Shown here piece after piece: positions 1 through 64,000 of a stretch of DNA of 64,000 nt. Numbering within the stretch: the stretch's first letter is position 1; each line of letters starts with the position of its first letter. The DNA lies in contig NZ_FCNY02000021.1 of assembly GCF_001544575.2 (NCBI RefSeq), positions 1 to 64,000 on the forward strand, in the 5' to 3' direction. Made by a program: the position numbers and the translations under genes. The notes beneath the pieces are model-generated. The model saw only the letters and a program-made list of their open reading frames with translations. It made no database searches and was not told the DNA's origin. Source of the stretch: Caballeronia cordobensis. GTDB taxonomy: Bacteria > Pseudomonadota > Gammaproteobacteria > Burkholderiales > Burkholderiaceae.

Positions 1-2
1 TA

Positions 3-35
3 GGCGTCGGTTTCTTGAGCATGGCGCTCATTTAA
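3..35 (+). CDS. C-terminal end of an upstream gene (partial)
   Basis: The frame starting at base 3 reads GVGFLSMALI and then a TAA stop. A strong terminator hairpin begins two bases after the stop, which is what the end of a real gene looks like. Only the last ten residues are visible. They are hydrophobic, as in a membrane protein tail, but the family cannot be told. Confidence 0.4.
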   Translation, partial: GVGFLSMALI

Positions 36-36
36 C

Positions 37-68
37 GACAAAGCCCTGGCAAGAGCCAGGGCTTTGTC
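37..68. terminator. Intrinsic bidirectional terminator
   Basis: A perfect 14-bp stem (GACAAAGCCCTGGC, loop AAGA). The A-rich left arm and T-rich right arm let it work in both directions. It lies between the upstream plus-strand gene end and the minus-strand MFS gene, so it probably serves both. Confidence 0.85.
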
Positions 69-77
69 AGCAGTCTG

Positions 78-100
78 GGCGCCTTCATGACGAAGGCGCC
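78..100. terminator. Second hairpin after the MFS gene
   Basis: Stem GGCGCCTTC / GAAGGCGCC with a 5-base loop, 23 bases past the MFS stop codon on the minus strand. There is no clear T tract, so it may be a secondary terminator or an RNA 3' end stabiliser. Confidence 0.45.
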
Positions 101-123
101 GCCCATGCTGCGAGAATCGATGC

Positions 124-1479
124 TCAGGGATGTTTTTCAGCGTGTTCGCGCAGCGTATTGGCCGGCACGCCGATCAGCACGGCGAGGCCGCCGAGCATCA
201 CGATCGCGGCGATCGCGGACAGACCGATCGCGAGACTGCCGGTCATCGTCTTGATCCAGCCGAGCGCAATCGGCCCGCAGAACGCGCCCACCTGCCCCAG
301 ACTGCTGATCGCGCCGATGCCCGCGGCCGCGGCATCATCGGAGAGATAGGCAGGTGGAATCGACCAGATGATCGCGGCCGCCCCAAAGTACGAGATGGAG
401 ATCATGCCGAGGCAGATGATGGCCGCCGCCGTGTTGCCCGACAGCACGGGCAGCAGAAAGCCGCCCAGCGCGCCCACCGCCGTGCACAGGAAGAAGTGCC
501 AGCGCCGCTCCAGCGTCACGTCGGAACTGCGCGCCACAGCGAACATGCCGAGCGCGCCGATGATGTACGGCAACGCCGAAAGCAAGCCGACGTTGAGCAC
601 ATCCGACACACCCGCCTGACGGATGATGGTGGGCGTCCAGTAGTTGAGGATCGTGCCGCACAACGGCACCGTGCCCCAGCCCGCCGCAAGGATATACACG
701 CGCGGATCTTTCAGCGCCACCAGCAACTGATGACGCGTGTGCTTCGCGGGCTTCTTTTCGGCGCGGTCGGCGGCGAGCGCATCGAGGATGATTTTCTTCT
801 GCTCGTCATCGAGCCAGCGCGCATCTTGCGGACGATCGACGAGATAGAAGAACGCGACGATGCCCATCAGCAGCGCGGGCAGGCCTTCGAGGAAAAACAG
901 CCATTGCCAGTTTTTGTAGCCGAGCACATCGACGAAGTTATGCAGGATCCAGCCCGACAAGGGCCCGCCGATGATGCCCGCCGCGGCGATCGCCAGCAAA
1001 AAGCGCGACGTGATGCGCGCGCGCCGCGCGCCGGGGTACCAGTACGTCAGATACAGGATGATGCCCGGCCAGAAACCCGCCTCGGCCGCGCCGAGCAGAA
1101 TCCGCGCGACGTAGAACTGCATCGGCGTGGTCATGAACGCCATCGCGGTGGAAATGCCGCCCCACAGAATCATGATGCGCGAGACGGTCAGGCGCGCGCC
1201 GATCTTCTTGAGCCACAGCGTGCTCGGCACTTCCAGCGAGATATAGCCGATAAAGAACAGGCTCACGCCGAGACCGTAGGCCGCATCGGACAAGCCGAGG
1301 TCCTGCTTCAGATGCAACTGCGCGAAGCTGACGTTCACGCGGTCCAGATAGTTCAGCACCCAGCAGACGAAGATGAACGACATCAATCGCCAGGTGACCT
1401 TGTGATAGGTGGCCTCGACGCGCGCGTCCGCCGCGTCCGATTCCGACATGAATTGCGTGACTGTGGATTTGGCCACCAA
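124..1479 (-). CDS. MFS transporter, anion:cation symporter (ACS) family
   Basis: A 451-residue inner-membrane permease with the length and 12-helix pattern usual for the ACS group (phthalate, tartrate, 4-hydroxyphenylacetate, glucarate permeases). The N-terminal helix contains the group's [11 protein letters not shown] motif. The loop between helices 2 and 3 reads [10 protein letters not shown], and [21 protein letters not shown] matches the helix 4-5 signature. It probably imports an organic acid anion with protons. A MarR regulator is transcribed divergently 233 bp away and is the likely controller. The substrate cannot be deduced from the sequence. Confidence 0.9.
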
Positions 1480-1712
1480 ACGTCTCCGATTCCCGTGCTC
1501 ATGAGGACGATGCGCCGGCGCATGCGGCGTTCACCGCCTCGTCCGGGCATCTGCGATTTTTATTCGATATCTAATCATAATGGTAAGGAGACGGCTGGAT
1601 GCGAACAAGTTCGGGTTTGCACGGAGAGACCTGTCCGATCTCCGGACAGCAGGACGATTGACCCACCGGCTATCATGTCGGGGAAAGAACCGCTCTACGA
1701 AAAGACACTGTC
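1480..1712. promoter_or_regulatory. Divergent promoter region between MFS and marR genes
   Basis: This 233-bp intergenic stretch separates two outward-facing genes. It holds an AT-rich island near 1558-1582 (around ATATCTAATCATAATGG) in otherwise GC-rich DNA, a plausible promoter or operator zone. No perfect palindrome was found, so no operator is assigned. Confidence 0.4.
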
Positions 1713-2300
1713 ATGACACGAAAGAAGACTGTAGAAGGCGCGCCGCCGGAAACCGCGGAGATGCTGCGCCACTGGCACGAATCCGTGCCGAACGACCGCC
1801 TGGCGCACCTCGTCAAGGACGCCACGCGCTCGATGGTGCGCGCATTGCAGATGCGGCTGGCAGAGCACTCGGTGTCGTTCGGACACTGGACTTTCCTGCG
1901 TATCCTGTGGGAAACCGACGGCCTCACGCAGCGCGAACTCAGCGAGCAGGCGGGCGTTATGGCGCCTACGACCTTCGCCGCCGTGACCGCGATGGAAAAG
2001 CTCGGGCTGGTCGAGCGTCAGCAGCGTCCCGAGAACAAGAAGAACACGCATGTGTTTCTGACGGCCGAGGGCCGCGCGCTGAAGGACAAGCTCGTGCCGC
2101 TGGCCGAGGAAGTCAACGAGATCAGCGTGACGGGCCTGAGCGAGCGCGATATCAAGGTCGCGCGCAAAGTTCTCCTGACGATCATCGAAAATCTGGCGGA
2201 CGACGAGTCCGGATCGACGAACCCCATGCGACGCGTCTTGTCGACACGCGAACTGGGCAAGCTGATCGCCGAGCGCGGCGAGAGTCTGGAGGATGTCTGA
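1713..2300 (+). CDS. MarR family transcriptional regulator
   Basis: 195 residues with a central winged helix-turn-helix. GLTQRELSEQAGVMAPTTF is the recognition region, followed by the wing around VERQQRPENKKNTHVFLT, a MarR hallmark (the D/N-x-R-x-x-x-V/F-x-L-T pattern). The N-terminal 40 residues are an extension found in the larger MarR proteins. It is divergent from the ACS-family transporter and probably represses it until an aromatic or organic-acid ligand binds. A terminator-like hairpin follows the stop. Confidence 0.9.
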   Translation: MTRKKTVEGAPPETAEMLRHWHESVPNDRLAHLVKDATRSMVRALQMRLAEHSVSFGHWTFLRILWETDGLTQRELSEQAGVMAPTTFAAVTAMEKLGLVERQQRPENKKNTHVFLTAEGRALKDKLVPLAEEVNEISVTGLSERDIKVARKVLLTIIENLADDESGSTNPMRRVLSTRELGKLIAERGESLEDV

Positions 2301-2328
2301 GGGGTTGCCCTCGGGACGTCGAGCCTAC

Positions 2329-2347
2329 GAGCCGTCGCAGTGACGGC
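2329..2347 (+). terminator. Terminator-like hairpin after marR
   Basis: Stem AGCCGTC / GACGGCT with loop GCAGT, about 30 bases past the marR stop. It is followed by TCCCGGTTTGC rather than a clean T tract, so its efficiency is uncertain. Confidence 0.45.
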
Positions 2348-2432
2348 TTCCCGGTTTGCTCGCCCGCCGACGGCAGCGGAATGAACGACAGCGATCCCGC
2401 TCGCCGGTCACAGCTTCTCAAGAAGTCGCCGC

Positions 2433-3557
2433 TTACCTGACATAAGGAACGGGCAAGCCGTTTCGAATGACATACACGGTTGTCGGCGCGCCCTTCAGAT
2501 TCCCTTCGGCATCGAAGGAATACGTGCCGGCTATCCCCTTGTATTCTTCCTTCGCCAGTTGCGCGATCAACTTGCTTTTGTCGGTCGTCGTCGCCGCTTT
2601 CGACATGGCGTCGGCCAACATCTTCACGCCATCGTAGTAGTTGACCGCATAGACTTGCATGTCGATGTGATAAGTGTCTTTGTACTTCTTGATGAATGCT
2701 CTGCCTTCCTCGGTCCGGTCCAGAGCGGTGCCACCCTGGGAACAGTAGACAATCGAGGCCGCATCGCCTGCCACTCTTCCCATGTCGGCTGTACAGATGG
2801 CGTCCCCTCCCAGCAGCTTCGCTTTCAGGCCGCGCTGCCGCATCTGTTTGACCATCGGCGCAGCTTGAGATGCGTAGCCGCCGAAGAAAATGACATCGGG
2901 ATTCTTCGCTTTCAGCGCCGTGAGGACGCCAAGGAAATCGGTCGCCTGACCGTTGGTGAACTGCTTGTCGATGATTTCCAGGCCGTTCGCCTTGGCCGAT
3001 TCCTCGAACTGTTCCGCGATGCCCTGTCCATAGGCAGAACGGTCGTCGATGATCGCAACCGTTTTGGCCTTCAACTCCTTCGCTGCAAAGTCTCCCATCG
3101 TTCCGCCGAGCTGGGCGTCGCTGGCGCCGATCCGGAAAATGTTCTTGAAGCCTTGCTTGGTAATCGCGGGGTTCGAAGCGACAGGCAGGAGCGGAACCCC
3201 TGCATTGTTATAGACGCGCGACGCAGGAATCGCCACGCCCGAGTTGTACGGCCCCAAGACAGCGACGACATTGCGATCAACGAGAATCTGTGCAATCTGA
3301 ACGCCGGTTTTTGGATCGGCCTGGTCATCTTGCGACTCCAGTTTGAAAGTGACCTTCTTGCCCGCTACCAGCACGCCTTGCTTATTGAGTTCGTCGACAG
3401 CCATTCGCGCGCCGTTTTCATTGTCCTTGCCGTTCGCCGCTTGTGGTCCCGTCAGCGGGGCCGAGTGTCCGATCACGACGACTTCCTGTGCCATTGCCGG
3501 CAGCGTCAGCGTGACCGCTGCGCAGGCTGTCACGCCAAGCGAGATCAATTTATTCAT
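2433..3557 (-). CDS. Branched-chain amino acid-type ABC substrate-binding protein (LivJ/LivK family)
   Basis: 374 residues. The first 23 form a signal peptide ending AMA before QEVVVIGHSAPLTGPQAANG, so the mature protein is periplasmic. The opening strand, the AVLGPYNSG segment and the GASDAQLGG hinge are typical of type I periplasmic binding proteins (Peripla_BP_6). No Liv permease or ATPase gene is nearby, so it must share a transporter encoded elsewhere or act as a sensor. It is the last gene of a minus-strand series with a cupin, an FAD amine oxidoreductase and PucR, which suggests an amine or amino acid ligand. Confidence 0.9.
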   Translation of the reverse strand: MNKLISLGVTACAAVTLTLPAMAQEVVVIGHSAPLTGPQAANGKDNENGARMAVDELNKQGVLVAGKKVTFKLESQDDQADPKTGVQIAQILVDRNVVAVLGPYNSGVAIPASRVYNNAGVPLLPVASNPAITKQGFKNIFRIGASDAQLGGTMGDFAAKELKAKTVAIIDDRSAYGQGIAEQFEESAKANGLEIIDKQFTNGQATDFLGVLTALKAKNPDVIFFGGYASQAAPMVKQMRQRGLKAKLLGGDAICTADMGRVAGDAASIVYCSQGGTALDRTEEGRAFIKKYKDTYHIDMQVYAVNYYDGVKMLADAMSKAATTTDKSKLIAQLAKEEYKGIAGTYSFDAEGNLKGAPTTVYVIRNGLPVPYVR

Positions 3558-3625
3558 GCTTCGTCTCCAGACAACAGGTCGGTGTTATAGATGCTATGCC
3601 GTCTGTGCCGACGGCGTGCATCGCG

Positions 3626-3976
3626 TTAATAAATAGCGTAGATCTTGCGAACGGGCTCGAGTACATCCCAGCGCCCCGTCCATCCGGGCGGCAAGACGAC
3701 GAGGTCCCCACCGGTGATCTCCGTCACGTCACCCGTCGAGTCGTCGGTAAGCCTGGCGCGCCCGGAAATGATGTACGTGAATTCGGTGTCCGGTCGATTG
3801 ATCACTGGCCACCCGCCTGGCTGACATTCCCAGATACCCAGATTGCCAATCGCCTCGGGCGCAACAGACTGGACGGCAATCTGGGGATCGCCGCTATCGG
3901 CCCCGGCTCGCTGGCCGGCTGAGGCGAGTCGAGCCGAAGCAATATCGGCGGCTTTGACGATGGTGAACTTCGCCAT
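3626..3976 (-). CDS. Small cupin-domain protein
   Basis: 116 residues forming one cupin_3-type barrel. The core runs through GIWECQPGGWPV, then EFTYIISGRARL and GGDLVVLPPGWTG. This cupin class commonly accompanies FAD-dependent amine oxidoreductases of the PuuB/OrdL type. Its role is usually unknown, but a small-molecule binding or isomerase role is likely. The start codon lies 14 bases after the upstream oxidoreductase stop, so the two are probably co-transcribed. Confidence 0.85.
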   Translation of the reverse strand: MAKFTIVKAADIASARLASAGQRAGADSGDPQIAVQSVAPEAIGNLGIWECQPGGWPVINRPDTEFTYIISGRARLTDDSTGDVTEITGGDLVVLPPGWTGRWDVLEPVRKIYAIY

Positions 3977-3990
3977 GTATCACTCCTTTT

Positions 3991-5394
3991 TCAATGAGCA
4001 CCCGTCAGCTTTTCGAGAACCCGTGCTGTACGAGAGGGTTGGTTGGTTACACGTTCTTCGAAATCACTGAAGCCCGCCGCCGTGAGACCGCCATTGATGC
4101 CAATCCAGCGAAAAGGCTCCGGCTCCCAGGCCGGCGAGCGATGATTCACGACAGGCAACTGGTTGATCGCTTCTTCGCGATCGAGAATCAGATTGCGCAG
4201 GATGCGGCCTGCGAGGTTACTCGTGGCGACGCCATCGCCGACGTAGTTTCCCGCCCAGGCAATGCGCGCGTCTTTGTCCATGCTCACGGTCGGGCACCAG
4301 TCCCGTGACACCCCCAACGCGCCGCCCCAGCGATGCGTGATGCGGGCATCGGCCAGATGGGGAAAGAAGTCGAGCATCGCGGCGTGGATGTTGGCATGCA
4401 CCTTGTCGACCCGTTCATCCTCGGGTGCGATTCGGGAGCCGAAGCGGTAAGGCGCACCGCGACCGCCAAACACCAGTCGGCCTTCCGCCGTCACCTGTCC
4501 GTACACCCTGAGGTGACGCATGTCATTGAAAGCCAGGCGATGATCGAGCTTCAGCCGCTGGCGAAGCGCCTGCGGCAGTGGCTCTGTCGCCAGCACCAGG
4601 GAATAAAGCGGAATGACGGAACGGCTGTTCGAGGGCACCTGGCAGGAAAATGCCTCGGTGGCACGCACCACCGTCCTTGCCTTGACGCCGCCGTGTGCCG
4701 TGCTCACCCGTCCGGGCGCGATGTGGAGAGCGGCCGTCTTCTCGAAGATTCGCGCGCCCATCGCTTCGACAACGGACGCCAGTCCACGCACGAGCATGCC
4801 GGGATGAATCAGCGCGCAGTGCTCGGTGTAAAGGCCGCCCAGCACGCGCTCGGCGCCGATCCGCATCGAGGCTTCGTTCGCATCGAGCGCGCGCCATTGA
4901 TCCGGCAATCCAAAGCGAACCGACGCATCGACCGACGCTCGTATTCGATCGAACTGCGGCTGGCTGCGTGCAAGGGAAAGAAAACCTTGCTTCGCATAAT
5001 CTGCGTCGATGCATTCGAGATCGAGCACGCGCCCGATTTCGTTCACGGTCTCGTTCATCGCTGCCTGCAGATGCAATGCCGCGGCGTGCGAATACATGTG
5101 CGCCACGCGTTCGAGCGAGATCGGAAATATCGCCGACGCCCAGCCGCCGTTGCGGCCCGACGCGCCGAAGCCAACCGTTTCCCGTTCCAGCAGAACGACG
5201 TTTAGCGATGGCTGATCCTTCAGCAGATAGTAGGCAGTCCATAACCCCGTAAAACCCGCGCCGACGATGACGACATCGGCTTGCTCTTCCCGGGCCAGCG
5301 TTTCCCGCGCGGGCGCATCTTCATGCCACAGCGGGCGGTTCGGAAGTTGCGTCAGTTGTTTCAGCCGCGGATCGAGTTCCGTCCGGACAGGCAT
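3991..5394 (-). CDS. FAD-dependent amine oxidoreductase (gamma-glutamylputrescine oxidase-like)
   Basis: 467 residues of the DAO fold. The N-terminal FAD site is VVIVGAGFTGLWTAYYL, followed by the GASGRNGGW signature shared with PuuB/OrdL enzymes. The C-terminal region holds the second flavin contact WAGNYVGDGVATSNLAGR. Members oxidise primary or secondary amines to aldehyde and ammonia with H2O2. An AGGAGA ribosome site lies 8 bases before the ATG. It is followed directly by the cupin and binding-protein genes and preceded by pucR, so PucR is the likely regulator. The exact amine is not known. Confidence 0.88.
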   Translation of the reverse strand: MPVRTELDPRLKQLTQLPNRPLWHEDAPARETLAREEQADVVIVGAGFTGLWTAYYLLKDQPSLNVVLLERETVGFGASGRNGGWASAIFPISLERVAHMYSHAAALHLQAAMNETVNEIGRVLDLECIDADYAKQGFLSLARSQPQFDRIRASVDASVRFGLPDQWRALDANEASMRIGAERVLGGLYTEHCALIHPGMLVRGLASVVEAMGARIFEKTAALHIAPGRVSTAHGGVKARTVVRATEAFSCQVPSNSRSVIPLYSLVLATEPLPQALRQRLKLDHRLAFNDMRHLRVYGQVTAEGRLVFGGRGAPYRFGSRIAPEDERVDKVHANIHAAMLDFFPHLADARITHRWGGALGVSRDWCPTVSMDKDARIAWAGNYVGDGVATSNLAGRILRNLILDREEAINQLPVVNHRSPAWEPEPFRWIGINGGLTAAGFSDFEERVTNQPSRTARVLEKLTGAH

Positions 5395-5448
5395 AGGGTT
5401 GTCTCCTGGAAACGAATTTGTCTTTTGTGACCTCCATTAAAAGCAATA

Positions 5449-5503
5449 CGAGCCGGCAAAACCATGCGCAAAATTTCGGCTCGAAGAACAGCTTTTGTAC
5501 AAA
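5449..5503. promoter_or_regulatory. Dyad symmetries upstream of the amine oxidoreductase
   Basis: Two symmetric elements lie between the pucR stop and the oxidoreductase start. One is CGAGCCG (5449-5455) paired with CGGCTCG (5477-5483); the other is a perfect 10-bp palindrome, TTTGTACAAA (5494-5503). They sit 55-110 bases before the oxidoreductase start, where a PucR or other operator would be expected. Binding is inferred. Confidence 0.4.
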
Positions 5504-5510
5504 TGTATGA

Positions 5511-6980
5511 CTATCGGTCCTGTGTTCTCGATAGATCGTCGGAGAACAGATTCGCAGCCTTTCCAGCCTGAATGGCGAGCCACAACCGAGTGATGCCGTC
5601 GGTGGTAGTCGGTTTGACGCCGCTCAACTGCTCGATTTGTCTCAGCCGATAGACAAGGGTTTGACGATGAATCGCCAGGTCGAAGGCGGTGGATTTCCAG
5701 TTGCCATCGTTCCCGAGAAAGGTCGTGAGCGTCGTGAGCAGCGCGGTACCGTGGACGCGGTCGTACTCGATCACAGGACCGAGATAGCGGCCCACCAACG
5801 CGCTCGCCTCGGCGAGTGACCTCGGCATCGTGACATAGCCGGTTTCGATTTCTCCGTAGCGTACGAGGCCCGCTCCGACTTCACGTGCCTGTGCCAGTGC
5901 GAGGCGTGCCTGTCGCACGCTTTCGCGAAAGCCGGCCGTCTCCGTGACGGGCCCGCTTATGCCGATCACGGTGCCCTTGCCCAGATCGGACCGCAGGCTT
6001 TCGATCGTGTCGGCGTCGTCCGGAGCCAGCACGAGCAGCACGTCGCCTTCCAGCAGCAACGGCCGGCGGGCCTGCAAGGCCGGCGCATGGTGGATCTCCG
6101 CGACGCTCCACGGCCCTTGTTTTCCCGGAGAGACCGCGAGCACGACGAGCGTGCCCGTCAACCCGCGCCGCTCCAGGATTGGACGAAACGAAAACTCGGC
6201 CTCGCCCCGCAACAGGCTGCGCAAGAGCGCGGCGCCTTCCATGCGGAGGTCGTCGCGATCGATCATCATGCGTTCGAGTTCGATCTCGAGCAGGCCGAGC
6301 AGAGAGCGCACTAGCAGCGGATCTTGCAAAGCGTCCGCGTCTCGGCGAGAGATGACCAGATTCGCCCTCGCTCGCCCGCCGATAGCGACGCGTTCCTCGA
6401 AGACAGGGCTGAGCTCATCAGACGAAAGCGACGCGCACGACGAAACGATGATCCAGCCGCTGCCCGCATCTTCGATCGCGAGACCGAGTCTCAACCGATC
6501 CGAAAGAACGGTCAGTCGTCCGGCCATGTCCGGCACTTCGCGCAGAGCGGTCGCATAAGTCTCGAACAGTTGTTCGCTGGCTCTGAAACGGTCGCGCTGG
6601 GCCTGAAGCACGCTTTCGATCACGTGTCTCGACAACTGAACGAATTCGAGTTCGAAGCTCGCCGCGAGTACCGGGAACATGAGACGGTCGGCCGCCTCCA
6701 GCATCTCGCGCGACACTTCCGGCGCATCGACCTGACGTGCAACGACCAACGCGCTGGCATTGCTCTGCGCCAGCTTCTCGAGCCAGGCAACCTGGTCCGA
6801 CGCGTTGCGCGGCAAGCCCACGCCCGTCGTCATGACCAGATTGCCGGCGGCGATCCATCTCCAGGGGTCGGGAAGATCAACGGTATGCGCCCAGTTGATC
6901 GTCCGCATCAGTCCGGACGAGCCGCCAAGCACCGCCAGTTTCAGAGATTCGGTATCGAGCAACGCCTGCACGGTGATCAT
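5511..6980 (-). CDS. PucR family transcriptional regulator
   Basis: 489 residues. The N-terminal PucR sensory domain (about residues 5-120) contains the typical DPWRWIAAGNLVMTTGVGL stretch. A middle GGDEF-like linker region follows. The C-terminal HTH_30 domain reads AFDLAIHRQTLVYRLRQIEQL, a PucR hallmark. PucR proteins activate purine, amine or polyamine catabolic genes in response to a ligand. This gene lies immediately upstream of, and on the same strand as, the amine oxidoreductase set, which fits local control. Confidence 0.9.
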   Translation of the reverse strand: MITVQALLDTESLKLAVLGGSSGLMRTINWAHTVDLPDPWRWIAAGNLVMTTGVGLPRNASDQVAWLEKLAQSNASALVVARQVDAPEVSREMLEAADRLMFPVLAASFELEFVQLSRHVIESVLQAQRDRFRASEQLFETYATALREVPDMAGRLTVLSDRLRLGLAIEDAGSGWIIVSSCASLSSDELSPVFEERVAIGGRARANLVISRRDADALQDPLLVRSLLGLLEIELERMMIDRDDLRMEGAALLRSLLRGEAEFSFRPILERRGLTGTLVVLAVSPGKQGPWSVAEIHHAPALQARRPLLLEGDVLLVLAPDDADTIESLRSDLGKGTVIGISGPVTETAGFRESVRQARLALAQAREVGAGLVRYGEIETGYVTMPRSLAEASALVGRYLGPVIEYDRVHGTALLTTLTTFLGNDGNWKSTAFDLAIHRQTLVYRLRQIEQLSGVKPTTTDGITRLWLAIQAGKAANLFSDDLSRTQDR

Positions 6981-7053
6981 CGGTCGCGCTGGGTAGGGAG
7001 ATAGCGTGGATGGATGTGAACGACAAGCACGACATGGCCTTGCGGCTACTACG

Positions 7054-7821
7054 TCAAAGACACTTCAGCACGTCACCCGGCCGAACGAACCGATAGGACT
7101 CGGTAATCAGGCCATCTACTTTCAACTGTGCCCTTCGTTCCTCGGCCTGCTGTCTGATGTCGTCCGTGACGTTAACATTCAGCTCGGCTTGCCGCGGCGA
7201 AAAATCAGGATCGCCCTCTTTGACCGGAACCGCAGATTTGCTCATTTGAGCGACGCTCTGATCCGACAACTGAGTCGGTCTGATGACGCGTTGCACATCG
7301 CGCTCGCTGCGACGATTGTTGCTCCTGATCGTGAAGTCGTGATTTGCGATCCTGCCTGTAGGGCTGTACATCACCGAAGTGACCAAACGGTCCAACGCGC
7401 AGTCCTCTTCCTTTCTGCGATGTGTGATGTCGCGCCTGGGACGCTCGGGGATAGCCAAGCGCGTGATGCCGCGATCGTTGATCGCACCCAACACATCACG
7501 ATGATCCTCCAACACACACACCTCGCGGCGTGGCGGCCAAAAATCGAAATTGCCATGGCCGCCCCACCAATCGCCGACGTGGATCGCAAAAATCTCCGGA
7601 TAGATTCTGCGTTCGGTTCGCCGGACGGGCTTGGCGTCATAAAAACACATACAGGCCATTTGGATTAAATGGGTTGCACCCAGCAAGGCCAGCGGCTCGT
7701 ACACCACAATTCCAAAGCGGTCGTGCGGATTCCAGTCGGGAAAGACATCCCGTGCGGTTGCCGCCTTTCCGGCAACCTCGACTTCATAGAAGTCGGAACT
7801 CAATGCGTCGATCACATGCAT
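7054..7821 (-). CDS. Conserved-looking protein of unknown function in an electron-transfer operon
   Basis: 255 residues from the ATG at 7821, which has a GAGGAG ribosome site; a longer reading frame upstream overlaps the ferredoxin gene and is unlikely to be used. I do not recognise the family. It is soluble and rich in aromatic and acidic residues, with a striking core (EIFAIHVGDWWGGHGNFDFW) containing two His and several acidic or aromatic residues that could form a ligand or metal site. The C-terminal 60 residues are charged and probably helical. It starts 14 bases after the Rieske ferredoxin stop, so it is translationally linked to the ferredoxin and reductase genes and may be their partner. 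Confidence 0.75.
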   Translation of the reverse strand: MHVIDALSSDFYEVEVAGKAATARDVFPDWNPHDRFGIVVYEPLALLGATHLIQMACMCFYDAKPVRRTERRIYPEIFAIHVGDWWGGHGNFDFWPPRREVCVLEDHRDVLGAINDRGITRLAIPERPRRDITHRRKEEDCALDRLVTSVMYSPTGRIANHDFTIRSNNRRSERDVQRVIRPTQLSDQSVAQMSKSAVPVKEGDPDFSPRQAELNVNVTDDIRQQAEERRAQLKVDGLITESYRFVRPGDVLKCL

Positions 7822-7835
7822 GGCTGCTCCTCGGC

Positions 7836-8159
7836 TCAACTCAGATTGTGCGTTTGACACTGGACCTCGTCGCGCAGCACCCGAACCGGGTACGTCTGCA
7901 GCCCACACTCGGCGGGGCCTTCGAGCAGCGCTCCCGTTTCGATATCGAACCGCGCGCCATGGAGCGGACATTCGATTTCCTTGCCTTCCAGCCATCCGTC
8001 GGACAGCAAGGCATACGCATGGGGACACACGTTATCGGTCGCAAAGTAGCGGTCTTCGACCAAATAGATGGCAACCGCCTTGTTGCCTACCTCGGTGGCA
8101 AATGCGGTATCGGGTTTGAGATCGCTAACCCTGCATACGGTAGTCCAGTCTTCGTTCAT
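7836..8159 (-). CDS. Rieske [2Fe-2S] ferredoxin
   Basis: 107 residues of a stand-alone Rieske fold. The cluster ligands are visible as CPHA (C-x-H) and CPLHGARFD (C-x2-H), 16 residues apart. Such ferredoxins carry electrons from a flavin reductase to an oxygenase. The upstream gene on the same strand encodes a ferredoxin reductase and the downstream gene an unknown protein; no oxygenase alpha subunit is in this operon. The nearest oxygenase-like gene, at 13.9 kb, lacks its own Rieske motif. Confidence 0.93.
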   Translation of the reverse strand: MNEDWTTVCRVSDLKPDTAFATEVGNKAVAIYLVEDRYFATDNVCPHAYALLSDGWLEGKEIECPLHGARFDIETGALLEGPAECGLQTYPVRVLRDEVQCQTHNLS

Positions 8160-8214
8160 CGGAATGCATTCTCCTTAAGGTATGTCACGAGTTCGATATT
8201 CGCCTGCGACGCCG

Positions 8215-9414
8215 TTATAGCGCAGCGACAGGCATTGCAGATGTGTACTGCGACGGAAGCGGTGTGCCTCGCTTGATGGCACGTTTGATCGCCGATACGT
8301 CTCGCCCGCTATTGGCTGCGATAGCGTTGACCAGTCGGTCTTTTTCGTCCCAGCCTAAAAGCACCCACTGGTTCGAAGCAGAGTCGCCAAGCAAGGTGCG
8401 CTTCGAAGCGATCTCCGGAAATCCCAGACACTGGATATTGCTGCCGAACTGATCGGACCAGAGCCACGGCATCTCCGCGTACGCCGCTGACGCGTCGCCC
8501 GCCGCGGCTCGCCCGGCCACCGTGCCTTGTTCGCTCGCAGCCATCCAAGACTCCGATCGCGTGTGAATGCCCAAATGCGCCACCGGGTAGCGGGTCACTT
8601 CACCCGCCGCGAAGATGTTGGGATCCTGCGTTGCGCACCGTGGATTAACCACGATCCCGTTCTCGACGTCCAGTCCGCAGCGGCGCGCAAGCTCATCGTT
8701 CGGCACCACGCCAATGCCCACGATGACGATATCGGCGTTCATCTTGCCTTCGGATGTATCGAGCACAACCTTCCCGGACGCTGTGCGTGAGATTCGTTCA
8801 ACCTGAGTACCCAGCAGGACAGCGACGCCTCGAGAGACGTGAAGGTTGAAGATCCACTCGCTTAGCGTGGTGCATCCCGTCCGTGCCAGCACATTCGGCT
8901 GCGCCTCCAGAACAGTCACCTTGCAGTTTCGCTGTCTCGCCGCCGCCGCAACCTCGAGGCCGATAAAGCCGCCTCCAATGACGACGACATCCGAACCATC
9001 GGCGAGCCGGCTTCGAAGCGAGATTGCATCTTCGAGTGTTCGCAGATAGTGCACGGGTTCTTGCGCAATGCTTTCCGGCAGTCTGCGCACGCGCGAGCCC
9101 GTCGCGATGATGAGTTTGTCGTAAGGAACATCGCGCCCGCATTCGAGCGAAGCGCGCGCGTTATGCCGGTCGATATCGACGACATTCGCTCCATCGATGG
9201 TCGTCACGCGCGGATCGCCATACATGTCAGCGCCCGAGAGGTACATGGGTTCGACGCGATCCGTCAGAAACGCTTTCGACAGATGGGGGCGGCTGTACGG
9301 TGTCTGGCGCTCGGACCGCACGATCGACACCCGAGCGTCAACGCGCATTTCAACGATGCTTCTTGCAGCCTGGTGCGCGGCGGTTCCGCCGCCAACAATC
9401 ACGAAGTGCTCCAT
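8215..9414 (-). CDS. FAD-dependent ferredoxin reductase
   Basis: 399 residues of the Pyr_redox_2 type with a C-terminal reductase domain. FAD binds at FVIVGGGTAAHQAA and NAD(P)H at VVVIGGGFIGLEVAA. The second flavin contact is PNIFAAGEVTRYP. It resembles reductases of dioxygenase and P450 systems (about 400 residues) and should pass electrons from NADH to the adjacent Rieske ferredoxin. It is first in its operon, with a MocR-like regulator divergent 103 bp away and an inverted repeat between them. Confidence 0.9.
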   Translation of the reverse strand: MEHFVIVGGGTAAHQAARSIVEMRVDARVSIVRSERQTPYSRPHLSKAFLTDRVEPMYLSGADMYGDPRVTTIDGANVVDIDRHNARASLECGRDVPYDKLIIATGSRVRRLPESIAQEPVHYLRTLEDAISLRSRLADGSDVVVIGGGFIGLEVAAAARQRNCKVTVLEAQPNVLARTGCTTLSEWIFNLHVSRGVAVLLGTQVERISRTASGKVVLDTSEGKMNADIVIVGIGVVPNDELARRCGLDVENGIVVNPRCATQDPNIFAAGEVTRYPVAHLGIHTRSESWMAASEQGTVAGRAAAGDASAAYAEMPWLWSDQFGSNIQCLGFPEIASKRTLLGDSASNQWVLLGWDEKDRLVNAIAANSGRDVSAIKRAIKRGTPLPSQYTSAMPVAAL

Positions 9415-9461
9415 ATGCCTCGCTCCCTGTAGTGCTCGACCTCACTTTAGTAAATTGCACT

Positions 9462-9504
9462 CTGTACTACAATGCACACATTTTCGCGATTTCGCGTAGT
9501 ACAG
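9462..9504. promoter_or_regulatory. Inverted repeat between ferredoxin reductase and mocR genes
   Basis: Perfect 9-bp arms CTGTACTAC (9462-9470) and GTAGTACAG (9496-9504), 25 bases apart. ATTGCAC (9454-9460) and AATGCAC (9471-9477) add a direct repeat nearby. The site lies 12 bases before the regulator's start codon and about 50-90 bases before the reductase start. It is a good candidate for autoregulation and control of the reductase operon by the MocR-like protein. Confidence 0.6.
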
Positions 9505-9516
9505 ATGGGAGAGTCT

Positions 9517-10923
9517 ATGGAGCGCTTCAGGCAGGTCGCGGAACTCGTCAAGAAGCGCCTCGATTCAGGACTGATTCGACCCGGCGATAAGCTTCCATCC
9601 TTGCGGCGGCTTGCGGAGGAAACGGGCTTCAGCGTCGTCACTGTTTATAAAGCCTATGAGTTGCTCGAATCTCAGGGCATCTGTGCGTCACGCGACCGGT
9701 CCGGCTTCTACGCGCTGAAGGCACCGCAAAGGGATGCGCAGCGACGAGCCCATGCCTTGCCCGTCATGTCTCCCGATAACGTCCGTTCGCTCGACGAGGC
9801 GTTCGCTTCCCGGGTGCCATTCCACGCGAAAGCATCCGCCATGATGCTCCAGGCGGGTGAGAGCCTTGCGGACCCGATTCTGCGCAAGACCTTCCGGCGC
9901 GCCCTGCTCGAGACTCCTTCGCGAAGCGCCGACATGATGGGCGGCGATGCAGAGCTCAGAACCGCAATCGCTCGCCGCGCGGCGCAGAGAGGTATTCACG
10001 CGTCACGCGATCAGGTCGTCGTCACGCGGTCCGCGATGGAAGCCTTCAACCTTTGCCTCGACAGCTTTTCCACGAACAATCGTCCGGTTCTCGTCGAGAG
10101 CCCTTCGTTCTATCCGATCCTCGAGAGCCTGCGCCATCGCCAGATCCAGGCGATCGAGATCTATTCGCATCCCGAGTTCGGCATCGACCCCGGGCAATTC
10201 GAACATATCCTCGAGACGACGGGCGTGAAGCTCAGCGTGCTGACGGGGGCGAATCGCATCCCAACGGGTATGACATACGATCGGGAAACCTCGAGACGCC
10301 TCGTTCAGGCGGCTGAGCGGCACGGCGCAGTCATCATCGAAAACGCCATCAGCAGCGAACTGACCTACGGTGCGCTTAACGCCTCTACGCTGAAAGAGTT
10401 CGATCGTTTCGACACGGTTATCCAGTTCGGAGGAACTGCATCGACGCTGTCCTCCAACTATGAAATCGGCTGGATACTTGGGAACGAACAACGCGCGGCG
10501 AGGATTCTGGCGAGTCAGCAGCTTAGTGGTTTGAACATGCCTCATCGCGCCTTGCAAGCAGCGTTGGCCAGCTATCTCAACAGCCGGCTGGCCGAACGTC
10601 ATACGCGTGCGAATTGCCAGTTCCTGGCCGAACGCATGAAGCAGGGGCTTGAACTGATGCGGGCAAGCTTTCCGGAACAAACCGCGTTTTGCGAGCCCAG
10701 CGGCGGCTTCATGTGCTGGGTAAGAGGCCCCCGGCACTTCGATCCAATGAAGCTGGCAATGAGCGCCGCAAAGGACGTTTTCGATTTCATCCCTGGCCCG
10801 TTCTTTTCGCCGGCAGGTGCCTTCCGGAACTTCCTGGCGCTCAATTTTTCGGGGGACTGGACGCAGTCTCGGAGAAGGAAGCTCATTCGACTCGGTGAAT
10901 GCCTTCGAGGCGACCGTCAATGA
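9517..10923 (+). CDS. MocR-like GntR regulator with degenerate aminotransferase domain
   Basis: 468 residues from the ATG at 9517, which has a GGGAGAG ribosome site; earlier in-frame ATGs lie inside the inverted repeat region. The N-terminal GntR winged helix (about 1-70) contains LPSLRRLAEETGFSVVTVYKAY. The rest has the fold-type I aminotransferase layout, but key residues are changed. The position of the PLP-binding lysine is Ser309 (ASTLSSNYEIGW, against SFSKSLTAAYRIGW in the second MocR of this window). The carboxylate-binding arginine is Ala441 (NFLALNFSG). It may sense a ligand without PLP. It is divergent from the ferredoxin reductase operon. Confidence 0.88.
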   Translation: MERFRQVAELVKKRLDSGLIRPGDKLPSLRRLAEETGFSVVTVYKAYELLESQGICASRDRSGFYALKAPQRDAQRRAHALPVMSPDNVRSLDEAFASRVPFHAKASAMMLQAGESLADPILRKTFRRALLETPSRSADMMGGDAELRTAIARRAAQRGIHASRDQVVVTRSAMEAFNLCLDSFSTNNRPVLVESPSFYPILESLRHRQIQAIEIYSHPEFGIDPGQFEHILETTGVKLSVLTGANRIPTGMTYDRETSRRLVQAAERHGAVIIENAISSELTYGALNASTLKEFDRFDTVIQFGGTASTLSSNYEIGWILGNEQRAARILASQQLSGLNMPHRALQAALASYLNSRLAERHTRANCQFLAERMKQGLELMRASFPEQTAFCEPSGGFMCWVRGPRHFDPMKLAMSAAKDVFDFIPGPFFSPAGAFRNFLALNFSGDWTQSRRRKLIRLGECLRGDRQ

Positions 10924-10954
10924 ATTCCTTCACTGCGTGCTCCCGTGCCTCGAT

Positions 10955-11812
10955 TCAAGCCTGGTCGAGCAAGAACTGCAGGAAGTAGTCCAGTTGGGCA
11001 GGAACCATGTGTTCGCCTCGATGCGTCAGCGCTCCACGCCGCGCAGCCTCGTGTAAAAAGCGGGTCACAGGCGGCTGCATGATGACATCGGCGACGACTG
11101 TTCCCTCCTTCAGGTCTGACAGGTCGCATGGGAGCGGGTCGCTTTCTTGCATCCCAAGTGAAGTGGCGTTGATGATCACATCATGCCCCGACGCGGCCGG
11201 TATTCCCATGTTGAAGTCCGGCCCCGGCGCCGCCTTTGAGACCTGTTCGAGCAGAGCACGGCTTTTGTTCTGGCTACGGTTCGTGACCGTGAGCGCTGCG
11301 ATGCCCTGACGTGCGAGAGCAAGTGCGATGGCCGATGCCGCCCCACCCGCGCCGATCAGCAGAACGCGCTTACCGGCCAGGACAACGCCTTGCCGCACCA
11401 TCCCCTCGACAAAAGCCATGCCGTCGTACAGTCGGCCGGTGAAACTTCCGTTCTCGTTCCGTCGCACGGCGTTCACGACTTTTAGCGCCATCGCATCTCC
11501 CTCGAGGGTGTCACATAGCAGTGCGGCGCGCGCTTTGTACGGAATCGCGACAACGATCCCCGCAAGGTTTTCCACGCGACGCAAGCCGTCGAGCACATCC
11601 TTTAGATCGCTGCCCTGCACCGCCCACGGAACCATGAGCGCATCGATGTCACGCGACGCACACAAGGCATTGAAGAATGTTGGGGTACGCAGGTGATGGG
11701 TCGGCCAACCAACGGCCGCAATGATCCTGCTTGATCCGGTTACGGTAGCTGCGTGTTGAGCGACTTCCACAGGGTGACTCCCTGGAATGAAGGTGCCGCC
11801 GCGCTGATTCAT
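10955..11812 (-). CDS. Shikimate/quinate dehydrogenase family protein (AroE-like)
   Basis: About 285 residues from the ATG at 11812; a TTG five codons earlier is an alternative. The N-terminal substrate domain keeps the catalytic lysine (VVAIPYKARA) and an aspartate (GRLYDGMAF). The NAD(P) site is VLLIGAGGAASAIALALA, followed by TVTNRS, which suggests NADP preference. The end (HRGEHMVPAQLDYFLQFL) is typical of AroE. It is probably a catabolic paralogue acting on a shikimate- or quinate-like compound, not the biosynthetic enzyme. It lies 43-58 bases downstream of the HD-domain gene on the same strand. Confidence 0.85.
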   Translation of the reverse strand: MNQRGGTFIPGSHPVEVAQHAATVTGSSRIIAAVGWPTHHLRTPTFFNALCASRDIDALMVPWAVQGSDLKDVLDGLRRVENLAGIVVAIPYKARAALLCDTLEGDAMALKVVNAVRRNENGSFTGRLYDGMAFVEGMVRQGVVLAGKRVLLIGAGGAASAIALALARQGIAALTVTNRSQNKSRALLEQVSKAAPGPDFNMGIPAASGHDVIINATSLGMQESDPLPCDLSDLKEGTVVADVIMQPPVTRFLHEAARRGALTHRGEHMVPAQLDYFLQFLLDQA

Positions 11813-11869
11813 TCGCGCGCGGCGCAATTCGACTGAGATGTTGATGACGGGCCACGCTGTGCGGCCCGC

Positions 11870-12442
11870 TCAATCCCCATACTTGAATTTACTGCGGGAG
11901 AATAGCTTTCTCACCATCGGCTCGAAGAACTCCAATGGCAAGGTGTCGTAGTCGGGGTCAAACGACACTTGGTCCCAGTTTTCGCACCAGTCAACAGCCC
12001 TCTGATAAAGCGGATGATCCCGGTATCGGTCGCGCAGGTTCCGGTCCCGCCCGATGTGGTGGTAGTAGTAGTACCCTTGAAATATGGCGTGATGCTTCAG
12101 TATCCAGAGGTTGTCATCAGAAATGTACGGCCTCAAGATGGCAACGGCCAGCTCACAATGATTTTCGGGCGCCAAGGTGTCACCGATATCATGCAAGAGC
12201 GTCATCACAATGGTGTCTTCATCGGCGCCATCCCGATACGCTCGCGTGGCCGACTGAAGCGAGTGTTCATATCGGTCGATCTTGTAGCCGACTCGGTCGC
12301 CTTTCAGCTTGGCGAGTAAGCCCAGGACACCGTCCGCGAGGTCGAGGAAGAGTGGCTCGAACTTTCTTTCTAAGAATTGATATTCCTCTTGCGTACCTTG
12401 ATCCATTCGGGTGAATGAGACCGTGTCGTTGATGATCGCCAT
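11870..12442 (-). CDS. HD-domain protein, PhnZ/MIOX-like
   Basis: 190 residues. Metal-binding HD motifs are visible: RYEHSLQSA, LLHDIGD, ENHCELA, ILKHHAIFQ and a late WDQVSFDP. This spacing of His, HD, His, His and Asp resembles the mixed-valent diiron oxygenases (PhnZ, TmpB, myo-inositol oxygenase), which cleave or hydroxylate at a carbon next to a heteroatom; some relatives are plain phosphohydrolases. Its place between the AroE-like gene and the porin of a betaine locus makes an oxygenase acting on a small amine-containing substrate attractive, but this is inference. A GGAAG ribosome site precedes the ATG. Confidence 0.75.
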   Translation of the reverse strand: MAIINDTVSFTRMDQGTQEEYQFLERKFEPLFLDLADGVLGLLAKLKGDRVGYKIDRYEHSLQSATRAYRDGADEDTIVMTLLHDIGDTLAPENHCELAVAILRPYISDDNLWILKHHAIFQGYYYYHHIGRDRNLRDRYRDHPLYQRAVDWCENWDQVSFDPDYDTLPLEFFEPMVRKLFSRSKFKYGD

Positions 12443-12600
12443 GATTTCTTTATCTTCCGAGAAGGTAATGCGTTACGCCGCGATAGCGTTTGCTAGTACG
12501 GACAGAAATAGCCATCCGTACAGCGAGTATGCGAGGTTGCTTCGCGGTCGATATATTCACTAAGCTGCTCAGTTCCAGCGGTGCGCCCTCAGCAATTCTT

Positions 12601-13737
12601 TTAGAACTTGTGTCGAATTCCGACCGTCGCCATGACTTGGGAGGGCTTACCCGCATCGATGTCCTCAGAGCCGATGACTGCTTGCGCGACACCTTTCCCG
12701 TCGGTTCCAGTCGCGTGCGCGTAGGCCACAACGCCGTACACGTCGGTCCGCTTGCTCAGGTTGTAGTCGGCGCCCAGCGCAACCTGGTGTCGCTTTGCTG
12801 AAGAGTCTCCCAGCGACCGCATATAGTTATAGCCTATCTCGGTCAGCAACGCCGGCGTGATATTCCATACGGCGTACACGGAGCCATTGTGATACTTCTC
12901 TGACCGCGTGAAGGTCGACGAAGCGTCCGGGTTGTACTCGGAATAGCTGTAGTATCCACCGACAATCACCGGGCCAAATGCATAGTTGCCCCCTGCGCGG
13001 CCGATATTGATCGAGCGCGCAGTTGCATATGCCGCGTTGACACTGCTGTTGAAGAACGAATCCGCCGTAGTCGTGCCTCGCGTGGAGAGTGTTGCGTTGC
13101 CATTGTCGACGTGCATGTAGCCCGCGGCGACATTCACGGGCCCACCTGACCAGCCGGCCGCCGCGCTGTATGTTTGACCCGATCCCGTCGCACCTGCGAT
13201 TCCGCCCAACGAGTACATGGCTTCGACCTGCAAGCCGCCCCAGACCGGACTGACCCACTTTACGGCATTGTTGAAACGGACGCTGTTATCGGAGTTGTCC
13301 ACGTCGCCGGGTGCGATGAAGAAGCCGGCAAGCCAGTTATCCCCTTGCACCGGCTGAACCTTGTCGACTAGCGGATCATACTGCCGTCCGAATGTCACAG
13401 TGCCCCATGTGTCTTTACCCGAGAGACCAACGTATGCTTGCCGTCCAAACATCCGGCCACCTTGGAAGAACTGCCCGGTGCCGGAGTTGAAGCCATTCTC
13501 GAGTTGGAACACCGCGGCGAGTCCCCCTCCGAGATCCTCGCTGCCCTTCACGCCCCAGCGCGACCCTGACAAGATGCCGGTCGACATTAAGTACTGGTTC
13601 GTCTGTCCCTGGCTATGATGCACGTACATCAAGCCGGTATCTATGACGCCATAGAGTGTGACAGCGGACTGCGCCTGTGCTCCGCCGAAAAACAGAACCC
13701 CAGCCAGAAAACCGATTGCCTTATTAGTATTCCTCAT
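12601..13737 (-). CDS. Gram-negative outer membrane porin (Burkholderia OmpC-like)
   Basis: 378 residues with a signal peptide ending AQA before QSAVTLYGVIDTGLMY, the classic start of Burkholderia trimeric porins. The end, VMATVGIRHKF, has the C-terminal phenylalanine needed for BAM assembly. It probably supplies outer-membrane passage for the substrate of the adjacent oxygenase and transporter genes. A truncated relative of this porin remains at 63.3 kb. Confidence 0.95.
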   Translation of the reverse strand: MRNTNKAIGFLAGVLFFGGAQAQSAVTLYGVIDTGLMYVHHSQGQTNQYLMSTGILSGSRWGVKGSEDLGGGLAAVFQLENGFNSGTGQFFQGGRMFGRQAYVGLSGKDTWGTVTFGRQYDPLVDKVQPVQGDNWLAGFFIAPGDVDNSDNSVRFNNAVKWVSPVWGGLQVEAMYSLGGIAGATGSGQTYSAAAGWSGGPVNVAAGYMHVDNGNATLSTRGTTTADSFFNSSVNAAYATARSINIGRAGGNYAFGPVIVGGYYSYSEYNPDASSTFTRSEKYHNGSVYAVWNITPALLTEIGYNYMRSLGDSSAKRHQVALGADYNLSKRTDVYGVVAYAHATGTDGKGVAQAVIGSEDIDAGKPSQVMATVGIRHKF

Positions 13738-13798
13738 TGCCTTCTCCGAAGTTTAGCTCGCTCTTGTGCAGCTGGTTTTAGGTTTTTATTTCAGGACG

Positions 13799-13827
13799 AT
13801 GCGAACGTCGTGACTCAACGTTCGCAT
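13799..13827. terminator. Hairpin between oxygenase and porin genes
   Basis: A perfect 10-bp stem (ATGCGAACGT / ACGTTCGCAT) around a 9-base loop, about 60 bases past the oxygenase stop and about 60 bases before the porin start. There is no T tract on the minus strand, so it may be an attenuator, an mRNA-processing element or a factor-dependent end. Confidence 0.5.
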
Positions 13828-13889
13828 GCGCTATCAATGCTCATCGCCGCTAGCTCGCGTTGGTTGAATAGAACTATGGCGCGAGTCAG

Positions 13890-15038
13890 TCAAATTCCGT
13901 GCGCTGCCATTCTCCGCGTGTACCAGAGTGCAAATTTCTCCAGAAACACCTCGGTGTGTTTCGAGTACGGACCCGGCTGGTATCCCGGATCCTGCGTTCC
14001 GGCATGATTCACCTGCATGAATCTCGCATCGGCGGCGTTTGTCGCTTTCCAGACTTCGGTGAGTTCTTCCAAGTCGTAATCGACACCTTCTACAGCCTCC
14101 GCGTGAACCAGCCACTTCGTCCGAACCAGTGTCGTGTCCGGGCTTAACGGAATGCAGAAAGTGATAACCGCGTGGTCGATCATCACGTGACTCCACGAAC
14201 TGTGAGTCCACAAGTGGGTGCTTCCCAGATCTCTGCGAGCAGACTCGCCTAGCAGTTTTCTGGACGCAACTCGTGTCGTCATGGTCTGGGACTCGCCGGC
14301 TCCGATGATCACCTGTCTCTGCGCGCGGAACATGGTGGGTTTGTCCCCATCCATCTCGTCGTGAACGCTATGAATGAGGCCGTCTTCTTCCCAACTGGCT
14401 ACCTGGCGTCGAGTCCGCGCTTCGAAATCTTCGACCTCCAGCCGCTCTTGTTCGGTGAGGTCATCAACGGAGAAGCCTAGATCCGCGGACGACAAGCTCA
14501 CGAGAAGTTCGGGGTGCCCACCCTTGCAGTGGTAGCACTCGCGGTTATTTTCGATAACGAGCTTCCAGTTTCCCTGTTCGATGACGTCAGTCTCAAAGGC
14601 CACTTTCGCGTCTTCGAGGTGAAAAGGCGCCAGCCGCGGAGTCATGACTTCTTGGAGTCTTTCAATGTCCCCAGGCGGGGTGTCCGCCAGACAGACGAAC
14701 AACAAACCACCAATGTTTCGAAGGTGGACAGAGTTCCGGCTTCGGCATTGGTGGTCGAAGTCCTTGCCCATATGCGATGCGTGCTTGCGGAAAGCACGAA
14801 TTGCACCATCGTCGTCACAAACGACTAACACTGACGCCTTACCTACATCGATCGCCGAAACATCTCCCGGTTCCGGAACATCGGCTGCTACGCCGACCAT
14901 GATCCAGTGCTGATGGAAGATGACATCGATGTCGTTCTGAAAAATGTCTTCCCGACCATAAAGCTCGCTGGCCATGCTATGGCCCAACCGACGTGAATCG
15001 AGCAATTCCCGATGTGACTTTGCGAACCCAACGCTCAT
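13890..15038 (-). CDS. GbcA-like oxygenase alpha subunit lacking the Rieske cluster segment
   Basis: 382 residues from the ATG at 15038, preceded by GGGG. The catalytic half is intact and very like glycine betaine monooxygenase GbcA: NWKLVIENNRECYHCKGGHP carries the two iron-binding His (170, 175), TKWLVHAEAVEGVDYDLEE follows, and NAADARF provides the third ligand region. The N-terminal half lacks the usual CRH-x(n)-CPYHQW motif. After GAIRAF (residues 79-83) the chain goes straight to SHMGKDF, the point that in GbcA lies about 40 residues further on. GbcA proteins are about 420-430 residues, so the length fits an in-frame loss. Either it is inactive, or it takes electrons differently. Confidence 0.85.
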   Translation of the reverse strand: MSVGFAKSHRELLDSRRLGHSMASELYGREDIFQNDIDVIFHQHWIMVGVAADVPEPGDVSAIDVGKASVLVVCDDDGAIRAFRKHASHMGKDFDHQCRSRNSVHLRNIGGLLFVCLADTPPGDIERLQEVMTPRLAPFHLEDAKVAFETDVIEQGNWKLVIENNRECYHCKGGHPELLVSLSSADLGFSVDDLTEQERLEVEDFEARTRRQVASWEEDGLIHSVHDEMDGDKPTMFRAQRQVIIGAGESQTMTTRVASRKLLGESARRDLGSTHLWTHSSWSHVMIDHAVITFCIPLSPDTTLVRTKWLVHAEAVEGVDYDLEELTEVWKATNAADARFMQVNHAGTQDPGYQPGPYSKHTEVFLEKFALWYTRRMAAHGI

Positions 15039-15104
15039 GTTTGACCCCAATGAACCGGCGGAAAATCCTTAGTAGCGACGATACTATCTAGCCATCGCAC
15101 GAGC

Positions 15105-16586
15105 CTACTTCAGGTACCAGCCCCACGGCTCGCCGGACACGTATGCAGTAACCTGCTTCGTCTCAAGGTAGTTCTCGAAGCCCCACCTGCCAAGTTCGCG
15201 GCCAATGCCGGACTGCTTGTAGCCGCCCCAAGGTGCCTCGGTGAATGACGGCTGCGAACAATTGACCCAAACCGTGCCGGTTCGTAGCGCAGCGGCGACC
15301 CGCTCAGCACGCTTCGTATCTTCCGTCATCACAGCCGAGGCAAGTCCGAACCGGGTGTCGTTTGCAAGCGAAATGGCCTCCTTCTCGGATGCGAACGGGC
15401 GCACGCAAACGACAGGACCGAAGATCTCGTCAAGCCATGCAGAACTGGTCAACGGCACATCCGTCAGGATGGTGGGTTCAAAGAAGTAGCCAGCTTCGAG
15501 CCCTTCAGGGCGCCCGCCGCCCGTCAGGATCGTCGCACCGTCCGCGACGGCCTTTTCGACCGCAGCCGTGACACGCTGATGCTGAAGCTCCGACACGAGC
15601 GGGCCGAGAAGCGTGCCCGCTTGCAGACCATCTCCGATCGAGATCTTTTTGGCCTCAACGACCAGGCGATCGATAAAGTTCTGATAGATCCGCTCGTGCA
15701 CCAGCACACGTGACGTCGCGGAGCACACTTGACCTTGGTTCCAGAAAATGCCGAACATCACCCACTCCACAGCTTTGTCCAGATCGCTGTCCTCGAATAC
15801 GAGGAATGGGGACTTACCGCCGAGCTCCAGGCTGACCCGTTTAATGTCTTTCGCCGCCGCTGCCATGATTTTGGAGCCTACTGCTCCAGAGCCGGTGAAT
15901 GCCAATTTGTCGACCATCGGATGATCGACCAGTGATTGACCGGCATCGGCTCCGAATCCGGTCACGACATTCAGCACGCCGGGCGGCAGATCCACCTCTT
16001 CAGCAATGCCCGCGAGTTCAAGTGCGGTAAGCGATGTCTGCTCTGCCGGCTTGAGCACCACCGTGCATCCCGCCGCAAGTGCGGGTGCGACTTTCCATGC
16101 AGCCATTAGCAGCGGGTAATTCCAAGGGATGATTGCGCCAACCACGCCCACCGGCTCACGCATTACCTTCGTTTCGAATCGGGCATCGGGCAGCGTGATC
16201 GATTCACTCCGATTGTCGTCAAACTCCTCGGCCATCCTGGCGTAATACTCGAAGCAATAGGCAGCGTCGCCAATATCCCACTCGGCTTCCGGCCGCGGCT
16301 TGCCATTGTCCCGTACTTCAGTTTCGGCGATAGCGGACAAGCGGCCGCGTATCACCTCGGCGATACGACGCAGATATCGCGCACGTTCTTTACCGGAAAG
16401 ACGTGGCCAGGAACCCTCATCGAACGCAAGACGCGCTGCGCGAACTGCGTGGTCGACGTCTTGAGCAGAGGCCGCCGAAATCGTATGGAAAACTTTGCCA
16501 TCGGCCGGGTTGAACACCTCCAGCTTGCCGCCTAGAACCGGCTGAACCCATCGTCCGTTGATGAAAAGAGCATCTCGCAAGTTCAT
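15105..16586 (-). CDS. Betaine aldehyde-type NAD(P) aldehyde dehydrogenase
   Basis: 493 residues, full family length. The catalytic cysteine is in NQGQVCSATSR and the general-base glutamate in VSLELGGKSP. IIPWNYPLL and the FTGSGAVG turn form the cofactor site. NQGQVCSATSR resembles betaine and aminoaldehyde dehydrogenases. In this locus it could oxidise an aldehyde from amine oxidation, or a semialdehyde such as alpha-ketoglutarate semialdehyde if the DHDPS-like enzyme acts as in hydroxyproline breakdown. It lies between the transporter permease and the oxygenase genes. Confidence 0.92.
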   Translation of the reverse strand: MNLRDALFINGRWVQPVLGGKLEVFNPADGKVFHTISAASAQDVDHAVRAARLAFDEGSWPRLSGKERARYLRRIAEVIRGRLSAIAETEVRDNGKPRPEAEWDIGDAAYCFEYYARMAEEFDDNRSESITLPDARFETKVMREPVGVVGAIIPWNYPLLMAAWKVAPALAAGCTVVLKPAEQTSLTALELAGIAEEVDLPPGVLNVVTGFGADAGQSLVDHPMVDKLAFTGSGAVGSKIMAAAAKDIKRVSLELGGKSPFLVFEDSDLDKAVEWVMFGIFWNQGQVCSATSRVLVHERIYQNFIDRLVVEAKKISIGDGLQAGTLLGPLVSELQHQRVTAAVEKAVADGATILTGGGRPEGLEAGYFFEPTILTDVPLTSSAWLDEIFGPVVCVRPFASEKEAISLANDTRFGLASAVMTEDTKRAERVAAALRTGTVWVNCSQPSFTEAPWGGYKQSGIGRELGRWGFENYLETKQVTAYVSGEPWGWYLK

Positions 16587-16687
16587 ATTTCTTACTCTGA
16601 AAGTGATTTAGTTAATACTATTCGCATACCTAACCAGGCGTTCGAGCAGCAGCACATATCCGATATGCCGTGCTAAAGCTTCTCTGG

Positions 16688-17533
16688 TTACGACAACGCG
16701 AGGAAACGCTTTGGGATCGAGCTCCTGAATACACGATCCAGCACGAGAGCCAGAATCACGATAGCGAGGCTCGCCCGCATTCCCAGACCGAACTCCATCC
16801 GTGAAAGGCCGCGCGTGACTTCCGCACCAAGTCCACCGGCCCCAACCAACCCTGCGAGCACAACCATTGCAAGAGAGAAGAGAACGCATTGGTTGATGCC
16901 GACCAGCAAAGTGGGCATTGCCGAGGGCAATTGAATCTTCCAAAAGATGGTCTTCTTCGTCGCGCCTATCGACGTACCGAGCTCAATCCGATTCTCCGGG
17001 ATCTGACTCATCGCCAGAATCGTCAATCGGATCATTGGCGGAATCCCATATACGATTGTCGAAAGCAATGCAGGCACGACACCTAACCCGAACAAGATGA
17101 CGGCCGGAACCAAATACACCCAGGGCGGCATCGTTTGCATCATGTCCAGAATCGGACGGGCGATGATTTTGAGTCGCTCGCTTCTGGACATGAGAACGCC
17201 TAGCGGCACGCCTACCAGAACCGAGAAAATCACCGACAGGAGAATCACGACAATCGTCTGCAGCGTGGCGGCCCACATGCCGATTAGCAAACACAAAGCC
17301 AATCCACCGGCGCACAGCAGTGCTCCCCGCCATCCGGCGATACACAGAACGAGTACGGACAATGCGCCGATCGTGACCAACGGCGGTGCGAACGACAGCA
17401 CATATACGACCGCTGAGATCAGCGTGCCAAAGACATCGGAAACTGAAGCGAAGAAGCTGTGATGGTTCATGTTGAGCCAGGACACGACTGGCGCGACGGC
17501 CGCGCCCGGAGACACATGTATCAAGTCAATCAC
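16688..17533 (-). CDS. Glycine betaine/proline-type ABC transporter permease (ProW-like) 1
   Basis: 281 residues with about six membrane helices and the BPD_transp_1 domain. The cytoplasmic coupling loop reads AMSQIPENRIELGTSIGAT. Its start overlaps the stop of the second permease by 4 bases, indicating translational coupling. With the second permease, the ATPase and the OpuAC-type binding protein it completes a ProU/OpuA transporter. Two different permeases suggest a heterodimeric channel. Confidence 0.92.
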   Translation of the reverse strand: MIDLIHVSPGAAVAPVVSWLNMNHHSFFASVSDVFGTLISAVVYVLSFAPPLVTIGALSVLVLCIAGWRGALLCAGGLALCLLIGMWAATLQTIVVILLSVIFSVLVGVPLGVLMSRSERLKIIARPILDMMQTMPPWVYLVPAVILFGLGVVPALLSTIVYGIPPMIRLTILAMSQIPENRIELGTSIGATKKTIFWKIQLPSAMPTLLVGINQCVLFSLAMVVLAGLVGAGGLGAEVTRGLSRMEFGLGMRASLAIVILALVLDRVFRSSIPKRFLALS

Positions 17534-18372
17534 CGCACACCTCCTTGTCGCCGCTGCCCCATCCGTTGCGTCAATCGGTCTAGTACGATCGTGACAACCA
17601 CGATCGCGATGCCGGCATTGACGGCCTTATCCATCTTCAACAATCTGACCGCGTCATAGATTGCCTGTCCTAACCCACCCGAGCCGGCAATGCCCGCGAT
17701 GACAACCATTCCGAAACTCAACATGAGGCTTTGGTTCACACCCGTAAGAATCGACGAAAGCGCGAATGGAAGACGAATCTTGAACAACAGTTGGGTCGAT
17801 GTCATGCCGACAGCGAGCCCCAACTCGTTGAACTGGGGCGGCGTCATTCGCACACCATGAGCAGTCAGACGCAAAGCAGGCGGAATAGCGACGATCCATG
17901 TCGCCCACATTGCAGTCGGCGGTCCGTATCCAAGCAGAGCGATGCCGGGTAGCAGATAAATATAAGGTGGCATGGTCTGTATGAAGTCGAGCACGACGTC
18001 GAAGCTTCGCACAAAGCGGGTCGTCAATCCGAGCGCAACACCCAGCGGAATTGCCACGATTAACGCCAGAAACGTAGAGCTGAAGACCAATGTCAACGTG
18101 CTGATCGTCTCGGGCCAGAGCCACATCGCTTCACAAAGCCAAAGCCCAAAGAGCGCGGCCAGAGCGAAGACGCGACCGATGAACAGCCACCCCGTCACTG
18201 CCACAACGAGGACCAGAACCCACCATGGGACGGCGATCAATAGTGCATTGAGACCTTTGAAGGTTCCGTTAAGCACGAAACTGAGGCTGTTGAACGCCGT
18301 GGTCGCGTGGTCCGTTAGCCATCCCAGACTATTGTCGACAACACTGTCGAAGCCTTCGGTAAAGTCAATCAT
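17530..18372 (-). CDS. Glycine betaine/proline-type ABC transporter permease (ProW-like) 2
   Basis: 280 residues, BPD_transp_1 domain, related to the neighbouring permease but distinct. The coupling loop is GVRMTPPQFNELGLAVGMT and the helix LTLVFSSTFLALIVAIPLGVA is typical of ProW. It overlaps the next permease by 4 bases and follows the ATPase gene by 42 bases. Confidence 0.92.
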   Translation of the reverse strand: MIDFTEGFDSVVDNSLGWLTDHATTAFNSLSFVLNGTFKGLNALLIAVPWWVLVLVVAVTGWLFIGRVFALAALFGLWLCEAMWLWPETISTLTLVFSSTFLALIVAIPLGVALGLTTRFVRSFDVVLDFIQTMPPYIYLLPGIALLGYGPPTAMWATWIVAIPPALRLTAHGVRMTPPQFNELGLAVGMTSTQLLFKIRLPFALSSILTGVNQSLMLSFGMVVIAGIAGSGGLGQAIYDAVRLLKMDKAVNAGIAIVVVTIVLDRLTQRMGQRRQGGVR

Positions 18373-18414
18373 TGCGTGGACCTCTCAGTCGCTGTTTGGA
18401 CGCCCGTCACTGGC

Positions 18415-19497
18415 TTACTCCGCAGCGCGCGTGGCGCACAACAGGTTCTCACGGCTTACCATTCCGACGATCTGGCCGTTTCGTTCGACCGCCAACCTTT
18501 CCGCACACTTGGCGATCGACAAATCAATCATTTCCTCGAGATTTGCGTTGATGTTCACCGTGGGGTATTCCGTGACGGTCACGCTGGATCCGCCGTGCGA
18601 CACCTCGGCCAACACAGGCTGCATGACGGAATGAGCCTTGACGAGTTTGAGACGCGAGACGCCTTCCATGAAATCTGCGACGTAAGAGTCGACAGGGTGC
18701 AGTGCGATTTCTTCCGGCGTGCCGATCTGAATAATCCGCCCCTCGCGCATGATCGCGATGCGGTCCCCGATGCGAATCGCTTCCTCGATATCGTGCGTGA
18801 TGAAGATGGTTGTTTTTCTAAGCTTCGTGGACAGTTGCTTGAATTCGATCTGCAACTGCTTGCGAATCAGCGGGTCAAGCGCGCTGAACGGCTCATCCAT
18901 GAGGAGCACGTCAGGCTCAGCGGCAAGCGCCCCTGCAATACCGACACGTTGCTGCATCCCGCCGGACAGCTCACGTGGGAAGCGATTCGCCCAATTTCCG
19001 AGACCGACGGTGTCCAGCGCAGCCTGACTGCGACTTCGCGCATTCGCGGAGGATTCGCCCTGGACCTCTAGCGGCAGCATGACGTTTTGCAAGACAGTGC
19101 GATAGGGAAGCAATGCGACCTGCTGAAATACCATGCCGATGCATCGGGAGCGAAGCGCGCGAAGCTCCGTGTTCTTCAGCTTGCAGATATCCTTACCACG
19201 GACAACGACCTCGCCGCTCGTCGGTTCGATCAAGCGGTTGAAGTGCCGAATCAGCGTGGATTTTCCGCTTCCTGACAAACCAATAATGCAGAAAGTTTCG
19301 CCTTCGCCGACCGAGAACGAAGCATTGGCCACGGCCGCCACGCAGCCGAATTTCGCCAGGAGCTCGTCCTTGTTATAACGGCCGCTCTTGGCCGCTTCGA
19401 GGGCAGCTGAAGTCTGGCTACCGAAGATCTTCCATACTCCGCGGCATTCCACGGCGGTTGCCTGCTTCACGTGGGGAAGTTCGTTCATCATGTTCAT
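18415..19497 (-). CDS. Glycine betaine/proline-type ABC transporter ATPase (ProV-like)
   Basis: 360 residues. Walker A is GLSGSGKST, the signature LSGGMQQRVGIAGAL and Walker B VLLMDEPFSALDPL, with the switch His in FITHD. The N-terminal 45 residues before the Walker A (SQTSAALEAAKSGRYNKDE) match the ProV extension. A single CBS-like region follows residue 280, shorter than the tandem CBS of E. coli ProV. CBS domains in this family gate transport by ionic strength; the short form may be catabolic rather than osmotic in use. Confidence 0.93.
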   Translation of the reverse strand: MNMMNELPHVKQATAVECRGVWKIFGSQTSAALEAAKSGRYNKDELLAKFGCVAAVANASFSVGEGETFCIIGLSGSGKSTLIRHFNRLIEPTSGEVVVRGKDICKLKNTELRALRSRCIGMVFQQVALLPYRTVLQNVMLPLEVQGESSANARSRSQAALDTVGLGNWANRFPRELSGGMQQRVGIAGALAAEPDVLLMDEPFSALDPLIRKQLQIEFKQLSTKLRKTTIFITHDIEEAIRIGDRIAIMREGRIIQIGTPEEIALHPVDSYVADFMEGVSRLKLVKAHSVMQPVLAEVSHGGSSVTVTEYPTVNINANLEEMIDLSIAKCAERLAVERNGQIVGMVSRENLLCATRAAE

Positions 19498-19577
19498 ACG
19501 TCCATCCGAAGTCGGAGAAAACTCGTCGGAATGACCGCCGGCGATGACGCCATGCCGGCGTCATCGCGGCCCGCGCA

Positions 19578-20429
19578 TTAGTTGTTCGACAGCACCGACC
19601 ACCTGTTGATGAGGTCAGTGTGGTCCTTCCACCATCCATCGATAGCCTGATCCATAGTCTTGCCTTCATTCACCGCGGTATTCATACGGGTGATGTCGTC
19701 AATCGGCACGAACATGCTTGCCATCGCTTCGCGCGCGCGAGGATTCGCCGCAGACCAACCTTTCTTGGCAATCCAATAGTAGGTCTGCGGAGGCGGATAA
19801 ACATGCTTCGGGTCTTCGAGGTATTTGACCTTGAACTTCTGGTCCATCCACGACGGCTGCCACAGCATGGTCACGATGGGTTGTTTTCGCTCCATCGCCG
19901 ACTGGAGTTGAGCAATCATCGCTGCCGTACTCCCTTCCACGAGTTGATACTGCAGGCCGTACTGTTTCACGGCGTCCGCCGTTTCTTGCATCACCCCTGT
20001 CCCGGCTTCGATCCCGATGATTTTCCCGCCAACCTGATCCTTGATCGAATTCAACTGTTCGATCGAGTTAATCGACATGTAAGCAGGCACAACAAGACCT
20101 TGCCGAAGACCGTGGGACGCAGTGGAAACCTTTTCCATCCGGTCCTTGTTTCGCTTCCAGTAGTCCGCGGTGACATAGTTGATATGTGAAACCATGAGAT
20201 CAACATCACCGCGTGACAACGCGCTGAAGGCGATGCCCCAATCCGCGAATGTCGTGACCTGCACCGTAAAGCCCTGCTTTTCCAAGAACCGCTTGGCGAT
20301 GCCTGTCAGCGGTACGGTGTCCTCCCACGGTAGCGTGCCAATCTTGACGACTTTATTGTCGGCCGCACTGACGTTAAGAGCGAAGCTCAACATAAGCGCG
20401 CCTGCGAGCATCTTCCAAAACTTACGCAT
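19578..20429 (-). CDS. Glycine betaine/quaternary amine ABC substrate-binding protein (OpuAC family)
   Basis: 283 residues with a signal peptide ending VSA before ADNKVVKIGTLPWEDTVPLT. The ProX/OpuAC fold is recognisable from the repeated Trp/Tyr positions (FADWGIAFSAL, VTADYWKRN, MLWQPSWMD, TYYWIAKKGW) that form the aromatic cage for trimethylammonium groups in this family. It is located upstream of the ATPase and permeases. The ligand is probably a betaine; which one cannot be read from the sequence. Confidence 0.9.
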   Translation of the reverse strand: MRKFWKMLAGALMLSFALNVSAADNKVVKIGTLPWEDTVPLTGIAKRFLEKQGFTVQVTTFADWGIAFSALSRGDVDLMVSHINYVTADYWKRNKDRMEKVSTASHGLRQGLVVPAYMSINSIEQLNSIKDQVGGKIIGIEAGTGVMQETADAVKQYGLQYQLVEGSTAAMIAQLQSAMERKQPIVTMLWQPSWMDQKFKVKYLEDPKHVYPPPQTYYWIAKKGWSAANPRAREAMASMFVPIDDITRMNTAVNEGKTMDQAIDGWWKDHTDLINRWSVLSNN

Positions 20430-20491
20430 GACGGTTGTCCTTCCGGGAAGCGGGTGAGTAGTCTAGTTAATCCGGAGCCACGACCGCGCGG

Positions 20492-21370
20492 TCACTTGAT
20501 CAACGGGGCAATCGCCTTCTGGATAGCCGCGTCTTGCTCGGCCGAGATACCTCGGAGGGGCTTGCGCACGTTTCCGGTGCCGAAGCCGCGAAGCTGAGCC
20601 GCGCGCAGAACCGATTGGACATAGTAGCCTTGCCAGAAAAGCAGGATAGAAGGCAGCATGCGTTGCCACAGTGAGAGCGCTTCCGAAAACTTCTTTTCCT
20701 GAATGAGGTTGTACAGTTCTACTGCTTCGTAAGGCATGTAGTTCGCGGTTCCCTGAATCGCACCGACTGCGCCCGCCATGAACGCATAAGCGGCAATGGT
20801 GTCCGCACCGTTCAGGACGTTGACCGATGTCTGAAGATATTCCTGATGAATTGCGAAGTCGCCGCCGCTATCTTTGATGTATGCAAAATGCGGGAGTTCG
20901 GCAAGTCGCTTGAGTAATGCGGTCGAAACGGAGATACCCGTGGATTGCGGAATGTTGTAGCCGACGATATCGACCTTCACTGCAGCATCCACATCTTCAT
21001 AAAACGAAAAGAGGCTGTCTTCGTCGGACGGTCCTTCAAAGTACGGCGGCAGAACCATGATTGCATCGGCGCCGATCGACTCGGCATGGCGCGAACGTCG
21101 GATCACTTCGTCGACGTTCAGCGCAGAGGTCTGGCAGATTACGTTACAACGCCCCGCCACACGCTTAACACCGAGTTCGTATAGGTTGTTGCACTCCGCT
21201 TCCGTCAGGTACGGATGCTGTCCCGTACCCGCACCGAGCACAAGGCCATGAACGCCGGCGTCGATATACTTGTCGATCAGCGCCTCGTACACCTTGAGAT
21301 TGATCGACCCGTCCTCATTAAACGGGGTTTGCATTGCGAGGTTGATACCAGCCAGTTTTGCCTTTTCCAT
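20492..21370 (-). CDS. Dihydrodipicolinate synthase family lyase/deaminase
   Basis: 292 residues from the ATG at 21370, which has a GGAGAGG site 5 bases away; an upstream ATG lies in the preceding gene's tail. It is a DapA-fold TIM barrel with Schiff-base Lys in YIKDSGGD and Tyr in VGYNIPQ. The usual GTTGE is replaced by GTGQHPYLT, so it is not DapA. Catabolic members include pyrroline-hydroxycarboxylate deaminase, N-acetylneuraminate lyase and keto-deoxy sugar dehydratases. With an FAD amine oxidoreductase and an aldehyde dehydrogenase nearby, the hydroxyproline-type deaminase role is a reasonable guess. Confidence 0.85.
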   Translation of the reverse strand: MEKAKLAGINLAMQTPFNEDGSINLKVYEALIDKYIDAGVHGLVLGAGTGQHPYLTEAECNNLYELGVKRVAGRCNVICQTSALNVDEVIRRSRHAESIGADAIMVLPPYFEGPSDEDSLFSFYEDVDAAVKVDIVGYNIPQSTGISVSTALLKRLAELPHFAYIKDSGGDFAIHQEYLQTSVNVLNGADTIAAYAFMAGAVGAIQGTANYMPYEAVELYNLIQEKKFSEALSLWQRMLPSILLFWQGYYVQSVLRAAQLRGFGTGNVRKPLRGISAEQDAAIQKAIAPLIK

Positions 21371-21393
21371 TTGTTCCTCTCCAAAGAAAAAAT

Positions 21394-22743
21394 TCAAACT
21401 TCAACGCCTGCCTTTTTGAACCGGCTGCCCGTGACGAACTTGACCCCAAGCGAAGTAATCAGAGTCGGGTAAGCTCGGCTGGGCGGCGTCTTCGTCTTCA
21501 AGATGTCGATCGACCGCGAACGCATGCCGGCGGCCAGCTCAGCGACGGCCTTACCGAACGCGGTGCCGCGAGCAATGCCTGTCCCATTGCAGAACGCTGC
21601 GCCGTATACATTCGGTGCGAGCTCGCCCCACGCCATGCCACCGTTTTGCGACAGGGTCAGCAATCCGCCCCAACTCGCTTCAAAACCCATTTTGGAGAGT
21701 TCAGGCCACCGGCGATCGAAAGACACCTGTTGATGTTTTCTCGCACTCATCACATCGTCGATGGTCGTCTTGAAGTGCGTGGCATACGAGTACACGTTGC
21801 GCAGATACAGCCGGTTGTCGAATGTCCGTCGCACGGTTGTGCCGAAACTGTTCGCAGGAATCAGCCCGTAAGTCTGGTGGCTCCCCACCGACGCAAGCTC
21901 CTTTTCAGTCAACGGACGCGTCATGCTCGCGAACGTATAGACCGGAATCGCGGAGTTCGGGAAGAAGCCAAAGTTCTGCAGATAGCCTGCTGTGCAGATA
22001 ATCACTTTGTTGGCTTTGATGGTCCCGGCAGCGGTCTCGAACAGATGATGCGAATTGCCGAACAACGCAGACCGCACCGCAGTGTTTTCGTAGATCGTCA
22101 CGTTCGAGGGCAGCTTGCGCGCGGCATTCTTCAAATACTTGGCGGGTTGAATCAATACCGTACCCGGGTGATGCAATGCCTTGATGTAATGCTTGCTGCC
22201 CGTGATATCCTGCATTTCCTCACGCTCGACCCAACTGTATTTCTGCCCTAGACGATCAAGCGCTTTTGAGAATTCCACCAGGTCTTGGACGCCGGACGAA
22301 GAAGCTGCGCTGTGATACTTTCCTTGCGGATCCCAGTCGCAGTCGACGCCCAACTCGTCGACTGCGCTCTTGATATAGGCAATGCCTTCGGTATTCACAT
22401 GCAGTTCGTCGCGATTCCCCTGGTCATCTTCGACAAAGTCGCGCTTGCGGGGGTTGTGAGCCAGGTCAATCGCAAATCCCATGCACCGGCCGGACGCGTT
22501 GTTGCCGATGCGACCGGCATCCACGAGAATCACTTTCGCCTGCGGGCGGAGCTCCGCATATCGGCGTGCCGCGTGCAGTCCCATCCAACCGGCACCAATG
22601 ACCAGACACTCGCACGACACGTCGCCTTCCTGAGCCTTCAACGGTAAAGCGGGACCGGATGTTAGATACCATCCCGAATCCGTCGGCTCAGTCCGCGGCG
22701 GTTCCACCGTGATGCGTTTATGCAAATTAGGTACTGCAGCCAA
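21394..22743 (-). CDS. FAD-dependent amine/amino acid oxidoreductase (DAO family)
   Basis: 449 residues if translation starts at the TTG at 22743, which has GAGGAG 7 bases upstream; an in-frame ATG at 22785 has no such site. FAD site CLVIGAGWMGLHAARR, then VDAGRIGNNASGRCMGF, the DAO family signature. It probably dehydrogenates a secondary amine or imino acid formed after demethylation. It is first in a long minus-strand series (lyase, binding protein, ATPase, two permeases, aldehyde dehydrogenase, oxygenase) and has operator copy A upstream. Confidence 0.88.
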   Translation of the reverse strand: MAAVPNLHKRITVEPPRTEPTDSGWYLTSGPALPLKAQEGDVSCECLVIGAGWMGLHAARRYAELRPQAKVILVDAGRIGNNASGRCMGFAIDLAHNPRKRDFVEDDQGNRDELHVNTEGIAYIKSAVDELGVDCDWDPQGKYHSAASSSGVQDLVEFSKALDRLGQKYSWVEREEMQDITGSKHYIKALHHPGTVLIQPAKYLKNAARKLPSNVTIYENTAVRSALFGNSHHLFETAAGTIKANKVIICTAGYLQNFGFFPNSAIPVYTFASMTRPLTEKELASVGSHQTYGLIPANSFGTTVRRTFDNRLYLRNVYSYATHFKTTIDDVMSARKHQQVSFDRRWPELSKMGFEASWGGLLTLSQNGGMAWGELAPNVYGAAFCNGTGIARGTAFGKAVAELAAGMRSRSIDILKTKTPPSRAYPTLITSLGVKFVTGSRFKKAGVEV

Positions 22744-22970
22744 GATAGATCTCCTCGAAACAAAAGCGCGTCGAAGTACGTACAACTAAGTTGTTTAAAT
22801 TCAATACGATCGCCGATCCAAGATCGCTAATTCACTCGCTCAGCAGCAACGGACGAGTTTCGTCGTGCTTATTCCAACCCCTGCTTGTGTGGTTGTGTAC
22901 TGCCGCCAATCGGTTGGCTAGCAGAGTCCCCGTTGCATCCGTCGTTTTGTTGATTTGAAGATTAGGCTCG

Positions 22971-23009
22971 TTGTACATCTTTGTCAATCGTACAAACACT
23001 AGTGTACAC
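22971..23009. promoter_or_regulatory. TetR-type operator-like motif, copy A
   Basis: This follows the pattern TGTAC-N6-GTCAA-N16-GTAC, about 230 bases upstream of the FAD oxidoreductase. It contains TTGTAC...GTACAA and an ACACTAGTGT palindrome. The same pattern with exactly the same spacing recurs at 23954 and 26908, each between a TetR gene and its divergent neighbour. The rest of the 22744-23294 gap holds no convincing gene. Confidence 0.7.
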
Positions 23010-23248
23010 ACGACAGACGGTCTCTTTTTTTGACTGCTCGACGCAGCGGTTTTGATAAGGTATTTGAGCGGGATGCAGAGTGCGCTATGTCTACAGCGGC
23101 TTCTTAAAACGACATGGGGCACGACGCTTGCGTTTCATGCCGGAATGAGACGAAACGCGTTAGCGCCATGTTCATCAAGGTCCGCGGGGAAGTGAGGAAT
23201 CGCTGCGGGTTGAAGACGAGGGAAGCAAGGAGGCTTGCTAGATATTCG

Positions 23249-23273
23249 CTGGCCCCATATCCGCGGGGGCCAG
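23249..23273. terminator. Hairpin after the SDR gene
   Basis: Perfect 8-bp stem CTGGCCCC / GGGGCCAG around a 9-base loop, about 20 bases past the SDR stop on the minus strand. There is no T tract; probably a weak or factor-assisted terminator that insulates the next operon. Confidence 0.5.
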
Positions 23274-23294
23274 CCTTACTCACGATTCGTAGGA

Positions 23295-23900
23295 TTAATA
23301 GCCCACTCGATAGACCTGTCCGGTATCGCCGCCCTCGATGCTTCTGACGTAAGCGAGGCCGACTCGCGAGGAGCTGACCGGGTCGAAACCAGGAAAGTAT
23401 GGTCCGAAGGACGGTACCGATTCTTCGAGCATGGTTGGACTCACAACGTTAATGCGAAGACCGCGTTTCAGATCGATCGAAGCGCCGAGCGCAAAGCCTT
23501 CTAACGCTTTATTCACTGTCGCCGCGTTGGTCCCGTCGCGAACGGGTTGATCAGCCGTTATGCCGCTTGTCAGGGTAAAAGAGCCTCCGTCATTCACCCA
23601 CGCCTGACCGATGAGCACCACGTTGACCTGTCCCATCAGTTTGTCGGTCAACCCGGTCCAAAACTGCGCCACGGTGGTCTCCGCGAGTGATCCAAAGTGC
23701 ACGTTACCCGCCGCGGTCACGACGTGGCCCACTCTTCCAATCGATTCGAAGAGGCGTGTCACGTCGGAAGGATCTTTGAAGTTCACCCGATGCGAGCCTC
23801 TAGTCGCGCCAACCTCGACGACATCATGACGCCCGGCCAACGCGCCCACAACGGCCCTCCCGATCGTGCCGGTAGCGCCAATAATCAAAACTTTGCTCAT
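23295..23900 (-). CDS. Short-chain dehydrogenase (short SDR) with altered active site
   Basis: 201 residues, a short SDR class. The NAD(P) site is VLIIGATGTIGRAVV and the NAG-like motif is TAAGNVHFG. The catalytic Ser is in SGITADQ, but the usual YxxxK is not present: the corresponding stretch is NAATVNKALEGF, with a lysine but no tyrosine. RINVVSPTML is typical of this subgroup. It may be a binding protein or use another base. It is divergent from the first TetR gene with operator copy B between them. Confidence 0.85.
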   Translation of the reverse strand: MSKVLIIGATGTIGRAVVGALAGRHDVVEVGATRGSHRVNFKDPSDVTRLFESIGRVGHVVTAAGNVHFGSLAETTVAQFWTGLTDKLMGQVNVVLIGQAWVNDGGSFTLTSGITADQPVRDGTNAATVNKALEGFALGASIDLKRGLRINVVSPTMLEESVPSFGPYFPGFDPVSSSRVGLAYVRSIEGGDTGQVYRVGY

Positions 23901-23953
23901 TACGTCTCTCCGTGACCATAGTGGCGTGACTGTCTCGTTGATTAGTGCACGTC

Positions 23954-23990
23954 CTGTACAGCATTGTCAACCGTAGAAACACTCGTGTAT
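23954..23990. promoter_or_regulatory. TetR-type operator-like motif, copy B
   Basis: TGTAC-N6-GTCAA-N16-GTAT in the 182-bp divergent region between the SDR and first TetR genes. It is very like copy A (shared AAACACT-x-GTGTA). The right half is degenerate (GTAT rather than GTAC). Confidence 0.7.
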
Positions 23991-24082
23991 GCGTTCTGTG
24001 CAATCGGCCGATTTCCGGTTACTCTTCGAATGTGTGATGCGCTCAAAAATCGAGCGCTCTCGATTCGTATAAGGATTTCCAG

Positions 24083-24733
24083 ATGGACCAGATTGTGGAC
24101 ACAAACCGCAGCTCTCCCGAAACTTGGCTCGACGCTGCTTACGATAACCTCCTCGAGGGAGGCATCGATTCGGTTCGCATTCTCCCGCTCGCTAAGAAAC
24201 TGAATCTGTCGCGCACGAGCTTCTACTGGTTTTTCAAAGATCGCGAAGAACTCTTGGCGGCGCTACTCAATCGGTGGAAGGCGAAAAACACAGGGAACTG
24301 GATCGAGAGAACCCAGGCATACGCCGAGACGATCAATGAGGCGGTCCTGAACGTAACTGACTGCTGGTTTGACGACTCAATCTTCGATTCTCGCTACGAA
24401 GCCGCCATGCGCAGTTGGGCTCAGCAATCTCCGGAGGTGGCTCGAGAAACCGCGGACGATGACGAAAGACGAATCGCGGCGCTTGTCGCCATGTTCGAGC
24501 GGTTCGAGTACGAGCATGCCGATGCGGATGTGCGAGCTCGCGCGATGTATTACACGCAATTAGGGTATCTCGCATCACAACCGAATGATCCGATGTCGCT
24601 GCGCATGTCCAGGATTTCCGCATACGCTCAACTATTCACGTCCGTAAAGCCGACAGAACGCGAACTCGAACGATTCTTTGCACGCCGAAAGATGTGGCCG
24701 GATAAGCCGGAAGCATCAAAGAAGAAGGCATAA
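24083..24733 (+). CDS. TetR family transcriptional regulator 1
   Basis: 216 residues. The N-terminal helix-turn-helix is ILPLAKKLNLSRTSFYWFFKDREE; the C-terminal ligand domain contains CWFDDSIFDSRYEAAMRSW and ends in a basic tail. It is clearly a paralogue of the TetR gene at 27021 over the whole length (SRTSFYWFFKD, SWAQQSPE and CWFDD are shared). It is divergent from the SDR, with operator copy B between. It probably represses this locus until the betaine or a breakdown product binds. Confidence 0.93.
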   Translation: MDQIVDTNRSSPETWLDAAYDNLLEGGIDSVRILPLAKKLNLSRTSFYWFFKDREELLAALLNRWKAKNTGNWIERTQAYAETINEAVLNVTDCWFDDSIFDSRYEAAMRSWAQQSPEVARETADDDERRIAALVAMFERFEYEHADADVRARAMYYTQLGYLASQPNDPMSLRMSRISAYAQLFTSVKPTERELERFFARRKMWPDKPEASKKKA

Positions 24734-24744
24734 GTTCGCAAAGG

Positions 24745-24773
24745 GGACGACCCGCGAAGCGACGGGCTCGTCC
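24745..24773. terminator. Hairpin between convergent tetR1 and flavin demethylase genes
   Basis: GGACGA-CCCG pairs with CGGG-C-TCGTCC around an 8-base loop, with one bulged C. It lies between two convergent genes and could end both transcripts. No strong T tract. Confidence 0.5.
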
Positions 24774-24811
24774 ATGAAGTCACCTGTCGCCTCGCATCTC
24801 GGCCCGATGCG

Positions 24812-26848
24812 TTAAAGATCCTTAGTCAGTCGCAGCGCGTCGTAGATGGCTGCATGCGTGTTGCGCGCAGACACTGCGTCGCCAATGCGAAACAGTTGAT
24901 ACCTGCCCTCCGGATTCTTGCAATCAACTTGGGGCTTTCCATCGATGAGGTCGTCGTAATTCACGGCCCCGAGGTTTGTCGAAAGCGGTTTGAGCTCAAA
25001 ATAGAGTTCATCCATCGGAATGGTCCCGTGATTCACCACGATCTGGTCGTAGCGCTCTTCCTTCCGGATGCCGCCGTAGTCACTTCCAATCGTCGCTATC
25101 AAATCCGCTCCTTCACGACGCACGGACTCGAGTCGATAGGTCACGGTGAACTTCGTCGCGAGCTTCTGTAACGAGCGCATGTACGGTACGAGGTTCATGC
25201 TCATCACTTCAGGCGAAAAAGTGCGATCCGGCGTCATGATCTCGACCTTGCCGCCGGACTGAGCAATGGTCTCGGCAGCCTGCAACGCAGCGTGATCGCC
25301 GGCGTCGTCGAAAATGAGAACATTTGCGCCTGGCTTGACGTCGCCCGAGATGATGTCCCAAGAGGAAATCACGTGCTCGTTCCCTTCGATGCAGACCTCT
25401 GTGTGAGGCATGCCGCCAGTCGCAACGATAACGACTTCTGGGTTTTCCGAGTTCACGGTTTCAGCGTCCGCGAACGTGTTGAAAACAAAGCGCACACCAC
25501 GCTTTTCGCACTGCGCCATGCGCCAATCGATGATCCCGATCATTTCTTTTCGACGGACGTTCTGCGCCGTCAACCGAATCTGGCCGCCGGGATCGTTCAT
25601 GGCTTCAAAAACTACAACGTCGTGCCCACGTTCGGCGGCAACTCGCGCAGCCTCCAGCCCTGCCGGTCCCGCCCCGACGATCACCACCTTGCGCCTTTTT
25701 GCGGCTGGCTCGATGGTTTGAGGCATCTCGATCTCACGGCCGGTCGCCGCGTTGTGAATGCACAGCGCCATGCCGCCCTGATAGATACGATCCAGACAAT
25801 AATTCGCACCGACGCAAGGCCGAATGTCGTCCTCACGCTTCTCGATGATTTTTCGCACGATATGCGGGTCCGTCATGTGCGCGCGCGTCATGCCGATCAT
25901 ATCGACCTTTCCAGCCTCGATCGCATAGCGCGCCGTTGCGACATCTTGAATCCGGGCCGCGTGGAACGTCGGGAATTCCGTCTCCTTGCGAATTTCGCCG
26001 GCGAAATCGAGGTGAACCGCGCTCTTCATTCCCATGATCGGAATGATGTCGGTCAATCCCGCATCAGTCTCAAGGTGACCACGGATAACATTGAGAAAAT
26101 CGACAAGGCCACTGCTCTTGAGTCGCTTTGAAATCTCGATACCCTCTTCCTTCGTGATGCCACCCGCAATGGTTTCATCTGCCGTGTAGCGAATCCCGAG
26201 AAGAAACTTCTCTCCAACGCGGTCCCGAATCGCTCTAAAAACGTCGAAGGTAAAACGCAGGCGGTTCTCGAGTGAGCCACCGTAAGGTGCTTCGAGGGTG
26301 TTCGTCAGGGGAGACCAAAACTGATCCATCAAGTGGCCATAGGACTCGATCTCAAGACCGTCGAGTCCTGCCGCCTTCATCCGCTCAGCCGCATCAGCGA
26401 AGTCTTTGATGATTCGGTCAATGTCCCATTCTTCTACTTTCTTCGGGAACGCTCGGTGTGCGGGCTCCCGGTTGTGCGACGGGGACACTGCCGGTAACCA
26501 GTCACCCTTGTCCCAACGGGTACGCCGTCCCAAATGAGTTAACTGAATCATCACCTTCGCCCCGTGCTCGTGGCACTCGTCCACCAAATCCTTCATCCAC
26601 GGCACCACTTCGTCCTTATAAGCCAGGATGTTGTTGAACACGGGCGGACTGTCTTTGGAGACCGCTGCCGAGCCCGCCGTCATCGTCAGTGCGATTCCGG
26701 CTCGCGCTCGCTCAACGTGATAGGCACGGTACCGCTCTTTCGGCATCCCGTCTTCGGCATACGCTGGCTCGTGCGAAGTCGTCATGATGCGATTGCGGAA
26801 CGTGACGTGTTTCAGCGTGTAGGGCTGGAGGAGCGGATCCGTGGACAT
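24812..26848 (-). CDS. NADH:flavin oxidoreductase, dimethylglycine/stachydrine demethylase-like (DgcA-type)
   Basis: 678 residues in three parts: an OYE-type FMN TIM barrel (about 1-370), an iron-sulfur segment, and an FAD/NAD domain starting at VVIVGAGPAGLEAARVAAE. The cysteine segment reads RPCVGANYCLDRIY followed by ALC. Trimethylamine dehydrogenase has a fourth Cys where this has Ala. CVGA-x-YCLDRIY resembles the DgcA group that demethylates dimethylated betaines. It is therefore expected to remove an N-methyl group after the first oxygenase step. It is divergent from the second TetR gene with operator copy C between. Confidence 0.88.
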   Translation of the reverse strand: MSTDPLLQPYTLKHVTFRNRIMTTSHEPAYAEDGMPKERYRAYHVERARAGIALTMTAGSAAVSKDSPPVFNNILAYKDEVVPWMKDLVDECHEHGAKVMIQLTHLGRRTRWDKGDWLPAVSPSHNREPAHRAFPKKVEEWDIDRIIKDFADAAERMKAAGLDGLEIESYGHLMDQFWSPLTNTLEAPYGGSLENRLRFTFDVFRAIRDRVGEKFLLGIRYTADETIAGGITKEEGIEISKRLKSSGLVDFLNVIRGHLETDAGLTDIIPIMGMKSAVHLDFAGEIRKETEFPTFHAARIQDVATARYAIEAGKVDMIGMTRAHMTDPHIVRKIIEKREDDIRPCVGANYCLDRIYQGGMALCIHNAATGREIEMPQTIEPAAKRRKVVIVGAGPAGLEAARVAAERGHDVVVFEAMNDPGGQIRLTAQNVRRKEMIGIIDWRMAQCEKRGVRFVFNTFADAETVNSENPEVVIVATGGMPHTEVCIEGNEHVISSWDIISGDVKPGANVLIFDDAGDHAALQAAETIAQSGGKVEIMTPDRTFSPEVMSMNLVPYMRSLQKLATKFTVTYRLESVRREGADLIATIGSDYGGIRKEERYDQIVVNHGTIPMDELYFELKPLSTNLGAVNYDDLIDGKPQVDCKNPEGRYQLFRIGDAVSARNTHAAIYDALRLTKDL

Positions 26849-26907
26849 GCGTGCCTCTTGGATAGGTTGGGGGACTATCAGCGTTCTATGTGCAGAGACT
26901 AGAACTA

Positions 26908-26946
26908 CTGTACCAACCCGTCAAGTGGATATACTGAGTGGTACAC
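26908..26946. promoter_or_regulatory. TetR-type operator-like motif, copy C
   Basis: TGTAC-N6-GTCAA-N16-GTAC with the same spacing as copies A and B, in the 172-bp divergent region between the flavin demethylase and TetR 2 genes. Outside the three conserved blocks it differs from copies A and B, so selection on the blocks is likely. Confidence 0.65.
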
Positions 26947-27020
26947 TAAAGTTATCTGCGCATCATTCGGGGCAACCGCTCTGCATCGAAAGTCGTCGCG
27001 AACAACCGCAAAAGGACTTG

Positions 27021-27659
27021 ATGGAAGACGCAATCGATCGAACTGACAAAACGTCCGACGTGACGCGTGGCTCCGCCGACGCGTGGCTGGCCGCTGCTTA
27101 CGAAGCGCTACTCGAGGGCGGCGTTGAAGCGGTTAGTCTTCATTCATTGGGAAAGAGGCTCAATCTTTCACGAACGAGTTTTTATTGGTTCTTCAAGGAC
27201 AAGAACGAACTCCTTTCACGTTTGCTGGCAAAGTGGAAAGAGAAGAACTCCGGAAACTGGATAAGTCGTACCGAGGCCTATGCCGATAGCATCGCTGAAG
27301 CGATGCTGAACGTCTTTGACTGCTGGTTCGATGATGCAATCTTCGACTCGAAATTTGAAGCCGCTATCAGAAGCTGGGCTCAGCAATCTCCGGAAATTGC
27401 GGGCGAATTAGCCGAAGACGATGTCGCGCGCATCTCCGCGCTGACTGCCATGTTCATCCGATTCAATTACGAGCCGAAGCAGGCTGACGTGCGTGCGAGA
27501 GCGGCCTACTTCGTCCAGATTGGATACGTTTCCGCACGGCAAAACGAAGAACTGTCGGTCCGCATGATGCGGATTCCCGAATACGTGGAGGTTTTCACGG
27601 GACGTCGCCCGAAGAAAACCGAGCTTGATCGCTTCTACTCGAGGCGAGGATTCAAGTGA
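27021..27659 (+). CDS. TetR family transcriptional regulator 2
   Basis: 212 residues from the ATG at 27021, which has an AAAGGA ribosome site; a longer frame to 26841 would overlap the divergent gene's start. Helix-turn-helix HSLGKRLNLSRTSFYWFFKDKNE; ligand domain with CWFDDAIFDSKFEAAIRSWAQQSPE. Paralogue of TetR 1, 3 kb away. Two related regulators with a common operator motif may respond to different intermediates or form mixed dimers. Confidence 0.93.
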   Translation: MEDAIDRTDKTSDVTRGSADAWLAAAYEALLEGGVEAVSLHSLGKRLNLSRTSFYWFFKDKNELLSRLLAKWKEKNSGNWISRTEAYADSIAEAMLNVFDCWFDDAIFDSKFEAAIRSWAQQSPEIAGELAEDDVARISALTAMFIRFNYEPKQADVRARAAYFVQIGYVSARQNEELSVRMMRIPEYVEVFTGRRPKKTELDRFYSRRGFK

Positions 27660-27674
27660 ATCGTGCTTTTGGAG

Positions 27675-27863
27675 TCAGCATCGCGTTTCGCCCACGAGGC
27701 GTCGTTCGGCAGGTGCGAAAGAATCTCCAATTAAACATGGAAGCGACATTCTCTCGCAGGCTGCGGCCCGGCCAGCATCACGCTCAGCCTGCGCGCACCA
27801 GTTGACGATGGTCTGCGCCGTCGGTTCGAACTCGCGCGCGAGTTCCCGTGGCCGTTTAGCCAT
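27675..27863 (-). pseudogene. Remnant of an IS3-family transposase OrfA
   Basis: A 62-codon fragment reading RPRELAREFEPTAQTIVNWCAQAERDAG, the helix-turn-helix end of IS3-family OrfA proteins. The beginning is missing, the tail is unrelated, and no OrfB or inverted repeats are visible. A relic of an old insertion between TetR 2 and the DksA-like gene. Confidence 0.6.
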
Positions 27864-28099
27864 CTGCTAGACGCCAGCCGCGTGCCATTTCCATGCTACG
27901 CGCGATATCGACTTCAAGGCCGAGCCTCTTCGCCCATACTAACTATCGCAAGTCGTTGAGTGGAACAGAAGTCGATCCGCCAGATTCGGCGCTATGATCG
28001 TTATATTCGTTGCCAACACGTATGCACTAGACTGTAACCTACCGTTGCCACTTCGGCTGCGAGTGCGCCAGTTCCATCCATCCTTCAGAGGGCCTTCTA

Positions 28100-28477
28100 A
28101 TGAGTCAGGACGACGGCCTCAGCGCCGACTTCATCGCGAAGCAACGAGCACGGCTCGAGCAGTTGCAGCAGGACGTTCTTGGCAATGAAGAGAATACCGT
28201 TGCAACCGAACGGCAGTATCAGGAAGAACATGGCTTCGAAGCCGAGGAATCCGAAGACGAGGCGCAACGTCGAGAGCAATATGTCGCCAATCAAGCCTTG
28301 CGCGATGCCAACGACCAACGAATCAAGGATATACGGCGAGCGCTGCAGAAAATCGACGAAGGCACCTATGGGTTTTCGGATGCTAGCGGAGCGCCTATTC
28401 CAAAGGCCCGCCTCGAAGTGATGCCTGAGGCCATCTTCACAGTTGCGGAACAGGAGAAGCGCGAAGCTCAGCGATAA
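28100..28477 (+). CDS. TraR/DksA-like protein without zinc-finger cysteines
   Basis: 125 residues. A charged coiled-coil N-terminal region (about 10-90) is followed by IDEGTYGFSDASGAPIPKARLEVMPEA, which lines up with the DksA zinc-finger region, but all four cysteines are missing (the CxxC positions read FSDAS). The DxxDA coiled-coil tip of DksA is also not seen. It may still insert in the RNA polymerase secondary channel, or have lost that activity. A GAGGG-like ribosome site precedes the ATG. Confidence 0.85.
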   Translation: MSQDDGLSADFIAKQRARLEQLQQDVLGNEENTVATERQYQEEHGFEAEESEDEAQRREQYVANQALRDANDQRIKDIRRALQKIDEGTYGFSDASGAPIPKARLEVMPEAIFTVAEQEKREAQR

Positions 28478-28550
28478 GCGATCGACTCGGCGGCACAGCG
28501 CTAAAAATCTGCAGGCGCGCTCGACCGCCGGCGCCGCTCGCGTCACAAGC

Positions 28551-29981
28551 CTAGTGAGCGAGAAAGGCGACGATTTTACCCACTGTCATCAGCGCCTCTT
28601 CCATTCGCGAAGACCACGGACTACTACAGTTAATCCGGATAAAGTTCCGATATGTTTTCTCGAAGATGGAAAACATGTGACCCGGACCTACGGTGATGCC
28701 CCGCTCGAGCGCCTGTCGATAGACCTCCATCGCGTCCACGCTGGCAGGCATCTCCACCCACAAGACGTATCCCCCGCGAGGCTCGGAGATCCGTGTCCCC
28801 GACGGAAAAAATCGATGGATCAACGCTCGTGTCAATCTGGTCTGATGCGCGTAGGTCTTCCGCAGGCGCCGGAGATGACGTTCATACCCTCCCGACTTCA
28901 AGAATTCCGCGATCGCCATTTGCGGAATGGGTGGAGAAGTCAGTGTGTTTAGAAACTTCAGATTTTCAATCTTATCCCGATACACGCCCGGAACTACCCA
29001 ACCAATACGGTACGCTGCCGTCAGACTCTTTGAAAAGGAGGCGCATGTCACGACCAACCCCTTTTTATCAAACGCTTTTAGCGTGGACGGCGTGGTCTTT
29101 CCGAAATACAGCTCGTTATAGACCGCATTCTCCACGACGGGTATTTCATGCCTTCCGAGCAGAGCCATCAACTCCTCTTTTTTCTCGTCCGGCATTTCAA
29201 ACCCGAGCGGATTCTGGAAATTCGGCATGAGCATGCACGCCTTCACATTCTCTCGTTCGATCAGGCCAGACAGTGCATCTGTGTCGATTCCCAGCGTCGG
29301 ATGCGTTGGAACTTCGATGGCCCGCATCCCCAACCGCTCGATCGCATGCAGCATGGCGTAAAAAGTAGGCGATTCAACGGCAACTGTATCGCCAGGATTC
29401 GCAATTGCCTGCAAAGCAAGATTGATCGCTTCGGTTGCGCCCACTGTGATGATGATCTGATTGGGATCCACGAGGAGCCCGCCTTCCAGATGACGCTTCG
29501 CAATTTGCCGGATCAGTTCGTGATTCCCTGGTGGCAGCGCATCACCGACACCCCACATCTTTTGTGAACGGCCAATCTTTGCCGCTATCCGGTTGAGTTT
29601 GTCGAACGGAAACAGCGTGGCATCCGGATAGGGCGACCCCAAGGGCACCGCGTGTTCCACTTGAATCCTGCGTAGCGTCGACAGCACCAGTCTACTCACG
29701 TCCACACGGCTGGATACCGAGACCGGTGCCGAGGTAAGGAGCGGCAAAAGCGGCCTGTCGTCGGCGCTCGCTGAACTGTCGCGCACGTAGAAGCCGGATT
29801 GAGGTCGTGAGGAAATCAAGCCTTTGCTTTCCAGGCGCAGGTATGCGCGTATGACCGTGGATATGGACCGGCCGTGCTGCTTGCTCAGTTCCCTAACGGA
29901 TGGCAGGCGCTCACCCGGTTTGTACACTCCGCCGCGGATAAGCCCTTCCACGTCGTCTGCAAGCCTTTCATACAGCGCCAT
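28551..29981 (-). CDS. MocR-like GntR/aminotransferase regulator
   Basis: 476 residues from the ATG at 29981 (TGAGG 5 bases upstream); a longer frame is possible but unlikely. The GntR winged helix contains LPSVRELSKQHGRSISTVIRAYLRLE. The aminotransferase domain keeps the PLP lysine in SFSKSLTAAYRIGW and the substrate arginine in NFIRINCSS; the PLP aspartate position reads VENAVYNEL (Asn). MocR proteins use PLP plus an amino compound as effector. It is divergent from a LysR gene 295 bp away; its target is unknown. Confidence 0.9.
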   Translation of the reverse strand: MALYERLADDVEGLIRGGVYKPGERLPSVRELSKQHGRSISTVIRAYLRLESKGLISSRPQSGFYVRDSSASADDRPLLPLLTSAPVSVSSRVDVSRLVLSTLRRIQVEHAVPLGSPYPDATLFPFDKLNRIAAKIGRSQKMWGVGDALPPGNHELIRQIAKRHLEGGLLVDPNQIIITVGATEAINLALQAIANPGDTVAVESPTFYAMLHAIERLGMRAIEVPTHPTLGIDTDALSGLIERENVKACMLMPNFQNPLGFEMPDEKKEELMALLGRHEIPVVENAVYNELYFGKTTPSTLKAFDKKGLVVTCASFSKSLTAAYRIGWVVPGVYRDKIENLKFLNTLTSPPIPQMAIAEFLKSGGYERHLRRLRKTYAHQTRLTRALIHRFFPSGTRISEPRGGYVLWVEMPASVDAMEVYRQALERGITVGPGHMFSIFEKTYRNFIRINCSSPWSSRMEEALMTVGKIVAFLAH

Positions 29982-30275
29982 ATAAACCTCAGACAAATGG
30001 ATGGTAGCCGTGCACCTTGTTCGCCCGCGAAAGGAACAGCGAGCGATTTCTACCGATTTTTGCAACTGTACTCTATTCAAACTGCCCAATCTGTGACGCA
30101 TGCACTAGCAGTAACGCGCCTATCGTGGAAGCAATCCAAATAGCTGATAGGTAATGAACATGCACAACAGACACGCCGCTGTCCGGCTGCAAGAAAACAA
30201 CCGTGCCGCGCTTCCAGGCAATCAGGCGTACTCTCGCCGCGCTCCCGCACAAGGAGATACGGGAGGGCCTTGTAG

Positions 30276-31175
30276 ATGAATCTCATCGAGAGCATGCGTA
30301 TTTATGTTCGAGTGGTTGAACGCGCCAGTATTTCCGACGCAGCGCGGGATCTCGAGATCGGCCAGTCGACGGTGAGCGAGCGAATCGAGAAGCTTGAGAA
30401 GTTCGTCGGGTGCCGCTTGCTTCTCCGGAGCGCGAGAGCCTTCAGTTGCACGCCCGAGGGCCAGACATTCTATGAACGGAGCAAGACGATCCTTCAGGCC
30501 GCGTCCGAGGCGATAAGCGAGATTTCCGGAGATCAACAGCTCGCAAACGGCGCTACGCGCATCGCAGCACCACATTGCTTCGGAGAGACGATACTGCCCC
30601 ACCTCATCGAATACTTCCGAAGCAATTTCCCGCCGACGCCATTGAGCCTGACGCTGAATGACCGGGTCGTTGATCTGGTCACCGAGGGGGTGGACATATC
30701 ATTTCGCATCGGGCACCTTGGAGAAGGCGCGTTCATCGCTTATCCGCTCGGAAAGGTGAGCCGGTTTCTCGTGGCTTCGCGCGCATACGCTGACAGGAAC
30801 GGTCCCATCGAATCGCCGAGTGATCTCGCCTCTCATCCTCTGATCAGCTTCAACAACCCAGCGGATCAGATTGCGATGATCAGCGACTCGGGCGTCGTGG
30901 AGAACATACCTTTTCCAAGCGACATCAAGACAAGCCACTGGCGCCCGGCGTTTGAAATGGTCCGTCGCGGCATGGGCATTGGCGTGTTCGAAGAATATGC
31001 CTGCACAGAAGCACTAGAAAACGGCGATCTAGTGATATTGCTCCCCGGCTTCCAGATTGTCCCGCTGGATTTGAATCTGCTGATCCAGGCCCAACGTCCC
31101 GTGCCGCAGAGAGTGCGTACGATCGTCTCCATTCTGAGAAATGTCGTTCCGAATTTTCTGCCACAAACCTCGTAG
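30276..31175 (+). CDS. LysR family transcriptional regulator
   Basis: 299 residues. The N-terminal winged helix-turn-helix reads RIYVRVVERASISDAARDLEIG, then QSTVSERIEKLE, typical of the CrgA/DmlR type. The effector domain follows from about residue 90. A GGGAGGG ribosome site precedes the ATG. The YdeP-type gene lies 345 bases downstream on the same strand, so it may be a target, though LysR genes more often control divergent neighbours. Confidence 0.9.
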   Translation: MNLIESMRIYVRVVERASISDAARDLEIGQSTVSERIEKLEKFVGCRLLLRSARAFSCTPEGQTFYERSKTILQAASEAISEISGDQQLANGATRIAAPHCFGETILPHLIEYFRSNFPPTPLSLTLNDRVVDLVTEGVDISFRIGHLGEGAFIAYPLGKVSRFLVASRAYADRNGPIESPSDLASHPLISFNNPADQIAMISDSGVVENIPFPSDIKTSHWRPAFEMVRRGMGIGVFEEYACTEALENGDLVILLPGFQIVPLDLNLLIQAQRPVPQRVRTIVSILRNVVPNFLPQTS

Positions 31176-31520
31176 CAGCGTTCAAAATAGGGAGTGCTCA
31201 TCGGTGGTATTCATGGCAACAAGCGTGACCCTAGAGTTGAACAAGCCCCGCCTCACGCCCTTACTATCCGACCTCCTTATTCGTTGTATTCAATAAAACA
31301 TTACGACCAAGTCGTTGACGATACTTAGCATCGTTTAGCACATCGCACCAGGCATAGTGACACCACCTACAATGACTCATCTCTTGTCACGCTGAATTCG
31401 ATTCGAATAGCTCCGTCATAAGCGCACACAGGAAACCTGAACGCTTTCTTGAATGCGCGGCGCCGGATCGCTTTGGCAGCAACGACCGCAATTCTTATCC
31501 GCATCCCTTCGGAGGCCGGC
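31176..31520. other. Gene-free stretch before the ydeP-like gene
   Basis: No reading frame here looks real. The region is AT-richer than its surroundings near 31270-31340 and probably holds the promoter of the molybdoenzyme gene. No clear operator or terminator was found. Confidence 0.5.
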
Positions 31521-33800
31521 ATGGCAAAAAGAGAGGTACCAGGTGTTCGTCCGTACGATTCGCCCGCGGGTGGCTGGGGGGCGCTGAAGGCCACGGCGCA
31601 AGCCGTGAGAACTCAGATGGAGACGGTCGAGGCACCTATCACGCTGATGCGCACCAATCAGCCTGATGGGTTCGATTGCCCGGGATGCGCATGGCCTGAC
31701 AAGGAGCACCGGTCTACGTTTCAGTTTTGCGAGAACGGAGCGAAGGCCGTCACCTGGGAGGCGACCACCAAGCGCGTCGGCCCCGATTTCTTTGCCGCGA
31801 ATACTGTTACCTCCTTACGCGGCTTGACCGATTTCGAACTGGAAGGAATGGGAAGACTGACGCACCCGCTCGTGTACGATCGGGCAAGCGACAAATTTCT
31901 CCCGGTTGCCTGGGACGATGCGTTCCGCCGCATCGGAGAAGTTCTTCGCAACCTGTCTCCCGATGAAGCCGAGTTCTACACGTCGGGCCGAGCGTCAAAC
32001 GAAGCCGCCTACCTGTTTCAATTGTTTGCGCGCGAGCATGGCACGAACAATTTCCCCGACTGCTCGAACATGTGTCACGAGCCGACAAGCGTCGGCCTCC
32101 CGCAATCCATCGGCATTGGTAAGGGGACGGTCTCGCTGGAAGATTTCGACGTAGCCGAGCTCATCATATCCATTGGGCACAATCCCGGTACGAACCATCC
32201 TCGCATGATGGGCACGCTCCACGAAGCCTCGCGGCGCAACGTGCCGATCATCGTCTTCAATCCGTTGCGGGAACGCGCGCTCGAACGCTTCGCCGATCCC
32301 CAGGATGCCATCGAAATGGCAACATTCAGTTCGACGAGAATCGCATCGACCTACTATCAGGTAGACGCCGGCGGCGACGCGGCCGCGATCAAGGGCGTCA
32401 TCAAGGCATTGCTGGCGATGGATGCGGAAGAAGGAAACGTGCTCGATCACGATTTCATCGCCCAACACACGAACAACTTCGAGGCGTTCAAGCAGGATAT
32501 CGAAGCGACGGAATGGGCCGACATCGAGAAAGCGAGCGGACTCAATCGGCCGGGCCTTGAGCAGGTCGCGCTCGCCTATGCAAAGTCGAAGGCGACGATC
32601 GTTACCTACGGCATGGGAATCACCCAGCATAACCGGGGAACAGCGAACGTCAGGCTGATCGCTGACCTGCTGTTGCTGAAGGGAAACTTCGGCAAGCCCG
32701 GCGCCGGAATTTGCCCTCTCAGAGGGCACTCCAATGTGCAGGGAAATCGAACCGTCGGGATCACGGAAAAGCCGTCTACCGCGTTTCTCAGCAGCATTGA
32801 ATCGGTTTTTGGCTTTTCGCCACCACTAGTGCACGGTCACGATGCCGTGCAGGCGATGCAGGCCATGATCGAGCGGAAATCCAAAGCGCTCGTCTGCCTG
32901 GGCGGCAACTTCGCTGTCGCCCTGCCTGACTCCGACGTGGCCTTTCCCGCCATGAGAGAGCTCGATCTCAGCGTTCATATCGGCACCAAGCTCAATCGAA
33001 CCCATCTCCTGGTCGGAAAAGAAACCTACGTGCTGCCGTGCCTGGGCCGGACAGAGCTCGATATGCAGGCCAGCGGCCGCCAGTCGATTACCGTCGAGGA
33101 TTCAATGTCGATGGTTCATGCGTCCTCCGGCAAGTTGACGCCTGCATCCGAATTCCTGCGCTCCGAGCCCGCGATTGTCGTCGGCATGGCGAAAGCGACC
33201 CTGCCAGCGAGCAAGGTCAAGTGGGACGAACTCATCGCGGATTACGACAAGATCCGCGATGCCATCGAGCGAACCATTCCCGGATTCGAAGCGTTCAATG
33301 CACGGATCCGCGTCCCCGGTGGCTTCAGGCTCCCCCTCCCGCCTACCGAACGTGTTTGGCCCACGCCCTCAGGCAAAGCCGAATTTTCGATCTACCAGGG
33401 CGTCAAGGAGGATGCCGACGTTCTCGGCGCCGAAGGCGTGCTGCGCCTGATTACCATCCGTAGCCACGATCAATACAACACCACGATCTACGCAATGGAT
33501 GATCGCTATCGCGGCGTGTTCGGGAGACGCGACATACTCTTTATGAACGAAGCCGATTTAGCTGCACTTGGCCTTGAACATGGCGATGTCGTCGACATCG
33601 AGACGATCTGCACCGACCGGACACTAACGCTAAAAGGGATAACAGCGATTGAATACAAGATCGCTCCAGGCTCAGTCGCGGCTTACTACCCGGAAGCGAA
33701 TGTCCTCGTTCCGCTGGATTACATCGATAAGGAAAGCGGAACGCCCTCATACAAGTCCGTGCCGGTACGCGTGCGGCGCTCGGAGGCGACCGCGCCCTGA
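31521..33800 (+). CDS. FdhF/YdeP family molybdopterin oxidoreductase
   Basis: 759 residues from the ATG at 31521, which has GGAGG 5 bases upstream. It begins MAKREVPGVRPYDSPAGGWG, the YdeP start. CPGCAWPDKEHRSTFQFCENG is the cysteine-containing N-terminal signature and DCSNMCHEPTSVGL the cofactor-proximal region. The C-terminal molydop_binding domain includes the LITIRSHDQYNTTIY segment. YdeP members bind bis-MGD, are cytoplasmic, and are linked to acid resistance in E. coli; the substrate is unsettled. It is followed by the CioAB oxidase genes on the same strand. Confidence 0.92.
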   Translation: MAKREVPGVRPYDSPAGGWGALKATAQAVRTQMETVEAPITLMRTNQPDGFDCPGCAWPDKEHRSTFQFCENGAKAVTWEATTKRVGPDFFAANTVTSLRGLTDFELEGMGRLTHPLVYDRASDKFLPVAWDDAFRRIGEVLRNLSPDEAEFYTSGRASNEAAYLFQLFAREHGTNNFPDCSNMCHEPTSVGLPQSIGIGKGTVSLEDFDVAELIISIGHNPGTNHPRMMGTLHEASRRNVPIIVFNPLRERALERFADPQDAIEMATFSSTRIASTYYQVDAGGDAAAIKGVIKALLAMDAEEGNVLDHDFIAQHTNNFEAFKQDIEATEWADIEKASGLNRPGLEQVALAYAKSKATIVTYGMGITQHNRGTANVRLIADLLLLKGNFGKPGAGICPLRGHSNVQGNRTVGITEKPSTAFLSSIESVFGFSPPLVHGHDAVQAMQAMIERKSKALVCLGGNFAVALPDSDVAFPAMRELDLSVHIGTKLNRTHLLVGKETYVLPCLGRTELDMQASGRQSITVEDSMSMVHASSGKLTPASEFLRSEPAIVVGMAKATLPASKVKWDELIADYDKIRDAIERTIPGFEAFNARIRVPGGFRLPLPPTERVWPTPSGKAEFSIYQGVKEDADVLGAEGVLRLITIRSHDQYNTTIYAMDDRYRGVFGRRDILFMNEADLAALGLEHGDVVDIETICTDRTLTLKGITAIEYKIAPGSVAAYYPEANVLVPLDYIDKESGTPSYKSVPVRVRRSEATAP

Positions 33801-33957
33801 CATGCTGAAGCCGCAACGTCTAAAGACAATCGCTTAGACAGCGAATCAGATTCACCGCGTCTCGGCACGCCCCAGGGGCTCGTCATCCCGAAGACGACGT
33901 CCCTGGAGTTCATTGCCCGAGTTGTGACCTCGCATCATGCCAATGGAGCCGCGCCCA

Positions 33958-35349
33958 ATGGATATTTTCGACGCCTTTCATCTTGCGAGATTGCAATTCG
34001 CATTCACCGTATCGTTCCATATCGTTTTTCCGGCCATCAGCATCGGGATGGCCAGCTTCCTCGCGGTACTGGAGTGGAGATGGCTTGCAACCGGCGACGT
34101 CGCTTACAGGGAGATGTTCCACTTCTGGTCCCGCATTTTCGCAGTCGGCTTTGGCATGGGTGTGGTGTCGGGCGTCGTGATGGCCTACGAATTCGGGACC
34201 AACTGGAGCGGCTTCTCCGACGTCGCGGGAAACATCACCGGACCGCTTCTCACTTACGAGGTCCTGACCGCGTTCTTTCTCGAAGCCGGATTTCTGGGTG
34301 TCATGCTTTTTGGATGGGACCGTGTCGGGCCGCGCGCGCATTTCTTTGCGACGCTCATGGTGGCCGTTGGGACGCTGATCTCGACGTTCTGGATCCTCGC
34401 CTCCAACAGCTTCATGCACACCCCTCAAGGGTTTGCCATCGTCAACGGCCGCATCGTGCCCACCGATTGGCTCAAAGTCATTTTCAATCCTTCGTTTCCG
34501 TATCGACTCGCGCACATGACGATCGCGGCTTTCATCGTTGCCGCGTTCATCATTGCCGCGTGTGGCGCCTGGCATCTAAGAAACGGCCGTGCCGACGAGC
34601 CCGTCAAGCGCAGCTTTTCGATGGCCCTCTGGATCTTGCTGCTCCTCGCGCCCCTCCAGATCGTGGTCGGTGACGCACACGGGCTGAACACGCGTGAGCA
34701 TCAGCCGGCGAAGATCGCAGCTATCGAAGGCCTGTGGGAAACGGAAAAAGGCGGCACTGCCCTGAACCTTGTGGGGTTTCCCGATATGGACGCCGAGGTC
34801 ACGCGTTACGCAATCTCGATACCGCATCTGGGCAGTCTTATTCTCACCCATAGCTGGACCGGCGAGATCCGCGGACTGAAGGAATTCAAGAAGGAAGATC
34901 GACCTTATTCGCCGATCATATTCTGGACCTTTCGGTTGATGGCGGGCCTGGGCATGCTCATGCTGCTCACCGCGCTAATCGCCTTGTTTCTCCGGTTCCA
35001 GGGACGGCTGTATGAGGCTCGCTGGTTTCACGGCTTTGTATTCTGCATGGGGCCTTCAGGCATCGTCGCGTTGTTGGCAGGGTGGATTACCACCGAGGTT
35101 GGGAGACAGCCGTGGACGGTTTATGGCGTCCTTCGAACGATCGATTCAGTATCTCCGATCGGCGCTCAGCAGGCAGGCGTATCCCTTCTGATGTTCGTGA
35201 TGGTCTACTTTCTGGTGTTCGGTGTTGGCATCTACTACATGCTCAAGATGATGAAGCGTGGACCGAATGCCGTGGTCGATCAGTGGGCGCATCTGCGGCA
35301 CCCTGTGCTTCGAAACCGTCCGCTCGACGCACTCGAGGGAGAACAATAA
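33958..35349 (+). CDS. cioA: Cytochrome bd-type quinol oxidase subunit I (CioA, cyanide-insensitive type)
   Basis: 463 residues from the ATG at 33958, giving the usual start MDIFDAFHLARLQFAFTVSF. Heme ligand His in FHIVFPA; the quinol loop has GLNTREHQPAKIAAIEG. The loop is short, as in CioA-type enzymes (E. coli CydA is about 522 residues). It reduces oxygen to water at the inner membrane with ubiquinol. cioB begins at the next base after its stop. A DUF2474 gene lies nearby on the other strand. Confidence 0.93.
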   Translation: MDIFDAFHLARLQFAFTVSFHIVFPAISIGMASFLAVLEWRWLATGDVAYREMFHFWSRIFAVGFGMGVVSGVVMAYEFGTNWSGFSDVAGNITGPLLTYEVLTAFFLEAGFLGVMLFGWDRVGPRAHFFATLMVAVGTLISTFWILASNSFMHTPQGFAIVNGRIVPTDWLKVIFNPSFPYRLAHMTIAAFIVAAFIIAACGAWHLRNGRADEPVKRSFSMALWILLLLAPLQIVVGDAHGLNTREHQPAKIAAIEGLWETEKGGTALNLVGFPDMDAEVTRYAISIPHLGSLILTHSWTGEIRGLKEFKKEDRPYSPIIFWTFRLMAGLGMLMLLTALIALFLRFQGRLYEARWFHGFVFCMGPSGIVALLAGWITTEVGRQPWTVYGVLRTIDSVSPIGAQQAGVSLLMFVMVYFLVFGVGIYYMLKMMKRGPNAVVDQWAHLRHPVLRNRPLDALEGEQ

Positions 35350-36357
35350 ATGCAACTCGATCTTCCGATTGTCTGGGCACTCATCATCGGCCTCGCCGTC
35401 TTTATCTATGTCATCCTCGACGGATTCGATCTCGGCATCGGTCTGCTATTCCCGTTCTTCGAAAGCAAGGGCGAACGGGAAGTCATGCTCAATACCGTCG
35501 CTCCAGTCTGGGACGGCAACGAAACCTTCCTCGTGTTAGGCGGTGCCGGTCTGTATGGCGCCTTCCCGATCGTGTATTCGACACTGCTTCCCGCGAACTA
35601 CATGCCGCTCATCCTGATGGTGATCGGTTTGATCTTCAGAGGCGCGGCGTTCGAGCTCCGGGCAAAAGCTCGGCGAACCCAGCATGCCTGGGATCTCGCC
35701 TTCATTGGCGGATCGGCTCTTGCATCGTTATGTCAGGGCATCGTTTTGGGTTCGCTCTTGCAAGGTATCAAGATCGTCGACGGTCGCTTCGCAGGCGCAC
35801 CTTTCGACTGGCTCTCGCCGTTCAGCCTGTTCTGCGGTTTCGGCCTGATGACCACCTACGCGACGTTGGGATGCGGATGGCTCATCATGAAGACCGACGG
35901 CGAAATGCAAAGCAAGATGCGCGCGGTGATGAAGCCGTTGGTTGCCGTCTTGTTTGGCACGATAGTCGTTGTCAGCATCTGGACGGTGCTGGGACTTCCA
36001 AGGGTGGAGGCACGCTGGTTCGGGAGCGGTAACACGAAATATTTCGCACCGGTGCCGATCCTGGTTGTTGCCTGTACCTGGGGCATTTACTACGCCCTCA
36101 AACAACGTCACGAGGCCACGCCCTTCCTTCTGACCCTCGCGATATGCTTCCTCGGCTTCAGCGGGTTGATCATCAGCATCTGGCCGTACATCGTTCCGCC
36201 CTCCCTCACGATCTGGGAGGCGTCGGCTACCCGATCGAGCCAGATTTTTGCCCTAGTCGGAACAGCTATCGTCCTGCCGGTCATCCTGGTCTACAACGCG
36301 ATGCAATATCGGGTGTTTCGTGGAAAAGTCCGTGAGGGCGACGCTGGATATCACTAA
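35350..36357 (+). CDS. cioB: Cytochrome bd-type quinol oxidase subunit II (CioB)
   Basis: 335 residues, about eight membrane helices. The start LDLPIVWALIIGLAVFIYVI with DGFDLGIGLLFPF is the family signature, and WDGNETFLVLGGAGLYGAFP is typical of CydB/CioB. It starts immediately after the cioA stop, so the two are coupled. It pairs with subunit I to form the oxidase. Confidence 0.93.
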   Translation: MQLDLPIVWALIIGLAVFIYVILDGFDLGIGLLFPFFESKGEREVMLNTVAPVWDGNETFLVLGGAGLYGAFPIVYSTLLPANYMPLILMVIGLIFRGAAFELRAKARRTQHAWDLAFIGGSALASLCQGIVLGSLLQGIKIVDGRFAGAPFDWLSPFSLFCGFGLMTTYATLGCGWLIMKTDGEMQSKMRAVMKPLVAVLFGTIVVVSIWTVLGLPRVEARWFGSGNTKYFAPVPILVVACTWGIYYALKQRHEATPFLLTLAICFLGFSGLIISIWPYIVPPSLTIWEASATRSSQIFALVGTAIVLPVILVYNAMQYRVFRGKVREGDAGYH

Positions 36358-36456
36358 GCCGTTCTCCTGGAACCAAGCGTGGCGTTGGGCCGGACGAACG
36401 CGATCAGTCCGGCCGAAGCGATCAACTCCCGACCTATTCGCCTGTTGAGAGCATTC

Positions 36457-37368
36457 ATGATTGTCCGACCGAATCAAAACTGGTTCACGTTGCTTTTCGT
36501 ATGGAACGGCTCGGTGCTGCAGTCGATTATCCCTCAGCTTGTTTTCATGCTGATCATCAGTAGCCTTGCAGTTCTGACCCAGGGGAAAATCTTTGGCGAA
36601 AAAATCCCGCTGAACACGACCCCGTTCACGCTGTTAGGCATTGCGCTGGCGATATTCCTCGCGTTTCGGAACAATGAAAGCTACGCGAGATTCAACGAGG
36701 CTCGCCACCTGTGGGGCAACATCCTCATCGCCAGTCGCAATCTTGCCTCGCAAACGCTGTCCTACTTTCCGACGCAGATGGATCATGTCCGTTTCTGCAA
36801 CTTGATCGTCGCCGTTCCCTATGCGCTCAAACATCAGTTACGTCGAACCGATTCGGTGCACGACCTTCACCGATTACTCGACGACTGTGAGAAGACTACG
36901 TTGCAAATGAAAGCCTACGTACCGGCTGCCCTATTGAGCGCAATGCGTGAACGCCTCGCTCAACTCGAAGACCGAGACGGGAGCACGATGACCAGGCTCA
37001 TTATTTTGGACAATCAGATTTCCGAGCTTGAAAAATCAGTCGGCGGATGCGAGCGTATTGCATCGACGCCGATTCCGTTCGCCTATAGCGTGTTACTGCA
37101 TCGTACCGTCTACGCGTATTGTGTCTTGCTTCCTTTTGGACTTGTGGACTCCACGGAGTTCTTCACTCCCCTGCTCTGTGTTTTCATTTCATACACCTTG
37201 ATCGCATTGGAGGCAATCGCGAGTGAGGTGGCGAATCCATTCAGTGAGGCACCCAATGCGCTCGCCCTCGATTCCATGTCACGGAACATTGAACGGTCGG
37301 TCTTCGAGATCTATGGCCGCCCGATACCCGATGAATTGCGGCCGCGGCGCCCCTATCAATTCACGTGA
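36457..37368 (+). CDS. Bestrophin family (UPF0187) membrane protein
   Basis: 303 residues from the ATG at 36457 (GAGAG upstream), giving MIVRPNQNWFTLLFVWNGS, the family's common start. The RNNESYARFNEARHLWG signature identifies bacterial bestrophins, which form pentameric ion channels. It lies 100 bases after cioB and may be co-transcribed; a role in balancing charge or pH under stress is only a guess. Confidence 0.88.
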   Translation: MIVRPNQNWFTLLFVWNGSVLQSIIPQLVFMLIISSLAVLTQGKIFGEKIPLNTTPFTLLGIALAIFLAFRNNESYARFNEARHLWGNILIASRNLASQTLSYFPTQMDHVRFCNLIVAVPYALKHQLRRTDSVHDLHRLLDDCEKTTLQMKAYVPAALLSAMRERLAQLEDRDGSTMTRLIILDNQISELEKSVGGCERIASTPIPFAYSVLLHRTVYAYCVLLPFGLVDSTEFFTPLLCVFISYTLIALEAIASEVANPFSEAPNALALDSMSRNIERSVFEIYGRPIPDELRPRRPYQFT

Positions 37369-37388
37369 CGTCAATCGAGGAGGTCGGA

Positions 37389-37838
37389 ATGTCGAGTCAT
37401 CTGATAATCGCCACGTTTTCGAGCGTGGCGAACGCCGAACAGGCTAGCCGGGAAATTCAGCGCTTCGCATCCGAAGATGAAGGCCTGACGATTCACAGCG
37501 GCGTACTGGTGCAGAAAGGATCCGACGGCAACACAAACGTCCTCGCCACGCAGTCGAGAGCGATCTGGGGCCCGGTCATCGGAGCCATTACCGGTACGCT
37601 TCTGGGCTTACTCGGCGGCCCGGCGGGGGCGTTATTAGGTTTCACCGTGGGTACGTCCGCGGGTATCGCCCAGCAACTCATATCTGATGTTCTGGACGAT
37701 GAATCAGTGAAGTCGACCCTCACTCTTCTTCCGGCCGGTCAGGTGGTTCTGATCCTGGAAGCCGACGAGGACTCACCCGCGCATGTCGATGCATTGATCG
37801 CTGCATCCAGGGGCAGCGTCGTCCGTCGCGATCTCTAA
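37389..37838 (+). CDS. DUF1269-type membrane-associated protein
   Basis: 149 residues from the ATG at 37389 with GGAGG 5 bases upstream. A glycine-rich central hydrophobic hairpin (WGPVIGAITGTLLGLLGG, then GALLGFTVGTSAG) is flanked by ferredoxin-like alpha/beta halves, the DUF1269 pattern. The function of the family is unknown. Its stop overlaps by 4 bases the stop of the convergent small gene. Confidence 0.8.
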   Translation: MSSHLIIATFSSVANAEQASREIQRFASEDEGLTIHSGVLVQKGSDGNTNVLATQSRAIWGPVIGAITGTLLGLLGGPAGALLGFTVGTSAGIAQQLISDVLDDESVKSTLTLLPAGQVVLILEADEDSPAHVDALIAASRGSVVRRDL

Positions 37839-37981
37839 TGAGACAGGGCGCGCGTGAGAAGCAGTTTGAGCGGATAAACCGCAATCACGGTGGCTACCAC
37901 GCCGAATACCCAAAGCGCGATAAACCAGCACATTTTCGTGACCAGTGCTTTGCGCTTGCTCCGGGAGTCTGCTTTTATCAT
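37835..37981 (-). CDS. DUF2474-like single-span small protein (CydX-like)
   Basis: 48 residues from the ATG at 37981 with GAGG 5 bases upstream. A basic N-terminus is followed by one membrane helix (WFIALWVFGVVATVIAVYPL) and a short tail. The W-F-x-x-L-W-x-x-G-V pattern matches DUF2474 proteins, small subunits usually encoded directly downstream of cioAB. Here it is convergent with the cio operon and two genes away, so it has its own promoter. Confidence 0.65.
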   Translation of the reverse strand: MIKADSRSKRKALVTKMCWFIALWVFGVVATVIAVYPLKLLLTRALSH

Positions 37982-38093
37982 TTCAACCTCGCAAGATTGC
38001 CCTTCTCGCCACGCTGCTAACTGCACTCGCCATCATCGAACGATTCGTGAATGTTGTCCGCGCAGCGAGCGCGAGAAACTCAGTCAAACGCCG

Positions 38094-38417
38094 TCATGAT
38101 CTACCGTAGAAGGTTGTTCCATCCCGACGCCGATCGACTTCTGACTGCACCCAAGCCGACGCACGCTCGCGGGTAGCGACCCAGGAATGTGACGCCTGGC
38201 CATACTGTTGCATCAAGACCCGGCGCGCCCATTCGATCCCATCGCGTGTCGCCTCCTCGACAGTCAGCCATTCGGGCTGAGTCGTCCGGGGCCATACATC
38301 GACGAGCGGCTGGCCGTCCTTGCTGAAGTCGATTTCGGCAACCCACGCCCCTCTTTCATTTTGACGGACTTCGACCGCGATGCTGAAGCCCCTAAACGCA
38401 TCAAGTGCAGGACCCAT
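38094..38417 (-). CDS. Hypothetical protein
   Basis: 107 residues from the ATG at 38417 with GGAGGG 4 bases upstream. Soluble, mixed alpha/beta, with EVRQNERGAWVAEIDFSKDG at the start and an EWLTVEEATRDGIEWARRVL helix after it. I do not recognise the family confidently. Codon use and ribosome site support it being real. Confidence 0.7.
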   Translation of the reverse strand: MGPALDAFRGFSIAVEVRQNERGAWVAEIDFSKDGQPLVDVWPRTTQPEWLTVEEATRDGIEWARRVLMQQYGQASHSWVATRERASAWVQSEVDRRRDGTTFYGRS

Positions 38418-38688
38418 AGTTCCCTCCGTTCGAAACGCACCCACTAATGTAGTCGTTTTGCAGGCGTCATGTGTCCGCGTGCTCCGATAATTATGATCGG
38501 TTGGAATGCGGATAAATTTTCCGCATGGATGTCAATCCGGTCATGGCTACATAAATAAGCATCCCAAATCGTCCGAGAGGTTCTCCGTTCCTTCGAGCAT
38601 ATACAAGCGTCGCTAAAAAAGCGCCTCTTTGCCGTCGCGTGGCCTATGCTGAGTGAAACGCCCTTTTCAAGCTATCCGGAGGTGCACC

Positions 38689-38904
38689 ATGCAACAGCAA
38701 CAGTCAGAGTTCGACTTCTACATCAACCTCACCAAACCGACGCTCGGACTGTACGTTCGCAAAGGGGCAGGCCTGCCGGATTTTGCAGCGGCCGAGGCGA
38801 AACAGTGGCAATTTTCCGGGCATGTCTGGCAAAGCGAGCTATCGCCCGAGATCCTCAAGGAACTGGAGGCGAACGGCCATGCGTTTCAGGAGCTGGGCGG
38901 CTGA
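38689..38904 (+). CDS. Small hypothetical protein
   Basis: 71 residues from the ATG at 38689, which has a GGAGG ribosome site. It begins MQQQQSEFDFYINLTKPTLG and is soluble with an aromatic, charged core. The family is not recognised. The stop codon lies in the loop of a GC-rich hairpin shared with the convergent clp gene end. Confidence 0.65.
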   Translation: MQQQQSEFDFYINLTKPTLGLYVRKGAGLPDFAAAEAKQWQFSGHVWQSELSPEILKELEANGHAFQELGG

Positions 38905-38915
38905 CATCGCCGCCC
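38895..38915. terminator. GC-rich hairpin between convergent genes
   Basis: Stem GGGCGGC / GCCGCCC with a 7-base loop containing the stop codon of the small plus-strand gene. The clp stop is 20 bases further on, so it could slow transcription from both sides. No T tract. Confidence 0.4.
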
Positions 38916-38934
38916 GGTTCCGGACAGAACGCGA

Positions 38935-41703
38935 TCAGGTCTCGCTCTTCGCCGATTCCTTCCTGCCTTCCGTCTTCGGCGCGCTCTTTTTCGCGGCTGA
39001 CTTGGCCTTCTTCGGCTTCGCTTCCGCTTCGACCTTGGTGAACACCATCTTGTCTGTGTCCTTGTCGTAGCTCACGTCTACCGTGTCGCCGGATTTGAGC
39101 TTGTCGCCGAGGATTTCCTTCGCGAGCCGCGTTTCCAGTTCCTGACGAATCTGGCGCTTCAATTCGCGCGCGCCGAACTCCGGCCGGTATCCCACATCGG
39201 CGAGATGATCGATGACCGAGTCCTGCACCTTGAGCGTGATGTCCTGCGCGTCGGCCGTGCGCGTGACGCGCTCGATCTGAATCTGCACGATCGCGCGGAT
39301 GTTCTCGCGCGAAAGCCCATGAAACACAATGATTTCATCGATGCGATTCAGGAACTCGGGGCGGAAGTGGCCTTTCAGCACGTCCATGAGCTTCGCGCGC
39401 ATGTCCTTTTCCGAATCGCGATCTTTCTCGTTCTTTTCAAGGTTATCCATGATGATGGACGCACCGAGATTGCTCGTCGAGATGATGATCGTGTTGCTGA
39501 AGTCGACGACGCGACCCTTACCATCGGTGAGGCGGCCATCGTCAAACACCTGCAGCAGCACGTTGTTCACGTCGGGATGCGCTTTCTCGATTTCGTCCAG
39601 CAGGATCACGCTGTACGGACGCCGGCGCACCCGCTCGGTGAGCTGACCGCCTTCGTCATAGCCGACATATCCCGGTGGCGCGCCGATCAGCCGCGCCACC
39701 GCATGCCGCTCCATGTATTCCGACATGTCGATGCGAATCACCGCCTGCTCGTCGCCGAACACGGTTTCCGCGAGCGCCTTCGCAAGCTCGGTCTTGCCGA
39801 CGCCCGTCGGTCCGAGGAACAGGAAGGTCGCGATCGGCCGGTTCGCCTGGCCCATGCCCGCGCGCGACAGCCGCACCGCGTCGCTCACGGCGACCACCGC
39901 CTCGTCCTGACCGACCACACGCTCGCGCAGCGTGTTCTCCATGTCGAGCAGCTTCTGGCGCTCTTCCTGCGTAAGCTCGGTGACGGGAATGCCCGTGAGA
40001 CGCGACACCACTTCCGCCACCGACGCCACCGTCACTTCGAGCGTCTCCGATCCGGTCTTGCGCTGCCAAGCCTCGGTGAGTTCCTCCAGCTTTTTCTGTT
40101 TCTCCTTGATGCGCTCCTCGAAGTTCTTCGCTTCATCGAAACGCTTGCGTGACGACGCGTAGTCCTGCTCGCGCTTCGACTGCGCGATCTCCGCTTCCAG
40201 CTCCTGAATCTCGGGCGGCCGCGAGGTCGAACCGATGCGCACGCGCGCCGCGGCCTGATCGATGAGATCGATGGCCTTGTCCGGCAGATAACGCGACGTG
40301 ATATAGCGATCCGACAACTCGGCGGCGGCGACGAACGCATCGTCCGCGAAGGTGACCTGATGATGCGCTTCGAGCTTGTCGCGCAGCCCGCGCAGGATAA
40401 CAATGGTCTGCTCGACCGTCGGCTCCGGCACGAGCACGGGCTGAAAGCGGCGTTCGAGCGCCGCATCCTTTTCGATGTATTTCTGATACTCGTTGAGCGT
40501 TGTTGCGCCGATGAGGCTCAGTTCGCCGCGTGCGAGCGCCGGCTTCAGCACGTTGGCAATATCGAGGCCGCCCTCACCGCCGCCCTGGCCCGCTCCAACA
40601 ATCGTATGAAGCTCGTCGATGAAGACGATCAACTCGTCCTGCTTGGCCGTGACTTCATCGATGAGCTGCTTGGCGCGCTCCTCGAACTCGCCGCGATACT
40701 TCGCGCCCGCGACCATCGAATTGATGTTGATCTCGACGAGCCGCTTGTTGCGCAGATCTTCAGGCACGTCGTCATTGACGATTCGCTGCGCGAGACCTTC
40801 GACGATCGCGGTCTTGCCGACGCCCGGCTCGCCGATCAGCACGGGATTGTTCTTCTTGCGTCGTGCGAGCACCTCGATCGTATTTTCGATTTCCAGCGCG
40901 CGGCCGAGCACCGGATCGAGCTTGCCCTGACGCGCCATGGCGGTGAGATCGCGGCCGAACTTGTCGAGCGTGGGCGTGCCTGTGGGCGTGTCCACGCGGC
41001 CGTCTTCCGCGCCCTTGCCGACCACCTTCACCACCTTCTGACGGAGCGCTTCCGGCGTCACGCCATATTTCTTGAGCAGCGTGCCGGCAATCGAGTCAGG
41101 CACGGCCGCGAGCCCGATCAGCACATGCTCCGGACCGACATACGAATGCCCCAGTTCGCGCGACGCCTGGAACGCGTATTGAAAGGCTTTCTTGAGGCGC
41201 GGCGAGATCGTCATCTTCTCGACCGGCGCGTCCGGATCGGCCTTCCCTTTCTGAGCGTGCTCGTCGATATAGCGCTTGATGTCGTCGGGGGCGAGCTTCA
41301 GCTCCTTGAAGAGCGCCTGCACGATGTCGGTATCGGCGAGAACGTAGAGCACTTGCTCCGTGTCGAGCTCCGTTTTCTGCAGCTCGTGTGCTTTTTCAGC
41401 GGCACGTTGCAGTAACTCCATCGTTTGTTCGCTAAAGGCGTCGGTGACGTCGACGGACTCGCGCGGCACGGAGGCAATCATGTCCTCCTCGTCTTCATCG
41501 CCGGCGTCCTGCATGCCGCCCATCAGACGAGACAATCCGCCGCCGCCCAATAGTGAATCGAAGGGATTCAGCATGCTTTGATGCCGCATCAACTGCCGGT
41601 AGTCGTACTCGCAAATCGACATCGACTTGCGCTGGCCATTCTGCGCGACGGTCACTTGGGCGACAGCCGGACGGGCATGACAAATTTCGCAAAGGGCAGC
41701 CAT
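38935..41703 (-). CDS. ClpG/ClpK-type AAA+ disaggregase
   Basis: 922 residues from the ATG at 41703 (GGAGA upstream). The N-terminus has a cysteine pair and partner ([10 protein letters not shown] and SICEYDYRQ), as in the zinc-like N1 domain of ClpG/ClpK. A double Clp_N region comes next, then D1 with Walker A GEPGVGKT, a short M domain near [20 protein letters not shown], and D2 with GPTGVGKT. No IGF/IGL loop for ClpP binding is seen where ClpA and ClpC have it, so it probably works alone to rescue aggregates after heat stress. It sits next to the encapsulin genes. Confidence 0.85.
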
Positions 41704-41851
41704 GATCAATCGTCTCCATGTTCGGGGCGGTTCATCATCGAGCCCACCGATATGCGACTGTCGATCGGGCTCGACCCAAACCACCGCGTGGTAATCAGGT
41801 CTCACTCCCCAAGGTCTTTTATGGCGTCGTATTGTCCGGTGCGGCCGGGGG

Positions 41852-42655
41852 TCACTCCCCCACCGCGATGGATACCGAAGCCTCGCTCGTCAACATCAGG
41901 AACGTCAGCGTCTCGCGCAGATACAACTGCACGGTCGTGTCGGTATGACTCGTATAGCCGATGGACAGGTCCTGTCCGATATGCAATTCGTAATCGCCTC
42001 CGCGCGTGGACAGCACACAGCCGCCCTGCAACGCGGGCGCCCAAATGACCTCCCCGCTCACGATACGTTTGATGTGCTGGATCACCGGATAACCTTGATC
42101 GCTCGCCTCGGCAAGCGCCGTGTAGGCATCCGCCCCGAGCAACACCGAGTACGGGCCTTCGACGCCCGCGAGCCGCAGCTTTTCCAGCGCCTGACTGACC
42201 GCCGCGGGGTAGTCGGCCACGTCCGCCGGCAAAACCGTGGGCGGGTTCGAACTGCCCTCGCGTATCCCGACGATGCCTGCGGCGCCGAAGCCATCGAAAA
42301 TCGCGCTGTCCTCGGCGAGTGCCAGTTCGCTCGCGGCGGTTTTCGCGGGCTGCCAGTCGCCGTCGTTCGAGCCGCGCTCCACGCTGTCGACCGCCTCGCG
42401 CTGCAGCGTGAACGGCACGCTCAATTGCACGAGTTGCCGGACGTCGTAAAGCTTGGCCGCCACGCCTTTCTTTGGAGCGGCGATGTTCGTCTGGTGCCCC
42501 GTGCCGATGGCCGCGAGCGCGACTCCGCCCGGGCTTTTCACGTCGATCACCCGCCGCCCCGCGACGGAGCGCTTGAAGGTGCGCGCCACTTCGGCTTCGA
42601 TCTGTTCCCATGCGTCTTCGGAAATCGGTGCAAGCTCGCGATGAAGGTTATTCAT
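41852..42655 (-). CDS. Encapsulin nanocompartment shell protein (family 1)
   Basis: 267 residues, the usual size for a T=1 encapsulin with the HK97 fold. The N-terminus MNNLHRELAPISEDAWEQIE, the GVALAAIGTG region and the end LRETLTFLMLTSEASVSI are characteristic. The shell encloses cargo carrying a C-terminal targeting peptide. Its start overlaps the end of the DyP peroxidase gene by 8 bases, giving translational coupling. The 148 bases before clpG hold a CGAGCCC/GGGCTCG stem but no gene. Confidence 0.95.
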   Translation of the reverse strand: MNNLHRELAPISEDAWEQIEAEVARTFKRSVAGRRVIDVKSPGGVALAAIGTGHQTNIAAPKKGVAAKLYDVRQLVQLSVPFTLQREAVDSVERGSNDGDWQPAKTAASELALAEDSAIFDGFGAAGIVGIREGSSNPPTVLPADVADYPAAVSQALEKLRLAGVEGPYSVLLGADAYTALAEASDQGYPVIQHIKRIVSGEVIWAPALQGGCVLSTRGGDYELHIGQDLSIGYTSHTDTTVQLYLRETLTFLMLTSEASVSIAVGE

Positions 42656-43700
42656 GTTGTGGCGTTCCTTTGAGTGAGCCGATGTTCAGTTTTCCGTCGC
42701 GGGTCGCTTCGCGCCGAGGCGCGCTGGAAGGCGAGGCCGACACCGCCGCGGCGGGCGTTCTGTCGGGAAGCGCGTCGAGCAGATCGGCGGACGGCACGAA
42801 GAAGAGCCCGCCCGTCACCGCGCGACTGTAATCGAGCAGACGGTCGTAATTGCCCGGCGGCCGACCGACGAACATGTTCTCCATCATCTGCTCGATCGGT
42901 CCGGGCATGCGCGCATAGCCGATAAAGTAGGTGCCAAACTCCTTTGCACCGGGACGGCCGAAGGCCATGTTGTGCCGCAGGATTTTCACCTCCTGACCAT
43001 TCTCTTCGATGGTCGTGAGCGAGCTGTGCGAGCAAGAGGGTTTCACGTCCGCGCCCAGTTCGACATCGGACAGCTTCTTGCGCCCGATGATCTTTTCTTG
43101 TTGCTCGACCGTCAAAGCATTCCATGCCCTCAAGTTGTGAAAGTACTTCTGTACGACCACATAGCTGCCGCCCGCGAATTCCTCATCCTCATCACCGACA
43201 ATCGTGAAGTTTGCAGCGCTTTTGCCCGATGGGTTCTCCGTGCCGTCGACGAAACCCACCATGTCGCGCAGATCGAAGTAGCGAAAGCCGTGCACCTCGT
43301 CGACGACCGTGACGGCATTTCCCAGTTTGTCGAGCAACTGTGACGCAAGTTCGAAACAAAGATCCATGTGATCCGCGCGGATATGCAGCAGGATGTCTCC
43401 GGGCGTGACAATGGCGCGGCGCTCGCCCGATCCGAATTCGATGAACGGATGCAGCGACGCGGGACGCGGCGCGCCGAAGAGAAAGTCCCACGCTTCGGAG
43501 CCGAAGCCGCACACGCAAGAGAGCTTAGCGGTGGGTGCGCGCGTGCCGACCGCGCGGACTAGCGCGGCAATCTCGCCGCACCATTCCCGCACGGCAGCAG
43601 CCTCGTCTTCGCCGCGCGCTACCGTCAGTGTGAGAAAGATCGCGCTTCGGGAGATCGGATCGCAGACGGCTTGTGGTTCCGGTGTGTTGTTGTTGGGCAT
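42648..43700 (-). CDS. DyP-type heme peroxidase, encapsulin cargo
   Basis: About 350 residues from the ATG at 43700; a GTG at 43718 is an alternative and neither has a strong ribosome site. The DyP signature is GFVDGTENPSGK; distal arginine and partner lie in ILRHNMAFGRPG; the heme-ligand histidine is probably in the HSSL region. The C-terminus reads DGKLNIGSLKG, the encapsulin targeting peptide. It should be packed in the shell encoded next and use H2O2 on reduced substrates or in iron/oxidative defence. Confidence 0.95.
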   Translation of the reverse strand: MPNNNTPEPQAVCDPISRSAIFLTLTVARGEDEAAAVREWCGEIAALVRAVGTRAPTAKLSCVCGFGSEAWDFLFGAPRPASLHPFIEFGSGERRAIVTPGDILLHIRADHMDLCFELASQLLDKLGNAVTVVDEVHGFRYFDLRDMVGFVDGTENPSGKSAANFTIVGDEDEEFAGGSYVVVQKYFHNLRAWNALTVEQQEKIIGRKKLSDVELGADVKPSCSHSSLTTIEENGQEVKILRHNMAFGRPGAKEFGTYFIGYARMPGPIEQMMENMFVGRPPGNYDRLLDYSRAVTGGLFFVPSADLLDALPDRTPAAAVSASPSSAPRREATRDGKLNIGSLKGTPQHE

Positions 43701-43853
43701 CTGAAATTTTGCAATCACGTCGGGGTACTCGCTCGACGGGGAATCACGCCGATTGCGTCACCGGGACAAGAACTTCGGAACGTGACTGTGCGTCTCCCAA
43801 TACAGAGTTAGCAGGCACGACACCGTTATGACATCACGACGAAATTCCGTTTA

Positions 43854-43870
43854 CCGATGTTTAGTATCGG
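43854..43870. promoter_or_regulatory. Dyad symmetry in the DyP promoter region
   Basis: CCGAT (43854-43858) and ATCGG (43866-43870) form a dyad about 155 bases upstream of the DyP start, in the 250-bp region that must hold the operon promoter. It does not fit the OxyR consensus. A weak operator candidate. Confidence 0.3.
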
Positions 43871-43953
43871 ATAGCGCGTACGTGCGACAGGCCGCTGGAG
43901 CCGGGTGACAATCCAATGCGCATGACGAAGCGGTCTTTCATATCATGCAGGCG

Positions 43954-44349
43954 TCACCTCTGTTGCAGATGCTCCTGTATCTCTTTGATGCTCAACGTCG
44001 AATAATCCTTGCTGACCTTTTCGAAGACGAGTTCACGGGTTTGTGCGCTCAGGCTGGACAAGATCATGCCAAGAAACTTGGATTCCGCTATTAGTCTCAG
44101 GCGGCCAAAGCGTTGATGGAGACGCGCCTGTTCGAGGTATTCAGCTACCTGAATTGCAAATTTATCCCGTTCTTTTTCCGTTCGTTCGCTCCCGGAAAAT
44201 TCGACTGCCTGCTTTTCGGTTAGCGTCGTGGCGCTATGCGCGACATTGACGAAATCGTCGACTTCTTCCAGGTCGCGTGTGAGCCCTGGAGCCTGGAACA
44301 CGCGCGCCCGACCTTCATCCGCCACTACAATCCACGTCTTGTCGTTCAT
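43954..44349 (-). CDS. Host attachment family protein (baeRF family 12-like)
   Basis: 131 residues from the second of two adjacent ATGs (44349), 6 bases after GGAGGG. It begins MNDKTWIVVADEGRARVFQ, the hallmark of 'protein required for attachment to host cells' (COG5622), a group related to bacterial release-factor-like domains. The middle helix reads FAIQVAEYLEQARLHQRFGRL. The molecular function is uncertain; the name comes from a plant-attachment phenotype. It is the last gene before the left direct repeat. Confidence 0.85.
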   Translation of the reverse strand: MNDKTWIVVADEGRARVFQAPGLTRDLEEVDDFVNVAHSATTLTEKQAVEFSGSERTEKERDKFAIQVAEYLEQARLHQRFGRLRLIAESKFLGMILSSLSAQTRELVFEKVSKDYSTLSIKEIQEHLQQR

Positions 44350-44938
44350 CATGTCCCTCCGATGCAAAGCCCTCAAAACGAAAGCGCTCTCAAACGTCGG
44401 CATGCGGATCTCAGTGGCAATCTTCCCGCCCGTGTTATTGGCATGTCGGCGACTGCGGTTGATACCCGAGTTACATTTGCGCGCTCAAACGGTCATGTCC
44501 CCGATGTCCGCAAGCTTAAGCCACCGGTGGCGTTGCCAACCATCGGTACGAGCCGATACTTATTATCGAATCGCTAAGCCAGACCAATTAATTTGTCTTC
44601 CACATTAGATGTGTAGAAGCATGCCCTCGGCGCGGTACTTCGCTGCTGTCCGCCGATCAATGCGAGACGAAAAGCTGGACCCGATATTGGCTGCCCGGAG
44701 TTTCGCGAGGGACGGGTCACGGGCATTCGACAGAGCGATCAAGTCTCTACGTCGCGAGATGTCGCTGTCGCTGTCTCTCTGGGTATAGATGCAAGGCACT
44801 TGCGGAAAATAGCGCCGGAGACAGGTGTTTCGCTGTGCGTCGTCGAAAAGCAAGGCGCGCTCAAAGACAACGAGAGATGGATGAGTTGCGATTTGCCGAA
44901 TTCGACGACTCATTTACAGGCTTACAGACCAGCGGAAC

Positions 44939-45301
44939 TGTGGAAGAACTCAATTGGCTTCCGGAAAATTAACCAAATAACTTCTGTTTTGGCCGGATTC
45001 TGAGGTCGAAACGGAGCCTAGGCGCTTGGTCTGTTACTCAAATAACTTCCGGGAGCGACAAGTTTCAACCCTAAATCTTCCATCGTCGCGAAGAGACCGT
45101 CAACCATCGTTGCGATTGGGCCCCGTGAGCGTCCGTGACCGCTACCAGGCAAGAACGTCCAAGCCGAGCATCTCATCGGCCATTGCTGACGTTCGTCGTT
45201 TGCCGGCGGGACGGCTCTTCAACCCTCGACACCGGGTCGTTCACAACTACGGTCATCGCGAACAGCGGTTCGCCTTCCGACCAAAAAGCGAAATCGACCC
45301 A
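44939..45301 (+). repeat. Direct repeat, left copy (about 362 bp)
   Basis: Nearly identical to 62779-63140, in the same orientation 17.84 kb away. I count about 11 substitutions and one single-base indel. It has no recognised coding function and no terminal inverted repeats that I can see. The two copies bracket the signalling gene block. Confidence 0.93.
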
Positions 45302-45750
45302 CTGCAGCCGTCCGACAGTCAGCCGCCTCGCGGGCCAGTATTGTCAGCGGAGCAGACGTTCGAAGACACGACGTACGGATGCTTCAGACGAGATTCGTCC
45401 ACAGCAAACTCGGTTAGCCAGCAGCGCCTCGCGTGCGATTACTAAAGTTCGGGGCCGGCCCGGGACAAGATTCCCGTCGTACGCGAGCGCTTTTCGGGCG
45501 AACTCGACCCCGCTTGCTCGACCTCACCTAGTCGGATCCTCGCGGCTGTGGCAAGCACGAACGAAAGTTTCCTTTGACTTTGAGAGATTGTTGGTCTTCG
45601 TTAAGCGCGCTTCATTCCATTCTCTCGTTCGAACCGTTGATATGACCCTTGCGCGTAGTCCGCTACGTCACCTCTCGATCAGCGGCCGAAGCCAGCGGCA
45701 AGTAAGACACTGGCGTCCCGCCGATAACCCGCCTACTAGAAACAAACAAT

Positions 45751-45764
45751 TTGACTGCGGTCAA
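45751..45764. promoter_or_regulatory. FNR/ANR-like box upstream of chemoreceptor 1
   Basis: TTGACTGCGGTCAA is a perfect dyad in the TTGAC-N4-GTCAA form, close to the FNR consensus TTGAT-N4-ATCAA. It lies 175 bases upstream of the chemoreceptor start. Three similar boxes lie in the same block. Confidence 0.55.
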
Positions 45765-45938
45765 TATTTTCGAGTTTCTTCTCCTGTCGAATCGTTTCGC
45801 TCAACCGAAATATAGTTCGAGACTGTGCGGATCGGTATCCACAGCGCTCTATGCCCGTCTCCGCGGGCTCACGACTAAATCACCATCGCGAAGCCGTTCT
45901 GTAAGCCGGCGATGTGTTTATCTATCGAAGGATTTCCG

Positions 45939-47654
45939 ATGTCGCAGTTCTTCTCTTCCATAAAATCCAGAATCATTCTGGTCCTCACAGCCAGCATGCT
46001 CATCACGGTTCTCGTGGGCGGAGCCGGGCTGTATGGCATGTCGAGTCTGAGTGGCTCCATGCAGGAAACGTATCGCGGCAATATCGTTCCGATCACGCGC
46101 GTGGCAAAGGTACGCGCTGCGATGATGAATATGCGCCTCGCGCTGTGGAGAATGCAGGCGCAGCAGATCAAGGATCTGGTCCCGAAGGTTCGGGAATTCC
46201 AGTCGCAGATGGACAGTGACTGGAAGAGCTATTACACGGGCGGTGAAATCACCAGTCCGTCCGAGCAGGCGATCGCCGACAAGATCAACGCACTGATTCC
46301 GCGATTCGAAGCCGCTGTGGCGCAGGAACTTCCGTTCATCGAGGCCGGCGATTTTGCCGCGGCAGGCAGACTTCAAACGGAAACCGTGTTCCCGATGGGC
46401 AACGAACTTTCGGATCTGATCGGCGACGACTTCGAGAATAATGCCGATCAGGCGCGGGACGCATCAGCGGCAGGCGAAGCACAAGCGGCGCGCCTTACAT
46501 GGATCAATCTGACCTTGATCCTGATCGGCGCGGCCGCTCTGACGGCATCGACGGTCTATCTCGTCCGAGTCATCACGGTTCCGCTGAACAACACGGTCAG
46601 AATCGCCAGCGATATTTCGGAAGGCCGTCTCGATAGCCGTATCGTAGCGAAGGCACAAGGCGAATTTGGCCACTTGCTGGACGCCATGAAAACAATGAGC
46701 GAGACCCTCGCCGGCACGGTGCGAGGCATTCGCGATTCGAGCGAGTCCGTCAATGTGGCTGCGGCGCAGATCGCGGCGGGCAATCAGGACCTGTCGGCGC
46801 GTACCGAAGAGCAGGCTTCATCGCTGGAACAAACCGCCGCGAGCATGACGCAGCTCACCGAAACCGTTCGTCAAAACGCCGACAACGCGCGCCAGGCGAA
46901 CTCGCTCGCCAACAATGCGCGCGAAATGACGGACGCGGGCAGCGCGGCGGTCGAATCCATGGTTGCCACGATCAAGGACATCAGCGCGGACTCCAGCCAG
47001 ATTGCTGAAATCACCGGCATGATCGAAGGCATCGCCTTTCAGACCAATATTCTCGCGCTGAACGCGGCCGTGGAAGCGGCGCGCGCCGGAGAGCAGGGCC
47101 GCGGGTTCGCGGTGGTGGCGGGTGAAGTGCGCACACTGGCGCAACGCGCGTCGGTGGCGGCCAAGGAGATCAAGGAACTGATCGAAGCTTCGGCCAAGAA
47201 AGTGCACCGGGGCGCGGAACAAGCCGGTGTCGTCAGCGCCAACATGGATCAGGTCAGTCATGCGATTGGCCGGGTATCCGACATCGTCGGCGAGATCACG
47301 GCTGCATCGGACGAGCAAAGCAAGGGCATCGAACAGGTCCACGCAGCGATCACGCAAATCGACGAGGTCACGCAGCAAAACGCCGCCCTGGTCGAAGAAG
47401 CCGCTGCCGCTGCGCAATCGCTGCAGGAACAGGCCGACCGGATGAAATCGGATATGGGCTTCTTCCGACTCGATGGCGACGCATCCGCAATCACGCGAAA
47501 AGCGCCTGTCCCCTCGCCTGTCAGGAAACTGCCAACCGCATCGATCGCGAAGCCCCGAAAGGCGATGTCGTCCGCCAGCACGAAGGCAATCGATCCTTCC
47601 GCATCGGCACCGGCACCGGCACCGGCCGACGAATCCGAATGGCAAACCTTCTGA
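45939..47654 (+). CDS. Methyl-accepting chemotaxis protein 1
   Basis: 571 residues from the ATG at 45939 (AAGGA upstream). A membrane helix near residues 10-30, a periplasmic four-helix sensor of the 4HB_MCP type, a second helix near 190-210, HAMP, then the signalling hairpin with [20 protein letters not shown]. The chain ends EWQTF, the xWxxF pentapeptide that tethers CheR/CheB. Seventeen bases downstream starts a small gene whose homologue follows the second chemoreceptor of this block. Confidence 0.95.
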
Positions 47655-47670
47655 CGCCAAGGAGCAAGGT

Positions 47671-48021
47671 ATGAATACATCTTTGCAAGTCAACCCTCAC
47701 CTTCAGGCCGTGCTTCCGCGCGCAACCGAAGATATGAGCGAAACGGCTGGCCCCGTTCTTCGCGCTGATATGAAACCCGAAGATCTGGTGGTATCGCTTG
47801 GCAACGGCTACATCCAGTCGACAGCCCGGCTTGTCGTCACGCAGGAAATCGCTCAGGTGTTGATCTCATTGACGCAGCAGGAACAGCGAATCGAAGCGGA
47901 GGCGCTGTTCAAGAAACGCATGGACAGGATTCTCGCGCTCGGCGACGACAATCCCATGCCGCAGGCGTTTCAGGACGAACTGCTGATCGAAGTGCGCAAG
48001 TGCTTGAACGCACTTCGATGA
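47671..48021 (+). CDS. Small protein paired with chemoreceptor 1
   Basis: 116 residues, GGAG ribosome site, soluble and mostly helical. I do not recognise a named domain. The C-terminal two thirds is homologous to the protein at 55377-55688: shared R-x-x-V-x-x-E(I/L)-x-Q-x-L, then F-x-x-R(M/I)-(D/E)-R(I/V)-L and a central DDN. Both genes lie just downstream of a chemoreceptor, so a role as receptor partner or adaptor is likely. Function is unknown. Confidence 0.8.
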   Translation: MNTSLQVNPHLQAVLPRATEDMSETAGPVLRADMKPEDLVVSLGNGYIQSTARLVVTQEIAQVLISLTQQEQRIEAEALFKKRMDRILALGDDNPMPQAFQDELLIEVRKCLNALR

Positions 48022-48045
48022 ACCGGTCCATTGCGGCGAAACAGC

Positions 48046-48276
48046 ATGGCAATCTATCAGGAAAGCAAGTACGTAACCGTCTTCAAACACATCGCGTTCG
48101 ATGCGCTTCACGCGGCAGGATCGCGCGCACCACATTCAGGCGTCTACCGCTGCGAAGGATGCGGCGTCAATGAAGTAGCGGTCTCGGGACACCCGCTGCC
48201 TGCACAAAGTCATCATCGACATAGCGGCTTACAGCAAGGTTCGATCAGATGGCGGTTGATCGTGGCGACTAGTTAG
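48046..48276 (+). CDS. Small 'protein L'-like CxxC protein
   Basis: 76 residues, MAIYQESKYVT at the start, then PHSGVYRCEGCGVNEVAVSG and HPLPAQSHHRHS. This resembles a conserved Burkholderiaceae small protein annotated only as 'protein L', with a zinc-ribbon-like CxxC and a His-rich tail. It lies 25 bases after the chemoreceptor partner gene. The IS4 element has inserted in the terminator just beyond its stop. Confidence 0.7.
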   Translation: MAIYQESKYVTVFKHIAFDALHAAGSRAPHSGVYRCEGCGVNEVAVSGHPLPAQSHHRHSGLQQGSIRWRLIVATS

Positions 48277-48318
48277 CGTCGCGAAGAAACGCAAGCACGC
48301 ATCATGCAAAAGAAAAGC

Positions 48319-48330
48319 CGCCCTCGGGCG
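48319..48330. repeat. Target site duplication of the IS4 element, left copy
   Basis: CGCCCTCGGGCG directly abuts the left end of the element and is repeated at 49762-49773 beyond the right end. Twelve bases fits the 11-13 bp usual for IS4. The duplicated sequence is itself palindromic. Confidence 0.9.
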
Positions 48331-48339
48331 TAATGCCGT

Positions 48340-49668
48340 TCAGTTAAGGTCCTTTCTAAGGTACCGGACGGAGTAACGTGAAGGGCGCGATTTGACGACT
48401 CGCTCGCATGTGCGGCCGGGTCGTTTTTCATTTGGCAATGCCTTCAGCCGTTCGCGCAGTCGCTGAAGGCATGCGGGCAGCTTGGCGAACGCAGGGGTGA
48501 CAGCGGCCCACATCATCTCGTGCTGGATTGTGTGGACGGCGCGCACAAAGCTGATGTCCGTTGGAGCGAGTTTCACTTCGAAGGCGGCATTGGCGATCTC
48601 GCGACGGATCAGATTGTAGGCAATCAGGGCTCCCCAAATTTCCTGATAGACGCCTTCGACTGTGCGGCTACGCAGGGTCAGTTCCATCCCCAGCATCGAC
48701 TGCTTGAGTTCTCGGTAGCTGGTTTCAATCTGCCAGCGGCGCTCGTAGCAGGCGACGATATCGGCCGGTTTGAAGCATCGGCGATCGCTCAACGAGGTCA
48801 GCAACACGCGTTCGCGCCCGCGCGCATCGATGGTGCGAATCGCGCGCGCCTGCCAGAACTCAGGCAGTGCAGGACACTTCTTGCGTGCCGGAACAGAGAC
48901 GCGCATGCGCACGGTCGCATCCTCAGCGGTGCCCGCGATAACGTCCCAGCGAGTATTGGACTTGGCCGGAATCAGAAAGTGACGATTGCGGCCATTCATG
49001 GTCAGGCCACACAAGATCTCAGCGGCCAAAAAACCCCTGTCGAACACAGTGAGTGAATCGTCCGGCACCTGCGGCAGCAGGCTTTTGGCATACACCATTT
49101 CATTGGTGTCGTAGCGGCCGAAGTTCACGTCGGCGACCAGGTGGGTCGGAATGGAGCTCAGCGTGACCGCCCGGACCTGAGGATAGCTGGCGACCTTGCC
49201 GCTGGCATAGCCCTGGGCACCAAAGTGCTCGCGGTTGGCAGGGCTGTCGGCAATACGCAGCGTAGTGCCATCCATCGCCCACAAGCTCAGCCCTTTGAAC
49301 CCGTGGTGAACCGCGTCCTGTGTGCACCAGGCGCGCGCCGTGCGTTCGAACAGCCATGCAAGCGGGGCCTCGCCGATGCGCTGTCGTGCCTGTGCCACCG
49401 CGCTCTTGCTCACAAACGGTGCTGCGTTGTCAGGCAGGGCCAAATCCAAATTATCCAGGACTTCGCTGATCGACCAGTGTCGATACATCGCCAGCGCAAT
49501 CACGAGCCATACCACCTGTTCGGCCGGCAGCCGGCGACGCCGGATGCTCGCCACTCCTGTGGCCTGAACCGCTCGCTCGATCCACTCATACGGCAAATGC
49601 TCGGCCAGCCGACTCGGATCGGCCGGCTGCTGCGCTTCGAGAAGAAAAGTCAGGTGGCTGGAAAGCAT
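48340..49668 (-). CDS. IS4-family DDE transposase
   Basis: 442 residues, the same length as E. coli IS4 transposase. The DDE residues lie in LWAMDGTTLRIADS, TVFDRGFLAAE and the Y-x2-R-x3-E-x6-K motif of YERRWQIETSYRELKQ. No frameshift or stop. The stop codon lies inside the left inverted repeat. Confidence 0.95.
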   Translation of the reverse strand: MLSSHLTFLLEAQQPADPSRLAEHLPYEWIERAVQATGVASIRRRRLPAEQVVWLVIALAMYRHWSISEVLDNLDLALPDNAAPFVSKSAVAQARQRIGEAPLAWLFERTARAWCTQDAVHHGFKGLSLWAMDGTTLRIADSPANREHFGAQGYASGKVASYPQVRAVTLSSIPTHLVADVNFGRYDTNEMVYAKSLLPQVPDDSLTVFDRGFLAAEILCGLTMNGRNRHFLIPAKSNTRWDVIAGTAEDATVRMRVSVPARKKCPALPEFWQARAIRTIDARGRERVLLTSLSDRRCFKPADIVACYERRWQIETSYRELKQSMLGMELTLRSRTVEGVYQEIWGALIAYNLIRREIANAAFEVKLAPTDISFVRAVHTIQHEMMWAAVTPAFAKLPACLQRLRERLKALPNEKRPGRTCERVVKSRPSRYSVRYLRKDLN

Positions 49669-49730
49669 CGCGCCGTCAAGTTAACAGCGCGACGCCTCGT
49701 TTACAACCACTTCTTAACGCTCAAAAACAA

Positions 49731-49760
49731 AATGCCGTTCAGTCTTAACTGAACGGCATT
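49731..49760. repeat. Hairpin at the right end of the IS4 element
   Basis: The right inverted repeat is followed inwards by a partial inverted copy of itself, giving a 13-bp stem (AATGCCGTTCAGT / ACTGAACGGCATT) with a CTTA loop. It lies upstream of the transposase and could block read-through transcription into it or sequester its ribosome site. Confidence 0.7.
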
Positions 49761-49761
49761 A

Positions 49762-49773
49762 CGCCCTCGGGCG
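49762..49773. repeat. Target site duplication of the IS4 element, right copy
   Basis: Second CGCCCTCGGGCG copy, followed by GCTTTC, the original T-rich arm of the interrupted terminator. Confidence 0.9.
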
Positions 49774-49800
49774 GCTTTCTATCGACTGCGAAAAAGAGGC

Positions 49801-51150
49801 TCAAGGCAGCATGAAAGCCGTCGTCTCCGGCGACACGCTTCCCGCCGAAAAACACACCTGATTCTTGCCGTGCTGCTTTGCTTCGTACATGGCGCGATCC
49901 GCTGCGTTCAGCAGCGTGTCGGGCGTTGCGGGCCCGTCCATGAAGAAACTCACGCCGATGCTGCACGATGCAGTCAGTTCGATGCGGTCGAGCAGAATCG
50001 GACGCGAACACGCCGAAAGCAGCCGCTCGACGATGCCTCGACAATGTTCCGCCAATCGCACGCCAGGCAAAATCGCGACAAACTCGTCGCCGCCGATTCG
50101 CGCGAGGAAGTCTCCCTCGCGAAGCGCCTGGCTCAAGCGCTCGCCAATGGCCGCAAGAAAGCGATCGCCGGTTTCGTGCCCTTGTGAATCGTTGATCAGT
50201 TTGAATCCGTCGAGATCGATGAAAGCGAGCGCAAAGGTTTCGCCTGCCCGAACGCATCGCTCGATGAATGCATCGAGCTTCGTCACGAGCGAGCGGCGAT
50301 TCGGCAGCCCCGTCAGCGCATCGCGATAAGCGGCCGCTTCGAGTTGCTTCTGCTTTTCTCTCAGCTCGGTCACGTCGGCAATCAGAAAGATGAAGTTCTC
50401 GACCGCGGTCTCGCTCGCCTTGACAGCGGTCACCGTTACTTGTGCGACGAATGAGCCGCCATGCTTCTTTCGCCCCGTACTTTCGATGCGCAAATGTTCG
50501 GTCGTGCCGGAGAGCAGCATGGCCGAAAACTCTGCGATGCCATCCTCGCTCTTCAGAAACGATTCGATGGAAAAGCCCATCGCTTCGTTTTGAGCAAAAC
50601 CCGTCGTCGCGCAGAACGCGTGGTTGACCTCGACGATCCGACCTTGATGATCGGTAATGGCAATCGCCTCGCTGGAATAGGTGAAGACATTGGACGCTTT
50701 GAGCAGGCGCTTGTTAGCCAGCTTCTGGAAGGTGATGTTTCGCGCGATTTTCGAAGCGCCGATGATTGCGCCCTCGCCGTTCCGGACGGGCGAGACTGTC
50801 ACGGAAACATCGACTTTGCCGCCGTCTTTCCGGATACGCGTCGTATCGAAGTGATCGACCCGCTCTCCTCTTATCACGCGCGCCAGAATCATGTGTTCTT
50901 CTTCGAGGCGTTCGGGAGGGATGAGCACCAATACGGGCCGGCCGACAATCTCGTTCTGCTCGTAGCCGAAGATGGCGCGCGCACCGTTGTTCCATGTGCG
51001 GATGATGCCGTCGAGCGTCTTGGCAACGATGGCATCGTCGGAAGAATCGATGATGGCTTCCGCAAGATGAAGCGAGGTCGTCTGATCGAAGCTGTCGGTG
51101 AAATTTCCGGCAGCGAGTGTGGAATGAGCTTTAGCCTCGGACTTTCTCAT
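49801..51150 (-). CDS. PAS-PAS-GGDEF diguanylate cyclase
   Basis: 449 residues, cytoplasmic. Two PAS domains (about 28-145 and 150-275; TWNNGARAIFGYEQNEIVGR is typical) precede a GGDEF domain with the active motif RIGGDEFVAI. An RxxD inhibitory site (REGD) lies five residues before it, so product feedback is expected. It makes c-di-GMP in response to a redox or ligand signal. It follows the PilZ, flhC and flhD genes on the same strand, linking c-di-GMP to motility control. Confidence 0.93.
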   Translation of the reverse strand: MRKSEAKAHSTLAAGNFTDSFDQTTSLHLAEAIIDSSDDAIVAKTLDGIIRTWNNGARAIFGYEQNEIVGRPVLVLIPPERLEEEHMILARVIRGERVDHFDTTRIRKDGGKVDVSVTVSPVRNGEGAIIGASKIARNITFQKLANKRLLKASNVFTYSSEAIAITDHQGRIVEVNHAFCATTGFAQNEAMGFSIESFLKSEDGIAEFSAMLLSGTTEHLRIESTGRKKHGGSFVAQVTVTAVKASETAVENFIFLIADVTELREKQKQLEAAAYRDALTGLPNRRSLVTKLDAFIERCVRAGETFALAFIDLDGFKLINDSQGHETGDRFLAAIGERLSQALREGDFLARIGGDEFVAILPGVRLAEHCRGIVERLLSACSRPILLDRIELTASCSIGVSFFMDGPATPDTLLNAADRAMYEAKQHGKNQVCFSAGSVSPETTAFMLP

Positions 51151-51204
51151 CTGCTTTCCTTCTGCGCGGTTTTCGACGCCTGTTCTGAAATCGCTGTCGC
51201 CCGA

Positions 51205-52113
51205 TCAATTCGGGGTGGAACTGAGGCTCGTTGCGATGTCGAAGATATAGTTTTGCAGGCTCGCTCTCTCCTGGTCGGAGAGACCTTGCAGCTCGACGCC
51301 GAAGACCTTGTGATGCGCGCCTCTGACCGACGCGTTTCTGACGATGCCTGTCAGCATGAGCGACGATCCAAAGCCGTCGCCGGCCGGCAATCGCAGCGAG
51401 ATTCGAAAATGCTCGCCCACCATCAGATCCGCTTCCGGTACGGAAATGCCCATTCCGCCGATGCTCAGATTGACGATGGTCGCATCGAATCCGCTTGTCG
51501 TCATGTCGTTGCGGATGACGCGCGCATCGAGATCGACATCGACACGAAGATGGCGCCGGAAAATCTGACGCGTCGCCTGCACCGGAAGATCGATGTGGAG
51601 GATATCGAAAGGTTCGAATACGCGAGCCTGCACGCGACTATGAAACATGTAGATATAGCGGCCGACGACGATCTTTCCCTTGACTTCGATACCCGGCTGA
51701 AATGCGTCCGCGCACTGTGGCACCGTGACCAGCAGGCTTTGCCCTTTCAGCGTTCCCACGAAGTTCGCGCTGAACGACACGTCTTCTTGCCTGCTCAAGC
51801 TCAGAAGAAAGAATTCCGGACCGCGCGTGAATGCCGGGAACGACGTGACGACCGGACCCTGCGAGCGAATCTCGCGAGACTGCGTACGCGTGTTGGTGTT
51901 CAGAATGCCGAATACCCGTCCATTCTGGATTCCGCGATAGTCTCCGCGCATCTCATGCCTGAACGCCTTCATTTCGATCAGGCGATCGATCTGATCCTGT
52001 TTCTGGATCACATAACCTCGTCCTAGCAGAAGATCTCCGGCGACGGAATAGACCGGAAACTGCAAAGGAACGCCGACGCTCAGATCGGCATGGGAGACTC
52101 TAACTCGGGCCAT
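51205..52113 (-). CDS. PilZ-domain flagellar brake protein (YcgR-like)
   Basis: 302 residues. An N-terminal YcgR_N-type barrel (about 10-140) is followed by PilZ. The c-di-GMP ligands are visible as RRHLR (RxxxR) and NLSIGGMG (N-x-S-x-x-G). YcgR proteins slow the flagellar motor when c-di-GMP is high. It sits 53 bases after flhC and 54 bases before the cyclase gene, so the set reads as FlhDC, brake, cyclase. Confidence 0.9.
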   Translation of the reverse strand: MARVRVSHADLSVGVPLQFPVYSVAGDLLLGRGYVIQKQDQIDRLIEMKAFRHEMRGDYRGIQNGRVFGILNTNTRTQSREIRSQGPVVTSFPAFTRGPEFFLLSLSRQEDVSFSANFVGTLKGQSLLVTVPQCADAFQPGIEVKGKIVVGRYIYMFHSRVQARVFEPFDILHIDLPVQATRQIFRRHLRVDVDLDARVIRNDMTTSGFDATIVNLSIGGMGISVPEADLMVGEHFRISLRLPAGDGFGSSLMLTGIVRNASVRGAHHKVFGVELQGLSDQERASLQNYIFDIATSLSSTPN

Positions 52114-52166
52114 GTTCTAATCACTGATTTTCGTAAGGCACGACACTAAACCTGAGCGATACCAAC

Positions 52167-52763
52167 TCAGGCCGGAATCGCCTCGAGCTCGCTGATGCGA
52201 TCGGGACGTCCCTTTCCCGCGCGTGCCGGAGGACGGCAAATGCCGCAAATAAAGTTTGGCTTCAGCTCGAACTTATGACCAATGAATTGCCCCTGGCAAC
52301 ATGTGCAACGGCACGATTCGAGTACGTCGCACTCGATGAACCGCAGCAACGTCCAGGCACGCGTCAAGCTCAGAAGAGGTTCGCGATCCGTGCTCGACGT
52401 GTGTTCCAGGTAAAGTCGATAAGCGCTCAACAACGCCTCGATGCGCTCCACTTGCGCAGTGTCGAGCAGGAAGCGATAGAAGGAATAAAACAGCGATGCG
52501 TGAATGTTCGGCCGCCACGTCAGGAACCAGTCTTCCGAAAAGGGCAACATGCCCTTGGAAGGCGACACGCCTTTCAGCTCCTTATAAAGTCGGATCAGAC
52601 GATCGCGAGACAAGGTCGTCTCCGCTTCGAGCACTTGAACGCGCGCGCCCAAATTGATCAAACCGATGGCGAGCTGGGTTTGATGCGCCTCATTCAGCAA
52701 ACTCTTCTGTGCGAGCTCCGACGTGTCCTTCGTCTTTTTCAGACACGGATGAATCCGGCTCAT
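52167..52763 (-). CDS. flhC: Flagellar transcriptional activator FlhC
   Basis: 198 residues. The zinc site is visible as CRCTCC and FICGIC, with the family's LYKELKGVSPSKGMLPFSEDW region ahead of it. FlhC forms the FlhD4C2 activator of class II flagellar promoters. It overlaps flhD by 4 bases. No flagellar structural genes lie in the window. Confidence 0.95.
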   Translation of the reverse strand: MSRIHPCLKKTKDTSELAQKSLLNEAHQTQLAIGLINLGARVQVLEAETTLSRDRLIRLYKELKGVSPSKGMLPFSEDWFLTWRPNIHASLFYSFYRFLLDTAQVERIEALLSAYRLYLEHTSSTDREPLLSLTRAWTLLRFIECDVLESCRCTCCQGQFIGHKFELKPNFICGICRPPARAGKGRPDRISELEAIPA

Positions 52764-53077
52764 TGAATCGACTCGACGGGTTGCTGAACGAGCAAGAGCG
52801 CTGTCTGCATGCGGCTCATATCGATGTGTTTGGCGTGATGTGTGAGGGTCGAAAGAATCGCATGATCGTCAAAGCGGAACCGGCATAGCATGATGTTGGA
52901 ATCGGCAAGCTTCATCAGTTGTGCAGGCGTGATCATCGCGAGCACTTCCGCCACGTCTTTCCCGATGCCGAGACGCAGCATCGCTTCGGCCAGATCGTCA
53001 CGAATCATATTTTGCGCGAGCAGGAGGTAGGACAAGTTGACTTCCCGCAGCGCGTCGAGACGTTCGATGCTTTTCAA
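52760..53077 (-). CDS. flhD: Flagellar transcriptional activator FlhD
   Basis: 105 residues with the family pattern EVNLSYLLLAQNMIRDD and MLCRFRFDD (the inter-subunit cysteine). It overlaps flhC by 4 bases. The 154-bp region upstream, up to the EAL gene's stop, must hold its promoter. Confidence 0.95.
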   Translation of the reverse strand: MKSIERLDALREVNLSYLLLAQNMIRDDLAEAMLRLGIGKDVAEVLAMITPAQLMKLADSNIMLCRFRFDDHAILSTLTHHAKHIDMSRMQTALLLVQQPVESIQ

Positions 53078-53231
53078 AATAACCTCGTAGTAATTCGCTC
53101 AATCAGCCTGATTCCGCATCACCCAACGGATTGACCACATGATATTGAGATAAGGCGACGAAGATATTGAGCGCAATCAAAAATGAACTATCGTTCACCC
53201 TGTTCCGAATAGTCGCCGATCCGTTTTAAAG

Positions 53232-55286
53232 TCAGATTTCCGAAACAAGGCTGCGTCTCGCCGATTGATAGCTTTCGCTGCCGACACCGTGTTGCGCAAA
53301 CGCTTCGAGCAACGCGTCTTTCGCGGGCGATCGCGAAACCGAGGGGAGAATGCAATCGAGCGCGATGGCGGAATCCGGGAACAAGCACACCGACATCGCA
53401 CTGCGAACCTCCGAATGCAGATGCAGTGTTTCTTCCCAGATCAAAAGACGCGCGAGTTTGCCCAGCCGGCTGACAGGCTGTCCGGTCTGCAACATCGCGG
53501 CGTTCGTGTTCATCCACAGGGCAATCTGCGCGGCCGGCATCGGACGCGCGATTCCATAACCCTGAACGAAATCCGCACCGAGAATGACGAGTGCATCGAC
53601 GAGGCCTTTATCTTCGACGCCTTCCACGACAACCGTCTTTCCGAGCGAATGCGCGAGCCGCGTCAACTGATAAATGAAACGCAGCATGTCGGAATTGTCG
53701 TTGCCATCCAGACGCACGATCTCCTTGTCGATCTTGATGCAATCGAACGGCAGCACTCTCAGCCGGTTCAGGCTGCTGTGTCCCGCGCCCAGATCGTCCT
53801 GCGCAAGAATGACGCCGAGCCCCTTGTATTTGAGGATGCCTTGAAGAGAACGCTCGCGCTGCAACTCCTCCGTCTCGAGCACTTCGAGCGTGAGGGCGGA
53901 TGGATCGCATGCGTGTCTTGACAGCACGTTCCGTGTCGCGTCGAAGTAGCGCGGGTCATTGAGTCCGCTTGGCGGGAGATTGACAGAAATATCCAGGTCG
54001 ATGCCTTCCCGAAGCCAGCTATTCCGTTGCGCCAGAGCTTGCTCCAGCCCTCGCACGAAGAGCTCGTACATATCGTCGCGCGAGAAGGTCGGAAGGAACT
54101 GGCCGGGCGCGAGCAGGCGATGCCCGTCATGCAAGCGCGCCAGTGCCTCCACCTTGGCAACCTCGCGCGTCCTCAGATTCAGGATCGGCTGGTAGTGCAT
54201 CTGCAAGCCGTCGGCGCGCAGCAGTTCGCTCCACTGCTGCCTGACCGAAAAGGGCACGGTGTGCGTGCCGCCCTCGACGTGTTCGATGCGGGTTATCGCG
54301 AGGCCGAGCAAGGTCTGCACGAGCGCGATGAAATCATGTTGATCGCCGCCCGCAAATCCGCCGGGCAACGCACTATAAAGGCACAGCACGGCTCGCGGGG
54401 CTTCGCCTATCGGGCTGAGTGGAATCGCGGCGAGAGAGCGAAAGCCATGCTCGCCGAGAAGCTTTCGCCAGGGCGCGACGTGCCGGTCGGTGACGGTGTT
54501 GATCACGCGCGCCGTTGTGCCCGTCCGGAAGGCGACGCCTATCGGGCCTTGGCCCAACCGGTCGTTCTCATGCTTCAGTACGCCCAAGCCTTCGGCCTCG
54601 ATGGCCTGCAGATAGTCCGGCAGACGCGCGCCGCCGACAGCCTCCCAGCGAAAGCGCCCATCCGCGTCGGGACGCCCGACCGCACAGCCCGCTATTTCCT
54701 CAAGCTGTGCGATGGCCTGCACGATGCCATCGACCAGACTTGCATAGCTGTCCACTTCGGAGGTAATACGGATGATGGACAGCAACAGTTCGGAACGCGC
54801 GCTTTGCACCTCCTTGTAAACCTCGGCTTGAATGGCGAGATCGCGTGCAAAACGCAGAGTCAGTATCGTCAGTGCCTCGCCGTGGCTATCCGGATCGATC
54901 TCGCTGCAGATCGCGCTCTCAAAGATCGCACGGCTGTGAACGAGATTCTCGTGATCGAGTCCGAGCGTCGCATGGATCCGGCCGATTCGCAGCGCCATCG
55001 TGCGATGCTCGGCCGCCGTGAGGTCGGGATTTGCGAGCCTGAGCACGTTTCGGATTTGCTGCGCTTCGAGGTGCGCGAGCTCGGAATCCGAAAGCCGCTC
55101 CAGAATGCGCCTCGACTCGGGCAGGCCGGCGAGCATCGAATAGAAGCGATTGACCACCCGCGACGCGCTGTCGGACAACGCGGACGTCAGCGATGCCAGC
55201 GCGCGTCGATGCGCCTCTCCGTAGATCGAAAATTCTTCATCTGCCGGGTGAGCCCCGTCGGTCTGCGAGGCAAGGCGGTTTAGCAT
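53232..55286 (-). CDS. Globin-coupled GAF-EAL phosphodiesterase
   Basis: 684 residues. The N-terminal sensor globin (about 20-160) has the proximal-His region RIGRIHATLGL. A GAF domain (about 180-335) is followed by EAL (about 350-600). EAL motifs: KVEALARLHD, LEVLETE, AQDDLGAG (both Asp kept), DCIKIDKE, VVEGVED and FVQGYGIARP. The metal and catalytic positions appear intact, so it should break down c-di-GMP. Heme lets it sense oxygen. It lies next to flhDC, so oxygen may tune motility. Confidence 0.9.
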   Translation of the reverse strand: MLNRLASQTDGAHPADEEFSIYGEAHRRALASLTSALSDSASRVVNRFYSMLAGLPESRRILERLSDSELAHLEAQQIRNVLRLANPDLTAAEHRTMALRIGRIHATLGLDHENLVHSRAIFESAICSEIDPDSHGEALTILTLRFARDLAIQAEVYKEVQSARSELLLSIIRITSEVDSYASLVDGIVQAIAQLEEIAGCAVGRPDADGRFRWEAVGGARLPDYLQAIEAEGLGVLKHENDRLGQGPIGVAFRTGTTARVINTVTDRHVAPWRKLLGEHGFRSLAAIPLSPIGEAPRAVLCLYSALPGGFAGGDQHDFIALVQTLLGLAITRIEHVEGGTHTVPFSVRQQWSELLRADGLQMHYQPILNLRTREVAKVEALARLHDGHRLLAPGQFLPTFSRDDMYELFVRGLEQALAQRNSWLREGIDLDISVNLPPSGLNDPRYFDATRNVLSRHACDPSALTLEVLETEELQRERSLQGILKYKGLGVILAQDDLGAGHSSLNRLRVLPFDCIKIDKEIVRLDGNDNSDMLRFIYQLTRLAHSLGKTVVVEGVEDKGLVDALVILGADFVQGYGIARPMPAAQIALWMNTNAAMLQTGQPVSRLGKLARLLIWEETLHLHSEVRSAMSVCLFPDSAIALDCILPSVSRSPAKDALLEAFAQHGVGSESYQSARRSLVSEI

Positions 55287-55376
55287 GGCGTGCTTTCCTC
55301 TTTATATTTTTGGCGCTACAGATTCAGCTTGCGGTTGAATCGCCTCTCGAGACAAAGGGCGCGGAATCGCTCGGCG

Positions 55377-55688
55377 TTACGTCGCCGCTTTCTTGCCGAG
55401 GGTGCCGAGAAAATAGTTGATCTCATTCAGGAACGCGGTCTGTGCGCCTGCCGGAAATACGTTGTCGTCCGTCATTTCAAGCACGCGCTCGATCCGCGTT
55501 CTGAAACTGCGCTCGATGTCCGCGCGCGAACTGACGGGAAAATGTGTCAGTAGCGCCTGACAGAGTTCGCGTATCACGATCATGCGCACGCCGTAGTCGA
55601 GTAACGCGTTGCCCTGAACGGTCGTGAGCTGCGTATGCGCTTCGTTTGTCGCTGCTTCAAAGGCGGAGGTCTGCATGGCTTGACTCAT
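55377..55688 (-). CDS. Small protein paired with chemoreceptor 2
   Basis: 103 residues, soluble and helical, 33 bases downstream of the chemoreceptor gene. It is homologous to the 47671-48021 product over about 65 residues, including RMIVIRELCQALL, FRTRIERVLEMTDDN and a final LNEINYFLGTL. No known domain is recognised. The repeated gene order chemoreceptor-small protein argues for a shared function. Confidence 0.8.
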   Translation of the reverse strand: MSQAMQTSAFEAATNEAHTQLTTVQGNALLDYGVRMIVIRELCQALLTHFPVSSRADIERSFRTRIERVLEMTDDNVFPAGAQTAFLNEINYFLGTLGKKAAT

Positions 55689-55721
55689 AAGGAAGATGTT
55701 TCGAGACGCGCTTCCGCTTCG

Positions 55722-57332
55722 TCAAACCGTTGTGACGGCAGCGGAAGACGTCGCTGCGGAATGCGGCCTGCTTCGTCGTGCTGGCTGATCCGACGCGCTC
55801 GATAGCTCAAACACGGAAACCGCATTCGTCATTTGCACCGCCGACTGCTCCAGCGACTGCGCAGCCGCGGCGGATTGCTCCACGAGCGCCGCATTTTGCT
55901 GCGTGACAGAATCGATCTGGCTGATCGCCTGGTGGACCTGCTCGATCCCCTGACTCTGTTCTTCCGACGCTTCCGCAATCTCGCCCACGATATCCGAGAC
56001 TTGCTGGATGCCGCGGATCACCTGCGCCATGGAGACGCCTACGACTTCCGCCTGTTCCACGCCGTTGCGTACAAGCGTGGCCGACGACTCGATCAAATCC
56101 TTGATCTCCTTTGCCGCCGTCGACGAGCGTTGCGCGAGCGCGCGCACCTCGCTGGCCACGACGGCAAAGCCTCGTCCCTGTTCGCCCGCGCGCGCGGCTT
56201 CGACCGCGGCGTTGAGCGCAAGAATGTTCGTCTGAAACGCGATGCTCTCGATCATCGTCGTGATCTCGGATATGCGCGTGGAACTGTCGCGGATATTGCC
56301 GATGATCTCGACCATCGTCTGCACCGCCGAGTTGCTGGAATTCGCTGTCTCGCGTGTGCCCATGGCGAGCGTGTTCGCATGGCGGGCGTTGTCGGCGTTC
56401 TGCCGCACCGTTTGCGCCAGCTCCGTCATGCTGGCCGCGGTCTCTTCGAGCGACGAGGCCTGCTGTTCGGTACGCGACGACAGATCGATGTTGCCGCTCG
56501 CGATCTCGCGCGCCGAGATCGAAACCGCCTCGCTCGACGAAAGAATGCCGCGCACCGTCGTCGTGAGCTGATCGCTCATTCGCTTCATCGCGTCGAGCAG
56601 CGGGCGAAACTCGTTTTGCGAATCAAACTCGATCGGGCTGCGCAGATCGCCCGCCGCGATGACATTCGCAACTTGCACGGACTGTCCCAGCGGCGTGGAA
56701 ATTGCCTTCGACAGATACATCGAGGCACCGATCGCAATGACGACGCCGACGATGACGATCAGCCCGAGGACCCACATCAGTTGGCCGTTTCTCACCGCGC
56801 TATCCGCAGCGAAGTTCTTGGCTTGCTCGACATTGAGCTGGACATCCCGACTGATCAGGTCGGTCAGGCGATCGCCGAGCGGCGAGAGCGTATTTTGTTG
56901 GAACCCCGCGCTGGCCTGAAAATCACCCTTTTCGATCAACGCCAGCTCTTCCTGCACGGCGGCGCGGAACTGCGTCAGTTGCGTTTCGATGTTCTCCGCA
57001 ATAGCCCGCTCTCCCCCGCTCGACACACCGTTCGGGTAATAACTCGACCAGGCCTTTTCGATCGCGGTCACCGCATCCCGGACCTTCGAGGTTTGGTGCG
57101 TTTCCTGTGTGGCCTGAATCATCCACAGCACGCGGCGCGTATTGAGCACATTGGCGCGAACGCCGGCGAGCTGACTGATCGGCAATGTATTGCCCGAATA
57201 GGACGTCTGCATGTTGTCGCTCAGTTTCGACATGCCGTAAAGGCTGAAGAGACCGAGCGAAAGCATGAGTGCGACGGCAATGCCGAACGCAAGCATGATC
57301 CGGAAGCGGATCGTGTGGAGAAAATGGTTCAT
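55722..57332 (-). CDS. Methyl-accepting chemotaxis protein 2
   Basis: 536 residues. Membrane helix near 12-32, periplasmic 4HB-type sensor like that of chemoreceptor 1 ([11 protein letters not shown]), second helix near 190-210, HAMP, and the signalling tip [20 protein letters not shown]. The C-terminus (SSAAVTTV) lacks the xWxxF tether of chemoreceptor 1, so it depends on neighbours for methylation. An FNR-like box lies 135 bases upstream. Confidence 0.95.
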
Positions 57333-57466
57333 CGTATTTCGTTCAAGCTTGAGACGACACTCGGCAGCCGCTCCGCATGAAGGATCCGGCGAGTGGCGTG
57401 AAGAATTCGGATAAAGGTATGCTCTTCGATAGCGACGAATGCTAACCGTGCCTCGCCGGATGAACG

Positions 57467-57480
57467 TTGACCGCGATCAA
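57467..57480. promoter_or_regulatory. FNR/ANR-like box upstream of chemoreceptor 2
   Basis: TTGACCGCGATCAA, one half matching FNR exactly (ATCAA). It is followed by TTTTGAGATA; the box at 60507 is followed by the same ten bases, so the conserved unit is 24 bp. Confidence 0.55.
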
Positions 57481-57565
57481 TTTTGAGATAACCACGAAGT
57501 TCATCGTTTCAGCATGTCATCGAGTTTGGTGTACGCGTCGCATCGCTCAGTGAAACGCGGTCGGA

Positions 57566-58207
57566 TCATTCCTCTTCGTCGAATAGTTTCTGATTCACCG
57601 CATAGCGCACGAGTGCCGCTTCATGCGGCATCTGCATCTTCTCGAGAATGCGCGCCTTATAGGTGCTCACGGTTTTCGCGCTCAGACAGAGATCCTTGGC
57701 GATCTCCGTGATGGTGCCGCCCGACGCTATCCGGCGGAAAACGTCGAACTCGCGGTCGGACAAGCGCTGATGAGGAAGGGCGCTGGCGGGCTCGTACAGG
57801 CGCTGCGCGTATTGCTCCGCCATCGAGATACTGACATAGACGCCGCCCGACGCAACCTTGGAGACGGCCGCGAGCAGTTCGGATGCCGCGCAGGCCTTCG
57901 TCAGGTAGCCCGCCGCACCGGCCTTGAATGCGCGTACCGCGTACTGCTGCTCGGCTTGCATCGTCAGAACGAGAATACGCAGATCAGGCTGCTCTTTTCT
58001 GATCTGCCTCAGCAGATCGAGGCCGTTGCGGCCCGGCAAAGACAGATCCAACACGAGTACGTGCGCGGGCGTCGAGCGCACCAGTGCCAGCGTGCCCGGC
58101 CCGTCGCCCGCTTCGCCCACCACGTCGAAACGTCGGGAATTCAGGAGAATGCGATGGAGACCTTCGCGAACCAGTTCGTGATCGTCGGCGATCAGAACGT
58201 TCGTCAT
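57566..58207 (-). CDS. NarL/FixJ-type response regulator
   Basis: 213 residues from the ATG at 58207, giving MTNVLIADDHELVREGLHRI; a longer frame upstream is unlikely. Receiver Asp in HVLVLDLSLPGRNG; conserved Lys in YLTKACAASE. The LuxR-type helix-turn-helix is LSDREFDVFRRIASGGTITEIAKDL then KTVSTYKARI. No sensor kinase gene lies in the window, so its partner is elsewhere. It lies between chemoreceptor 2 and the first FNR-type gene. Confidence 0.92.
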   Translation of the reverse strand: MTNVLIADDHELVREGLHRILLNSRRFDVVGEAGDGPGTLALVRSTPAHVLVLDLSLPGRNGLDLLRQIRKEQPDLRILVLTMQAEQQYAVRAFKAGAAGYLTKACAASELLAAVSKVASGGVYVSISMAEQYAQRLYEPASALPHQRLSDREFDVFRRIASGGTITEIAKDLCLSAKTVSTYKARILEKMQMPHEAALVRYAVNQKLFDEEE

Positions 58208-58382
58208 GGGTTGCTCGGGCGTTGCGTCCTGATGGACAGCAACGGCTGTCGCGGCACAGTGGTCACGCACACCTCCGTGGGTGGCATATCGGCGTTCAAT
58301 ATGCCACCACTTTGGCATGGCGCGCAACACGGAGGCTAAATCGCAGGCGATTGTTTGCTGCGACGCAGCGTAATAGACTGTT

Positions 58383-59117
58383 TTAGACTTTCTCAAGTCC
58401 CTCGCGGTCAACGATTCGAACCTTTTTCGCGCGCGCTTGAATCAGCCCGTCGCGCGCGAATTTCGACAGCATCCGGCTGACCGTCTCGAGCTTGAGTCCG
58501 AGATAGCTGCCGATTTCTTCACGTGTCATGCGAAGTTCAAGTTCTTCTCTCGGATAGCCGCGACCACCTACGCGATCCGAGAGATTCAGCAGAAAGGCGG
58601 CGACACGCTGCTCGGCCGACATCGTGCCGAGCAGCATGACGAGCGCGCTTTCCCTGACGATCTCTCCGCTCATGGCCCGATGCAGATGTCGCTGCATCGC
58701 GCGGATGCTAAGGCACATCCTCTCCAGTTCCGCGAACGGAATCACGCAGACGGAGCTGTCTTCGAGCGCGATCGCATCGCATGCATGGCGATCGACACTC
58801 AAGCCGTCGAGGCCGAGCGTTTCGCCGGCAACGAAAAAGCTGTTGATCTGTTCCACGCCGTCACGGTGCACGAGCACGGTCTTGAGCGAACCCGTGCGAA
58901 CCTTGTATACGTTCTCGAACCGGTCGTTCGCGCTGAAGAGCCGCCCTCCCCGCCGAATCGCACGCGTCGCGCCGACGATGTCATCGACTTGCGCGAACTC
59001 CCGCGCGGAAAGTTCTGCCGGCATGCACAGGAAGCGCCGCGAACAGGTCGAGCAGCGCGGCGCGGTACGCCGCGTCGCAACGGGCGGCAGCGGCAGGCGT
59101 TCGTTTGATGCGTACAT
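58383..59117 (-). CDS. Crp/Fnr family regulator 1 (FNR-type)
   Basis: 244 residues from the ATG at 59117 with GGGAGAG upstream. The N-terminal cysteine cluster CSTCSRRFLC plus a distal Cys (HACDAIALEDSSVC) suggests a [4Fe-4S] oxygen sensor. The cNMP-binding fold follows, with helix-turn-helix MTREEIGSYLGLKLETVSRMLSKF. The recognition helix ETVSR is the FNR type, which reads TTGAT half-sites. It probably controls boxes in this block, including one 225 bases upstream of itself. Confidence 0.9.
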   Translation of the reverse strand: MYASNERLPLPPVATRRTAPRCSTCSRRFLCMPAELSAREFAQVDDIVGATRAIRRGGRLFSANDRFENVYKVRTGSLKTVLVHRDGVEQINSFFVAGETLGLDGLSVDRHACDAIALEDSSVCVIPFAELERMCLSIRAMQRHLHRAMSGEIVRESALVMLLGTMSAEQRVAAFLLNLSDRVGGRGYPREELELRMTREEIGSYLGLKLETVSRMLSKFARDGLIQARAKKVRIVDREGLEKV

Positions 59118-59341
59118 CCCTTTCTCTCCCAGATCGGGCGCGTGTTCGGCAAGCGTGCCGCTGGGCGCCGTGAGCAAGGCAAGATATCGATGCCCACCAT
59201 CGAAGTCTGGGGTATTCGGATTTCGCGCAAAATCAGTCGCCGCCGCGGATCGATGTAAGGCTGCGAGCACGTCTGTAGGGAAACGCCTACACGTGCCTCG
59301 CCGAGTAATCGCGGCGCGGGCGAATTCAAACTCGTCGAAGA

Positions 59342-59355
59342 TTGGATTAGATCAA
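59342..59355. promoter_or_regulatory. FNR/ANR-like box between the two fnr genes
   Basis: TTGGATTAGATCAA: right half perfect, left half with one change. It could control fnr1 on the minus strand or the candidate small RNA on the plus strand. For a class II FNR promoter, transcription would start near 59390. Confidence 0.5.
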
Positions 59356-59387
59356 AAACCGGAGCCTTCACTTTCTCCCAAAGTACT

Positions 59388-59495
59388 CGGTCAGGCGAAT
59401 AATTCGCATGCACGGTCGGATCCCCGTCCGCGCCGTGTACTGGACAGCTCTCGTCCATTACTGCGCGTCACCGCCCCGGTGACGCGCTTTTTTTT
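59388..59495 (+). ncRNA. Candidate FNR-linked small RNA
   Basis: About 105 bases with no reading frame. Three stem-loops follow one another: CACGG (59411) with CCGTG (59433) and an inner CGGA/TCCG; TGGAC (59441) with GTCCA (59453); and a terminator stem with eight Ts. No plus-strand gene precedes the terminator, so it needs a transcript of its own. The 5' end is placed by assuming the FNR-like box at 59342 drives it; this is inference. Confidence 0.5.
59463..59495 (+). terminator. Strong intrinsic terminator on the plus strand
   Basis: Ten-bp stem GCGCGTCACC / GGTGACGCGC, 5-base loop, then eight Ts. Its direction is plus; the neighbouring genes (fnr1 and fnr2) are both minus-strand, so they cannot be its users. 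Confidence 0.88.
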
Positions 59496-59508
59496 CGCAG
59501 TAACCGAT

Positions 59509-60255
59509 TCAGCTTGCACAATCGCCGGCGGACGGTACGCCCGGTGCGCGGCCGTCCCACTGCTCGCTCAGATGCGTACGCGCCTTGAGTTCCGCCACGT
59601 TCAACAGCTTTACGTGACGATGACGGACCTGAATCAGCCCGCGATCCATCATCTTCGACAATAGCCGGCTGACGGTTTCCAGCTTGATACCCAGATGATT
59701 GCCGATGTCCTCGCGTGTCATGCGCAAATAGAACTCGCTGCTCGAGTAGCCACGCGCGGCGAATCGCTCCGACAAGTTCACCAGGAACGTAGCGACTCTT
59801 TCCTCCGCGCTCATCGAACCGAGCGAAAGCAGCATCGCGTGATCCTTTCTGACTTCACGGCTCGTCATGCGAAGCAACTGCTGTTGAAGGAACGGCGCGC
59901 GGATCGCGAGCATGGCGAGGTTCTCAACGTGAATCACACACACATCGGAGTCCTCGAGCGCGATGGCATCGGACGCATATCGGACTTCGTCGAAGCTATC
60001 CAGTCCGACCAGATCGCCCTGAATATTAAAGCCCGTGATATGTACCCTGCCATCCTCGGAGCTCGTCAGCGTTTTCAGCATTCCCGAGCGAATCGCATAT
60101 ACCGAAGTCAACGGATCGCCTTGACGATACAACGTCTGCCCCTTTCGAATGCGGAGACGTTCGTGGATCTCGATATCGAGGATCGAAATTTCTTCCCGAC
60201 TCATCCCCTCGGGTACGCAAAAGCGGTCCAGCGAACAACGTGAACAACAAGGCAT
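59509..60255 (-). CDS. Crp/Fnr family regulator 2 (FNR-type)
   Basis: 248 residues from the ATG at 60255 with GGAAAGA upstream. N-terminal cysteines CCSRCSLDRFC and a distal SDVC suggest the oxygen-labile iron-sulfur cluster. Helix-turn-helix MTREDIGNHLGIKLETVSRLLSKM is FNR-like. It is a paralogue of regulator 1, and its DNA-binding helix carries the same key residues, so both may use the same boxes. Confidence 0.92.
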   Translation of the reverse strand: MPCCSRCSLDRFCVPEGMSREEISILDIEIHERLRIRKGQTLYRQGDPLTSVYAIRSGMLKTLTSSEDGRVHITGFNIQGDLVGLDSFDEVRYASDAIALEDSDVCVIHVENLAMLAIRAPFLQQQLLRMTSREVRKDHAMLLSLGSMSAEERVATFLVNLSERFAARGYSSSEFYLRMTREDIGNHLGIKLETVSRLLSKMMDRGLIQVRHRHVKLLNVAELKARTHLSEQWDGRAPGVPSAGDCAS

Positions 60256-60705
60256 GACGATCTTTCCGGGTTCTTGACGGAGGCAGCGTGCAGCGTCGCG
60301 CACGACGAATCATCGACGTCGTTGCGAGTGCGAATAAGCGGCATGTGGATTTTGAATCGGCCTACGGCGATCCCTCTCACCAAGCGGTGTTCCGGGGTCT
60401 GGGCGAATAGCCGACCGCGCGGCGCAGCCCGGAGCGGCGCACCAGGCAACGCAAACCGAGAGGTCCGAACAGCTTGCAAGGGTAAGGCGCGGACCTCGAA
60501 AAATTCTTGATTGCCGTCAATTTTGAGATAGATCAGGGATGACGTTCGCCGGAGCGCAAATCGTGCGCGACACAACACGGGACTGCCGCCAGACGACGAA
60601 TCGAATGCGTTCTTAAGCAAAGTCAATATCCGGCAGACGGCTAAACATTACGCTCTGAAGATTTCCTGGATCCCCTCAACACAGGCTGGCCGGATCGGCA
60701 TCGCA
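60256..60705. other. Divergent promoter region between fnr2 and a diguanylate cyclase gene
   Basis: 450 bases with no convincing gene. It contains the FNR-like box at 60507-60520. Promoters for both flanking genes must lie here. Confidence 0.6.
60507..60520. promoter_or_regulatory. FNR/ANR-like box upstream of fnr2 and the cyclase
   Basis: TTGATTGCCGTCAA has a perfect left half-site and one mismatch on the right. It lies 252 bases from fnr2 and 186 from the cyclase start. TTTTGAGATA follows, as after the box at 57467. Confidence 0.55.
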
Positions 60706-62307
60706 ATGAAACTACTTACGCGCATTTACCGAGGGAAGATAGTAGGCGTGGTGTCGGCGGGTGGCATTGCGTTGATCGCGCTCATAGCGTTCGGGCTGCT
60801 GGAAACGTCGAAACTCGAGTCGAATGTGGCGGTGTTGTATGCGGGCAATATCGCGCCGGTCAGCGAACTCGACGCCATACGCATTGCGGAAATGGACATG
60901 CGCAGGCAGTTCTGGAGAGCGCTCGCGTTACGCAATCCTGACGTCACGACGAAAGCCATTCAATCGATACGCGGATCAATTGAAAAGCTCGACAGGGCGT
61001 GGTCGCGCTATTTCCCGGTAGGCATCAGCAGTGCAGAGGAACGCGCACTGGCGAATGTGCTCGTACGCGACTTGCCTAGATTCAAAGACATCGTAAAAGA
61101 GGGCGTGGCCTTGCTGGCAGACGCACGCTACGACGCAGCGTCGAAATGGTTAGACAGCAACATCGATTTCATGGACCGTCTGGACACCAGGCTCGGCCAG
61201 GACATTGCTGTCAATACGCGGCAGGCTGAACGATTCGCTCAGGAATGCGCGTCGATCGTCAATACGACCTTCATGGTCGGATCTGGATTTGTCGGTGCGG
61301 TCTTATTGCTGGTTGCGGGCCTGTTCTTCTATCTGTTGCGTGAGCGTAACGACGTCAAGAGAGAGACGCGATATCACCTGTGGATGGCCAACCGCGTCTT
61401 CGAGCATGCTTCGAACGGCGTCATGGTCATCAACAAGAACGGACTGATCGAGCGGATCAATCCGGGTTTCACGATCCTGACCGGCTACACGCAGGACGAA
61501 GTAATTGGCCGCTCTCCGTGCCTGCTCAATTCCGGACGCCAGAACCGGACCTTTTATGAAGATCTCTGGCATCGCCTGAACGAAACCGGCCATTGGAAAG
61601 GCGAGGTCTGGAACCGCGGAAAGGATGGCCGTATCTATCTCGAATCCATGTCGATGTCGGGCATCCGCGACAGAGACGGACACTATTCGCACTTCGTTGC
61701 ATTCAGTTCCGATGTGACGCAACGTCAACTCGAAGAAGAGCGCCTGAGTTATCTGGCGACGCACGACGCATTGACCGGGTTGCTGAATCGCGCGCAGTTC
61801 GGCGAGCATCTGCGTCAGGCGATCTTGCGCGCGAAACGCAAGCTGACGCGCGTTGCGTTGTTGTTCATCGATCTGGACGGCTTCAAGCAGATTAATGACA
61901 CGCTCGGTCACGGCGTGGGCGATTTAGTGCTGAAGACCGTCGCATCGAGGATCAGACAATCGCTTCGCGAAAGCGACGTGATCGCGCGCTTTGGCGGCGA
62001 CGAGTTCACCGTCATTCTCGAAGACATAACCGATCCTCAGGATGTGGCACGCATTGCGCACAATCTGGTGGCATCGATAGGACGTCCGATGGATATCGAC
62101 TCGACGCAGGCGCGCGTGACCACCAGCGTTGGCATCAGCCTATTTCCCGACCACGGCGCGGGGCCAAATGAACTGCTCAAGCGCGCAGATATGGCAATGT
62201 ACGAAGCGAAGGATTCCGGCAAGAACGACTTTCAGTTTTGTGCGCTGACGGAAGACGCCACGGCGATGCACAGCGCCGAAGATGCCCAGGCAGACCAGGC
62301 GGAGTGA
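60706..62307 (+). CDS. Membrane sensor PAS-GGDEF diguanylate cyclase
   Basis: 533 residues. Membrane helices near 10-30 and 185-210 enclose a periplasmic sensor like those of the two chemoreceptors (YAGNIAPVSELDAIR, WSRYFPVGISSAEERAL). A PAS domain (about 235-350) is followed by GGDEF with the intact motif RFGGDEFTVI and an RESD inhibitory site five residues before. It should make c-di-GMP in response to the same kind of ligand the chemoreceptors sense. An FNR-like box lies upstream. Confidence 0.93.
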   Translation: MKLLTRIYRGKIVGVVSAGGIALIALIAFGLLETSKLESNVAVLYAGNIAPVSELDAIRIAEMDMRRQFWRALALRNPDVTTKAIQSIRGSIEKLDRAWSRYFPVGISSAEERALANVLVRDLPRFKDIVKEGVALLADARYDAASKWLDSNIDFMDRLDTRLGQDIAVNTRQAERFAQECASIVNTTFMVGSGFVGAVLLLVAGLFFYLLRERNDVKRETRYHLWMANRVFEHASNGVMVINKNGLIERINPGFTILTGYTQDEVIGRSPCLLNSGRQNRTFYEDLWHRLNETGHWKGEVWNRGKDGRIYLESMSMSGIRDRDGHYSHFVAFSSDVTQRQLEEERLSYLATHDALTGLLNRAQFGEHLRQAILRAKRKLTRVALLFIDLDGFKQINDTLGHGVGDLVLKTVASRIRQSLRESDVIARFGGDEFTVILEDITDPQDVARIAHNLVASIGRPMDIDSTQARVTTSVGISLFPDHGAGPNELLKRADMAMYEAKDSGKNDFQFCALTEDATAMHSAEDAQADQAE

Positions 62308-62311
62308 CCTG

Positions 62312-62587
62312 TCAGAGCAGTCCCAGCGAGGCATCGTAGGCGTCGGCGGTCATCACGGGCGTCAGCGTGAAGTTGAAGAGATCGTTCCATTGGATGATCC
62401 ATGCAGCGAGTTTCGACGCATCGTCCGCTTCGATGACTGCGTATCCGCCCGGCTCCGCGATGGCATGCCAGCGGGCGATAACGGTGATCTCTTTCGACCT
62501 CGAACTATCGCTTCGCATGCTCTTGTAGCGTTCGACCGCGGCCTTTCTTGCGGTCGCGGGACCAGACCAGTGGACGACGAATAGCAT
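62312..62587 (-). CDS. DUF3303-type small protein
   Basis: 91 residues, MLFVVHWSGPATARKAAVERY at the start and ARWHAIAEPGGYAVIEADD in the middle, both typical of DUF3303, a ferredoxin-like dimeric alpha/beta fold of unknown function. It is convergent with the cyclase gene; the stops are 4 bases apart. It is the last gene before the right direct repeat. Confidence 0.8.
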   Translation of the reverse strand: MLFVVHWSGPATARKAAVERYKSMRSDSSRSKEITVIARWHAIAEPGGYAVIEADDASKLAAWIIQWNDLFNFTLTPVMTADAYDASLGLL

Positions 62588-63292
62588 GAAAGACCTCTTT
62601 TCTCACAGGCGGCGTGGACAGATGATGCTGGTTTTCGAATCGCCACATGAGCAGAGAAGCAATGCGATCAAAAGCCACTGCCGCTTTGCGCGGGCGCTAC
62701 GCTGCAAACCATATGAACTCGCAGGCGGTTTTTCAAGCAATTAACTTCCAGAAAGATGTTTTACGCTTACCTCGACAGTGTGGAAGAACTCAATTGGCTT
62801 CCGGAAAATTAACCAAATAACTTCTGTTTTGGCCGGGTTCTGAGGTCAAAACGGAGCCTAGGCGCTTGGTCTGTTACTCAAATAACTTCCGGGAGCGACA
62901 AGTTTCAACCATAAATCTTCCATCGTCGCGAAAAGATCGTCAACCATCGTTGCGATTGGGCCCCGTGAGCGTCCGTGACCGCTACCAGGCAAGAACGTCC
63001 AAGCCGAGCACGTCATCGGCCATTGCTGACGTTCGTCGTTTGCCGGCGGGACGGCTCTTCAACCCTCGACACCGGTCGTTCACAACTACGGTCATCGCGA
63101 ACAGCGGTTCGTCTCCCGACCAAGAGGCGAAATCGACCCATCTCGGCCATATGATCCTGAAAATCGTCAACGACCGGTTGCGAGCCATTCCGGTCGTTTG
63201 AATTAGGCATAGCATTCAAAATTCGCGGGCGAGCGATCTACCGTCCAGCAATCTGGAACGGAACCGTTCGTCTCGCCCAATATGTTGAAATA
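62588..63292. other. Gene-free stretch holding the right direct repeat
   Basis: About 700 bases with no convincing gene; the only frame of some length (62866-63201) lies in the repeat and matches the one in the left copy. After the repeat ends at 63140 the sequence is unique up to the porin fragment. Confidence 0.55.
62779..63140 (+). repeat. Direct repeat, right copy (about 362 bp)
   Basis: Second copy of the 44939-45301 repeat, same orientation, with about 11 substitutions and one missing base. The near identity means recent duplication or gene conversion. Recombination between the copies would delete or circularise the whole signalling block. Confidence 0.93.
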
Positions 63293-63408
63293 TCAGAACT
63301 TGTGCCGAATCGCCACGCGCGCCATCACCTGCCGATTCGTCGATGACGGCCCCGCCGTATCCGGATTCGATGCCACTTCGAGTCCCGTGCCCGCCGCCGC
63401 TCCTTTCG
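63293..63408 (-). pseudogene. 3' fragment of a porin gene
   Basis: On the minus strand the last 38 codons read through STNRQVMARVAIRHKF and a stop, the standard end of Burkholderia porins (compare VMATVGIRHKF in the intact porin of this window). The rest of the gene is missing; sequence switches to the MFS fragment at about 63409. Confidence 0.8.
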
Positions 63409-64000
63409 GCCGGCGTGGCTACTTTGCGAGCTTTACCTGCAAGGAGTGCAAGCCGGACAGCTCCTGGCGGCGGCGGTCGTCGGCAACCTCTCTGACAAAA
63501 TCGGCCGCCGGCCGCCAGTTCTTGCCGGCGTGCTCAGCGCCGGGTTGCTCTCTTTCGGATACTTGTATGCCATCAGCATCCATAGTCTCTGGCTCACGGT
63601 GGTTCTTTCGGTGCTGATGTGGGGCATCGCCTACCAGGGCTTCAACGGTGTGTTCCCGAGCCTTTTCCCGGAACTCTTCCGCACGCGAGTGCGCGTGACG
63701 GGAATGGCCATCGGACAAAACGTTGGGACGACGCTTGCAGCACTGACGCCAACGCTCTTTGTAGCCGTCGCGCCTCCCGGCACCGCCAACATTCCGCTCA
63801 AAATCGGCTCACTAACGTTCGGCATCTGTCTTGTGGCTGCGTTCGCCGCTTTCACTACGCGGGAGACGTATCGCATGCGCCTCAACGACCTTGGCGACCG
63901 CAATGCGGTCCCCGTACCAAAAGCCGAATACGAGCGCTTGCGGGGCGAAGTGATGGCTGGATCAACTAAAACGGCCGATGCGCAACATCTCGGAAATCAG
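63409..64000 (+). pseudogene. Truncated MFS transporter (metabolite:H+ symporter type), runs off the window
   Basis: The frame through GTG at 63446 reads LYLQGVQAGQLLAAAVVGNL, then SDKIGRRPPVLAGVLSAG and FPELFRTRVRVTGMAIGQN. The loop SDKIGRRP and the FPELFRTRVR-x-TG motif identify the C-terminal half of an MHS-family (ProP/ShiA/KgtP-like) permease. The first half is missing. No stop is reached by the window end. Confidence 0.8.

Follow-up and report, generated by a model that had tools for sequence, protein, structure and literature searches.

In the Rieske oxygenase CntA, the catalytic iron lies 44 Å from the cluster of its own subunit but 12.2 Å from that of the neighbouring one. Electrons cross between subunits, from cluster to iron, via a bridging Glu, E205, and the E205 mutants made in that study were inactive (PMC7948474). 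A CxxC pair is a mark of some Group V members (PMC10952381). These two CntA reports are the basis for the roles that we give below to the bridging Glu, the CxxC pair and the iron ligands. Open-licence papers searched with fixed terms, in part by title and the start of the abstract, yielded no Rieske-less oxygenase.

The gene described here lies in a 64,000-nt stretch of Caballeronia DNA (the window). Its ORF runs on the minus strand from an ATG at 15038 to a stop codon ending at 13890 and encodes 382 amino acids; an alternative in-frame TTG upstream of the ATG would give 386. In a Pfam search the catalytic domain PF00848 scores 95.7 bits against a cut-off of 24.9, and the catalytic half, with its NNRECYHC and HPE motifs, is like that of betaine monooxygenases, as a first-pass annotation of this DNA had recognised. 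By contrast, the Rieske domain PF00355 is matched over positions 1–50 of 88 only and at 18.8 bits falls below its cut-off of 20.3, whereas all six full-length relatives tested score 60.8–72.8 bits and match from position 1 or 2 to positions 79–83. The name GbcA, taken up in that annotation, is overly exact: on the NCBIfam GbcA model NF058607 the protein reaches 305.6 bits, far under the curated cut-off of 670. Because six complete relatives (L002, L003, L004, L015, L024 and L027; 6/6 tested) likewise stay under this cut-off, at 374–499 bits, we call the subfamily GbcA-like, not GbcA. These matches and the alignment below identify a gene for a GbcA-like (Group V) Rieske monooxygenase, an alpha subunit from which the cluster-binding segment is missing. 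Its substrate is probably of the quaternary-ammonium type, judging from the family and from the betaine-type transporter of the cluster. An AlphaFold2 model of the 382-aa protein, built on a 5-row alignment, is of low confidence (mean pLDDT 39.1).

The limits of the missing segment were defined in an alignment of 39 rows, the window protein and 38 distinct relatives, which were left of 53 loci once an E-value limit of 1e-60 had been applied and identical sequences had been dropped. Between R84 and K85 the window protein lacks 36 residues relative to 36 of the 38 relatives and 37 relative to the other two; the extra segment ascribed to GbcA proteins does exist, but the size first given for it, about 40 residues, does not hold. 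In the 12 relatives compared, the absent block starts at N-x-C-R-H-R-G and ends after CPYHxWTYxLxGxL. The motif CRHRG...CPYH, with the C-x-H and C-x2-H ligands of the Rieske [2Fe-2S] cluster, is present in 38/38 relatives and absent from the window protein, confirming the observation from which the work started. The block removed is exactly the excursion with the cluster-binding loops, nothing more, and the iron site is untouched. The gap is also the sole sizeable indel relative to the 38 relatives: over residues 8–382 the remaining gaps of the window protein come to one column, filled in 3/38 relatives, and six columns near the C-terminus, filled in 2/38. The description of an in-frame deletion with an otherwise clean remainder is borne out as well. 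A relocated copy of the segment was sought in the window with a C-x-H-R-G DNA pattern allowing at most one mismatch. Five matches were found, each carrying a single mismatch, where chance alone would give 2.9, and at least five occurred in 19 of 100 shuffles; relocation within the window is rejected, the matches being at chance level.

The catalytic site is complete. E163 with NNRECYHC up to residue 171, H175-P-E177 and D337 (encoded at 14028–14030) are identical in the window protein and in 38/38 relatives. We take E167 to be the bridging Glu and H170, H175 and D337 to be the iron ligands, an assignment made partly from general knowledge; the 2-His-1-carboxylate ligands and the bridging acidic residue are all present in the window protein. 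The CxxC pair beside the iron site, C168 and C171, is likewise shared with all 38 relatives. Four residues near the junction, H86, H89, H96 and C98, had been regarded as residual and as possible ligands of another metal. H86 occurs in 33, H89 in 38 and C98 in 34 of the 38 full-length relatives, and H96 is uncommon. Three of the four are thus standard in complete relatives, and a new metal site is not supported; by their distribution, H86, H89 and C98 are ordinary family residues and not leftover cluster ligands. The window protein keeps 84 of 91 family-invariant residues; in 37 of the other 38 rows 0–3 such residues are lost, and the distant relative L027 has lost 7 of 98.

Table 1. Features of the oxygenase locus, with positions in the window
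Feature	Position	Strand	Evidence
GbcA-like Rieske oxygenase alpha subunit without cluster-binding segment	13890..15038	-	ORF, Pfam/NCBIfam, alignment
Deletion junction; R84 codon (14787-14789) abuts K85 codon (14784-14786), 36 codons absent	14784..14789	-	alignment
Catalytic-iron motif NNRECYHCKGGHPELL, residues 164-179 (E167, C168/C171, H170, H175)	14502..14549	-	conserved in 38/38; roles by alignment, CntA papers and, in part, presumption
Aldehyde dehydrogenase, betaine-aldehyde-dehydrogenase-like, below the cut-off of that model; upstream, 66 bp before the oxygenase start	15105..16586	-	profile search
Choline/betaine-type ABC transporter: two permeases, ATPase, binding protein	16688..20429	-	profile search and ORF inspection
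Rieske ferredoxin (7836-8159) and FAD-dependent reductase (8215-9414), 4.5-6 kb downstream; candidate electron donor	7836..9414	-	profile searches

Is the gap shared? The query being without the block, a relative that shares its gap would align unbroken, and a complete relative would split or start past the gap. Among 398 family genomes, with about four candidates scored per genome, 82 places matched at E ≤ 1e-100, one being the window itself; all 81 others begin at query residue 77–85. We read 32 of these 81 in full and found the motif in 32/32, and the remaining 49 were judged by their start position. The genus search (58 genomes) gave nine other genomes at E ≤ 1e-120, all beginning at residue 80–84, and the class search (369 genomes) had matches at E ≤ 1e-70 in the own genome alone; these large searches scored roughly four or five candidates for each genome. 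Four relatives with 43–50% identity, found among GTDB contigs by a search that needs exact 8-residue words, all have the full motif. On plasmids, 253 records match, and 60 of them, sampled across the ranking, were compared for length: all 60 are longer by 22–36 codons (44 by 30–36 and 16 by 22–29), none being equal to the query stretch. The 22–29-codon group consists of distant relatives with 27–36% identity, and its shorter excess is presumably due to other length changes. The genus, family, class, GTDB-contig and plasmid samples examined contain no second Rieske-less case, so that the search in other genomes suggested by the first-pass annotation found the gap in no relative examined. Identity to the closest relatives does not exceed 61% in the genus and family samples or 60% on plasmids. 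Nearest by tree path (1.14–1.17 for the best five) are full-length Caballeronia homologues, L015–L022, which are 59–61% identical over the catalytic part and, unlike the window protein, carry the full CRHRG...CPYH Rieske motif. The neighbours of L028 and L030, from the same Caballeronia group, differ from those in the window, and no cluster of betaine ABC transporter and aldehyde dehydrogenase genes was seen in their flanks.

To date the loss, we compared substitution in the two parts of the protein. The end branch leading to the window protein is long, 1.01 changes per site where the median for end branches is 0.029 (0.46 over all columns with a simpler model), and the split from the sampled relatives is therefore old. 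On a fixed tree, the window branch was measured once on the 76 Rieske-domain columns that remain and once on 264 catalytic columns, with 40 bootstraps. Relative to the rest of the tree, it amounts to 0.075 in the Rieske remnant (5–95% range 0.026–0.112) and 0.111 in the catalytic columns (0.077–0.132). Pairwise identities agree: the remnant exceeds the identity that catalytic divergence predicts by 4.5 points on average, and the other rows range from -4.0 to +3.0. Within the family, dN/dS has a median of 0.096 (116 pairs drawn from 25 chosen sequences, with dS restricted to 0.1–1.2); at a value of about 0.10, a sequence freed of constraint should drift about tenfold faster, and even one tenth of the window branch spent unconstrained should show. 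Since the remnant shows no acceleration relative to the catalytic domain, its loss of the cluster segment is probably recent, a dating in which the rates give us moderate confidence. Pointing the other way, changes are slightly more frequent in the remnant at strictly conserved sites (2/16, against 5/73 in the catalytic domain; p = 0.60) and at sites conserved at the 90% level (6/35 and 14/111; p = 0.57), but neither difference is significant. Folding or trimer cohesion could constrain the remnant and thus mask an older loss, and some of the seven lost invariant residues could be adaptations to life without a cluster.

These data make it likely that one recent in-frame loss of 36 codons occurred in a GbcA-like gene of a cluster for betaine-type uptake and aldehyde oxidation and probably inactivated it. 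The gene would have encoded a complete, working enzyme for nearly all its history since the split from the sampled relatives; 108 nt would then have been lost in a single recent event, in this lineage or strain. By analogy with CntA, no electron would reach the catalytic iron from the adjacent subunit via the bridging Glu once the cluster is missing. The receiving side is kept and the donor is gone; without it there should be no normal reduction, and NADH-driven turnover has probably been abolished. Folding and the binding of iron and substrate may be preserved in the protein, too little time having passed for visible decay. The first-pass annotation had offered a choice between a recently disabled enzyme and one fed by a separate Rieske protein. 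The former gains support from a gap that is unique among the relatives examined and a remnant as constrained as in complete relatives, with CntA as the model for the presumed disablement.

Alternatively, the gene in the cell may be complete and the 108 nt may have been dropped from the draft by an assembly or base-calling error. The genome is a draft of 74 contigs, the gap is seen in no other genome examined, and an artefact would look exactly as observed, with a remainder like a working enzyme and an undecayed remnant. However, the loss is a multiple of three with a clean join, and an assembly should seldom leave out 108 unique bases in frame where there is no repeat. The genome is rated at 99.97 for completeness and 1.05 for contamination. 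We regard an artefact as unlikely.

The genes around the oxygenase supply the candidates for a substitute electron source. Within the transporter, the ATPase scores above the cut-off of the proV model and below that of the choline ATPase model, and the binding protein stays below the cut-offs of the choline/ProX models; the permeases were named by eye from their ORFs and from their similarity to each other and to genome G015. Downstream of the oxygenase lie genes for a porin, a PhnZ-like HD protein and a shikimate-dehydrogenase-like protein and, further on, past an opposite-strand MocR-type regulator, for a ferredoxin reductase and a Rieske ferredoxin. A cognate flavin/2Fe-2S reductase of the GbcB/CntB type adjoining the oxygenase was not found on the window's contig, where the ferredoxin/ferredoxin-reductase pair is present instead.

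Two further genes of this region deserve mention in their own right. The PhnZ/TmpB-like HD protein (11870–12442, minus strand) is weakly similar to known oxygenases and has an 87% identical copy in G015, less than 7 kb from a betaine-type cluster; by its sequence it is possibly a member of an unrecognised HD-type oxygenase subfamily. A 255-aa protein (7057–7821, minus strand) has no Pfam match at E ≤ 0.001. Its homologues on Paracoccus yeei and Terrarubrum plasmids, 39–43% identical, adjoin catabolic or ABC-transporter genes in the two plasmid records examined.

Could the ferredoxin stand in for the lost cluster? In a working Rieske-less oxygenase, the ferredoxin encoded at 7836–8159 would dock in the place vacated by the domain and feed the iron via E167. 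There is a precedent for the geometry in CARDO, whose ferredoxin docks where two oxygenase subunits meet (review PMC12445004). The iron site and the bridging Glu are intact, the Rieske ferredoxin and its reductase are encoded in the neighbourhood (the ferredoxin 5.7 kb from the oxygenase), and the own-genome search listed no other oxygenase on C45, the contig of the window. Of the seven family-invariant residues that have changed, three lie no more than four positions from the ligand D337. However, three Mesorhizobium plasmids, which represent one genus and are perhaps not independent, also have the MocR-reductase-ferredoxin module, and no GbcA-like oxygenase was detected in the 19–21 kb read there. 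The reductase has no close copy in the genus (best 44%), the genus, family, class, GTDB and plasmid samples yielded no other Rieske-less relative, and the Rieske remnant shows no sign of a long life without a cluster. Docking of this ferredoxin thus appears very improbable, and the second of the two outcomes proposed initially, a variant that draws on a separate Rieske protein, is not supported. In a wider version, the catalytic trimer would have been kept while the Rieske ferredoxin encoded nearby, or H2O2, took over from the internal cluster, yielding a split Rieske oxygenase; we judge this to be improbable also, if marginally less so. The divergent module itself, with regulator, reductase and ferredoxin genes, spans 7836–10923 and is 37–49% identical to the three Mesorhizobium plasmid copies.

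Elsewhere, the own genome contains three other full-length GbcA-like genes (contigs C50, C58 and C38). A GbcB-like query gave ten matches at E ≤ 1e-20, none on the window's contig and the best on C23 and C38; on C38 the GbcB-like reductase gene directly follows the GbcA-like gene, and another lies on C23. With such oxygenase and reductase genes elsewhere, betaine use by the strain would not have to depend on the window gene. The three paralogues are 46–55% identical to the window protein in the best-matching piece, and mixing of subunits with them, or service as a substrate-binding sink, would give the protein a non-catalytic role. Conserved catalytic ligands are unexpected for such a role, which we hold to be most improbable. 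The least credible of the alternatives is a peroxide shunt, in which H2O2 from nearby FAD-dependent amine oxidases (21394–22785 and 3991–5394) drives the protein: CntA can use H2O2 to oxidise its substrate when NADH and reductase are absent (PMC10952381), and two DAO-family flavoproteins are encoded in the window, but the CntA shunt is an in vitro result, H2O2 production by the DAO proteins is deduced from their family alone, and no Rieske-less relative was found that would indicate selection for a peroxide mode. Both routes, ferredoxin docking and H2O2, are conceivable, but nothing in the sequence speaks for either.

Genome G015 has a related cluster (64–87% protein identity) with the transporter, both DAO-type flavoproteins, a cupin, a DapA-like protein, aldehyde dehydrogenases and, 6.5 kb on, the HD protein. 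On the 74 kb of its contig C31 that were read there is no GbcA-like oxygenase, and the three GbcA-like genes of G015 are all on other contigs. At the position that the oxygenase occupies in the window, after the first aldehyde dehydrogenase, C31 (L058 to L044) has a second aldehyde dehydrogenase copy and the DAO/cupin genes.

The sequence evidence suggests a recent loss, probably inactivating, rather than a new kind of oxygenase. If so, the gene offers a tidy natural deletion of the cluster-binding loops alone, and the truncated protein could serve to find out if a Rieske oxygenase deprived of its cluster still folds, binds iron and uses H2O2. Were it a true split enzyme, electron delivery would be separated from oxygen activation in Rieske oxygenases, the electron entering the bridging Glu straight from a diffusible Rieske protein. 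The gene also carries a warning for annotation, since the good score of its catalytic domain could get it named a betaine oxygenase. As one gene in one Caballeronia genome, its interest is modest unless biochemistry reveals activity.

Among solved structures, the best relatives are 3n0q, 3vca and 4qup, which match residues 87–376 of the window protein; we take 3vca and 4qup to be Stc2, the stachydrine demethylase. With GbcA and Group V the window protein has in common the catalytic domain, the NNRECYHC...HPE motif, the CxxC pair and the third, Asp ligand, but it is without their cluster-binding segment. The sequence match to CntA (6y8j) is weak and covers residues 86–179. CntA has a complete Rieske domain and a dedicated reductase, CntB; the bridging Glu and the CxxC pair, which have been studied biochemically in CntA, are both present in the window protein.
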